From positions 3,942,501 through 4,006,500 of the forward strand of contig NC_134028.1 in the NCBI RefSeq assembly GCF_964204645.1: a stretch of DNA of 64,000 nt, written 5' to 3'. Each line of letters opens with the position of its first letter. The first letter of the stretch is position 1. This DNA comes from Tubulanus polymorphus. Its lineage: Eukaryota; Nemertea; Palaeonemertea; Tubulaniformes; Tubulanidae. The notes under the pieces were generated by a model. The model saw only the letters and a program-made list of their open reading frames with translations. It was not told the DNA's origin and searched no databases. This document shows positions 1 through 64,000 of this stretch, in pieces. The translations under genes were made by a program, and so were the position numbers.

Positions 1-3000
1 TCTATAATCGGAACTTTTGAGCAATATCAGAAACCACGAACTGAGCTGTACATCGCTATGATCAGGTAGGATATCGAGGGGACTCCTCAATTTGATTTTG
101 ATTTTGATTTTGTGTGTGGGTCCATTTTTCCTAGCTACGTATATCATCTGTTCTCAAAAATGGTTGAATATTTCATAGCGTGATCTTGTTACTCAGCGCT
201 CGGGTAAACTGTATTTCTTCGTGTTCTTCTAGAACGGTTTTGTTGAAAGGTGCTGTACTGGGAGTATTGATTTATATCTGGTATAACTTGGTCACGTGTG
301 AAGGCGATGGAGATGTGATCCGAACTCAACAGACCAAAGATGCCAAATGTTATGATGTAAGTACCAGTGCTCAGTGTGTTTATCAAATTCTCCTCCCTCC
401 TGGTTCCTCTTTCATAATCAGATATTCGATATTGGATGAATATTGTTTTGCAGTGTTGGGAGAATTTTATGGGGCAGGAATTGTATCGTTTAATGCTGGT
501 TGATTTCATGATCACTCTGATTATTACATTCTTCGATGAATTTTTACGTCGGTAAGGAAACACTTTCATTATTTCATCGGCCTAGGATAATAAGAAAACA
601 TTTCAATTTGAAAGAAGAATCTCGGGGGGCCATGTCTGTCCATTTAATGTGCCAAGTGAAAAGTGTTTTTGGGCAATTGTCTGGGGGGCAGTTGTCCTGA
701 TACCGTTTTTGTGTATGATAATTTGACTATCTATTTTCAGGGTAATGTCTACGTACTGTTGTAAAAAGATGCCTCATCCGGAGTTTGATATCGCGCGAAA
801 CACTTTAAATCTAATTTACTCACAAACTCTTTGCTGGTATGTAGACCTATTTTAATTAGCTGTAACCAGTTTGTATGTCTGGTGACTTAAATTTGATTTC
901 GATACATTTCTCCAGGTTAGGGCAATATTACAGCCCGTTATTGACCATTCTGCAGTTGATCAAGTTAATCGTAATCTTCCAAGTGAAAAGTGTAAGTATA
1001 TTTTGTAATATTGTTTGAATGCCTATTTACTGTTACAATTCAACGTGCGGTACTTCATTTATCGTATCAGTCGAGTTGTTTGTCGGAAATGTAGTTTAAT
1101 GTTGTTTTATGATCATGAACGGTTTTCAGTCAGAATTTCGAATGCGTTCTTTAATTTATAAAACTGTAGTTTTAGATAGAGATGAATTCATGAATTGCAA
1201 ATATTTACTGAGTATTCAGTATCGTGTTTAGTACTACCAAACAATGAAGATTTACTTATGCAGATGTTGTTATCGATATTGTTTGCTTTACCCACATATA
1301 TTTCAGTGATTTCAGTATATTTTCTAGTGATTTTATCATATAATGTTTTATCTTCTCATGCATGTTACTATATTTATGTTTGTAGTGTAGTGTAAGGCAG
1401 AATTGTGTCCCGAGTCAGAAACCGTGGCGTGGCGCTCGTGCTAATACTATATTCCTCGGCTTTTTGTTTGCCGCGTTTCTCATGGCAGCAATCAGTGTCG
1501 CGGCTAATGTTATTTTGTAAGTCTCTATTCTTACGCATGAAATATTTTTTCATCCACCCATCCCCATTTTTCGGATTGTACCTTGATGATAACCTTATTG
1601 AAACCCAGGGTCCAGTTCCACAGTTCCGAGTTGAAATTTGACTGAGTTAACTCATCGAAAATGAACTAACTTTTACTGAGAGTTAACTCTAACTCACGAC
1701 TGGAACTGGGTCCAGTATTGTAACTGAATGAATGAATGAATTTCTATTTACAATCATATGAATAAAATACACAATAGATGATACATACATTCTGAAATTA
1801 TGACACAAGAACCCCTGGCATGAAGGCAATGTTTAATTCTAAGTCCTATTTGCCTTCATTCCTCCTCTTGTCATGTCTAGATGGATAATTGATTTCAATG
1901 ATCAATGCCTAAACTTGTCATAGTAAACAGTATTGTGTATTGTTCCTCGTATCCAAAAGTTACAGGTGAATTTCTCTTGCAGCATCAAGCCATCTCAAGC
2001 GTGTGGTCCTTATCGCGGTTTAGACACATCTTATGAATCGATACTGCTGTTAATCAGTGATTGGAAGATTCGATTTTCATGGTTGGGGAATATCATATCA
2101 TTTGTCAGTTCAACCGGATTCATTGCCTTCGTTATTGTCTTTCTCATGTAAGAATGGGGCGAATTTGCGTGTTTATTTGGCCTAGTTTTATAGATTGTCA
2201 GTCTTTATATTTATACGTTGCTGGTTAACGGTCAGATTTTTTTCATCTCTTGTAGTATTGGTGCTCATTATCTTCGAATGTTGGCCGTTGCCAGAAAGGA
2301 ATCTGTAAAGATGATTAAAGTGCAATTAAAACTGGTGCGTATGAACAAGAATTAAACAGGGTGGCCACTTACTCAGAAATCAGGAAATTTCTTCTCTTTA
2401 GAAAAAGTCAGGGAATTTTATAAGAAAAGCTAAAAATCAGGGATTTTTGTTGACAGTTTCTGTCTATGTCTTACACATTTGACGGTGTTAATGTATTGGA
2501 TTCTTAGCAGATCAAATCAAGGAAAACAACGCAAGCAAGTGAACAAAAGCTTGAAGTGAAAAGTGACCACCCTGCCTGTTGAATCATTAATCGCCTATAA
2601 TAGACATTTTAATTGAGATTTATTTTTCACAAATTGTAGGAAGGAAAGGATAAGGTGTTTTTACTGAAATTATATAAGAATGCCATGCGGCAAGTCGGTT
2701 TCCGAGGGGATCAGTCGCACCCGATAACATCGAGTCGTAATAATCTACCGAATAGCGATGGTAAGAAATTTTCGTTTGCTTCGAAAACGATAACGTTATA
2801 TTATGAAACATAGGCCTACCGGTACATGTGGTGGAGAGATTTCATCGATCTAAGCTATGAATGATTCGATAATGATTATATTATAAAACTCATCTGATCT
2901 GGATTAAGATTCAGCTGTAAATTGCTATTACAGTAGACTCTGCTCAAGTCAGTTCCAACTCTGATATTCAATGGAATTTACCCTGCTGTTTGAATAAGGA

Positions 3001-4580
3001 AAATGATTATCTGACTTAAGCAAAGTCTGCTACAGTCAAACTAAAGTCGGAACGATCATTATTTTGATGACTTACACATCGTAGATAGAAATGGAATATA
3101 AATTAGGGCTCAAAGACTTAAACGATGACAAGTTTGACTGTTAATACGTAGCTCAATCATAATTTCCCTTGATGCATATCGTGTTGGTTATTGAATACTC
3201 GGTGCATTATACTGAATAAGCAAGCATATCGACTTATATGAATTAATGATTGAATTTTTGATTGATTGGTTTATCAATTTATTTGTATCAGTTATAGGAC
3301 GAATGACGTATGTATAAAAGGTATACTCATCTATCTATCTATCTCTATATATATTTATCTGTTTACTGTGATTACTGCTTCTTACTTATTATTTTGCATG
3401 ACGACTTGTAGTTTCATCACGCCAGCATTAACCACAGTTTCAGGATTTGCTATAGTTCACCGCTGAAGGCTATTCACACACGCTGAAATATCACATAGAT
3501 CCCCGTCATAGTCAGCCTCTATTTACTATAGTAGCTATTTTAGTTTAGTGCTTAGACTAAAAAAATCTGCCAAGTGAAGATATAGTTGTATACTAGTGTT
3601 ATATAGCATTATTTGTCTATACTTTGTTATAAATTATCTTGATGTGCTCTACCTCATCATACATGGCGTTCAGATGTTATATTTTGTGTTGGATTTTTTG
3701 GGGTTGACGAACTAGAATTTTCTCATTTATTTTGATGTTGTACAGTTGTTTTTTCGTGTTTTCACTTTTCCGCTTTCTATGAAACAATACCTTTATCTGG
3801 ACAATTTTCCTCAAATTTTTCTTGATTTTTATTCAAACAATCTGACTGTAAGCTCTTCCTAATGCTCCATGCTCCATGTTAAGATAAATATTTTACATTG
3901 TTAGGAGCTGAAAGTGATGGGTACTTGGGCACACATTGTCTGACATGACCTACAAGAAATAGTTTTATTTTCTCATTAAGTCTTACAAAGTTTCATTTAT
4001 GTAATTCATCGATGTTTAATGGAAGTATATTTGTTTTGCAGGAACGCGAACATTTGCCAAAACTCTGATGAGAGAGCATGACAAACAGAAAATATGCGAC
4101 AAGCCACCGCCCCCTAGTCCATTTGTCATGCATAAAGCTTTGAAAGATTTAGCCTCACCACCATGGAGACAATCTCAAGAGCAAATAAACCAACGACTGA
4201 AAAAGTTTTCATCGCTGCAAGGATTAGCAGTAAGTAAACCGGACAATGACGCTGTAGGCAAAACTAAAGCGATATCAGTTCATGAACTTCCGAGAGGAGC
4301 TTTTAACCGACATAGCAACTTAGAGTTAAATAGCCCAGGCCCGCGCCGCCAGGCTGATCAAGATATCTATTGTTCGACCGATTCGGTGAACAGTCGCGAA
4401 AATCTGCTCGATAGAAATGCGGATTCAAGTCGAAACAGCTCCGTAGATAGTATTTCATCGCCGGTCCGAAGCGACGGCGAACGATCGTCGAATAATGGCA
4501 ACTATGAAACGATATACGTACCGGGATCGACGTACGAGAATCACGCGTACGATACGACCACATTGGAAAACATTCCATAA
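1..4580 (+). CDS. Transmembrane channel-like (TMC) protein, 3' part of the gene
   Basis: TMC proteins are multi-pass membrane proteins related to the TMEM16 fold; TMC1/2 are pore components of mechanotransduction channels. I read ten exons: 1-65 (partial), 233-356, 454-551, 741-836, 916-991, 1386-1516, 1983-2147, 2256-2334, 2640-2760 and 4042-4580. They give 497 residues ending at TAA 4578-4580, and all phases match. The family signature CWENFMGQE lies at residues 64-72. It is followed by a PEFDIARN motif, several hydrophobic segments and the ACGPYRG motif near residue 203. The last exon encodes a hydrophilic Ser/Asn-rich cytoplasmic tail with a KPPPPSPF stretch. The 5' part, including the first membrane segments, lies left of the window. 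The acceptor at 1386 is the least certain; 1401 is an in-frame alternative that shortens the protein by five residues. The paralogue within the TMC family cannot be fixed from this part alone. Confidence 0.9.
1604..1714. repeat. Small foldback element, copy A (GGGTCCAGTTCC type)
   Basis: The left end GGGTCCAGTTCCACAGTT pairs with the right end, where GGAACTGGGTCC closes the element. The inner part contains repeated GAGTTAACTC motifs. A second copy lies at 54901-55014 in a LUC7L intron. Length about 110 bp with no coding capacity. Confidence 0.7.
2357..2574. mobile_element. hAT-like MITE, copy 1 (CAGGGTGGCC ends)
   Basis: The left end CAGGGTGGCCACTT is matched by the right end AAGTGACCACCCTG. 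The interior has repeated 'AATCAGGGA' words, as in the copy at 14980-15164. It lies in an intron of the TMC gene. The CAG...CTG ends suggest a non-autonomous hAT element; I see no clear 8-bp target duplication. Confidence 0.7.
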
Positions 4581-6120
4581 GTGACAATCATGATAGATCG
4601 ATTCAGCAGAACAGAAATCATAGAGCTGCCAACTGTTCCTGATTTTAAGATAAAATCCCACTATTTACAGATTAAAAGAATTTAGGGTGAGATCGAAACG
4701 TATAAAATATTTATAAACGTTTAAATATTTTAGATTTAATAAATAAATTCTTGTTTTTAAATTCTTTTAATCTGTAAATAGTGGGATTTTATCTTATTAT
4801 CCGTTCACCACGTTGGAGTGTGGTTATCGTTCTGTTCCTGATTTGTCAATATTTATTAATTTGATTTTTTTGGTGCATACAGAAATATGAAAGATGTTAC
4901 TGAGAGTCTTACTGTCGATTACTGATTAATTTGAACATTTTCTTTCATATCTCAATGAAATGTTCCTGAAAAAATTGTTACTGATAGCACTTTTCAGAGG
5001 TTGGCAGCCCTGAAATCAATAGAAGCAATATCGAAAGACTTATGCCTATGCATTGCTGTCGGAATATCTTCAAACGGCATCAAAAATAATCTTCTACAAG
5101 TAATAGAATTTATAGAGTAAATGCATAAAAAGCTCTTTTGTCAAAGTCAATAAATATGATCAGAACTTGGGGTTTATCGAAGTTCTAAATGTATTCAGTA
5201 TTTGAGAGTATTTATTATGATTTGTAAATATCTGTGATAAACTAAACTAAATGTCTTTATGTCGTCGTGTTCTAGTAATAAGCGAAAAGGCAAAGCGAAA
5301 TTTTCAGTTGCACTGTACAATAATGACATGTGCGGCAAAATTTATATTCAGGGAAGAATTTGATTAAGAGTAATATATACTTATACATGTGACCTACTAG
5401 GTCAAATATATCAGATTATTGATACATTTTTATAGAAAGATACTTGATTGTTTTGGTTTTTTTTTTTAAACTTTATAACAACTCGATAATATATTAATTC
5501 CATATATAACGTCTCTTCAATGCCTTGTATGGGGTGGTGCTATATGCTAGACTTGATATGTTTACAAGTAGGAAATTTGCTCACCAGTGCTGTCGAGCTT
5601 TTTTAACATACAAGGGTAACTCGGAACCTATTCTGCTAGTTTTTCAGCTCTAAATGAAAAGCATGTCCCCGTCGTTTGATAAATATATGTATATTTTTAC
5701 CGCTACTAATTATTTATATTTATATTCTATATACATGTACATTCCTAAAATCTGTTTTTGCCTTATAATCAGGGATATTGAATAATGATTATCACTGGTC
5801 TGTTATTTTGAGCTGCATGTATGTGCCAAATAAACTGCGACAAGCAAGAGATAATCAGTAGCCGATATGATGTATGTAGTGACAGCTCAAATGATATTTC
5901 TCATGTTGCCACTGCTGACTGAGTTTGTATTACATGGTAAAATAATCGAAGATATGGCCAAAATTAATATTGTTGTAATCTTATGAATTTTAATTTCTCC
6001 TGAGAAACCAAAAGCTATGATGCTTGTGTTAAGTTATTCATGTTTAATTCAGTCGTATTATAGATATATCATTTGTAACTTAATGTACTGAATAAACAGA
6101 AAGATATCTGAACAGATTTT
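4581..6120 (+). other. 3' UTR of the TMC gene
   Basis: No convincing ORF. An AATAAA signal at 6091-6096 is a good candidate for the main polyadenylation site, and a closer AATAAA occurs near 4739. The segment is AT-rich and holds the 39-bp inverted repeat described separately. Assigning it as 3' UTR is inferred from position and the poly(A) signals. Confidence 0.55.
4646..4796. repeat. Perfect 39-bp inverted repeat (foldback element)
   Basis: Arms 4646-4684 and 4758-4796 are exact reverse complements over 39 bases, separated by 73 AT-rich bases. The ends read TTAAGATAAAATCCC on the left and GGGATTTTATCTTA on the right. This suggests a small TTA/TTAA-targeting MITE, but no transposase is present. 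A 13-base direct repeat, CTGTTCCTGATTT, also occurs just left of the element (from 4633) and about 35 bases to its right. Confidence 0.85.
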
Positions 6121-7726
6121 GTTGGATTTAGTATTACTCTGAATCAGCTCCGTTTCTAGGGCAGTTTTCGATTCAACAAATAGCCACCATTGTGTATCAG
6201 GTTCCATGCAGGATGATCAGAATAAGGACAAAGTCAAAAAGTAACAAGTAGACTTGCTAAAAACCACGATTCATCCGCGAGAATGCTTGAAGCGGTAACG
6301 GCAGTAGGTTGCATTTGCTCCGATCTTTTAGGAAAATGCAACTAAGGAAGTGTAGGTTATATAGGCTCACTTAAGTACAAGTACTTTAGGTGTTTTTCCA
6401 GTTGTCCAGCACAAAATGATGAAGAGTCAGTCTACCGATTGAGTCCAATCGAGAAGTAAATTGATGCAAAAACCATCACAAAGAATTAGTCACATTTATG
6501 TCTAGGTAAATTCTGTACATTTATTACGATAGAATGATAATACATTAAGTACATGAAAGGAAAGGTTAACAAGACTAGTGCTGGACACAATATCACAGGC
6601 CTAATATAGATTTATCACAATACAATTACATCACGTGCAGTTTATGAACAATGATTGCAGTATTTAAACTCTTAAAACATTAATAAATGTCGAGTACATC
6701 AATTAATCTCTGCTTTTTCGATTTTCTACATTTTAAAGACATTCAAGTAAAATATTCGTTGGGTGTTTGATTTCAAAAATACATCTTTTTCAACTAATGA
6801 AAGTGCTTCATGACTATGATTTCAAGAACGGGTGGGATTCAAATTTCATCTCAATCACAGAAATCTGGGAGGAAAAATAAGATTTCAACAGACAAGTGAG
6901 CGACGGTGTGAATTAGGGAGGAGTCTCCGGTATCAAGGCACATTGTGTTCACCTGAAATTAATGTATTTTCTTGTAATCTCTTGAAGTCATGGACGGCTA
7001 GTAACGATACGTTGAACAAGATTCTATACAAATAGGTAATGTGAAATACACAAAACTTCAGGCATGATTTCATAGACTGAGTATCGAAGTTACTCCTAAA
7101 GATAAATCTTCAACCATCATAGTAACGATGATAAACCATGGTAATATCTGGCAAATTTGCATAATTTTTCAGAAAAGTCGATTTGGCCGGAATTGAGTGC
7201 TTAAAACAATCGTGCATCATAATAGATATAAACCCTACATACATAGTATATTTACTTATAAAAATTACAAACATAGCTTTGTTTTATGATATGTTGTTGG
7301 ACGATGAATGAGAAACTTACGTCCGCAGTTATTACAAGAAAAACTTATAACAATACTGATTACATGAATGCAAAACCAATACTTACACATAGGTATAGCT
7401 TACTGTACTAAATCTTAATAATCATAAATAATAAAACAATTATAGAATCTTTTGAATGAAATACTAAATTTATGCTCGCTGAAAATTTTGATTTTGAGCA
7501 ATAAATATATATCATAACGTATATAAAGGCAATCCTTGGAATATCAATTCGACTCTACTACAAATTACAAACAAGAATAGAAATTTCTAATTGATAAATT
7601 AACATGAATGTGACATGCACTTTCTTGATCTGGCGTACTCCTTGTAAGAGGAGCACTTTCTTGTAAGTGTGAATTACAATACCGGGTATTTCTGGATCCC
7701 AGAAGTCGGGTAAAGTTAAGTTATTT
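6121..7726 (-). other. Convergent intergenic DNA and 3' UTR of the PLAT-ankyrin gene
   Basis: The minus strand carries AATAAA at 6525-6520, a plausible 3' end for the PLAT-ankyrin gene; its 3' UTR would then be about 1.2 kb. TMC transcription ends near 6100, so the two genes converge with about 400 bp between poly(A) signals. No other gene is seen. Confidence 0.45.
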
Positions 7727-10700
7727 CTAGTCTAATGCTTCATCCCTGATTGAATCCAAGAAACTGCTTTTTCTTCTCTTCATTTCCTGCTTTTGAAGTT
7801 CATATTGTTCCCTTTTGTCCTGAAAAGAATTATCTAAATTTTTCTAATTGCCCCAAACGCACAACGAAGAATCCATGGAAAACATAATATCATACAATTT
7901 AGAAAGGCACACTAATGTACAAATATCGTGCATGAATAATGGACAATCAACAGACATGTGAAAGCAGCAATCTCTAAAGTGAAACGATGCAAAATACTGA
8001 AATAAAAACTCGACTAAACTTCTTCACATTGACTTCAATACTCACCTCGTTCTTCTGTAATGATTCAAACAGAAATAAGTTTTATCAAACCCAAAATGTA
8101 TCGATCTATTCTTTCTTAAACGATATTAAAATTTCATATCCTAACGAAAGACTGATGCGTTTTATTTCTATCGGAAATAAGCACAACGTACCTTCAGATC
8201 TTCTTCCATTTGTTGTTTCTTCTTATCTGACAAACTTGGTCGACGTTCAGTGCCTCTGTCCGACTGAAATATAGAGTAGCAGAATTGTGAGCTGTAAAAT
8301 ATTTCCTTTTGAACTTTAAGAGCATACAACAGTTGAATACAGGAATTGGGAGCTAAAGCCTAAAAATTTGATACCTTGTTTCTCCTTTCTGCTCAGCTTA
8401 AAAGTTGACCCGTCTGGCCCCTTTATACCCTGTACATAACTTTTTAAAATTACATTTACAAATTTTATTGTGGTTTACGAAATGACCCGGCTGATTAGAA
8501 GAAACAAGGTAGCATTTTTTGCCTTAGTCGGATTTTTTTGACTGATAACGGAAAATTCGTTTACAAAACTTAAAACATTGATTACTAGACTGCCTTCTAG
8601 TGTTCTGAAATGAAAGTCTGTGAATGAGTGAAGGAATGACAACCAACATCGTGAAGATTGTGAACCACCAAACTGAACCAACACCGTAAAACATAAGAAT
8701 TTAATACCTCAAGTCTTTCATCAGACTCATATTCTGAGTCAGAAGATGAACTGCTACTGGACTAGAGAAAATAGAATTCACCAATTTACTCAATAATGTT
8801 GACAAGTGTTAACAAATCATTCGAATAAATGAGTATAGAATGAGAGCGCTTACTTTTTCAGAAGAGGATGATTTTTCCGAAGAGTGATGGGCTATCTGGG
8901 AGCTGTTTGGCCCACTCGTTGAAGTTGACGTACTACGGGCAGTTGATTTCCCATTTTCGGCTCTGAGTTTTTCAAAAAACAGGACAAAATTTAAGCAATT
9001 CAGCCAAGATTCTTTTTGTACCACTTATATCAATCATTAATACAACATACAATTCAGCGTGTTGCTGGTTCTGCTGAGTTTTACCGGCCTGCTCGAGAAA
9101 ATCTTCAACTTCTTCCTGGTCGTAATTATTAGCGAAATCCAGCGCCGTGCGTCCCATCATGTCGACATCGGTCAACGCTGCACCGTTACTTACTAACCAC
9201 TTACACGTATGCAGATTACCACTGTAAATAATAAATAGATATTGAAAAAACCCCTCTCTATTCTTCCATAAATCTAAAACCCAATAGTGGTTATCCATTC
9301 ATTAGGCACACAGAAAAATTTCAATTTCTTTTACCTCTCCCCTTGAATCCAAATCAGCTATTTTTCCTTGTACTTAAGCATGAGTACAGAATTGAACTAA
9401 ACCCTTCCTCTAGTGCAATAAGTGTAATAAATGAGTGACCCCATGGGAATAACAGACTTGCATACTAATGGTATTTTTCAATTATGATTTAAACAAAGGC
9501 TGGGGAAAGACAAAAAGGCTGCGCTTCTGAAGTTTATATCAGTACCTTCTAGCTGCTAAATGAAGTGGTGTACAGTCATCTATAGACGTAACATTAATCG
9601 ATGCACCATGCTCAACAAGCACCTGAAATATCAGTATTTTCGACACAATTAAACTATAATCATCTGTCTGTGGGGGTAACCTCTCATTACAGTCACCTAA
9701 CGCACCATCAAACAGTGTACATGTCCACTAAGAGCGGCTAGATGTACAGCGCTGTAACCAGTTGGAGTTTCAGATTTGAGATCAGCACCATTTTCACACA
9801 GCCATCGAACTAATTCCAAATGACCGTCAGTCGTCGCGTAATGTAAAGCTGTCAAACCATGATCATCTTTTGAACTGAATGATTAAAGTTGCGAATTGAA
9901 AATTAAATCAGAATCGACGATGTTTAGATATTTTCGAAAATGACAGAAATAAAACTTACTTCACGGTTGCTTCATTTAGTTGAATGATCTTTTTGACCGT
10001 TTTCAAATCGCCGGCGCTCGCGGCTTGATGGATTGTCTTCGTGATTTTCGATCTTCTATCAGCAGTTTTAGGGCGAGATCTCGCGTCGTTACGAGGTTCG
10101 GAAACGTTCTTCGTTTCGACGAAAGCCGGATTCTCCCGATCCGGATGGACAACCGGCGCCGAGCTGCTGGCGTCGCTCCGCGATGAACTCGGTCGCGACG
10201 ATGAAAACTGAGGCTGCACCGATTCGTCGTCCGCTTCATCTCGTTTCGGAATACGACTATAATTCGGACGCGAGCTCGCGGCGGCGTCCTGATCGAAAAA
10301 ATCATCATTTTCTCTACGCGCCGGTGCCGATTCATTCGAGGAGCGCTGTTTCTGAGCAGGCGGGGAAGCCATCAAACCACTCGCTCGCACTTCGCGTTCT
10401 TTCTTTCGGACCGGTTCCGTTTCGACCGACCGTTCGGTCTCGCCGTCCGACGAATATTCAGAACTCGATCCCGTTTCGGTGTACGTCGAACCGGACTTCG
10501 ACGTGGATTCAGACGAAGCCGAGTCCGGGCGACTTTTATTGGCGACGACGCTGCTCCTTTCAGACTCCTCATCATTCACCTCACTACTGGCGAGAGATTT
10601 CGTCGATGTACGATGTGAAGCCGATGATTTGCGAGATGATTTCTGAGATTTTTTAGACGACGCGTTTGTTTCAGTATCGGAGGCTTCACTCGTCGCTTCA

Positions 10701-13700
10701 GATTCTGAAAAAAAGTGTAAATTCTTAAAATCAGATCTTAGAAGTAGACCGAGCCAGTCTCAAGGTTACGTAGAACCATCAAATTTCATCCGATGCCAGC
10801 AAATTCAGGGCCTAGTTTCACAAAAAGGTTGAACTCTTAAATTGATTTAATTTCTTCAATAATTCAGTTTACCTTTAGTCGATTTAAGACTTAATCCTTT
10901 TTGTGAAACCGGGTCCTGGAGCAGTTGGAGCAATGATGGGTCATCATCTGGTAACATGAATTGGGAAACGATTGAAATCTTTTACCTGCAGTAGTGACAG
11001 TTCTAGTAGTTGAGACAGTAAGCATGCGTTTAGTTTGTCCGTCTTCGTCCTGATACGACAACCAACGACCGCACGGAAATCGATAACTGACTTTATCTTC
11101 CAAATCATCGACAGTGATACTATCTAAAAACCATCCGAATCCTGAAACAAAGGAAAAACGCAACGATTAACTGAAACAAACTTTATTCCATTTAAGCGGG
11201 TTTTCCTAAGGCCTACAGTACTTCTGCAGCTGTTGTGTAAGAATTAAGAAGGGCATAGCGAGCAGAAATTGTACATTTTTAGCCTGCTTTTAACCGCAGT
11301 GTCTAAATTAGTGATGGACTTTGCTAGAACACCGCATTGCGGCATATTGATGTAATTAGTAATTAGTTTTTATCCCTATTGACATGGCAGCACCAGTCAA
11401 ACATAGTGAAGTACTAGTCACGATACACAGCACCGCGGGGTAGACGCACTATAACGGTATGCCTATTTATTCAACGCACTGGGAAGGAATTTTCAAATTA
11501 TCTCCAGCACTTTCAGGTATTGATTAGTAAGCGCTGAAAGGATTTTAAGTATGGTACCGATGAATCGCCCACACATCGTATTCAAATTAACATATAATCG
11601 TAATAGTGAAACGTACCAAGTTCAATTCGATTGTGACCGACTCTAATTTTGCGCAGTTCGCCGACGTGAAAGGCGTCAATGAGAAATTCATCCTCCTGAA
11701 ATAGTAATAATATCGCGTACAAATAACTACTGTTTAACGCAGGTAAACAATTACATCACGTTTAAACATCACGATTGTTTCATTCTCGAATTCCCTATGA
11801 AATCCTTGGTATGTTAAACCCGTTTGAATAAATATTTCACACGGAATTTTGCACGTTATTACGTAATTCGCGACAGCGCGATCTGCGTATTGCGTCAACG
11901 TCAATTAATAATTCAAACAAAGTACGCGTACAGTATACATCAACTGTAGACTGTATACATCAATATTCAGTCATCTCTACGAATAGAGACACAGAGTGGT
12001 TCATCTAGGTTTCTATTGACCTGTATTGATTATGATGAAACACAACCTCAAAATGTCGCGTTAAATAAATCTCTAATGTTGTCGTTTCACTCCCGATTGA
12101 CCGGTTACATGAATTTTTCAACACGCTTCCGACTCATTTGCATTACTTAACACAACATTCCCATCAACGAAGATCGGAGGTATCACGAAAGAGAACCTGC
12201 TTGAAGTTCAGCCGCGGATCCAGGGGTAATAACCGTATTTCCCAATACAGTCTAGAATTCTGAGTGCCCTTCAAAATGACATGGTTTTTTCTAGATAGCC
12301 TGCAGAACTCACCCTCCCTCTAGAGGCACTTAAGTGGTCCAATTATTACAAAATCTTATACCTCTTGTTTAGCATATGCATTGGCTAGGATACTTGGAGT
12401 GCCCTTTTTCTAAACGCAATAACTTCTGCATTCAATACTGTCTAGCTTTGACATAGGATCCGCCCCTGAAATTCATCATGGTTCGGAACATGTAAAGTTA
12501 ACGAACCTGGCCTTTGAGAAACTTGACTTTATGAGTTTTTGAACTGGCGAGTAAGATCTCCGTCGTCTTGCCTTTAGTACCATACAGAGTGATATAAACA
12601 TCAGCCTTCGTGCTCGCTCCTAGACGTTTTCCTGTGCGTACATAAATGCAGTACTTCGCCATTTTACCACTTGTGATCTCTTCATCCATCTGAAAAATAT
12701 AGCAACATTTATAAAACATCTATTTGGACTGGTTACAACCAAAGTACAAATCTAAGAATTCAGAAGATCTGAAACGAATTTTATTAGAGATTAATGATTA
12801 AAATTCAAAAAGACACAATGTTTCAGACTCTCGCAACACGGACCATCGATTTCGAATTTATTGAAGGAATCTTATTCCTTTGATTATCAATCGGGGAATG
12901 GTGACTCGAGAGCCAGAATCAAATGGCCACAAACTCAAAACGAAATGTCAAAAGTTCATCTGACAGAATGAAAACCTAAAAGACTGAACTCACATAATCA
13001 TATTGATCCATCAACTGTTTATCAGTTTGAACCCAAGCATCTTCAGTATTTGCGTAAACAGCATCTTCACTACTATCATCATCATCATCATCATCAACTT
13101 GTGCATCGGGTGATACGATTGCGCCTTTCGGTATTTCACTGCGACTCGGACGTTTTCGATATTTCGCCGATTTCGGACGCGTTCCTTTCAGTTTGCGCGG
13201 CTTAGCGACTGATTTCGGCTCGGTTGCCGATTGAGTTCTTACGTATAATCGCTGTTCATTCGGCACTTCACTATCCATATTATTGATTTCTTTTCTACAA
13301 GAAAAAAAGAAACGTGTTCGTGGAAATTAAGGGCTTATGATTTTACAACCCAGTTTACATGAATCTGTACATCTTGCTACAATATCTGTGACTGACGTTT
13401 GTAAAATGTATGTAACTTTTTTGTAAAATGTTTTCTCCTTGAAATAAATATTTTGTTTAAAAAAAAATGAATCTGTAATTTTATCTGTTTGATTGACTGT
13501 GTATTTCACCTGAAGGGTAGATATTTTCCTGTTTGATAAACTGTTTTATACCCATTAGAAAGTGAGATCTACAATATATTGTTATCAGTTCTATGAATTT
13601 TCAGTTACATATCAGTTAAATCCAAAGATTTTCTACTGTAATAATCAGAACATAAAGGCAAAATTATGAAGCTCGAATTTACCTCAGCCATCGTGGAAGA

Positions 13701-16700
13701 TTGCGACTGTCGTAACTTGAAACTTCGCTTGGATTTTCATTACGATCGGAGTTTCTTTCATCTACGATATACGAATCATCATAGCTCTGAAAAATAGTGA
13801 ATTCCAAAAATTTAAAATCATTTTCGTGGTTTCATGGTCCGTATTCGCAGACGCATTCGAGATGATTTTGATATGAATTCGTATTCGGAAACAATAATCC
13901 GTGAAGCCTACACCGAAATTAAGTTATCCCGCAAGAGCCTTCTATCTCGTTTTTTTTGCTAAATTGATGCACAAAAAATCATTTAAAACTTCCTGAGTTG
14001 TTTGAACTTAGAATGGATAGTTCCAGACTAACAAGTATGACCGGACTCAAAATGACTGTCCGAAGAATGATGATAGCAGTAATGAATTCACAGTCCAGAC
14101 ATCAGAGTGCAGCAGACCTGAATTCATCAATATTCTATATATTCTATGATGATGGGTCGGATGAACGGACAATGGAGCTTTTGATATCGGCGCTTTATCA
14201 AACGCAATAAGCGTTAATAATTCAGCGACAATACAGCAGAATAGAATGACGACATATTTCTACATTCTTCTGATAACATTTACTGGGGCACTAAGGGATG
14301 TCGGCAACTGATACTACTTCAACTCTTAAAACAATCAGCAGTCTTATCAATATCTTCAGTTTCTCAGCATTACTGTACAGTTGTATCTACTCTGAACCAT
14401 TTAGACAGAGTCCTTACTAAAATACCCAGAACTGTGTAACTGAACCATTCACAGCTCTGTTACTGACCTTATAGGGGACCTTCATTTTGTGACCATGGAT
14501 ATCATAAGTGTATTTGGCAGTCGAGGGTCTTGCTCGGCCTCGCGATGTCTGAAATTCGTGACGAAAGTCATCAAAACAAATTATAAAAAACAAATTTGAT
14601 ACAGGCATTCGAATTTTGACAGACATTATATTGTACCTTTGGTCTTTGAGATGGAACTTGTGGTAATGCGGTATTTTGTGCTTTTTTCTTTGAAGGCGAA
14701 TATTTCATGTTTAATTTTGAAAAATCGACATTTTCCTAGAATTAAAATTGAAGTGATGATTCTTTGCAATCTGAAAATCTGATTCATTTTTCTTGTTCCG
14801 ACACAATACTTACTGTAGCTAATAATAATTTAGTTGCCATGTTAACCAGCCTCACAGCCTCCCCTTTTGAGATCCTAGTTGAAGGTGCGGTACGCAACAC
14901 TGATTGACCACCTTTATACTGCCTTCAATTGAAAAATCATGAGAAAACTTTTAGAAACCTCTGACAGCTTTTTTTTTCACAGGGTGGCCAGTTTTATTTG
15001 ACTTGCCTTTTCCCTGACTATACCCTGATCAATTACCACATTTACATACAAGACATAGCTGGAATCAGTTTGATTTTACGCGCAATCTAGCAATCTTAAT
15101 TAATTTCCCTGATTTTCCCCAATTTTTAGCTTTTTTCCCGATTTCCTGGTAGGTGGCCACCCTGTTTTACTACTGATACATTATACGTATATAAAATTGA
15201 GAAGATTTTAGGTCGATATTTTTTCATTGAAAATCAAATACGTACTTCTTCGATTTTTTCAAAGGCACACCAAATCCGGTCATTTCTGGTCGCAGTTTAG
15301 ACCCTTTAGAGGTCTGTATATAAGCATACTCTGGCAACCAAGGATTCTGTAATAATGGAAATAGAACAGAATTCAACGACCATGAATTAGGTTCGAGTAA
15401 CAATAAAATCAGATCTATCAAAAAGGAAGAATTAAACATTCAGTTGTTAGTTATTTCTATCTACTGCAATTCTAAATGCTATAGGGTTTTGTTAAAATGA
15501 AAAGAATACCATTAGAACCCATATTTTCAAAGACAATTTTCAGAAAATTTTCAAAATAATTTTCAAGTATTTCAATTCTATAGTTTCCAAATCATCCCTC
15601 AATCCGAATAAATGAATATACCTTTAACGTGCCTCTTGGTGGAATAAAAGGTCTTTGATCCTTATCAATAAATACGCAAAAAAGAAATACAAAAGTAAAA
15701 GAGAACGTTAGATTAACACTGAACGATTTCATCGAAATATTTGAGTTATTTTCTCCCAAAAAAGACAGCAAAGGTGAAACTAATCAATGGTAGTGTTTGA
15801 ATATTTTTGGTGAATTTAAAACGAAGCAAGTTCAAACATGAAAAAGAAAATTAGAAGCAGGAATACTGGTATTATAGTATGTTAAAGAACAAGCAGGTTT
15901 ATATTAATAGAAATTCTTTGCTTTTACTTACAACCCATTTCGTGTCATTCATGTGTTTTTTCACAGTTTTCTTGATTTGTTTTTCACGATGCGGTTTATC
16001 TCGAGGCTAACGAAATGCAAAAATATTCAAATAAATGGTGTGTAATAATTCACTTAAAAAATCACATACCGGTAAAAGTGATCAGGATTAAAAATGCATC
16101 TCTCAGATGAGACAATGAGATCAATTCTAAACGAAAATACAAATAGTGTGCATATGGACTTTCTTCGGGGTTTGGAATGGTAGCAAAATTAAAAATCGGC
16201 AAGCAAATTTTTGTGACCAGGTTAAGGGCTATCCATTTATTACATTAATTTGAAATGCAAGGGGAATCGATCAAAATTTTCATATGCAATGCTTAAGAAA
16301 AAGTATGTACATGGGTTGAATTTTGGTTCTGTAATAAATGGATGGTTCCCTTATGCCAATTATAAAGGATAGCAAGGGTTCTGATTCGATAATTCTGTTA
16401 TCTCGATGGTGAGTGTCATGCTATTAATAATTCATGACAGTGATCTGATAATTAAAAGTGAGAATGATTTATATGGAAATATGCGTATATTCTGGTTATA
16501 TATAAACACGGTTCCTGCAGATCCAAATATTATAAATATATCACATAAAATATGAATATAATATCTGATTCATATTGATAATACATCACAAGGCCTAGAT
16601 ATATGAAACTAAATGGTTCAAGACCAGGAGTTCTTGTTTAAACTCAGAATTCCCTGATAATTTCCAAATTTCCTGGGATTCCCTGATTTCCCTGCAGGTA

Positions 16701-18150
16701 ATTTGAAATCCCTGACATTCCCTGATCTGCAGGAACCCTGGATATATGTACAGGCTTAAAGTCAAGCGCTCCATACTTGGCCGGATTTTGGACGAGCGCG
16801 AGAAGGTGTCGCGGACCTTACTCGTTGAAGAGGCGACCGAGGAGGAGGTGTCTGAAATTGTAAAAATGATTCAACAAGCCTCGATAAGATAAGAAGCAAG
16901 TCTAGCTGGTACAAATATCGGGTGATTCAGAAAGTTTGGTTTCATTTAGAAGGTTTATCTGATTACCAAAGCCAAATAAGTAAATCCTAATCCCTCAACA
17001 AAATCCCCAGAAAATGCATAGGCCTAATATCTAATGCGATGTTTCAAATATTTCATAGGCCTAATACACATCTTCCAGAATGCCTATATCTCATAGTTCT
17101 GTCGTAATCTAAGTATTCCTGAAGATGACAATAACTCTAATATGGTTAAAAAGTCGAATTACATATTAGACCAAGGAAACAAAATTTGATTTTTTCCTCT
17201 TATCGCAGATTTTCATGCAATGCATTTAGTTCTTTTCAAACCAAGCCGGAATCAGCATCAAGCAATACATCAAGAAATAGGAGAGGCGTATCGACACTTA
17301 CTGCATTCATATGAGTTAATCTCGCTTTAACATTGGCATCACTGAAATAATGCTTCACCGGTCGATCGTGAAGACCATCATATTGCAGAGTCGGTCTCTA
17401 TCAAAAACATAAATAAACACGCATGTTTAATGACGAAATGGCCACAAGAGAGTTCACGCGAAATGCTTTTACTGGTATTTGTTGTATTATTGTATTCAAC
17501 TAAAAAGCATGACGACATTGAGACATAGCTGAATTTCATAAATAGAAGAATATACTTTTAGCCATTCGAAATAATGAAAACAGGGATTTTTTATTATTGT
17601 GAAAGTATAATTGGATCTAATAGTAGTTCTCTACCACGCCCTAGCACACGTTTAATTTGATACATGAAACATCATCCTATGGCTCCAGTTGCTCTGGTTA
17701 GACTTGGGTTTAAAAAAGACAATGTTTTTTTTTGTTTGAGACCACACATTTTCATATTTACATTTCTTACCGGTTTCAATGGTGGATGGTCAAGTTTTGG
17801 AGAATTTGAAGCCGATAAATCAAATCCATCTTCAAGTCTCTTCACTTCAAAATAATATTTCCTGAAGGAGAATTGAATCAGTAATTAATTGATCATTAAA
17901 ACCTCAAATGGATCTCGATTTTTTCTGTAATGTGGTGGCCGTGCTAAAATCTTACACTGCAAGGTGAATTCCGTTTCACAAACATTTCTAAAATTATAGA
18001 GTTAGCCTCTAACGTTAAGCCTATTTAATTTCTTCATTCTCGATTTTGCGTTAATTAAATACATTTCAATTTCATGGAAAGCAGAGAAAGTGAACCGGGA
18101 TTAACTCACAGTTTTTTTGACACTGTCTTTATAACATCGGTCGAGGACAT
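7727..18150 (-). CDS. Large PLAT-domain and ankyrin-repeat protein (22 exons, 1004 residues)
   Basis: Exons in coding order: 18150-18110, 17861-17771, 17397-17302, 16851-16777, 16006-15932, 15660-15622, 15346-15242, 14735-14637, 14548-14468, 13786-13683, 13294-12994, 12689-12507, 11695-11617, 11141-10986, 10704-9960, 9874-9706, 9622-9546, 9221-9051, 8962-8854, 8761-8708, 8263-8192, 7819-7727. All phases agree. Start: ATG 18150 followed by a GTGAGT donor is the only good match upstream. Residues 1-369 are hydrophilic and unrecognised, with an Asp7 run. Residues about 370-508 form a PLAT/LH2 beta-sandwich (YCIYVRTG..., ADVYITLYGTKG, GFGWFLDSI, CGRWLS). A Ser/Glu/Arg-rich linker follows, then about four ankyrin repeats (residues about 735-885, e.g. 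GLTALHYATTDGH, TPLHLAARSGN) and an acidic-serine then Lys/Glu-rich tail. PLAT and ankyrin domains bind lipids or proteins. A cytoskeletal or ciliary role is possible, but I infer no specific function. Confidence 0.87.
10808..10918. repeat. Foldback repeat with TTTCACAAAAAGG arms
   Basis: The left arm GGGCCTAGTTTCACAAAAAG is complemented by CTTTTTGTGAAACCGGGTCC at the right end. The middle holds further complementary words (TTAAATTG..., TCGATTTAA). About 110 bp, in the intron before the large linker exon. Confidence 0.7.
12209..12468. mobile_element. hAT-like MITE with GCGGATCC ends
   Basis: The left end CAGCCGCGGATCCAGGGG and the right end (reverse complement CAGGGGCGGATCCTAT) are related terminal inverted repeats about 260 bp apart, inside a PLAT-ankyrin intron. 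CAG termini with GCGGATCC are common in invertebrate non-autonomous hAT elements (recalled family knowledge). No intact 8-bp duplication is visible. Confidence 0.55.
13075..13095 (-). repeat. Coding GAT microsatellite (Asp7)
   Basis: Seven uninterrupted ATC units on the plus strand encode seven aspartates in the exon 13294-12994 of the PLAT-ankyrin gene. The pure codon run is prone to length change and may be polymorphic. Confidence 0.9.
14980..15164. mobile_element. hAT-like MITE, copy 2 (CAGGGTGGCC ends)
   Basis: The ends are CAGGGTGGCC and GGCCACCCTG, a perfect 10-bp inverted pair. The interior resembles the copy at 2357-2574, with repeated 'CCCTGA' and 'TTTCCC' words. It lies in an intron of the PLAT-ankyrin gene. 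Confidence 0.7.
16225..16350. mobile_element. Short TIR element with CCATTTATTACA ends
   Basis: The left arm AGGGCTATCCATTTATTACA pairs with the right arm, whose reverse complement is GGGAACCATCCATTTATTAC. TTA flanks both sides (16222-16224 and 16351-16353), which would fit a 3-bp TTA target duplication as in PIF/Harbinger elements. In a PLAT-ankyrin intron. Confidence 0.6.
16507..16740. repeat. TIR element with GGTTCCTGCAGATC ends
   Basis: CACGGTTCCTGCAGATC at 16507-16523 is mirrored by GATCTGCAGGAACCCTG at 16724-16740. The right half has repeated 'TTCCCTGA' words. Probably a degraded non-autonomous DNA transposon in a PLAT-ankyrin intron. Confidence 0.55.
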
Positions 18151-19017
18151 GGTCTGGTCACTTATTCCACGCTCTTAAAACATTTTATCCCCGTGTTATT
18201 TCTAAGATTTTTGACATTTATTTCAAGATTTTTTCGTGTTGTCCCACGCCGAACAACGCACTGCATGTAAACATTGATCCGCCAGGTGCGACATCTATGA
18301 AGATATAGTGCGTGCGCTTAAATCAAATATAAATCGGTGCTGAACGAAAGAATATAATTTCACTTCGAATTTTGACATAAAATCTTAGCTTCTACTATCA
18401 GTTTATTATTTATTTAATAGAATTGTATCATTTATTAATATCAATTAGCGCGATGTAGTTAGTTTATTCGTGCGCGGGTAACTATGACCGATATGAAATA
18501 TTCCTACAGGTGGCAGCACGATATTCCTCGCTTACCAGTGCGTGTTATTCGATATTCGAACACGGTTCGAGTCCCAGAAAATAACGACAACATCGTAATG
18601 TGATCAGGCGAACGAGGGATGGAGAGGTATTTTTGGTCACGGATAGCGAAAACATTCTCAACTTCCAAGAATGACCTTTATGTTTGTATCATTATTTTCA
18701 CATTAGAAATGTAAAATCAATGTCAATTTCAATCGGAAGGAAATTTGTATAGGCCGATTTGATGAACTGTCTATTAGCCAAAGAAAATAAATTGATTCTT
18801 TAATCTAAGTTCTCAGTCTATCATTGCATTGATCATTGCTTTTAGAAATATATTTGATATTTCGTCGATCTATCATACCGACAAATTTGTTATTTGTAAT
18901 TCAGTTATAATAACAAAGGGACCCAGTCCGAGGCACGTGTGATATCGATCAAAAAGTAAATCGTGTTGGAAGCTCTATGTCGCAGATTAGTATGACTCGC
19001 GAAGGAAAGTGTGTCGT
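18151..19017. promoter_or_regulatory. Divergent intergenic region between PLAT-ankyrin gene and GPCR
   Basis: This 870-bp stretch separates the start codons of two divergent genes and so must hold the 5' end of the PLAT-ankyrin gene and possibly the GPCR promoter. No TATA box is obvious on either strand at a suitable distance. Beyond that I see only unremarkable AT-rich sequence. Confidence 0.4.
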
Positions 19018-19989
19018 ATGCTGATGAACAAGACGAATTTTCACGCTATAAGAGGTAGGCCGGTGTACTGGACTTCAATGATCGAAAACAGATTCTCCAA
19101 CCCGTCGACGATGCGCGCAACGGAATACTGGCTTGACATTATTGGTTTACCCACTATCGCCATATTCGGTTTATTTGGGAATACTTCTACCTTATTCCTG
19201 TTGATATTTTAAAAACTCTCTGGTCGTTCATACTTCATTTTCTTGTCTATTTTGGCAGTGTCCGATTCGATCGTACTTCTCGCCCATTTCATGTTCTGGG
19301 TGAATTTGATTTTCCTGATTTTACGCGACAATATCGTTATCGAGTTCCATTCGACTGCGTCCTGCCTCGCAACTGCTACCATCATACACGTAGCTCAAAA
19401 CATGTCGTCTTGGTTCGTTGTTGTCGTGTCCTGGGAGCGGTTTTTCTGCGTTTCGATGCCATTCTTGGCACAACACATCAACCAAGTTAAACAAGCTAGA
19501 ATTGTATCTCTGTTCACTATTTTGTGCTGCACGGCATCTTCTATAAAATATTTCTTGTACGTGAGATATTCTACTGACGTTTGCGTTTACATCAAAGGAA
19601 ATCTTTACGACACTTTATCGTTTGTATTTAGCTTCACGATCGGTTATATTCCGGCCGGTTTGATTATGGTTGCGAACGCTTTACTTCTTATCAACTTAAA
19701 AAGGAGCGAAAATGCATTTCAAAAAGGTACGAATACCAGCCGCCGAAACAAGAATAGGGCTTCCTCTGTGATCTTAGTCGTGACATTTTCATTCCTTATT
19801 TGTTGTATGCCACATTGGATGATGCAGAGCGCTAAAGTATATAAATCGTCAAATCGTTTTTTGCAATCGTTAAACGATATTTTGGCGTTCGTCTACGTCA
19901 TCAACTACGGCATTAATTTCTTTATATACGTCACCACTGGTACAGAAATCAGAAATGCAATCAAACAAAAACTGTTCTACTGCGAGTAG
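19018..19989 (+). pseudogene. Rhodopsin-family (class A) GPCR with one in-frame stop
   Basis: One reading frame runs from ATG 19018 to TAG 19987-19989, broken by TAA at 19210-19212 just after the first membrane helix. Apart from that codon it encodes a full seven-helix receptor of about 322 residues. TM1 has GNTST, TM2 LAVSD (the conserved LAxxD), TM3 ends WERFF in place of DRY, TM6 has FLICCMPHW, and TM7 has NYGINFFIY in place of NPxxY. Both sides of the stop share the frame, and a Leu codon TTA changed to TAA would explain it. No GT/AG intron removes it. The style resembles invertebrate peptide-receptor expansions (FMRFamide-receptor-like), ligand unknown. It may be a recent pseudogene, a segregating null allele or an assembly error. 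Confidence 0.8.
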
Positions 19990-20111
19990 AAACATTATTG
20001 AGACTTTCTATAGATTTAAAAGTCTATCTACACTGAAATATGCATGATATGTATATTTATTTTGATTCGAATTTGACTGGTTTCTTTGTTTTTTAAACAG
20101 AGAGTATGGCA

Positions 20112-21042
20112 TCAATTCAGCGTTTTTTGGCAGATATAGTATCCATCTCTGTTGCAGTCAGCAGAAAACCATTTGCCAAAATAATCAGTATCATATTCAT
20201 CTTGAAGCAAGTCGATCATAACACACTGACCCCATGCGGTAGGTTGATAGCGGTGCCACTTGGTATAACCATCCTGATGAATATATACAGTAAACCCCCG
20301 ATATGCCGCCCACATTGGTGCACAGCGATTTTGGCGGTATAGAGAGTATGGCGGTATATCGGGGGTGTTTTACTATCTATTTGTATTGAGATGTACATTG
20401 AGAAAACCTGGCGGTAGGCGGGGGTGGCGGTAAATGGGAGGGCGGTATATCGGGGGTTGACTGAACATGTCGAAAACGCAACGTGCAATCGATATTCTCT
20501 CAGATTCAACAAGGTTTGAACACTATCTATACTTACAGTCGCAAATTTGCCATCGGCAATTCTTGTAAAGTCCAAGAAGGTGGAGCCCGAATACGGTCTA
20601 CCAAAATTATCTGAAAAGTTATAATCATTAATTTTAGTTGTACCATGTTACTTCGTCATGGAATAAAAAACATTTCGGTGGCATTTTAACCATCAGTTTT
20701 CACTTAGATTCAGGAGCGAAATGACGAACGCCTATGATGATAATTCTGTGACACTTACTGACGATATTTTCATTTTCAAATTCGTTTTTAATGCGTAAAA
20801 GATTAGCGCCTTTTTCAACACAGCGTCTCCTCGCTGTGTCTATACCGGATACGCGGTCACCAAGATAATAGCACGAATCGCCAATCTTTACCCAATTACC
20901 CGAACAAATGCCTGAAACTGCGACACATTATATGATGCTACATGACATATTATCATCTCATTCCAAAACTACATGTATACAACCATTTTCTACCTTCGTA
21001 TAATAGTGTCAATAATACAACAGTCGTTACTCCCAGCGACAT
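20112..21042 (-). CDS. Small secreted C-type lectin-domain protein (145 residues)
   Basis: Four exons: 21042-20994, 20911-20759, 20610-20537 and 20273-20112; phases match and the stop is TGA 20114-20112. Residues 1 to about 17 form a signal peptide (MSLGVTTVVLLTLLY). The rest is a single C-type lectin domain with six cysteines. It begins ICSGNW...DSCYYLGD, has the ARRRCVEKGANLLRI helix region, and ends GKWFSADCNRDGYYICQ. The loop that usually carries EPN or QPD reads QPTAWGQC, and the WND position reads WFSADC. Canonical calcium-dependent sugar binding is therefore doubtful. Proteins like this are secreted or found in mucus and haemolymph, often in immunity. An AATAAA on the minus strand at 20061-20056 lies about 50 bases past the stop. 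Confidence 0.87.
20288..20463. mobile_element. MITE with CAGTAAACCCCCGATAT ends (pogo/Tigger-like)
   Basis: The left end CAGTAAACCCCCGATATGCC is matched by the right end, whose reverse complement is CAGTCAACCCCCGATATACC. The interior repeats GGCGGTA words. It is about 176 bp long and sits in the last intron of the C-type lectin gene, 15 bases from the acceptor. CAGTCAACC-type ends recall Tigger/pogo elements; TA flanks the left end but not the right. Confidence 0.7.
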
Positions 21043-24000
21043 GTTTATAGTCTATGCACGTAGTCTTCTTGTATTAACCGTGTTCGATAAAATGCAATTC
21101 ATAAAATGTAAAGTGAAATAGATATGATGAAATACGTCACATGCAAATATATATATTGAGTTCTCGAATAAGCATGAAGTGCAGATGAAATTTTTAGATT
21201 CTTTGTCGGAGTGTCAGTATCACCTGTATGTAATTCAACATTCAATTCAACAATGTACAACTCTTCACCGCACATGTAGCGCTTATCTCTCAACTTGAAT
21301 TATATTAAAAACTCGAAACAAAATCAATCGTCGTGCAATGACTAAAGTTTATTTGATATATCATAAAATCTGATCATTTATAAGCGGCCATTTCTTTCCA
21401 ATATAAAATTCAATTCAATTTTTGAATATGATATAGGTGCAATCATGATTCTGTCTAGACCAATTATCTTGTAACATTTGTCATATAAATCATTGCTTAT
21501 AATGTCTAATCATTTAACATATCAATGAAATAAAATTTCTATACTTATTTTAAAAAAACCCAACAGCTGAGTTAGATACGCAAATTCATTTGAATTGATA
21601 AAGGGAACCTCAAGAAAAATTCCAAAAGTTTCAAGCTCTGTTGCTTCTGGATTTGTGATGGCGCGGTCGAAGAGAGCAGATGGTGTATTGGAAAGCGAGA
21701 GATCGCTTCTCAATTAAACTCATATTTGGATGTCCCCGGCACGCGGCGGGATCATTCGCTTTGTCGGTAAAAATAACACGCAGATTCCGATGCATCGGTC
21801 GTTTTGTTCTCTTCTTAAAACATAAAATAGCCGCCGGAGAAATGAAATAAACTTCGACAAAAATGACTCTTAAAATTCCGGTTGAATTCGCCGGAGCACG
21901 TGGCGATCATTATCACCAGCAAGTACTTCATACTTTTTGTTCGTCTGAAATTTCACTGGCGGGCGTCTTCTATTAACGACAAACCGCAAAGAAAGGATGC
22001 ATTGTTTTTTTCACTCGCGTCGTCGTCGTCTTCAATGATGTCTCCCGTGTACACGTCAAAACGCTTCGATAAATACCTCAACCCTTTATGAAAGATGAAT
22101 AAAACTGCAAAACGCGGCCAATTGATATGTACAGCAATCTGTGCGAATACAAAGAGAGATTCTTTCTAGAAGATTTTTGTATATAATTTGATATTTTTGA
22201 AGGATATTGGAGATTTCGATCGGGTCACAGAGGTTAACTCTGTTCACTCATATTACAAAAGGCCACGCGTTTTATATTTATTCGGTGTTTTTTCGCGGTG
22301 AAGCCAGTGATTTATAAAATACTTAAAGACTGTTTTGAATGCGGTTAGAAAAATGCCGTTGCTCATTGAATTTTGATGAAAAGATAATGATTCGGAGAAC
22401 TGGGTATAATTACGGTTTCAAAGAGACGCCATTTTGGGTAGCCTGGTGCGACGCAGCGGATTCCCCCGCCGGCTCGTGGCCACTTACAGGGTTTGAACAT
22501 TGTCTCCTGTATCGAGAACGACGTGGTCCCGTCAATCGAATACGGATGACATTTTTTGTTTCGTGAAAGAGAACGAAATACAAATAGTCGATGCGAGTAA
22601 AATTTTGATCGTTTTTGCATGACATTGGGCACGTTTGCCCCCGGCATAAGGTTGGATGGATACAACAGGGCAGATATTGTTGTCTATTCGCTCGTCCGCA
22701 ATGATTAAAATGGCCCGAAAAAGCAGATGGGTTATCGATGATGCGGTAGTTTACGTGCGATGGGCTATTTATTGTGTCCAGTGATCGTGACCGGGTTTGC
22801 ATTGTCATAGGGCACGTATCTTCAACTGTTAACAATTTCATGCTGTTTGTTGTTCATTGATGCAAGGCGACATAACATGTGTTCCGTCGTTGGAATGTGA
22901 TAAAGTATCACCCCCTGAAAACGATTAGCGGTCAACGGAATGAGCAAGGTCCATTTTGTCTCTTGATCGTCGACGCTGGTGTTTGTGTTCAACACCGTAA
23001 TTAGTGGTCGTAAATGGATAACGACAATTTCTCGTTGATGGATAGTTAAAGTTTATAGCCTTCGAAGTTTCTTTCAAAGATATCTCACTTATAAATTAGT
23101 GGCAATAACGCGATGTAATGTGAAATCCTAAAATCTATAATTATTGCCTGATGACCCTATAAAGTACCCATGTAGGCCTATACATGTATTCTGTATATGC
23201 TATTCAAGATGGGGGACTGTTCATTATTAGCATAACGGTGTAATTTCAAATCAACCTGATGTAATTCTCAGCAGATGAATTTCAAATCTCAGAGATTATG
23301 TACGATGGAAATTTATCATTAAACCTTATTTTAACTGAAATTTTACGTAACATAGTCCTGTGAGTAAAACTTCGAAGGAACATATACGTGCAATAACCTT
23401 GAATTGAGAAAACCAAGTGTTCTTATCCAATGAGAAAAATTCTTTTCTATACTTATGACAATCGTTTCGTTGGTTTCATTTTTCCACAGGTTGCCCATTC
23501 GCCATTGAATCGAGGAGTTGGATTTTGAGCTGCGAACAAGGAAAACGCCATGGAAAATGTCAGTGGTGAAAAGCAGGAGCTTTAGAAATGTCGCGAAAAC
23601 TTTCTCTTGCATTTTACGAAATAAATCTCTACAGATTGTGAATTTGTTATTTTTCTGGTGGGGGTCACGTGCACAGCATATTAGCCGATAAATGTGCTCG
23701 AAAATATAGGGCTCGTTGACAATCTACAAAAGTCAACCTGGGAACAAAAATACTGATGCGGACAGCGACATAATAAATGAGCATTCTTCACTCAATTAAC
23801 GAATTGAATTTTCCGACCGGGCGCACGTTACTGCACGTGACCACCATTCGCGCGCATTCAGCCTGCATCCGGTTTGACAACTTAAGCAACATTAATATGC
23901 ATCATCACAAATGAACTTTCTTTGACAATTACAAAAGAATTTCACGCCGTCCCAAAAGAAACCCAAACGTTTGGGTTTGTATGATGTAAGCCGTCGATTT

Positions 24001-27000
24001 TTGCCGGTCAAGGATCGTTTAGTTGACGGCTGCCAGGTGCGTGCGCGGCGTCTCGGTTGCCATTGTTTCCGGAAGTGAACAATAACTCGGGTGTCAACAA
24101 CTAAGGAAACGAAGAAACAATGCACCCGTGGCGTTGTACCGAATTCTAAGATTTTATTGTCACACGCCTTAAGATCGTGATTTATTTGCGAGGAAACGTT
24201 GCGGATTTGTAATGGAAACCAGACACATTCTGATAAGCTAATTAATTATTTCAGACAATGATTCCGTTCATTATACCAGTCCGTCTACCTACGACAGGGA
24301 TAGCGGTTCATTGTGCCTCACCAACTCGACACAACTTTCACAAGAAATCGTCGCGCGCCTTCGACAAAACAAAGATTATAACTGAGGACGGAAGTTCTTA
24401 AAAACGGCAGGCTTATTTCCTGTATTTCTATTCTTTCCGAAAACAATCCTGACATAAATGGACTGAATTAGCTGATATATGAACACAGATACGCTATATT
24501 ATGGCTGCCATAGAAGTTGCTATCTACGCAAAGTTTCATTTTGCGGCTCAACTTAAGCGCTTTAAAGACCCCTAAAAGTAAGAATCAATCGGAACAGTCA
24601 TATGCATGTCATCCCTAAACCGGAACGTTGTCACCGCGCGTATATATTTTTTACTAACCCTTATGTAAATAAAGTGATATTGACAAAACGGTTATTCCCG
24701 TATCTACCACTTTTCTTCCGATATTTTATTATATTTCATTCGATGGCTGCGCATTATTGACATTACTATTGATAACGAGGTTTTTTATTGCCTGAATTGC
24801 TCAAAAAGTGTTTTGATAGCCCGTGATACTCGGAAGTCAGCGACGTCGGCAATTGATCAAGCAATTGTCACCAAAGATTTTTAGAGTCGTTTTCAGTCAA
24901 TCGACCTGAAATATTGGTCGAGGTTATCTTGAAGTCATCGCTATAGTAATATTGACTTGGCGATGATGTATTTAGGATAGGTCGCGACCTCTGAGGTGTG
25001 TCTTTTACATACCAGGCCAGTAATATCCCGATGATTACTTTTCGTCTAAATAGTGATGGGCTTCTGATTGTATGTACGCACGCATTGCACCGAGCCGATT
25101 TTTTCTTTCTTTTTGAATAGAATGGCGCACTTAACTCTTCGCTGTTTTGAAATCAAACGTTTGGGACATTAACGCCCTGGTATATCTGTGAAGAGACAAA
25201 AATGCATTGGCCCTTGATAAAAACAGCCATTGATTTATATTTGCAAACATAACCGACCTGGGTATACGAACATAAGTTAATCCCGGGAGAAAATGCATTT
25301 CAGAAAAAGACGTTTTTGGGTGCTACTTTTCCATGCATTCGATGTCCGTTGCCTTTTTTGTAGCGAACGGACTTTAATAAGATCATATGCATGACCAGGG
25401 GCCATTTAACAGGCGCGAGATTCGGAGTTGGCAGATGGCCGGCTACAGGTGACGCAACCCGAGTAAAACTTTACGTCAAAATAATATCATGTTTGGCCAC
25501 CATTTATAAATAATTCATACCGATAAATAGTTTTGTCGTTAACAACAGTTAAGGGCGCATTATTGTTTGTGTGATAAATTTGGCTTTATGTTCATTAGTT
25601 ATAAGGTTACTCGGAGCCGAGTAACCATAATAAACGGGTCTATCGGTCTATTTAATAAGCGCGTTCTCTGAGTGTCAAATTGCTACCTTTCTCTTTCTCC
25701 GTGCTTAGCAACCGAATTTTTGTCGTATCGACGTTGCGCAATAGTTATCCATGGCGATCGCAAGATTCGTATGGAACTGAACGGACAATGGGCACAAGAT
25801 CAGCGATTGGTGAAGATGTTTTGTTGCAACACGGGCGATGTTGCGTAAAAAGATCAAGTCATTACAATAAGTGTACTTGATGCGTATTCCCGCTTTATCC
25901 GCGCATTCTCGATGAAGTCATGTCCAAACAGCGGCACAATCACCGCTGACCACTGGGCAGGTGTCGGGTGACACCCAAACGTAAACAACAACGACAAATG
26001 CTTTTATAATTTTCCATGTTCTATCTTCAAGTGTGTATGTAGTATGAAAATAAGGGAGCTCTTAGAATCTGTATGTAGGTATTCGAAGAAGCCGGAAAAT
26101 GGACAAGTAAAACTATTGTATTTGATAATATGGGTCGTGTTTTATCTCGACATGCACTTCCATTTCGTGATAAGCTTGTTCTTTCGTTCTGTTTCCCAAT
26201 TCCGACCAAGTCGTGATGGTTGCCTATAGAAAAATGAATTGGGTCGTTCGTTTGGTTGGCAAAGAATTGATTCTAGATGCTTTAAATATTAAAGACTGAT
26301 TCTAGAACGCCGTCAAAGATGACTTTAGATCGATCCTGTGAAGTTCGTAAGATATTCGTAACCTTTCACAAAATGTAATTTAATTCAATTTTCCCTTGAA
26401 AAACGCGTTAGATTCAGAATATTTGAAATATTCGGTATGCATTTCAGCGATGAGCGACGGAGCCGAAACTAATTCAGTTGTCGTGTAAATAAAGCGAAAA
26501 TTATACGCATTAAAAATGAAGTGACTACTTTTGATCTGAACTGGGGGATAATAAGTCACAAAGACCGATGATTAAGCTGTAGCTGAAGAGAGATTCTTAT
26601 CTCCGAGATTGCGCCCATCCAGTCAATACAGAACCATCATTCGAAAACAATAGATCTCGCTATCCTCGGCCATCTGCCGAATAATTATCAACCGACCACA
26701 AAAAAACGACCAGTTCTAAAATTACAAATTACGCGAAATTCGATCGCTAAAGTTCTGAAATAAAACATTTTATATACGCATATTTCCAAACGTCAAATAG
26801 AAAACCTTATCGAACTGAGAATTAATGGTTGGTAATCGGTAATGGTAACATTGATATAGCTACAGTGTTTTTATTGAGTAGTCGTACTGTCTGAAAACCG
26901 ACTCTCGAGGGATTCAACGTATAATGGAAATTCAATTGTTATTGTCAACAAGGAGCCGTCGCTGAAGTGACATATTCTGTAATTAAGGAAAATTGAATTC

Positions 27001-30000
27001 CGATGTAATGAGTCGTGTTTAATCAAGTGGTAAAAGATAATACCCGACCCTACGTACGATCAGATGTATTTTTTACGAGAAACCACGCATAAACTGGCCG
27101 TCAGATGATACATGTTTAGATTAATACTGAAAATCATCAATTTACGGATCCACCACATATAAACGATGTTATCACTAGATGTTAACAATAAAGATAACTC
27201 GATACCGTTTTGAAACTATTTCTAGATAACGGGTATAGTTACAGTTATTGTCGTGAGTGCAACGAGGGATTATGTAGCACTTGTTCTATCGATGGCCCGT
27301 TGTCATTTGGTATCCGCCACCCGGCTGTGGCTAACAGGTACCTTCACTCGACAGATGGTGGCACAAAAATTCTTCTCCGCAGAAGGTGTTAAAGTCAACC
27401 AATGAACGCCCATTTTCCGTCTCACGTGACTCGAGGCGATGGGCAAAATACAAGTCTTGCGTAGTCGACATCTTAGGCGTAATTCGAAAATTACTTCCCT
27501 TGGGTGACTTAGCTTTTGTGACAACATAGAGCGTATCACTCCGTGCCAATGAGTGGAAAAAACTAAACAGCAGGTGCCCGTTTAAATGCGAGAGAGTCTT
27601 TCTAAACTGAAGTGGCCATAATGTAAATCCAAACCATGGACTTGTAAAAAAATCTAGGCCCACGGGAGAGTCGATTAAAGCTAGAACCTCGTCGCTTGTG
27701 CTGATACACATTTTGTTAAAGTACTTTTTGGAATTTAGAAACTTTTATTTACTATCTTCATACCTCAGAATCGTTACAATAACAACTACGTTATACATTA
27801 CTACATACTACATGCATATCAAATTTTCATTGAGTTAGACCTTCGTAATATCAGCGGAAATCGCTCAGAGGCTCAAAGGCCATATCTGACGGTGACCATA
27901 TCAACTTTCAAATTTTTCTTGGGGTAGGCAAACAGGCCCATATCTGAGCATTGCCTTTAGTTTTGGATTACAAACTTTGTTTTAGCGTCCGTGTTCCAAC
28001 CAAGCTAAAAACGAACCCCGCGCATATTCCTCCACGCAACGGGACTGTTAGATATGGACTTGTTTAATTGTAGCACTTATGAAAATACCGACTCAGCGAA
28101 AACCGGTAGAAACAAATTCATTATTGAATGAATCTATGAATGATAGGAAACTGTATGCGTTACAATGACGTAATATGAGTGGGAGCCTCGGGTATAAGTT
28201 TGTTACGCTCGTGACATAACGGCGCAAAGTGGTCGTTAAATTCCGTAATGAATAGAAACTATCATTGAAAATACGCCTTGGAAACGAGGGCCATATTTCT
28301 ACCCTAAATTGAAGAAATTAATGATCAGGATTCACTAATTTGAAACTTAACCGCCGCGAATCGCATCGAGCGAGTATTCGAACTTCGGTTTTGACTGAAT
28401 GGTTGACCCTAACCTTGGATGAATCATTCTAACGGACTCTTCATTCATCCATTTATTTCATTCAGTTGTTTGGCCAGACTGGAAATATTTATGAATGGGA
28501 TCATAAAAAAACCCAGTGTGAATGGTCATAGTATACGCTGCACAATAAGAAAAAAATCCGTCAGATATTTGATCACGCTGTAATAATAATGAAATAACTG
28601 ACCCCGGTCAGGTTGACCAGGTCAGTCTGACCCGGAAGCGTCTGAATCGACCAAGCACAATAGCAAAAAACATTCAGCTCTTCTTCTCGAGTTGGAAATT
28701 CTAAAGATTTAAAGATTGACCCGGATTTCTTTAAGAAAAAAAACTTGACCGATCCTACAAGGAAAAAAATGACCAGGCGGTAGCCTCGTTCAATGCCTTC
28801 TTTTGTCATTTCGCTCGACCGCTTAACAATGAGAATGTTTGACCATCGCTGGAGGCTTGTGACGATCCGCGGCTATAGACAACACACGACTGAATTTTGC
28901 ACCGTCGAACCCGCGTTTGTCCGAGTGTATGGAAGCAGAGAATCTCTTCGATCGGTTACAATTCAGAAAATTTCACTCGTTGATGGAAAAACTTCAAACG
29001 ACTTTTCGAAAATGAATTAATTTCAAACACTTTACTTAATTTGTGGAATTTATACCATCCCTAGGATGAAAGGCAATTTTCCTTGCGAACGATTCCAATT
29101 AGATTTTTGATAAATTGTCTTTTATCATATTTTTGACGTGAAATGCGTCAGACCAGGTCTATAACACGATACATAATGTGCACAAAAGTTTGAAATTTGT
29201 AGGAAGTTCAGGGCGACTACCTTCAATAGTTCGTTAGATTTCAATTCATTCAATGAAAAGTTCCCGAGCGCAGTAAAACGCGTTGGTTTATGCACGTTAC
29301 ACATACATACATCCCATCACGAGTCCGATACTGATTCGGTTTTAAGAGCTAAGGATACTGTAACTTTAACGTCGAGTAATCAAAATACGAACAATCGTAT
29401 TCCACGTGGAATTAATTCATCTTATTATTAATGAATAAACATGGAAGTGTGTAAGTTAATAGTAATCAAAGAGCATAATTGATTCGAGACACCGGCAAAA
29501 ACACGACGTGTTCGAGTTTATTAAAGTACAAACACTCGGCGTCTGCTCGAGTGCGAATAACGACTTCGACGTCGTGTGACGTAATGTCGGTTTGCACTTT
29601 AAGGAGTAATCAACGTTAACTGAAGATAAAGTCGCAAATTTCGCCCGACCCCCTAGAGACCATCACGGTAGTCTCAATTCTCATAATGATAGCAAATTAA
29701 GCCACTAGGGAGCCAGGAATTCTTAGGGATATTTGATATTTGCAAATAGATTTGACCATCGTTTATTTCTCGAAACAATTTGTCTTAGACCGACAAATAA
29801 TTAGACGAAAACAACTGTAATCCTGTCTAATTTTCACCAATCAGCTTCGTTCAATTCGCTAGTTATGATATTTCCAAAGGGTCACTGAAGTGTGCAATCA
29901 GCAATACGATGAGTTGAAGAAAATATCAATAAATAAGATGAAGTAATGCAGGAAATATGTAATGAGTTTCCCCTATCATATATCCACATGGCTTTGGTGT

Positions 30001-31700
30001 AGATATTGACCATTATTACGCGCAGAGATGTTTTTTTTGGCCAGCTACTTTTTATGAAGCCCGCGAACCCCATGTGTGCTGCAGTATGATGACTTTCTAT
30101 TCTGAAATCACCATTATGAGAACCCAAATTCAGGCACGTGCATAAAAATCGAGATATTATTCGGCGAGAAAAGTTTTCATGTCTTCAGACTACCCGTCTC
30201 CTGGCGCACATGAATACCCGGATTGCGCAATGAATACGGTTAGGCGACAGTTACTGATGCAATTGTCGAAACAATCATTTTTATTCGCAAATGGAAACAA
30301 TTCGTACGCGTGCGGTTTAGGGATATTAAATCAAACTAATGGTCATGTATATTTTACGAGTATTCTTTGTAAAGGAAGATGTCTAAGTTTATCATTTGTT
30401 CCTCCAGTTTTTGGCATATGGTCTGTCAAGTTGACAGCGCAGGTGAGGGGCCATCAACAGATGCAACATCGGATGGCTGTTACGCCAAATTTCAAGATCT
30501 ATAATAGAAATCGGCATGGGGGACCGGGAAAAAGTCTGACAACGTGAGACAACTAATAAGTAGCCACGTGAACTTTGGTTTGGTTGACGTATCGTTTTTA
30601 TTTTCGACAATAAGTAAACGGTATGGACGAAATAAACCACGCTTTCAGTATTTCATCGAGACACGCGGCTTATGGAGACAATTGCATCTACGACAGGTGA
30701 AACCGCAGACGCCCTGCTACAAAATGATGATTAATGCATATAACTGAAGAGAATTGAAGAGAAGAGGTGTTTATGTGACCAGGTGGACTCCGTTATTATC
30801 CTTTTGTCGAGTTTTTGCAACGTTTTTTACAAAACAATGATCTTTTCCATCGAATAGTGCTCTTAAAATCATGCTTTGTACGTATTTGTCAGAGAAAATC
30901 TGCCATAAACATCGTTTGCGTGCCCAGCGCGACGGTCTGCGCGATGCGCAAAACACAACTTCTGAAAAGTTTTAAACTAGCGCGCCACGTAATTGCGTGA
31001 CGCATGCGCCTTCAAGGCACGCTGCTGTTCAATGGCTGTTGACTTCAGCTTGCCGAAAAAAATGACAAATCCTCGAGCGCGCCTAGACAAAAATTACTTA
31101 ATTCCATTACCCGCCCTGAACAACGCTCAACAACATCTACGTGTCTATTGTTCAAATGCATCTTATTGTGCCAGGAAATAAAAGACACTTTAGCTAGTCA
31201 CATATACATACACCGGGCATGTGCACCTTATTTCGGTACGATTCAGAAAATAAAAAAGGCACGATGCATATAAACACATCTAGCGCTGTATAGACATTAT
31301 ATAAGAACGTCGGTAAAATTGAATTTATTCACGTCAGAGGTTGTAGTGGGTACTTAAGAATTCCAATACAAAGGGTCTCGCCTCGAAATACAAATGTACA
31401 AAGTAAAAATGTATTTGTGTGTGTGTGTAAAGATGGAAAAAGCCTCCTTCAGATATATCGGTCGTTTGGATGGAAGTTTAGAAGTTGTCGAGCCCGCTAA
31501 GATTTTAATCTTTCAGTTATAAACCGCGGTGATAAAGACCAGCCGATTTTAATCCATCGATCGCGTCGAACTCGCCTCTGATTGGCTGCTACGACAAACT
31601 CCAAACGCTCGCTGATCTTGAGTGTATTTACATGTGAAACGTGAACTTCGTGTCGTCTGCGACATCATAAAAGGCCATGGGCGGACTTGGCGCTGGATGA
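21043..31700. other. Long non-coding stretch upstream of neurogenin
   Basis: I find no ORF here with recognisable homology, paired splice sites or domain motifs; open frames are short and overlap on both strands. Several more GC-balanced blocks (about 22430-23000, 23750-24150, 25330-25650, 27200-27700) stand out from the AT-rich background and may be regulatory. Two tandem palindromic nuclear-receptor-type sites occur at 28606-28632 and are listed separately. Confidence 0.5.
28606..28632. promoter_or_regulatory. Tandem palindromic nuclear-receptor-type half-sites
   Basis: GGTCAGGTTGACC at 28606-28618 and GGTCAGTCTGACC at 28620-28632 are each perfect inverted half-sites with a three-base spacer, the geometry of oestrogen-receptor-type (IR3) elements. 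Extra TGACC half-sites follow near 28716, 28747 and 28769. Function is inferred from the motif alone. Confidence 0.45.
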
Positions 31701-31720
31701 AGGGCAATATGGGTATAAAA
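31581..31720 (+). promoter_or_regulatory. Core promoter of the neurogenin-like gene
   Basis: TATAAAA at 31714-31720 lies about 30 bases before the presumed start of transcription near 31745. An inverted CCAAT box (ATTGG) is at 31581-31585. The non-coding first exon would run to a GTAAGT donor at 31901. Confidence 0.6.
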
Positions 31721-31744
31721 TCAAATTGGTAACACACGACTATT

Positions 31745-31900
31745 TATACTTAACACGCGACGTTGTCGAAGCAGGTTGACTGAGAGACGGCTCCAAAATA
31801 TTTGGACAAGTTTCACATTTTCATCTTGATCTTCATTCAGTATCTTCACGCAGACATTTTACATATTACTTTGGATTTTTAATCACTAAGCTAAAATCAA
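31745..31900 (+). other. Non-coding first exon of the neurogenin-like gene
   Basis: This stretch lies between the TATA box and a perfect GTAAGT donor at 31901; the matching acceptor TTTACTTCAG ends at 32450. No ATG-initiated frame joins the coding exon. The start at 31745 is estimated from the TATA spacing. Confidence 0.55.
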
Positions 31901-32482
31901 GTAAGTATTTTGGTCAACTATTCAAATAACATAATTTTCCGACAATCAATCGATTACTTTCCAAATTCCTTAACTTGTTAGACTCTGAAATCTGAAAATC
32001 TTATTAATGGATTCTTGGAATATTTTCTAAGTATTAAATTATTCAGTTTCGCTGTATTTCATTATTGAACTGGAAATTGGTTATTAGATTTTTAGAATAA
32101 ACAATCCAACAGCCGATCCTCTGATTTGTTTATTTCAAACTTAATTGAAGACACGCTTATGTCGCAGAAAAGTCTGCAGCGTGTTTGTTTAGTAATCTAT
32201 GGCGTAAACAGAACTGCAAGATGGAAGAAAATTAACTTTGATATGTACGAATGATATATTATTAGCTTGAATAAGAATCAAACATCAAACGCAAAACGGC
32301 GTATTTTAGGTCAGGTTTTGGGAATCAATTATGCTGTCTTGTTGGAGTGACGTGTTTCAATGGAGGCTGGATATCAATAGACGGAATCTCGGGCGTCGCA
32401 TATAAAAGACAGCCATTGAAAACATTTCTAATCAGTTCCTTTTACTTCAGGTGCCGTGTACGCATCGTCAAGAGAGAGAGAG

Positions 32483-33454
32483 ATGAACGCCGAGCTATTT
32501 CAAGCATCGCGCCCCGACATCTGCGCTAGCGCTAGTCAAGACGGGCAGGTTGAAGCCGCGGATACTACGAGCGCAACACCAGACATGAAACCTATAATAG
32601 ACGAGTCGGGAGAATCGACGAAGAAAACTGCACCGCCGAAGAAAGGCGCGCGAAAGAGAACCGAAACCAATAACAACAACGATAGCGAAAATACGGGGGT
32701 AGTAAAGAAGAAGCGTTACTCGAAATCGAGGCAGAAAGAAAAGAATCCGAATTTAGTTATCAAAATGAAAAAAATCCGACGAGTAAAAGCGAACGATCGC
32801 GAACGCAATCGCATGCATAGTTTAAACGATGCTTTGGACGTGCTACGCGATGCTTTACCCACGTTACCGGATGAGGCGAAACTGACGAAAATCGAAACGC
32901 TTCGAATGGCTCATAACTACATCTGGGCGTTGAGCGAAACATTGAAGGTTCTCGAAGTCGATCCGAACGCGTCGGTGGGATTACCAACTCTGGATCCGTC
33001 TGCTGCCGATACTAGCGGATTTACGACGGACACGAACACGGTCGATTATTCGACGGACAATTCACCGGTAAGCTCGCCTTGTCCCGGCAGCGTCGACGCG
33101 CCTCTGACGCCTTCGTGCGGCGAGAACTCACCGCTCGGACTTACCACCTACAACTACGACGTGATGTCGCCGTGCTCGATGTACGAACAGAAAATATCAA
33201 CTCATCATTCGCCTCGTCCGCAACAGCAAATACTATTCGACCAAAAACTACTGGCGACTCACGAATTATACGAACACAATATCATGGACAATAACCGACT
33301 TTACGAACAGAAATTTACGGACAATCGACATTCGTTTTTTAGTTCTAATAATAACGGTTGGTTGCCAAATCATCCTTCATCGTCACCGATTCTGTCAAAC
33401 TATATCGAACACTCTATGTACTCTCCGCGACCGAACGAGCATTTCGGAGTTTAA
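32483..33454 (+). CDS. neurog: Neurogenin-like proneural bHLH transcription factor
   Basis: Neurogenins are proneural factors that bind E-boxes as heterodimers with E proteins and commit cells to neuronal fate. One coding exon encodes 323 residues. ATG 32483 is the first start downstream of the acceptor at 32450, within GAGAGAGATGAACG. Residues 71-98 are Lys/Arg-rich. The bHLH domain spans about residues 99-153: the basic region [20 protein letters not shown] and helix 2 [18 protein letters not shown] are nearly diagnostic for the neurogenin subfamily against NeuroD or atonal. The tail is Ser/Pro/Thr-rich, then Tyr/Asn/His-rich, as expected of an activation region. A single coding exon with a 5' UTR intron is usual for the family. 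The gene sits alone between two long non-coding regions, as regulated developmental genes often do. Confidence 0.95.
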
Positions 33455-34375
33455 ACAACAATAACAAAACAGGTGAATACATAATTATGAATTTCTAATA
33501 GACTTGATAGATAATTGTCGTTCGGATTATTGAAAGGAGCTACCGAAATATTACGAACTTTTTCTCTGTGATTTTATGAAACAATAGTGTGACTATTTAT
33601 ATACTATATAATATATCAAATGGTAATTTATTGAACAGCTTAATAACGATGATATGTGTGAAAAATGTGTTATATACAGAAATGTAAATATGTAATATGA
33701 GATATCTAGCGCATTTTGATTGCTATATTTTTCTATGTAGATATATGTTGAGAAGATTTGTCCATATAGTTTTTTATCGATATACATAATTCGTATATGC
33801 ATTTTGCCGTATTGCATTTTTAAATGATCAGTTTAGAAAAAAGTTTAAATCTATGCACAATTTCATTAACACGAGCCACCATATTCCTTCATCCAGCTGT
33901 GAGCAACACTTCGTATTTCAAATCTTTTTTCTATCTTACATGTAAAATCTGCATGTATACATTCCAATACACAGCGAGAGTTTTAAAAATCTGTCTTCCG
34001 GGGAGTCAATTTGGGCCTGCTTCTTTCATGTGCACGTCGTTCGGTCGACAAAAGAACGTCGATGTTACTTTGCCCTTAAAGCGACTGTGCACGTGCGCGC
34101 CATTATACCCAAGACGACCGAGCCATGCATTTTATAAAGAAATACTTTTTTCATCGACGAAAGATTATGAACTGCCTTAAAATGACGACGGCGGCCTATT
34201 TAACGTCGACCCGTCAATCTTTCAGCAAAAATCTAGGTATATACGTGATAATTGGCAGACACATGTTTTGTATATCTTTGTATATATTGTGAATAATATA
34301 TGTATATATCATTTTTACTCATTGCCAAATCGTTTAATTATGCATATTTTTAATAAATATCAAATATGTTTATAA
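33455..34375 (+). other. 3' UTR of the neurogenin-like gene
   Basis: AT-rich sequence without a supportable ORF; AATAAA at 34352-34357 is the best candidate poly(A) signal, giving a 3' UTR of about 0.9 kb. The extent is inferred. Confidence 0.5.
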
Positions 34376-37300
34376 GTAAGACTATTTTCTTCGTTGTTAA
34401 TGATTTCTCATTTTTGAAATCTGACATAGTCCAGTTATCCAGCGGATCGTGCGCATTTGAGTGCCAGGGAGATCTCAATGAACCAACGGCGAAGTCCATA
34501 CTTTATTGTCCGTCTCTCCTCTTCACTCATAAATCGGCTTATCTCATGCTTTTTAGTCTTAGGTCTATTGTCCAGGTGAACGCCCGCGTATGGACTTACA
34601 CCGCAACGAACCAAATACAAGCTACTAGGCCACGGAATTTGCATGTGCACCGGGCGAATATAGACAAAAAGTAACAGGGCGTTGAAATGGTTGACTCTAG
34701 ACGTTTTGAGCCCCGGTTTTACTTCTTTTTTTCACATTGGCGACGATATTTATATGAACAGAAGAAAAAAGCCCGAGGATTTGACCTGTAAAAATCTCGG
34801 AGAGCGATTCTCTTTCTACACACAAGAAATCCATCATTGGTTTTTTTGTTGCCCGATTACAAAGAATGTTCGCTCAAATGTGAATGCCGAGTATAGCAAA
34901 GAATTTTACATGACAAAAATACTTAAAATTCTTTCTTAAAACCGTGTCACCCGTGAGGCTAAATTTTTCACAATTGAAAAAGATTTGCCAATTTTTTGTG
35001 CATTATAAGCCTTGGCAATGAATAGGGCCTTTGTGGACCAGGATTCTGGCTCCGTTTTCAGTTTAGGGATTTCAATGGTTCGGGTTTGTTCATTTTGTGA
35101 GTATTTTCTTCCACATCGCAAAGAGAGACAGAGAGAGGAGAGAGAGAGGGGAGAAGCATTTTTATGCGCTGATTATATGTCGATGGCGGGGAGCTCGGTT
35201 GCCTCGAACTGATTGGAAGCACACGCGCCTCTGACTGGTCGCAGACGTCACAACAATGGCGGACGTGTGCGCGAGAATAAATATCTCACTTGAAAAACTT
35301 CGAATCGCATTGAGTCTTTATGGTCTCACCGTATCAGGTACCAAAAATCACCGAAGAATTATTTAGTCGATAAAAATTGCTTCATAAATTGCGTAGCCGA
35401 TGATATATGGGTAGACGCAGGGTGGTCTTATTGCTCATAGTGATTTGTCAAACTCACCGATATTTTTTTGTTTTTGTCGAGTCGTGCCGAGAATCTAAGG
35501 ATCGTTTACTTCGAGCCCAAATGTAACGACAACAAAATCACTAGATACTTTTATAGACATGCGTGTCAGAATTTCATATGTATAGATTTTGTCGCATCTT
35601 CGTGAATTCATTATCATTTAGGCTCGCATTCGAACTTACGCTGCCTATTAAGTCGAATATGGGTTAATGTTTATGTGTACATATGGCAGGTGGTTGCTGG
35701 CTTCGACTACGATGGTCACATCGCTACATATCGACCTATGTAGACACATGGACACGATTCATGTCTTAAAGAACCTTGGCAAAAATTTGCGGCAATATGA
35801 CCAAGACGTTCATTATAGGCTTTTGTTTTAGAAATTCGATTCGATATTAAAGCGTGTTTTCTGTTTCTTTTCGAATAAGATGATACGGATTGTTCTTGAT
35901 TTTGGAATCACTCGCATTGACAAGCCCAGGTGAATTTTCATAACTTCCCTTAACGACAAAATCAGGCATAAAAATCAGTGCTTCGGCGGAAAACTCAATC
36001 TTTTATCAATGAATAGACGGTAGATGGTGGAGTGTTTATTCAAAATAGGGCCGCGTGTGTGCGATAATGTATTTCCGTTGAGCTAAACCCGTTTATGGAT
36101 CCGCAAACACCCAGCACAAGAAGCCCGATACAAAAACTAAGAATGCCTTTCTGTTTGCTGAGATCTTAAACAAATAGTTGGCGACAGGCTTGCAATGGGT
36201 ATCCGTGAACATTATGAGTTTATGACCGACGCCAGGGGTGGGGCCACTGGTATGTCCAAAGACCAAAGAATACATGCATGCGGTCATTCCATCGAAGTTC
36301 GTTGACTTTAGGAAATAATTTCGATACACGAAATCGTGACATGTTTACATTACAATTCAGTTTCTTCATTATCTCGAATAAACAATTTTTTAAACGTAAT
36401 TGAATATAATTCTCCTCATCTCCCTAAAATTCGATGATATAGATCATTTCTAGTTTTGAATTTCTTTTGATTATGATTCATATATGCCAAAATCCGAACG
36501 TCTCCCGTAGTTCGATCGGAACAACACTTCCGTTACAAGTAGCCGGGGAGAAAATTGGATTATAAACATTTAAGATTCGCCGAGGAATTTTGGCTTTCGT
36601 TAATCCAACGGATTTCACTAATGATTGCGTCCTATAAATACGAAGAATGCTTCCATCGAATTGGCGAAGTCTCAATTTCTAAACTGCGCGCACAAAGAGT
36701 CGAAGGATTAAACATTTTCTGGACGCCGAGACAACTGGCTATTCTATCTACGCATTATGTGTGTATCTATGGCTATACATTTTTATAATTCAGCCCACAT
36801 TGAATAAATCGCTTCTAATTCGTGTTTTTAACGTTCGAATGAGTGCAGTCGACGAATTTTCTACCCATTTTATAGTAGCTTAAAATTTCATCTTGACTGC
36901 CTGCTGTGAATTTAAACGTGTTCGCCGGTTTATTTTTGGTCCACCGTCTTGTAAGCCCCTGGTCAAAATAAGGTATTGGACGTATCATTATTGCGCTTGG
37001 ATAGTTTTATCTGCGAGTCCTATCTGCGTACATACCCTCCCGCAGGGCGGACAAAGGAAACTCCGATATGAAGCTTGAATATATTCTGGACAAAGCTGTA
37101 TTTCAGATATAAACATTTTGTGACGAGATATGATCTCAAATCTACATCAAACCTATTTTTGGTGTTGTTTGTTTTGTTGCTGTGTGCCTTAGTAAACAAT
37201 ACGTTAGTGTTCTTGCGTGGAAATATGTGTTTTAGACATTTTCACCTAAAAAGATTTTCGAAAAGACTATATTGAGCCCGAAGAATGACCATACAAACGA

Positions 37301-40300
37301 TAGTTTAAGTGCCCGGTGATTTCGTGTTCAGTTGCCACGGGACCGCAATCAAGAATGTTTGGAGAGATCATAAGCACCAGTTTATTTGTTGGTTCTCATT
37401 GAGGACACGCGTCCAAAATAAAGAACGCCGTTATTCGTGTACTTTCACCTTTCACCCAGTATAAACATTTATAGTTTCTATATCGTTGAATGAAAGCCCT
37501 TGTTTGCAAGTTGCAAATGTAAAATGCCAGGTATCTAACGCGAGGACGTTGAACTGTTTAATGCGTTGAACATTACTCAGTAAACGGTGTCGCCAATCAG
37601 TATGATATGAAAATCAATCAATATATGCGTTATATATCCATCTATTATTATTCTAAAATCGAAGTAAATCAGATGAAAAGAACGACAATCAACACGTCGT
37701 GTTTCTTTATTTTGATCCTGATGGGTGCATCCGGTTGTTCCACAGAGTTAACAACAGGAAGCTGCGCGCGAGTTGATTCACTCGCACCTAGCTAATGATT
37801 GAAGATCATCGGAAATAAATTTCAACTCTCAAATGAAATCCTACGATTGTGGAAAAACGGTTTCAAACAATATTTTGCAATAATCATTAACTAGCAATGA
37901 AAAACAACTTATTACAATGCGAGTGTTCGAATCCTCGCAGTTTCTGCCTCGGGCATGGCTGGTGGCTGATGGCTTATACGTAAGGTCAAATCGATATTAT
38001 CAGATTTTGCCATTTCTGAGATACAGCCGGCGGCGGCTCTAGGACATCTCGACAAACAGTAATAATCGAGGCTTAGTAAATGGTATTATACTAAGTTGTT
38101 GTAATCCGCAGATATAAACGATTATCGTAGAATATCAAAACGGATCAAAGAACCGCGTCTGTGATCGGGTTAGCAACGACTACGTAATACAACGTGATCG
38201 ATTCTGCCGATTATTGCAAACTTTTACGCGATTCAAATCCGAAAACTGATAATACACTGACCCCGAAATCAGATGCGTTAGATATTCGTGAATTCAGTCT
38301 TTGTCCGGCACGAAAAGGAAAATATGGCTGGCATACACACCGCAAAACCGATCCTTCATTCAACCGCAATCTCTGTTGATTGTACGCGGTGCTAGAAACA
38401 AGTGGGTCTGTTCTTCCGTTTGATTGGCTCGGCTTGCTTCATCTTCGTTTTAAATAATATTCAAACAGAAAATCTGGGTTCAAACTCAATTGGAGGCCAC
38501 AGTTATCTCGAGTTACAGCGGGACCATGTGCGTTATTCGAATTCAACGAACAAAAAAGCAATTTAAGGAACCGATCGATTTTTTCCCAAAAACCTAAAGG
38601 TAAAAAAAGAAAAAAAAATCTCACCGGAAGTTTGCGCATCCTGTAGATGAATATACGAAATGTAAAGCAACAACAACAAAAAAACTTGAGCAGAAACAGA
38701 CGAACACCTTTACCACGACCTTGAAGATATGTATGTATATATATCATTTATCCGCACAATTGCATGTCGTGAATGAGACAATTGTGAAAGAAATCGCTTT
38801 AAAATCATCAACGTCTCGAAAATCGGTTTATTTCACTGAATAGAAAACCACTCACAATTCTTTCCAATGGAGATCTACAATGCTACATAATGATAAATGG
38901 CTTCGTCGGAGGCCACATTCAATTCCCTACATCTTCATTCTATAAATATACGGCTATAAAATACTAGATATTTTCGCTTCGGTAATTCTGAAATCGTCTG
39001 TGACACACGCAGTTTGCTGTCGTTAAACTATCGTCTGTTTATTGTGAAGCATCATTCAAAAAAAATATACACCAGCGCATCAATAATGTTACCGATGACG
39101 GGCATAGAAAATCGACGCGATATTACCGGAAGTTATATACTTGTAACACAAAAAACAAGTTTTTATAACCAGATTCGATGAATGTATAGCCGCAATGGTT
39201 CGTGTTGAAACCCGAGCCACAAAGCCCTGGGCAAAATACCTACTTTTTTATCCTATACAGTCTTTTGATTGTAGTATACGTGTATATATATATATATATA
39301 TATATATAGATGCCTTGAAAATAGGTATTGAGATATTAGAAAAAAAGCAGAAATCTAGTTAATTCAATTTGATGCCCATTCATTCACACTGTAGCTTGTT
39401 GTATTTTGTTGCTACCCGAAACGTTTTGTTGTTTAGATTTGAATTCAGATGATTTCCGATTTTTTTTTTGCGAAGATGAAAAACATCACAAAACGTTGAA
39501 CTTTGTTTCACAGCTTAATGTTTTATCGCACTATACTCAATCATCGTTGTTTCTGTTCGATATAGTAGAATTCCGGTTTCAGCGAACAATACGAAAAGAT
39601 TCCGATTTTATAAAGATACTTTTTTAGATTTGTTCCTCGATGATAGATTGTTGTATCACTATATAAACCAATTCATTTCAGTTTTCGAAAACTAGAAATG
39701 CCTTCTGGCCGAAAAGCACGTTTCCAAATTGGACCTTTTGATACTACGGATTACTTTATGAATGTAACAAAAATCTCACCCATGATGGGCAGGTGAAGCT
39801 ATCTATTTAAAGTCTTGCCTGGACACAAAAACTCAGCCAGTACACCAAATATTTGGTAGCTAATTTCCAGGCTGCCCGAGGCTGGTTATTTTAGATCCCA
39901 AAGGGACGTTTATTGATGCATCCACTAAGACACAATTAGCTTTAGCTGCGGTATCAGAATCGAGAATTCAAAACCGGTTTTTCGGTCAACAGAATCTTCG
40001 GACCGCTTGTTCGTGAGTTTTCGAGATGCGAGGACAATCCCCGTATCCCCCGTAGTTCCATCCTTCTCTGAAATAATGTGCACTCCAAACCTAAACGCCT
40101 AGAGCGCTAAACTGCAATGCAACTTCCTCGCCGGCTAAATGATAGTTTTGTAAAGAAAGTACATAGCACTCATCCTCAAGAGTACCATGAGAGGATGTCA
40201 TCCATTAAAACTTCAAGCAACAATCAAATCCTGACCACCAGTATAGGAAACGATCTTAGAATTCGAGCGACGGTCAAAGCGACTTTACAACGAACTAATG

Positions 40301-43300
40301 TAACAGTGTATCGATTGTATTTCAAGTATCTACAATAACAACCTAATTAAGAGATGTACGGAGTTGATTTAAATGATATTGAAATGATGATTTAATTTCG
40401 AAAGATAGAGACTGTGGTGCAATCTTCTCCAAAACCCAATTAGCCCCCTCCTGAGCTGCGATTATAGCAAGGCTTTCCAACATTCAAAAATGGTGTATAT
40501 GTCGAATTAAAAGCATCACTCCCAGTGCATTGCGAAATTAGGATTTGTAAGCACTAAAGTTTATTTTCCGAACATAATGATCAATTTTTATTCAGGCAAT
40601 ATAACTCAGATTTGAAGAACACGATATTTCACCAGACGTCTGTACCCGGAGGTTATGATCGATTGCTTGTATTTGACGGAATTATTAGATTTGAGCAATT
40701 AAGAGAGTGAACAGTGAACATGGTGGTGACGTTCACATGTGATTATACCAACCTTTCTCTAATTATAGATACACACATGGCGCGCTTCCATGTTCATTAA
40801 ATTACGACGACGAGATTATTCTTACGAGATACTGCTCTTCATCGAAACTTGTTTAACAAGGTGCCATACCGATAACCATTTTGAGTAACTTTGGAAGAGT
40901 CTGTATCGTTTGAGTGACTTCCTCCAGTCAGACCTCATTCATCCAAGCATGCGATACACGTGAACCTTGATTTTATAGGTTAATCTATGGTGGTCCGGGT
41001 TCATCTCAACATATCTGATGAGCAGTAGTTCTACCCGTTATAAAACTGATATAGTTCGACATTATTGTCGGGATTTTATTTGATGCTGATAGAATGATAA
41101 GACAGAGAAAGGTAACGTTGCGGGAAGTCTAGAATCCAACTGATTCGAGATTTATCTCTCTGTACGAAGCGGACATGCCTACACGTCTTCTTATTGTCAT
41201 CATTGCCGGTATAAATTCAATGCATTTTTACGCTTTAAATCAAACACATTAACTCTTGGTGTCATTTTTCTATGTGCATTATGCGTCTTGTGTACCCTCT
41301 GACCTGACTCTCAATCGGCGCTGCGCGGACAGAATTGCAGGCAGGTGAACGGGCACGTGAAGCCCATTGTGTCCGTGTATCCTTCCGCCCAGGACGTTCA
41401 TAATTAGCCCTGGGTTGTTGTTGGTACAGAGGCTGGACAATGGAGGATACCTGTCCCAATCACTATTGATGATGAATGCATCTTAAGGTGTACAATAGGA
41501 TGACCGTTGGTCGTCGAAGCCACATCTCACGTATAGCCCCCCTCAAGATATTTTGATAGATAGTCTCATCTTCTTTTATGATTTTATATGCTCTAGATAT
41601 TTGTCACAAGGAGCCCTGACATGGAGATTAGTAAGCTTTTATATTTATGTGCTGTTCCAAGTGTAAATTTGAAAAGCCATTTTCTGGAATAACCGACAGA
41701 TATTTCAATATATACATTCGAAAGGCGTTTCCTTTTCTAAGAATAGAAGTTCCTATCTAGAGCACCTTGAAATTTTGGTTGAATTTAGGAATCAAAATAA
41801 ATAGAGAATTCCTTTGATTCTTATCGGATTACACAACACAATCGAATCACCGACAACGTATAATCAGAATTAATACGGTGTTTAAATCGAAAAATCCCGA
41901 TTCAAATATAACACAATCTATAGGTCTTAAACCTGAAGAAACAGACAAGCTTTGAAAAGGCTTACATCAGACAAGATGGTGGAAGCTTCCGGTTTCGCTA
42001 ATGACCTCTTCTATATCGAATTCGGGGCCAATTGTTAATGTTTAAACAACTTCTTTCACGAAGGAATCGACGAATATTCGAATCATTCTAGAGTTAATTA
42101 TTTGAAATACTTTAATCACCGGTTGTATTATATGCGGTCAATAATGACTGGATTAAAGTGATTGAATCCGGATAACGAGCAATATGGGCTTCATTATTTA
42201 TCGACACCTACTGTGTGTCCATTATAGAAAATGACGCGGATCAAGAGAATTATACGCGATCAATATAAGTATAGGTGTTCATTAAATTCTGAACTTTACC
42301 CAACTTAAAGAGCGATGCAATCATCTTCGAAAATTCTAACGTAATTCCTAACGTAATATGTGAACATAAGTTATCAAAGAAATGTGCTGTTAAGTATTTG
42401 TTCTTTACTTCTTTTACAACTCGCAGCCTTTTGGCCGGTTTTGGAAATCTCACAGCAACAGTCACTGTGTGTCTTACACGGTGTCAAACTTTTACGTTTT
42501 ATATCTTTTTGAAGAATAACAATAAGCAGCACACGCAATATGTAAGGCAAAAGCTTTTCTTGTGCAAGTGATTATAGGCTTCGCGAGGCGTTTATTTATT
42601 GGGGTTATGTTTTCTATAGGCATGGCGCCAATTGATGCAAACCGTAAAAAAAACTGAGGTTCCAGTTTTTTTTTCAATGAAGTGTTTTATATTTTCATTC
42701 GTAAAATGGCCATATTTCTTCATCTTGACATCCATCGAATTCTTTATATTCACCGAGACGAAAAGGGTGCCGCAGAAAAAAGAGGCTTTACTCGTAAATG
42801 TTTTTACACATTCTCGCTTAATCAAATATGAAATACAGGCAAACGAGTTCTTAAGATTAAAATCAGGCTGGTCTGTGTCAATCTGAGCTAAGTTTCATTC
42901 AATCGTTTTCTTAACGTTAGTGAACTATGACACCGGTTACGGATTTTGGGACGCGTTCAGATTGTTCACCAGACAACGCCGTGTGGCTGCGGCCCAGATT
43001 GGCGCTGTCTTGGGCTTTTGTTGTCGGTGGAGTAACTCAGATATCATTATCAGGTACACGCCGGATAAAAGATGCGTTTAGAACAGCAAGATGGAAAAGA
43101 AGCTGGTTGCATTGACACGCAGTCGGCCATGTGCTTTATGACCTAGCCGTTACCGCCCGGGTTGACGAGGCTCTTTTCTTCTGCTAAAAATGAGCTAGAA
43201 AAGGCAACATAAAGCGTGGAGTTGTACGAGCATTTCACCAATTATCAAGATTTTGACTGTTCAACGAACAAAGCCAGCTGCCGGAGCAAAAAACGACGCG

Positions 43301-46300
43301 CAGACGCCAGCAGGGGGAGGCTGGGATACCCACAGGTGTGAAATACACCACAGATTGTAGTTTCGTATTTAAAAAACGAAAATCAGTAACAAGAGGTGGC
43401 AAAAATCAGAGCAATGCTTCGAACCAATTGAGCTTCGAGGGCGGCATGAAATTCAAGGATTCTGGGTTCTAGCAACCTTGAAATCTTAATTATAAAACAC
43501 AATTAGACGGATATTGATGAAGGTTCAAATCAGGTTCAATTTTGACGATAGGTTTGAATGGGTTAAGGTTCATTGAAGTGTGAATAACTCATCTTCAAAC
43601 CTGGGCGAGTTTGGAGATAAAAAACAACTAAATTGATAACAAGCCGCAAAATCAATCGGCCACCGCCGAGAGGCATAAAACCCTTAAGCTAACAATAGAT
43701 TCACTTCTATAAATAAATGTTGCTGCATTGAATGGCATTCTTTTAAATCACTTCAGTCAATTTTGTCATCTTGAATACCGATATCAAGGCCAACCATGGA
43801 CTAAGAACACGAATCGGTGGGCCAAACTGTGAAGCATTGGCCTCAAATTGGAAGTTGCCGAGAACTAATTGAAAATCTCAGCAAATCTTCGAGAATCTGT
43901 TTGAAAGCGTTTGGCAAGGATTCTGCATAAATAGTCATGCGTTTAGTTGAAGTGGGTCCACCGTCGTTTATGCAGATACGATGTTTGTCTTCGATCTAAG
44001 ATGTAAAGATTGTCGCCTCGCGGAGAAAGATCGGTTTATTTTACGCCTCGGTTGTTTTCGGACAGCGACACGAGCAACGGGGGAAACATCGAACGTCGTC
44101 CGGATATTTTACTTTTCCTCTCCTGACATGATACCCATTCTTTTACTTGTGTCGAGGATATTGCGCTGATTAGTCGGAAGCCGAGTCGCGCGTGTACTCC
44201 CAATACACAAACACGTGACATAACAAAGGCGCCATTGCCGGTGAGGAGTCAGTAATGGATTTATCAAACTAGTTCGCGTAAACGGTTTTTGTTGCGACAC
44301 AAGTCCAACACGTGACCTCAAACATTCCATTTCACACTAATTTGTAGAAATCAGACGGACATTTCACGCCGAATTTGTCTTCGCAGAGTCGGTTGACTTT
44401 TTCCAGAAGCCATACATCATTAAACTGCGCAGTAAGATGTCGTTCGGTATCAGGATTGTGTTTAGTCGTTCATGGCAACGGATATTTACATTTGAAGACA
44501 ATTAGCTGTGTCATTTTTGACAAGCAAACTTCAATAGTTCTGACGTTGTACCAAACAAGAAGCATTAGAATTCGAGATGCTTACTGGAAACAATACCATG
44601 AACCCCATTGAAATATATTTCAGTACAGTCTTTAGTCTGCTCTTGTTTAATTATTAGTAGCCATAATTATGTGTTCTGACTATAAGTCATGTTCTATTTT
44701 AATCTCTGTACCAATTATTCATGCAAAATAAATCAAATAAAATCAAGAGTCCAGAGAGAGTGGCGGTGTAATCGTTAATATTTCCAAATATTGAAAATCC
44801 CATATATAAGGTCATGCAACTCTCTATTTTGAGACAAAAGAGTTTCGCAATCGTATTGATTATAGTGACGAGACGCTGACCAGACGACAGTCACTGGTTC
44901 CCTGCTGATTCTGTCGAAATCGCGTGGCATCAGTTTGTTACATCTTTCCAGTTTACGATTTCATGCGCGAGAAGAAAGTGAAAATCAAACTGTATAGACA
45001 ATGAACAGAGGTGTAACGATCTGTCAACGGGGTGCTAATTAAAGCCAAGTCGAGTTCACAGGCCATCGTGAAAATCATTCAACATGCGATTAACCCGGTG
45101 TTTCTATCATATACTATCACCCACGGGGCCGTAAATATTTCCCTAATCAACTGGTCAAACTTTATTCTCACTACGCGTCTTTTGAAAATCTTAGATGGCC
45201 AGACCCGCGTCACAATGGATGTATAACTTATATATAGTTGCGAAGACCCACGCTCCTAGCGTGGAGGGCGGTTTGTTTCGAGTGTGACATTATTTAGAAG
45301 ATCAAGCATCCGCCCAATAATGAGATTTATAGATAATAAACTTTTGTTGATGGCCCAAGACTGAGGGCCATTGCGCTTATGTCGATGAGATGAGGAATTT
45401 AATTAAATTTCGCGTACAAGGCGACGCTATGGGTGATCCGTAGTAAATTATAATGAGCAGAATTTAGGAAAATGTAACATAACTATCAAACAACATACAA
45501 TATTGCTTCTTTTGCTGTCCGGTTTGACGCATAGAACCAGACTGCGGGACATATCGGCAGCCAGTTCTTTTGCACAGATTTCAACATTCGGCCGGATTAT
45601 ATCGGATGATAATGTAATGCACAAGGATTCAAATTCTTCCTAGACCGAACCAAATCGTGGCATCTGTTACAAGATGTGATTAAAGACCTGGAAAACACTC
45701 CAAACTTAATGAAATGTAACAAGTTTACTTTGGTCAATATTGAATCCGACCGCGGACAAGGCGAGTTGAGTAAAACCCTTGATTATCACTGAGGCGGAAT
45801 CGAGATATAGAGATATGAATTAACATTATGTTCACCAATAACTAACGATATCTCTTAAGTTTTATCTCATGGAGTTATAGCTACGTAGGATGCAGTCATT
45901 ATTACCAAAGAGAAAGCCATGCTATCGAGTTACAAATTACGGCGTATTTCTATCTTCAAAGCTAAAATGTTGATAGTTGATGAAAAGGGGCCGCAGACGA
46001 ATATTGTGGTGTGATTTCATATCATACGTAAAATTCATCCGAGCGTGATCGCGATACGTCATAAAACGCCCGCGGTGAAGGTCGTAAAGCGGCGATCAAA
46101 ATGGACAGAAGATCCCTCGAATTCGGATGGGCGTGTTGCACGAGGATTTACCAGAAACTTCACCCATCACTGTTACGTAACCGCACGAGGCAGGTGAAGA
46201 CGAACAATACGCGTAAACAATGATAGTCGCACTTCGCTGATAGTATAAACAAGGCATTTTAGCCAAACTTAGCCCGGGCATTGTCCACTTCGCGGCACAA

Positions 46301-48690
46301 ATAATCCACTCTTCGTCGCCAACAACAGCGCAGAAACCCTGGTAATTATAGACTTGCTTGATTGGCTTATATGCGGCTCGTTCAGCGGTCCTCGACCTCT
46401 GTCTCCGATTCAGAAATAATTACAGTCTTGTATCATTGATTCACGATCGTTCTAAAACCGATCTGATTATGTCGGAGCCATCGCCATTGTGCCTGCAAAA
46501 TTTTGCTAATACGGAATTATGCATTGCAGATGTTGAACATTTTGATACACGCTGAATTAATATGAATGAAAATGTATGGCGTCCAAGCTGTAACCCGCTG
46601 TAACCCGTCCAAGCTGTAAGCGTCCCCCTCCTCACACCTCCCCATAGGTCTCACGCCCGCCTCAGTAAATATCAAAATCGTTTAATCTTTTTTTGATCGG
46701 CTTTCCAGGCGATACAAACGTAATATCTTACATCACATTCAATATTTGGAAACTCGATCACTTCGAACTTCGCTAAATAGCTTATCATTTTCGACACAAC
46801 TGCTTTAATCGTAAGCGAATCAATAGAAAGACGGGAAAATAAAGCAATATTAATTTAACCACCTGTATCCCTATATCGCTATGGGATATTATTGGATATT
46901 TCATTTTATAGATGGCTGATGAATGTATTTCGTGATTTGGTTTTGTAATTGACTAACTCTCCTCGCCACAAATCATTCCGTAGCCAGAACACGCAAACGA
47001 TGATACTCAAAATGTACCCTATATACAATATCGAATAACACCATCTAAAATGCTGGTATATTCGAGCGGATCTTTTCAATCAATTAATTGTCCGTTCAAT
47101 TCGATTGTCATTCTTATTAATTCAACTCCCGTTTGAGATTTACGAAATCATCTCATATGAATGAATCTTACATCCGTGGTTGCGATAACAGGAAATCATA
47201 CTAAAAGCCATCATGAATACTTGGAAAGATGGTGTGAAAGATACATGAGGGCTTCCTCGTTCGTTATTCGTTTATTAGCTACGATTTTGCGTTGGGAAGT
47301 CGGTGTCTAATTTCACAGGTGATTGTCGGAGTGGCCCGTACCTTAGCCTGTCACGGAAGATATTTCATTACGGTCCAGTTACGCAATCAGACAATAGACA
47401 CCACGAACAAGTGCCTTCTAATCTCAGGGATTAAAACCGTTTCTAAATCGTTCTCAAATTCAAACAACAAAGCGCTTGTCGTTGCCGATTAATCGCCGAA
47501 CGATCACACGAAGTTTAAAACCCAATCGACGATGACTGAAAAACGTTTTAAAAGTCTGTTTAAAAAAACCCAGCGATAAATTCACAATATAAAACGGGAT
47601 AATAATTTTGACGAACAAAAATTGTGGCTATAATGCACCAGACAGCTGGCGTCTCGCTTCGGTAACATTGTCATCTGACTTTAAAAAAAGGAAATTCGAT
47701 ACGCCTTTTGGAAATTCGGCTTAATTCATCAGCATGTAGAATAAAAGTTTTAGATCCACTCGCATTATTAAGTTATGATTAAAAATGGAAATAAATTTTG
47801 CCGCATCCATGAAAACAAACGGGTGGCTGGGCACTTGAAAAACGTAAGCAATATCACCCAAATCACAATTGCGGCTTTTCGTGTTTGTAAATTTTAGTTC
47901 AAGGGATGCACCTGCAAAATCAATTTTGTGTTTGGGCTGTTATTGGGTTCAGTGCCAGGCTTTATTCATTTGTAACTACAAAAAAGATCATATATAACTG
48001 TTTTACATTCATAAATAGGATATGTAAGTACTCTTTTCAATTAGAACGTGCCGAAACTGGCGTCGGTCTCAGAAAGAAGCTCGAAAAGTTGTAGTTGTCT
48101 TGATAAGCTTTACACCCATCGACTAGCGTAGCGAGAATGTGTGATAGACATTGGATTCGTGCGCGCCAAAATCCAACGACAGATGGACAGCTTTCAGGGG
48201 TACAGAAAGTGCCGTCGTGTATTTGTCGGTGTAATTAAGCAAGTAGCAGGGTTTTATGGGCAGACATGTATTGTCATCAGCTAATGAAATTTATAACCAC
48301 GAATTGTCGTGTACTCAATAATTAAACGCACACGTTTCGGCAAACGACCAATCATAAGATATCCAACGTGCTATTTGAGTGACTTGTTTAATTTTTCTAG
48401 AGCCTGATCGTTTAACACCGACTTTATTGAACTGGCTGGGGTCAAACGCTTGGAAGAAGGCGACGCCAGAAGCCGAACGTGAAAAACGCCGACTCGCATA
48501 TAAGCTTATATTCTTTACGAGGATTTTTGATTATTTGTTGAAATCATTAAATAGAACTTAAGCGGCCAAGATTGCAACAAAATTACTGACATTTATTTAA
48601 ATCAACGCGTCAATTAAAATGTGACGTACTACAGCAAACGCCACATGTCACCCATAAGGGGCTTATTATATCTAGTGTATTAGTCGGTAT
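34376..48690. other. Long non-coding stretch downstream of neurogenin
   Basis: No gene can be supported. Open frames here are short, lack recognisable domains and have no paired splice sites. Visible items are a GA-rich tract (35115-35155), a promoter-like GC-richer patch (35150-35290), a TA microsatellite (39283-39308) and GC-richer patches near 41270-41410, 42940-43340 and 46060-46330 that could be enhancers. Confidence 0.5.
39283..39308. repeat. TA dinucleotide microsatellite
   Basis: Uninterrupted TA units of about 26 bases. A second, interrupted TA/ATAT tract lies at about 52699-52740. Confidence 0.85.
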
Positions 48691-48701
48691 GAATTGCAGG
48701 C

Positions 48702-48774
48702 GCCTCCGTAGCCTAATGGATATGGCATCGGCCTCCTAAGCCGGGGGTTGCGGGTTCGAGTCCCGCCGGGGGTA
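48702..48774 (+). tRNA. tRNA-Arg (anticodon CCT)
   Basis: A complete cloverleaf can be folded. The acceptor stem GCCTCCG pairs with CGGGGGT including two wobbles. The anticodon stem TCGGC/GCCGG closes the loop CTCCTAA, giving anticodon CCT. The T arm is GCGGG-TTCGAGT-CCCGC, and A is the discriminator base. No intron and no encoded CCA, as usual in nuclear genes. It reads AGG codons. Confidence 0.95.
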
Positions 48775-49401
48775 CGTTTTGCATTTTTCAATCCAACAGC
48801 TTTCTTTCTTTTGTTTAGGTATATAAAGTGATAATTATTCTTTTTTTAGTGTTACCAAGGAAATTCAGTGACCTTGTTACTCGATTCAGTATCTTCGCGA
48901 TGCGCAGAACAGTGTGAATAACAGTCGATCTAAAGGCGCGAAAAACAAAACTCCGAGTGACGTCAAACTAGAGTTTTCTTAGAATTATATTCCAGCCACC
49001 GGTTAACGATCTAATTATTGAACTATTTCAATATCATCATAACGAATTCTTACAGATAGGGAGCCTTACTCTAAACCATCGGACTAATGATTTTTTCCGC
49101 ATTCACATCTTTGTTTCTGAATCATGTAGTTCACTTCTTCAATTTGTACGAAATCGCACCAGGATTAATCAGTGACGTCACATTGCTATAGTTTCGAATG
49201 ATTATATATGGTTTAGTGCTGTAAACATTGCCCGTCACGGACGTGTTATTCACAATATACCCCCGTGCCAGAATTGTCATCATTGCAGTTGGCGACTTGA
49301 ATGCAAATACTTGTGGATACTGTTCACTCTTTCAAAAAAGACTTTTTCAGCATAAAATATGTATTTTATTTGAAAGGCAAAGTGTTTTAGTGCCTTCCTA
49401 G

Positions 49402-50878
49402 AAGTTGTACGCGAAACCTATAGTGACCTGCAAGATACTGACGACGACAAACTGGCGTTGATAAAAGCCGTCGCGTCCGGGCGGATCCGCCAGGTTCGGC
49501 TGCTGTTAGATCGGTACATTTCTACTGAGATTACCGACGATTGCGGCCAAACGGCGCTGATACACGCCGTCTTCTTGGAGAACGAAAGATGTCGCGAGAA
49601 AATCACGCGAATCCTGCTGAAAAAAGGAGCCGTGGTCAGCAGAGCGGATATTGTCGGCAGGAACGCGCTGTCGTGGGCCTCGCTGTATGGCCGATGTCGC
49701 GAGGTCCAGATGATGTTGAAATACGCGGATATTGACTTAGATTTAAACCACGCTGATATCAATGGACAAACCGTTCTTTATCACGCCGTATCGTCCGGAA
49801 ATGCGGCAACGGTCAAGCAAATCGTCGATGCTTTGAAGCGCTTCTCGCTTAGTGTTGATATCCCCGATGCAACTGGAGTGACTCCGCTGATGCACGCCAT
49901 GCAAATGTGCCATGATGTCTGCGCCAGTATTTTGGTTCATCAAGGTAACGCCAAAGTGGGATTGAACCTAGCCTTTACGCAAGATTTCATCAACGCGACA
50001 CAGTGGGCCACGAAGCCCTCCGAACGGCGACTTTCGTTTAGAACGAACCCGGCTTCGAAGTTCCCACCAATTATTTCACAAGCCGTTTGGAATAAGATAA
50101 AATATAGGGAGAATCGCGCCGCGCAACACAGAGTTATAAATCCTTTAGATTCGGACGATGAAGATTCATCGTATGGATCGGAAATATCTTGTCTTACCGA
50201 GGCGTCCATAGACAGTATCTGTCTGGATAGTCCGACTTGTGATATTCCACGCTCGATCCTGGCAATTGAAGGCATGTCATCGGATGATGGAATCTCCGAA
50301 ACCGAGTGTTACTGCGGCGAAAGACCGGTCAGGCTGAAACGTAGGCAACCTTTCAAACCGACTAAAGAATTGAATAGACTTTATCGAATGTACGAAGAGG
50401 AAATGAGCCCGTCGTATCGTCAAGACACGAAAAACATCGCGTCAGAACAGAAAAAACTGGAAGACGCTGAGGATACGGTGATCAGCAGTTCAATCGATTC
50501 TTCGAGTTCAAGAAAATCAAAACCAGAAACGAAGACGTCTTCAACGGTCCCCGTCCCAGCGCAAGGTAAAATATGGTGTTCTTTTAAGTTATTTAGATGT
50601 TCTTTTATTATTTAAATTACTTATCTTAGTATCTTATAATGAACGTACATTATTTCGTAGGTGTTAAGGTAAACAAGTGGCTTGGAGCTCGTCGGGATTT
50701 GATTGGTTTGAGAAAGTTCATGTCCATAGCTCGACCGAGAATAGCGGAGACAGCAAACATCGCGGAGTCTACAAGTTTACCACAGATCTCAAATAAATCT
50801 ACACCACTTGTGTCACAAACTAAAACATCGCCCGGTTCTTCTGATAGTAGCAATAAAGTTAACTATTCACACTTGTGA
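49402..50878 (+). CDS. ANKRD34-like ankyrin-repeat protein (5' end not found)
   Basis: Two exons: about 49402-50565 and 50661-50878, joined in frame (G|GT), with stop TGA 50876-50878. The N-terminal part holds ankyrin repeats: LALIKAVASGRIRQVRLLLD, then CGQTALIHAV, GRNALSWASLYG, GQTVLYHAVSSGN and GVTPLMHAMQ. The pattern of a short leader followed by 'LIKAV..GR...RLLL' resembles the vertebrate ANKRD34 family, cytoplasmic proteins of unclear function. The rest is hydrophilic: an acidic patch (DSDDED), a Ser-rich stretch, and a basic terminal exon (KVNKWLGARRDLIGLRKF). The first exon carrying the start codon was not identified. Acceptors at 49390 or 49401 are both in frame, so the listed start is only the edge of the visible exon. 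A poly(A) signal AATAAA lies at 51149-51154. Confidence 0.8.
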
Positions 50879-50899
50879 CAGGGAAAAAAGAAAAAGGAA

Positions 50900-50972
50900 C
50901 TGCCGAAACCCGGGATCGAACCAGGGACCTTTAGATCTTCAGTCTAACGCTCTCCCAACTGAGCTATTTCGG
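50900..50972 (-). tRNA. tRNA-Phe (anticodon GAA)
   Basis: On the minus strand the acceptor GCCGAAA pairs with TTTCGGC, and the D arm reads TAGCTCAGTTGGGAGAGC. The anticodon loop CTGAAGA gives GAA, and the T arm is CCTGG-TTCGATC-CCGGG. A is the discriminator base. It lies only 22 bases past the stop codon of the ANKRD34-like gene, in antisense and before that gene's poly(A) signal. Confidence 0.96.
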
Positions 50973-51285
50973 CTGATGACAGATTTATGTGTTTATGACG
51001 TATATCATAATGAGCATAGCGTATCCAGATCAATGCGCCATCTAAATGATTTTTTTAGAACTTGATTTATTGTGATAAAAAAGAAGAGTTAATTTTGTTC
51101 TTCAGTCTTGCCGAGTTAAGCTTCAAGATTTTCATGGAAAGATTCGCAATAAATCAAAATTTACAACAAAATCATTTTTTGTATTCTATTTCGCTTTACA
51201 TTTCGGCATATCGTGCGCTGTTACTTCGACGCGTAGAGGTAGCTCCGCTTTTGATTTTCTGAGAGTATCAGCCTTAGCGAGACTA

Positions 51286-51580
51286 AGGTCCCTACAGATC
51301 AGTCATCCTAGATGGGATAAGGAGAACATTTCAAATTTCGAGGAATTGTCTGCATATCTATAAACTCAGCTCTTTCTAATTCGGTACCGCTGCCCCAGTT
51401 CGGCAACAAATCCTGCGGTTCCAAAACTGTACCGTACCGGGAATCGATTTAGGCGTAGTTTACTAAAGGCCTATGTCCAAACATTTCTAATAGCCTATTT
51501 CGCAAAATTGAGTTGTTTTGGCTATTTTGTTCAACGGGTTTCAATGCTCAGTTTAGAAAGGTTTTAATGAATCAAGGAGT
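51286..51580. repeat. Diverged copy of the CAGGGTCCCTA element
   Basis: It begins AGGTCCCTACAGATCAGTCAT and keeps stretches such as 'TTTAGGCGTAGTTTACT' and 'AGCCTATTTC' in the same order as the more complete copy at 53614-53986. The right end is decayed. Confidence 0.6.
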
Positions 51581-51999
51581 CGTATAGCGGAATAACAGGA
51601 GGCCGGTGTCCCAGTTCGAATCCTGTCCTGTCATCTACCGGTACTCGGAAAAGTATTTTTTCTGGGCTGTATCAGTACATAAGAGTGCATTAGTCCAGAT
51701 TCCTGAGCGTTCTGGATGCTCACACATAAGCTGTTGAAGGATGCATCTAATCACTAGGGGTGAGGTCTTCGGAGGGTTTGGCCTACGCAATTGATTTGGA
51801 ATGGGCAGGGTTGGCAATACGAGGGCTGCAAGAAACATTAGTGAGCGTAATGGCACAGAAAATTTAGGACAAAATGGGGATTTTCTGCCTCTATCAAGCC
51901 CATTTAGATTCATCCTTTCAAATCTGAATTAGTTTTATCCGCCATGGAACCGTGGATTCTAACGTAGTAACAAAATCAATGATAAAACTGCTTGTGCAG

Positions 52000-52955
52000 A
52001 AATTTCATTAAGTTTAGATTTATTTACATAACAAGTTTAAGATGAACTTAGTTTAATAAACGATGCAAGCGATGTATCATTCGAGGTGAAGTTTTCATAT
52101 ACATGAAATACACATAATCTACATACTAGACACAAATTTACACGAATTCTTTCACTTCAGTCTCCTCAACTCTAGTCGCTATGATACATCGGTGATTTGA
52201 AAACAATATCTCCCAACTAGTCACTCCATATAAAACTGATCAAAAACGTGAAGCAAAAAGTTCCAATTTAACCATTTTAAAAATGTTTTCGTTAATTCAT
52301 TTGTGTTCAATAATGATTGATACAATAAAAACTAAATCATCAGACAGAGACATATAAAACGTACATTACTACATACAAGACTTTCTCCCTGACAACTGCA
52401 GTCACCCGCTTTTACACCGTGATACATTCTCCAAATAGCTCGGCTCAATAACTCACAATTGGAGATAACTATTTTCCCATTATTTTCATAGCTCGGAAAT
52501 ATCGTATCGTTACACAGATATCTTCCGACTTTATTAAGGATCTTTACTATCAATTCTGAAAGTTTCCAGGAATGATTGGGCTCATCGCATATCTAACAAA
52601 TTTCGAATTTTCTGAGGCAACTAACGTATTTGAGGCGAGCAGTGTCATAGCTTACTGCAGTTCATATCTTTTTAAACAACATGACAGTAGACTTAGTATA
52701 TATATATATATATTATATATATATAATACATATATATGTAATATTTACAGAAGTTCACATCTCTAAAATAACAATTTAATGATACCACTTCTCTCCATCT
52801 CTCTCTGTTAACTTCTGAGTGGAACTCTCGAACTAATGTTTTTTTTTTTTAAAGAGTAATAAAACATCGATTTTAATAAAGAGCTCGTCGTCCATTTGGG
52901 CGCCGAGCACGAATTCAATCCCGACTCCTAGACCAGCACGTATCGACGACGCGAA
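52000..52955 (-). other. Probable 3' UTR of LUC7L
   Basis: AT-rich, no supportable ORF, with a minus-strand AATAAA near 52018. A TA-rich tract (about 52699-52740) and a poly-T run near 52840 are the only notable features. Extent is inferred. Confidence 0.4.
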
Positions 52956-55900
52956 TTAAACCGTGTTATTTTCGACTTCTTGTTTGATAAGTTCTTCTGC
53001 CGTCGCCCTGAAAAAGAAATCGACCGGTTTAAAAATGTCAGGTCTACAGAAACGAGAACCGATGTACTGTACGTGTGAAGAACAGTCACTTACTCACTCA
53101 GATATCGGTTCTTCTGGCTGAACGGCAGCAGGCGATGAAGTGACATCAGCAGCTCTACAAATAATCAAAGTTAGTCGTATTATAAAACACAGAGCGCAGT
53201 TGATAACTTTGAAGTCTATGGTTTACTTTGCCGGATCCATTGTCGCAGGAAATTTCTATTATCAATGACTAATAATATAATCCTTTATTATGAGAGATGA
53301 AAAATTTTGAGAAAATCTTAATGTAAGATTTTCTCAAAATTGCTCATTCTCAAAATAAAGGAGAATTGAAGTGCTCGAAAAGCATTCTACAATTTAGAGG
53401 AATTATCAAGGACACGTGGATCAATATAACCCTGAATGAGACTCGACACTTACCCCGAGCCGTCCGAATGGCGAGATCGTTCACGTGACCTCGACCTCTT
53501 GACACGACGAGGTGAACGCGACCTCGAGCGTCTTCTGCGACGATCTCTCGAACGTGACCTAAAAACAACAAACGAATGATAGAATAATTCTTACAACTCT
53601 GATCCAATTTATACAGGGTCCCTACAGATCAGTCAATCATGGAGTTTTCAAGGAGTTTCAAAGGAGAAAATTTCAAGGGAGTGTCCGCATCACTTTGATA
53701 TCCCAATTATTATAGACTCCTCCTAAATCTGTACTGCTTATCTCAGCAAACCTGTAATCCAGTGGATTTTCAATGCACTACCTAAACTCATTTGGCACCC
53801 CTAATAGGGTAAAAACAAATCCCCACAGTACCGGTTTAGGCATAGTTTACTGTATAACTTTATAATTACCTATTTCCTCCAAATTGAGGAAGTTTCAAAT
53901 GAGTTTCAAGCATTTTGCTCAAATTAAACGAGTTTCAAGCACCTTAAAAAGCATTTTTAAGGAATCGATAAGTCTTAGGGACCCTGTTGATAAGAGAGTT
54001 CAAGCGTTTATTCATTTATACCTCCTGCGTCTGTCTCTGCTGCGACTACGACTGCGATGACGTCGCGATCGATTACGACTATTCGACCTCTCTCTACGCC
54101 GGCGATCACGCGACCTCGACCGGCTGCGACGACGTTCCTTCGAGCGACTACGACGAGCACTACCGCTGCCGCCGCCCCCGCGTGATTGGCTGCGACTCCT
54201 GCGACGTTGTTTCTCTCGCTCCTTCTCGCGCTGCTCCAGTTCCTCCTTCTCTTTCTCCTCGCGATCTCGTCGACGTTCCTCTCGTTCTTTTTCACGTTGC
54301 TCGCGACGATCGGCGACGCTTTTCTGTAAAACATCGAGCAAAATATGATAGAATCGCACGCTTAGATTCAACTGGAACCAGTTACACAGTTCTATCATAT
54401 TCATGCAATAACCATTGATTCAATAGGTACCTTGAGTTCCTCGAGTTTTTCTCTGATTGTGATGAAGCCGAGATGAAGTTTTCCGCCGAAGTGGTCAGCC
54501 AGTCGGCGGTCGTTGTCGTGGATACCGAGGTACGCCGAACAAATCTCGCACACTCGTAATTTCTGTTGTTGATAACTCGACGCGGGCATCGAATTCCGGA
54601 AATCCATCTACGAAAAAAAAAAAAAAAAATTCATAACGAATTAAAAACTGGTGTCGAATTTGAAAAAGAAAAATATCTAAGCGTCAATAGAATACATACT
54701 TCAGCGCTTCCTTTCATTTTCTTCAGGTCTTCGATTTCTGCCATTAGTTTCAGCGACTCCTCCACGTGACCTTCAGCTCCAGCCTGTTCAGCTTTGGCGA
54801 GTTTTGTACCGATCTGTTCACCGAGTTGATGAATAACTTCAGCCTGAAATAAACGATCATAGCCAGCTGTAATCGACTGATATGCATCTGACTACTGACA
54901 ACCGGGTCCAGTTCCACAGTTCTGATTTAAGATATGACCCTGGGTTAAAACATCGAAAATGAACTAACTTTAACTCAGAGTTAACTCTAACTCACAACTG
55001 TAGAACTGGGTCCAGTGCTTGATTTTCAGTATCCAGGTATTCCAAGGGTACTTAAATTTTGTTGGGACACTAAAATCTACCATCCACACAGGACACAAGA
55101 AATTTCTTATTTCACAATTCGGAGAGTTTATTCTTTGCTGTGATTTTTTTTTTAAATCGAGTAATTGAAAACTTAAGACAAACTGGAAGGATACCAAACT
55201 TCGATGTGGCAGGGAAGTGACGACGTAGGATCTTGTATCCTGAGAAGATACTAGCCAGAATTGCATATATCCAACCTCGGACCAAAGAATAGCCAAGCCC
55301 AAGGGCGGAGCTTGGAAAATAGGAAGGAAGGGTCAACAGATAAAGCAGCCACGCATAATATCAAATTTGCAGTTATTTACAATAGGATTATCTCCTAATG
55401 GGATCTGAACTCAACACGAGGGCCAACGTAAAGACAATTCCTCTAGATTTACCGAACCCGATCTACCGGTATACCGATGCAAAAACACAATAGTTCAACA
55501 TTAAACATACATACCTTTCCATTGGCTTCTTCACTGAGTTCTTCCTGTGTTTCTTTCAGTCGACGAGCCGCTTGTTCAGTACGTCTATCACAGTCAGCGA
55601 CAAAACTCTGCAAGTGCTCCATCGCCTACAAAAAACAATTCATCAATTCAATGAGCTCTTAGGGAAAATGTATATAATGGATCTTATGAATTTGGTTACT
55701 TGTGTTTTATTTCATCATGTAATCTAAATCTATAGAGTTGGTTTTTAAACTTATCATCTATTCGCCACATCAGAATGAGCTACTTGAAAACAAGAGATTA
55801 AACGCTGTTGTTACAAATTTCAAGAAATGCGATCGAGGCATTGCGCAGTAGATAAAAACTTACATCTATGTCGAAATAATAATCTTTTAAGGCCTGTGCA

Positions 55901-58900
55901 GTTTCGTAATCGGCGCGAAGAGCGAGATCGTGAATTTTCGGGCATTCACCGAGGTCCATTCGCTAAAAAACAAAACAATCCATTCATCAATACGTCTACG
56001 ATATCAGCTGAATAAATGAACTTATTACTTACCAAAACAGTACATACAACAATCACCACTGGCTTTTAATATCTACTGACAACTTATTTTCGAGGACAGA
56101 TATTGATCGAAAATTTTATCGATTTTCCGATCGCTAGTGAACTAATAATAAACCGGACAGGGATAGATCCCGGTCTCGAGAAGTAAATACGTACATGCCA
56201 GAGTACAGTTCGTCAGTACGTGTTTAGTGTGTAGTGAAATCACACGAGAACGAATTCTTTAAATATATAAAATTCATCATTTCATTCAAATGAAAACGTA
56301 AACTATTCGGCGATATTTGGAGAAAACAAAATCTACGTTAAAAACCACTCACAGATTCTCGACGTAATAAATGAACATGAATTAGATTAGAAATAAGTGG
56401 ATAGTTTGGACACGTATTTCTACGATAGATCGATCGCCTGCAACATAAAGTCATCATCGCCTCGTCGTGCGTTAAATTAACAGAACAAAGATTGATTTTT
56501 TTTCAGGGGTTGATTATATACGTACACCATTGTCCGTGAGGTAATTACTTACACATTACGTTAACCTGCTACCCAAAGCGCCTTTTTTTCACAAATGGTG
56601 GGCAAGACCCAGGGCATTAGCTTTTAAGACAAAAAGACATCGAACAGTTTTAGTCCAGACCCGGAATCGATCGGTTTTCAAAACGCTTTAAAAAATCGAT
56701 GCCCTAACTAGTAGGTTACACACACACAATAGACATACATCTGATGATACCAGATTGAAATTCATTAATTCATAAATCAAGACTCAAATATAAAATTGGA
56801 AGCCATGAAAGCCAGAAATTCAAACTAAGTTCACTAGAATTTCACATGTAAAAAAAAAAAAACTCAAGCCCAGAATTTGAGATTATTGAAAGGCCCCGAA
56901 CCAGTCGTAATCCGATCGACGATAATTTACATGCCACAAGGGGGCGCAATTTCCCGATGTATGGATAATAATTACGATGAGATATTTGAACTTACCGTGC
57001 TAGCGAGAATATCGTGCGGACAACAGCTGAGCAGGAAACTTCTACATACCCGAGGATCATCAAACCTCACTTTATACTTGTTGTTTTCACCTAAAAGTTG
57101 CCAGAATCAAACAGATATCGATGAGATGAATTCATTATCGAATCGACATTCATTTTCCGCGGGGGAAACTAAACTCAACAGTCACTTAAGGGCCGACTAA
57201 CACAGATACTGCTAAATCCATAAAGTTAAATTAATCAGCATAATTGAGGTTTTGTTTGACAGATTCAAACTGACGTTCTTTCAGAGTTTAACTCTTAAAG
57301 CCAATGATTACAAAATCATAGAAGACATTTAGAATTATAGGAGAGCAGTATCTCTGAAACGATTTCCTCAATATTGAAACAATATGACAGCATGGGTTTT
57401 ATGCTGATCTCTGCAAAATGGATTAACCAGATTGATGTTATATAATTGAAGGAAATGGACTGAAAATTCAGTACGTTTTGAGCAAAAATATGGGTAATCA
57501 CTACAAGTAAAAATGAAATATTCATTATCGATTTGAATTAGAAAATTCGGAACTTGACTGCTTTTGATGAAATTTTAAAAACATTTCCGAAAGGTAACCA
57601 TTGAAAAAGCAGACTCTGCGTTAATGTAGTTGAAAATTGAATAAACTACTAAGAAGTCGAGGAAACATTTTCGGACTTAATAATATACATCTTTTATACT
57701 ATTTCTTTTGTTATCATTGCAGGATTTTCCACACATTAATTCCAGACCAAAAGGCTTAAGCAACACCAAAAATATTGTTTCAACATTGAGAGCTCACACA
57801 GCAGGATTCAAACAAACATTCGAAACAATTTCCACGTTAGTCGTCGAGATAAAATACACACTGCGATTTAAATCTGTTAATCTGGTGACATCGTTCAATG
57901 ACTAGAGGTCTTCATCCGGATGGAAGCTACACCGGGTGATTGGGAATATTTGAGCGAGGGCAGTAGAGAGAAGAGTGTTTGATGAACATCTGAAAAACAG
58001 ACTTCATTCATACGAAAGGTACGAGCTCCGTCAATATAGACCTACTCACACGACCTATACACGACATGTTACAGTTCGGAAAAAAATAATTTCTTTTTCT
58101 TTTCGAATTCAAAATTGAGAGATTTAAATGCTAATACATCTTACATCTCGGTCATCCTTATTACCGAGATGACGTATTTTACCGAGATCAAATGAAATGT
58201 AACATATTTACTTATTCCTTATTGATTTTAACACTTGAAATCATATTATATCAGTAATAAATGCCTGCTGGAGTCATATTTTACATATTTTGTCGGATAT
58301 TTTTGTAGAAAAATAACTTTTAACTTTACCGAGATGAGACCATCAATCAATCAAATTCAATGAAATTTTATTGCTAACCGAGATTGCGTATTTGAAGTCA
58401 AAATTGTTTTTACACAATATCCGGAAAAATATGACTCTAGAAGGTATTTATTACTGATATAATATGATTTCAAATGTTAAAATCGATAAAGAATAAATAA
58501 ATATGCTCTATTTCATGTCATCTCGGTTGATCTCGGTAAATTACGTCATCTCGGTGAATAAGGATGACCCCTTACATCTTAATCCAACCAAGCTTTCTTC
58601 CCCAATGCAAATTCAGAAATCAATTTTCAATATGGTAAATTGGAGGTAAAAAAATGTTTACACTTTTACAATTTGTGTATGCGTAAGGCATCAAAAATGA
58701 AATATGAATCTAAAACCTGAAGGGAAATGAGAACATATCTTGTTATTTTATGATTGAATCAACTCACGGCGGCACCGGCTTGGATCGACGTGTCAATTCT
58801 CCCATTAACACTGGTAATACACAGTACCAGGCAGAGAAAAATGGGCTTCCCTTAAAAAATGGGAATTGAAAAAATTAATAAATCATCGTTTCTGAGGAAT

Positions 58901-59243
58901 CCAACAACATTCACAAATACTTCTAGAAATACAGTCACACCCACAATTGAACCCCTACCCCTTATCTGTATACAATCAATATGTAATAATTTCAACGGGC
59001 TTCTTTCTTTTCCAGGATCGGACTCACTGCCTCCCTTCCTCACAGCCTCAGCCAGCCAGGCCCTCGCGCTCTCTCCTTTGCCCCCTTCTTGTTTTGTTTG
59101 TCTCGTTGGTCGTCTTACTTCTCATTTTCAAGTCGCTAGAATATGAAACCAAAATGAACAATCGGCATTTAAATATGCTTACCATCTCTACCAGTACCCA
59201 TCAATTCATCGAGCATAGCCCGAATCTGGTCGTGGGCCGACAT
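52956..59243 (-). CDS. Luc7l: LUC7-like U1 snRNP splicing factor (400 residues)
   Basis: LUC7 proteins bind U1 snRNP and help choose 5' splice sites. Ten exons: 59243-59183, 57090-56996, 55962-55864, 55625-55515, 54843-54700, 54607-54431, 54323-54022, 53558-53454, 53154-53098 and 53007-52956; all phases fit. The N-terminus MSAHDQIRAMLDELMGTGRD and the first zinc finger (VCRSFLLSCCPHD...ECPKIH, about residues 38-66) match the LUC7L/LUC7L2 group rather than LUC7L3. A coiled coil follows, then the second finger near residues 190-216 (CEICSAYLG...LADHFGGKLH). The rest is an Arg/Glu then Arg/Ser domain for protein contacts in nuclear speckles. A stop codon directly overlaps the last donor (see findings). 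The gene diverges from LAMTOR2. Confidence 0.95.
53614..53986. mobile_element. Non-autonomous DNA transposon with CAGGGTCCCTA ends
   Basis: Perfect 11-bp terminal inverted repeats, CAGGGTCCCTA at 53614-53624 and TAGGGACCCTG at 53976-53986, bound a 373-bp element in a LUC7L intron. The interior repeats 'GAGTTTCAA' words. CAGGG ends suggest hAT affinity; the 8-base flanks do not match. Confidence 0.7.
54901..55014. repeat. Small foldback element, copy B (GGGTCCAGTTCC type)
   Basis: ACCGGGTCCAGTTCCACAGT at the left and AACTGTAGAACTGGGTCCAG at the right form the arms. The middle 'CATCGAAAATGAACTAACTT' is shared with the copy at 1604-1714. In a LUC7L intron. Confidence 0.75.
58149..58570. mobile_element. 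Long-TIR foldback transposon with 9-bp target duplication
   Basis: The two ends are inverted copies over roughly 170 bases with scattered differences. The outer part reads GGTCATCCTTATT then ACCGAGATGACGTA on the left, with its complement at the right end. The inner arms share TTTGTAACATATTTA-type and ATCATATTATATCAGTAATA segments. The element is flanked on both sides by the identical nonamer CTTACATCT (58140-58148 and 58571-58579). Long TIRs with a 9-bp duplication are typical of Mutator-like elements; there is no transposase, so it is non-autonomous. It lies in LUC7L intron 1. Confidence 0.85.
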
Positions 59244-59720
59244 TTAGACGATATTCAACGCTCAATCAGCAGAACTTAAATCTATGACGGCATCAACCAA
59301 GGAAAAATGGCTGCCACATCATGAGAAATGATAGTTGAGGCCGCTAGGTGGCAGCAGCGGCTGGTGGAGGCCGGTGCTCACGATTTCGCTTGGACCAATT
59401 CAATTCAATTCAGTTCAAATACTTTATTGACACTAATAAATTTTACAATAAAACATTTTAGTGATACGACCACTCAAAAATCGTTTCTTTCTTTGTTTTT
59501 TTATATATTTTGGGGGAATGCTCGAAATAATTTCCTGATCGTATGAGATATCGTAGCGTCCAGACAATGTAAGAATTGTATTGTATTGACCTGCACATTC
59601 TGAAGAAGTCGAAGGTCGCGTGGATCCCGCAGTAGCTGTCATCTGATAAAATTTCCCTTTTCCCTTTTTACGCCCCTTAATCAAACTCTTTGTAGTCGTC
59701 GGTTATCTGTGACAAAAATC
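59244..59720. promoter_or_regulatory. Bidirectional promoter region, LUC7L and LAMTOR2
   Basis: The start codons of two housekeeping genes lie about 480 bp apart, facing away from each other. AAAATGGCTGCC at 59303-59314 matches a YY1-type site common in such promoters; no TATA box is seen. Part of the space is filled by a retroposon-like tail (59390-59700). Confidence 0.55.
59390..59700 (-). mobile_element. Possible retroposon 3' fragment with TTGAA-repeat tail
   Basis: Read on the minus strand, an 83-codon Lys/Arg-rich open frame (59684-59433, product unrecognised) ends in TAG. It is followed at once by CAATAAAGTATTTG and then ATTGA/ACTGA pentamers. AATAAA plus a short pentamer tail at the very end is what the 3' end of a non-LTR retroposon or a retrocopy looks like. 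The frame has an upstream in-frame stop near 59705. It could instead be the last exon of an unrecognised gene. Confidence 0.35.
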
Positions 59721-60564
59721 ATGTTAAGACCGCGTGCACTGACACAAGTTTTAAGTCAAGCAAATACGGGTGGAATTCAGTATACCCTGTAAGTTGACAT
59801 TTCATTTTCACTGACACAACTACAGCCTCTACCACTACAAAACCAGTGGCCTTATTACAGGATCAATTATATTTACCAATCACCCTAACATGTTGTTGTT
59901 TTTCAGGTTGTTAAATGGTGAAGGTGCCTTGCTAGCGTTTGCCGGATTTGGAGATAAAGATGCTCGCGTAACAGCAGCCATAGCCAGTGGAATTTGGGCT
60001 GCATATGAAAAAAGTGGCGCCGTCGCTTTCAATGAAGATAAACTGCAAGTTGTGCTTTTAGAATGTGAAGTATGTCGGAACAGTGTGACGATTTACTAAA
60101 CCGAATCAAATCTCTTTTATTCCTGGTTACATTTTGTTCTGTTTTTAGGAAGGACGCGTTGTTATAACTAAAGTTGCAAGTCTTCTCCTGTGTATATATG
60201 CGAAAGAGGATGTTGGATTCGGTCTTCTGAGAGCGAAGGTATCCAATCAGAGCGTGTCCAAAAACTGTTTGCTTTTAACAAGTAGTAATCATTAATAGAT
60301 GATTGAACCACTTGATAAAAGGTTTTCACTCTTGACTTACGGTTGATGATACCTAGAGAGGTTATTCTGTGAAAAATTTTCAATAAATTTAGTTTATCTA
60401 TCACTGAGAAAATATTTCCCAAGTAGCGATTCACTTTTGTGGGACGTTCAAGACTTCTCTAATCTTATCATATCGGTACATAAATCAATCTGAATTCTTT
60501 ATTTTAGGCTACTGCATTAGCTGAGTATTTAGAGGAACCGCTGACACAAGTGGCTACATCTTGA
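59721..60564 (+). CDS. LAMTOR2: LAMTOR2 (Ragulator subunit, p14/ROBLD3)
   Basis: LAMTOR2 pairs with LAMTOR3 in the Ragulator complex on late endosomes and lysosomes, which anchors Rag GTPases and MAPK/mTORC1 signalling. Four exons: 59721-59788, 59907-60069, 60149-60238 and 60508-60564, with TGA at 60562-60564. They encode 125 residues, the usual length of the animal protein. The protein starts [18 protein letters not shown] and is a single roadblock/LC7 domain, with [25 protein letters not shown] and [12 protein letters not shown] as landmarks. It ends [13 protein letters not shown], almost as in vertebrates (recalled family knowledge). AATAAA at 60950-60955 marks the likely 3' end, just short of the convergent Ly6 gene. 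Confidence 0.97.
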
Positions 60565-62075
60565 AGAATTGAATCCTTATGAAATAATCTCGATGAATTT
60601 AACGCTCGTTTCATTTGGATGCAGCTACAACTTTTTTGAGTTCAGGAGCATCAAAGATGTTCGAGTTTCTGGACTCTTGATGAATAGTGAAAATGACACT
60701 GGCCTCTTGATGAAATTTAGATGGTTTGATTCAAGAAATGATTGATACACATTAAGAATACTGATCTATTATTAAAGCGACGATTAACGTTTGATGGTGC
60801 TAGTTGATTGCTCGTTTGTAGTGTGTAAGCAGTTTTTGTTCTATTGAGCATCATTAAAGTTTTGTTGCTTCAATGAAAACTTGGATCAATTAGAATCGAG
60901 AGATACCATATTTTCTAGTTGTTAAAGATAAAAATGTAAATTTGAACTGAATAAATATTGTACATGTAATATACGGATACTTTAATACCCTCGGTTTTTC
61001 TTCAATCTTTTGATTCTACTCCATCTTCACGGATAGGATCTGCACCTCTGAATCAAGAGCAATTCAACAAGGACATTGATATTCGATATAAAATATTTAT
61101 TTCGTTAATAAAATTTCATCGTTTACCAATATACAAATATTAAAAAATAATCAATTTTTCTCATGTTATAAATCGTATTGTCTACAAAGATCGGACGTAT
61201 CAATTTCTGATTATTTCATGGACCGTAGTCTAACCAGTTCAATCAGGCAGAACCCTTAAGGATTGATGAAAATCAACTCGGCATTTCAAAATTAACAATC
61301 TACATACGACCATAATGATATTAAACACCCCGGTAGTTCTCTGATTTAATCATTTCATTGGAATGTATAAGAAATGGAGGACAAACGTAGTACTGGACAA
61401 AGAGGCGTCCTAACATCACCCTCAAAATATCCTTCATGTAATAGTCAACTGTTTTAACCAGATCAATTACAAAAGCTAAGGAATGAACCTTAGTTTACCC
61501 ATTCCAGTTTTATAAAACTAACAGCCCCTGATGGATGGAGTAACACTGTTTTACGTATCTAATTTTCGTAAAAAATATTCACTAGACAAGAATAATAAAT
61601 AGCGATATGTTTTATTAGAATATCATATTGAAATGGCAGGAATGATTTAGAGTTATAGATTAGATATAATCATGATTTCTTATTAAAGATTCAACTAAAT
61701 ACCTAATTAACACATTTTCAATTAACTCATCAAATAAATGATGCCGAAAAGGTCGAAAGTTCATAAGCCAACAATCGAGTAGCCCCTAATTAAACAATTT
61801 AGGGTTTGGAGGCATTTTTAGGTCAACTACAATCATAGTGGATGCAAGCATATTTCACGTATATAAAATGATATAATAATAGCATATAAATAACATATAC
61901 ATATTTACAAGTATTCGCTCTCGCATGAAGTGAAAATGTTGTTTGGAATGTTTACGATTAGATTCACTTAAAACAAAGAAATTTTGGACAAATCTAAATA
62001 ATGATAACTGACGTTATATTCAAACGGTTCCCAAAGAGAAAAGTCTTAAGAATGTTTCTAAAAATGATTTCTCAA
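60565..62075. other. Convergent 3' UTRs of LAMTOR2 and the Ly6 gene
   Basis: LAMTOR2 has AATAAA at 60950-60955 on the plus strand. The Ly6 gene has AATAAA on the minus strand at 61101-61096. The two transcripts would end about 120-150 bases apart. No ORF of interest lies between. Confidence 0.5.
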
Positions 62076-63397
62076 TTACGAACGGAACAAAATCTTTCGC
62101 AGAAACAAAACCAGTGGCAACGAGAATATAAAGATCGACAGCGACAATCGGTTGGAGCTGTTACAGCGCTCCGAATCACACGTCCAGCTACAGCCGCGGT
62201 AGATACGATCGTGGTCATCAAACCCAAAATACTGGCACTGATTACCCATATCTCTAGAACTACAGAACCGTTGAGTTCCAACAACACCTACAAGATACCG
62301 AAAAAACAAAGTCATTAAGCATCAATCTCTGCGAAATTCATCGATAACATTCAAAAAGGTCTTATAATCTCGTACATAAATTATTAATCTAACAGTTTCA
62401 ACTTTTATCATTTGAAGGGTTTCCAGATCGAATCTAAACCTCATCATCAAAGAAACAGCACGTCTGATATTGTTTCTCAAATTCTGTCTTCGTGACTTGG
62501 TAGATACGGTGTTTAACTCATAATTGAGAAGTTGTGGATTCGAATGAAATATGCTATTTGGGAAGGGCTTGGATCAGTTTTTCCCCAACTCTCATTGATC
62601 TATCAATGGAAGTTCTAACTCCAAATAATGCAAGGGTTTTGAATACGAATGAGTGAGATTTATCTGGATACCATCCTCGCTCACCACAAGTGGCTGTGAA
62701 CCCAGGACCAACCAACAGCAGAATCACCATACATTCTGTATACATACCTCCCCATGCACCAGTGATTTTGATACAGTATTTAGTGTCGACGACATTGCAC
62801 GCAGTCGGAACCAGATTCGTCATTTCAGGATCAAACATCTCTAAACATTCATCGGAGTGTGTCGAGTTGCACTGATAACATTCAAAGGCATTACCTGCAA
62901 TACAAACAAAGCCATTTAATACAAACATGATTCTAACAGCCAACAGGGATCATTCATTTATTACGTACGCATCAGGGGAGGGTGAGAGGTAAGTGCATAA
63001 TCGCATACTGTTATGCTTAATGTATATGAAAAAATGATTGCCGATTTTGCGTACAGAGGGGGGTTGAAAGTCAGATTTCATGCGTACGTAATAAATAAAT
63101 GATCCCACAATAAATTACTTGTTTTACATTCGATTATCTACATCATTCACATCACACCTATATATTCTATATGGCAGGAAATATTTAAGTTTGAATGTAA
63201 GTAGTATATTATGTATGTTGTTATTGTTGGGCGAGGTCAGATTCATTTCAGAATCGTGAATCATAAAATCAAACCATTTTCTAATTCAAAAACTGGCAGT
63301 ATGAAAAAAAATGGCACTCACTTAGATACGGTAAATATGACAGCGCAATAAGGAATATCCATACGCTTAATCCAAGATGCAAGTTCTTCGGCAACAT
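62076..63397 (-). CDS. Ly6/uPAR-domain GPI-anchored protein (quiver/crooked type)
   Basis: Three exons: 63397-63322, 62894-62748 and 62287-62076, phases consistent, 144 residues, stop TAA 62078-62076. Residues 1 to about 25 are a signal peptide (LSVWIFLIALSYL). The mature part has ten cysteines in three-finger order: FECYQCNS, DECLEMF, TACN, KYCIK, RFCSSRDMGNQCQYF, RGCSWTC and ERCNSSN. The closing CN is the hallmark of the fold. The final about 22 residues are hydrophobic, as expected for GPI attachment. The RFCSSRDMGNQC...YRGC pattern resembles insect quiver/sleepless and crooked-type proteins, which modulate channels or septate junctions; which of these applies here is unknown. Exons 1 and 2 are separated by an intron carrying a short transposon. 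Confidence 0.9.
62946..63106. mobile_element. MITE with GGGATCATTTATTTATTACG ends
   Basis: The left arm GGGATCATTCATTTATTACG (then TACGCAT) is complemented by the right arm ending CGTAATAAATAAATGATCCC. Both sides are flanked by ACA, a possible 3-bp duplication. 161 bp, in intron 1 of the Ly6 gene. The ATTTATTAC core resembles the element at 16225-16350. Confidence 0.75.
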
Positions 63398-64000
63398 CGT
63401 GAAAATCGCCTCAAAAACCCAGAAAATATCAAAGAATATTTCACAAATTGTAGTTCTCGAGTATGAAGACCCGGAAGTGCGCGCGGCGCCCTTGTTTTCG
63501 TGGACGTACTATTTGCCACCCAAACCCAATCGAGGATTTTTGAAATTCGTGGACCCGCACCGCACTGTGTGACCCCGTCGAGGCAGGTTCTCTCGCCAGA
63601 ACTAAAATGTTTGGTTTTCTCGCCCGAGAAAACCAAAAACCGGATCAAAGTGAAAATTTTTTAATCGTTGGTCGTCGTTGCTCTAGCCGTATCATTTTTT
63701 GGTTGGCCCGAATCAGCCATACGATTTACAGGATTGAGAAAAGTATAATTTTAAATGTATATAAATATGCTAGAAAAATTATGAATGTTACGTAAATAGA
63801 TATAATTTTCTATGAGGGCCAGGCAAAGCCTAAAGGCTGCTAAAGCGAGCACGGGCCCGCCAGCGGGATTGACAGATATAATCGGCTATTTTCTACTGTG
63901 TACTTGTGCAGTTATAATAGGTTGGAATTTGCGAAAGTGATCCTGTGCCGTAGTAGGAAATGAAATATGATTTTGTTTTATGTTTCAGGGTATGCTTATT
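63398..64000 (+). other. Region 5' of the Ly6 gene; possible acceptor of a new + strand gene
   Basis: Upstream of the Ly6 start is a GC-richer patch (63470-63610) that could be a promoter. The window ends with a pyrimidine-rich stretch and a good acceptor, TTTTATGTTTCAG, at about 63976-63988, followed by only 12 bases. A further gene may start here, but its product cannot be judged. Confidence 0.25.

Follow-up and report, generated by a model that had tools for sequence, protein, structure and literature searches.

Premature stops in otherwise well-preserved sensory receptor genes have been described in several animals. The serpentine receptor families of C. elegans contain single-defect genes (“flatliners”), for several of which wild isolates carry alleles that are likely functional (PMC2576165), and Ir75a of Drosophila sechellia is a pseudo-pseudogene in which readthrough has been demonstrated (PMC5615767, PMC7244557). 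Moreover, some candidate chemoreceptor genes of Aplysia carry stops (PMC2700072), and 179 olfactory-receptor pseudogenes segregate in dogs (PMC12703715).

Here we describe a locus of this kind at 19018-19989 (+) of the window, i.e., the whole stretch of 64,000 nucleotides of Tubulanus polymorphus DNA that was analysed. Like the nematode flatliners, the window copy is a GPCR of apparent chemoreceptor type that looks intact in the reference genome except for one apparent defect; however, while several flatliners have those wild-isolate alleles, the window gene is known from one haploid assembly. Like Ir75a, it presents a probable sensory-receptor frame with one premature stop and a conserved remainder, whereas Ir75a is an ionotropic receptor with proven readthrough and the window gene is known from sequence alone. 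By description it can also be likened to the AcCR b/c genes of Aplysia (PMC2700072), which belong to a large lineage-specific family and encode class A GPCRs of about 320-360 aa in a single exon.

A class A receptor frame interrupted by one TAA

Translation of the intronless frame gave 64 codons, a TAA, 258 codons and a terminal TAG. The following features are referred to below:

19018-19209 (+): pre-stop open half, 64 codons, with the N-terminal family signature and TM1 (GN motif)
19210-19212 (+): in-frame TAA at the junction of TM1 and intracellular loop 1, in a variable alignment column
19213-19989 (+): post-stop open half, TM2-TM7 and helix 8, 258 codons and the final TAG, Pfam 7tm_1
19291-19989 (+): longest ATG-initiated frame 3' of the stop, 232 aa, beginning within TM2 and lacking TM1
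19055-19258 (+): possible cryptic in-frame intron of 204 nt, GAG/GTAGGC ... TTTTGGCAG/T (slashes mark the splice positions), which would excise the stop, the N-terminal signature and TM1

The TAA at 19210-19212 is the sole internal stop, and the frame is common to both sides. Neither a frameshift nor a further stop was found in the 323 codons of the window copy, leaving the TAA as the single disabling lesion; such a two-part frame, matching one receptor family on both sides, is far beyond chance. When the stop was modelled as Gln in AlphaFold (for modelling only; mean pLDDT 82), TM1 spanned residues 34-64 and the stop took up residue 65, where intracellular loop 1 begins. Thus the original prediction of a single TAA after helix 1 was borne out, the stop lying one residue past TM1, and the six bases that follow it are AAACTC, as had been stated.

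The same prediction had called the locus a full seven-helix GPCR, and both the profile search and the structure model agree. The post-stop part alone matched Pfam 7tm_1 at E 3.3e-16 (60 bits, against a gathering cut-off of 30.5), and, more weakly, the Srw and Srsx models of nematode chemoreceptors; the read-through model contained seven helices and helix 8 (residues 34-64, 71-101, 113-146, 157-173, 194-234, 241-271, 280-307 and 309-321). All 17 intact paralogs scanned also matched 7tm_1, and in profile scans the window gene and its paralogs alike resembled the Srw/Srx/Srsx models. Among solved structures in the PDB, the best match by sequence was GPR139 (E 1.7e-8) and the best by fold were the somatostatin and opioid receptors (Foldseek: SSTR1, opioid and other class A receptors, TM about 0.7); the window protein is just 15-20% identical to these structures. 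The locus is a class A (rhodopsin-like) GPCR gene, and the resemblance of its single-exon family to nematode profiles suggests that the family is probably chemoreceptor-like.

The family landmarks are retained in the window copy. Invariant throughout alignment A2, the window copy included, were G51/N55, D83, C116/C189 and E140-R141, i.e., the GN of TM1, the D of TM2, the cysteine pair joining TM3 and ECL2, and the E/DR that ends TM3. For the canonical CWxP and NPxxY the family has the variants PHW (TM6) and NYxINFFxY (TM7), and the window copy keeps both; it also keeps the N-terminal signature YW..-IENRF-...MR..-YWL in the alignment with intact paralogs.

Paralogs and constraint on the two sides of the stop

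The chromosome-scale assembly (268 Mb, 77 contigs) was searched for relatives of the window gene and yielded about 19, all intact and single-exon. The seven nearest were 40-44% identical to it over the whole protein, and 41-49% over the post-stop part in the genome search; in the alignment, identity to the near paralogs was 41-50% before the stop and 40-45% after it, or about 43% on either side; the next dozen were around 33-36% identical, followed by a tail into a very large GPCR set. With the pre-stop part as lone query, 19 other places were recovered, all belonging to this family, with open frames of 321-374 aa. With an intact paralog as query, the window locus aligned over its full length, interrupted by a single TAA, in accordance with the earlier statement that the landmarks are intact and in the same frame on both sides. 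None of the 19 other subfamily members has a stop at that position, where the paralogs carry K, T, P, R or a gap. An intact second-haplotype copy was also sought within the assembly, which contained neither a second copy nor a haplotig of the window locus.

At the family-invariant columns the window copy differed four times, each time mildly (M>L, T>S, Y>F and F>L), against three differences in the intact paralog L009. Codon-position identity was highest at position 2 and lowest at position 3, before and after the stop alike, which indicates a protein-coding pattern on either side. A codon model with a separate omega for the window branch was then fitted (fixed protein tree, 13 taxa, 313 codons): lnL was -10902.6 at a window-branch omega of 0.1, -10903.65 at the shared value of 0.147 and -10913.7 at 1. 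The value of 1 was thus worse than 0.1 by 11 lnL (4.5 for the pre-stop part alone and 6.6 for the post-stop part) and is rejected, while the background omega of 0.147 is compatible with the window branch. Since synonymous sites are saturated on the window branch, whose length hits its limit under a loosely bounded fit, these omegas are rough and insensitive to late relaxation, and just the contrast with omega = 1 is used.

Thus both the pre-stop and the post-stop part show purifying selection, comparable with that on intact paralogs; the proposed comparison of dN/dS before and after the stop found equal constraint, and relaxation in either part was not seen in identity, codon positions or the codon model. 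Such constraint, together with the few and mild differences, indicates that the receptor worked for nearly the whole of the gene's history. At the base composition of the window, 4.2% of random substitutions create a stop in this frame, and since the 323 codons hold no further lesion, the neutral d since death is placed below 0.022-0.041 at 95%, an upper bound that assumes indel:substitution ratios of 0.05-0.15 and that zero also fits. Therefore the death of the gene, if it has occurred, probably dates back no more than about 2-4% of neutral divergence.

Stop-bearing GPCRs elsewhere in the genome and the status of the TAA

About 400 partly overlapping GPCR matches were examined for internal stops, which yields a lower bound on the base rate: at least two other genuine single-stop copies were present. 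One (L034, C12:10504389-10505246) has one internal TGA, and an intact copy on that contig matches it at 99.8% of 945 nt; with a difference of only 0.2%, this pair shows directly that an intact receptor of this genome has acquired a single, very young nonsense change. The other (L042, C3:7598653-7599357) has one TGA at the position of the DRY arginine and is otherwise open. Most other stop-flagged matches were false alarms, for instance stops that lay beyond the coding part, introns, or the stop that ends the gene.

L034 belongs to a set of near-identical copies (95-99.8%) scattered over contig C12. A further pair (L038 and L039, C6:10910152 and 10915052) is near-identical, in opposite orientation and about 5 kb apart, with two in-frame stops upstream of TM3 that are common to both copies; this reflects either pseudogenes with shared lesions or a misreading of upstream exons.

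Most likely, the window copy is a young null allele or pseudogene, fixed or segregating, comparable to a flatliner. Recent loss is the reading best supported by three lines of evidence: i) constraint is equal before and after the stop; ii) no further lesion has accumulated; iii) L034 provides a precedent in the same genome. The locus would have been under normal purifying selection for almost its entire history and would then, recently, have gained one nonsense codon; translation would stop after the N-terminus and TM1, so that this allele would yield no receptor. We infer that the stop is genuine in the animal and that the full-length protein is absent. A young fixed pseudogene and a null allele that segregates with intact alleles are equally possible. 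The original prediction had listed recent death, polymorphism or error, and bypass without ranking them; recent loss, fixed or segregating, is the part that stands, whereas bypass, whether by readthrough, splicing or editing, has found no support. This reading draws on the absence of decay in one haploid sequence, a state that a bypassed or mis-called stop predicts as well, and each of these alternatives was therefore weighed.

Functional readthrough, with the UAA decoded at useful efficiency in sensory neurons to yield a full-length receptor, is very unlikely. The post-stop frame is indeed conserved without decay, and the stop occupies a variable loop column in which nearly any inserted residue should be tolerable, as the confidence of the Gln model (pLDDT 82) also suggests; fly sensory receptors moreover show readthrough of premature stops, highest in neurons (PMC5615767, PMC7244557). 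Yet no positive sign of it was found at this locus: the RNA downstream is no more stably folded than shuffled sequence (z -1.1 and -0.2), with no stem-loop 3' of the stop by these fold z-scores and no Rfam element near it, and a stop at that position is missing from all 19 other subfamily members. To our knowledge, UAA-AAACTC matches no leaky readthrough context. If readthrough did take place, the gene would represent stable bypass of a TAA in sensory neurons, i.e., a pseudo-pseudogene among GPCR-type receptors, of which we know of no demonstrated case. An assembly or base-calling error, with a sense codon in the animal itself, is about as improbable: the stop does sit where a T4 run meets an A5 run, the setting in which long-read consensus is weakest, and many codons become TAA by a one-base change, but the frame is kept, so that a plain homopolymer-length error is insufficient and a substitution or two compensating length errors would be needed. 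The window, moreover, contains no N, the assembly is chromosome-scale, and the genome has other single-stop GPCR copies.

Bypass at the RNA level, through the cryptic intron at 19055-19258 or a start at ATG 19291, would yield a protein without TM1 in a new role and is the least probable of the readings. The donor GAG/GTAGGC and the pyrimidine-rich acceptor TTTTGGCAG match the consensus well, the length is a multiple of 3, and the acceptor AG is absent in the seven near paralogs. On the other hand, the excised stretch contains the conserved N-terminal signature and TM1, with codons constrained like the rest; each paralog is open throughout and lacks an intron at this place, and loss of TM1 would be expected to disable a class A receptor. 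The 204-nt intron is thus judged a coincidence. A true intron over the stop was also considered and rejected, as the in-frame GT-AG candidates are all at least 90 nt long and all delete TM1 sequence.

As what is most likely one more young nonsense allele, an ordinary event in such large receptor families, the window copy is by itself of little weight. Being a clean receptor with a single lesion, however, it is a test locus for readthrough versus polymorphic loss, which resequencing and a reporter would decide. It also calls for caution in annotation: such genes should be recorded as null alleles whose status is uncertain, neither silently dropped nor silently repaired.

Neighbourhood of the receptor gene

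Candidate C-type lectin domain exons were read at 20112-20297 and 20700-20927 (-), convergent to the GPCR. The original prediction had remarked that no AATAAA lies between the end of the GPCR and this convergent gene; the remark is true but uninformative, since an AATAAA within 600 bp was found in none of the seven nearest intact paralogs either, and its absence was rejected as a sign of death.

A short inverted-repeat element of the CAGTAAACCCCCGATATGCCGCC type, with 29-nt arms that are 86% complementary, lies at 20283-20468 and adjoins the last exon of the putative lectin gene. At least 40 dispersed copies of it were found at about 88-93% identity, and by its sequence it appears to be a MITE-like DNA transposon remnant. 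Farther downstream, 32483-33454 (+) holds what reads by eye as an intact single-exon bHLH gene of neurogenin/atonal type.
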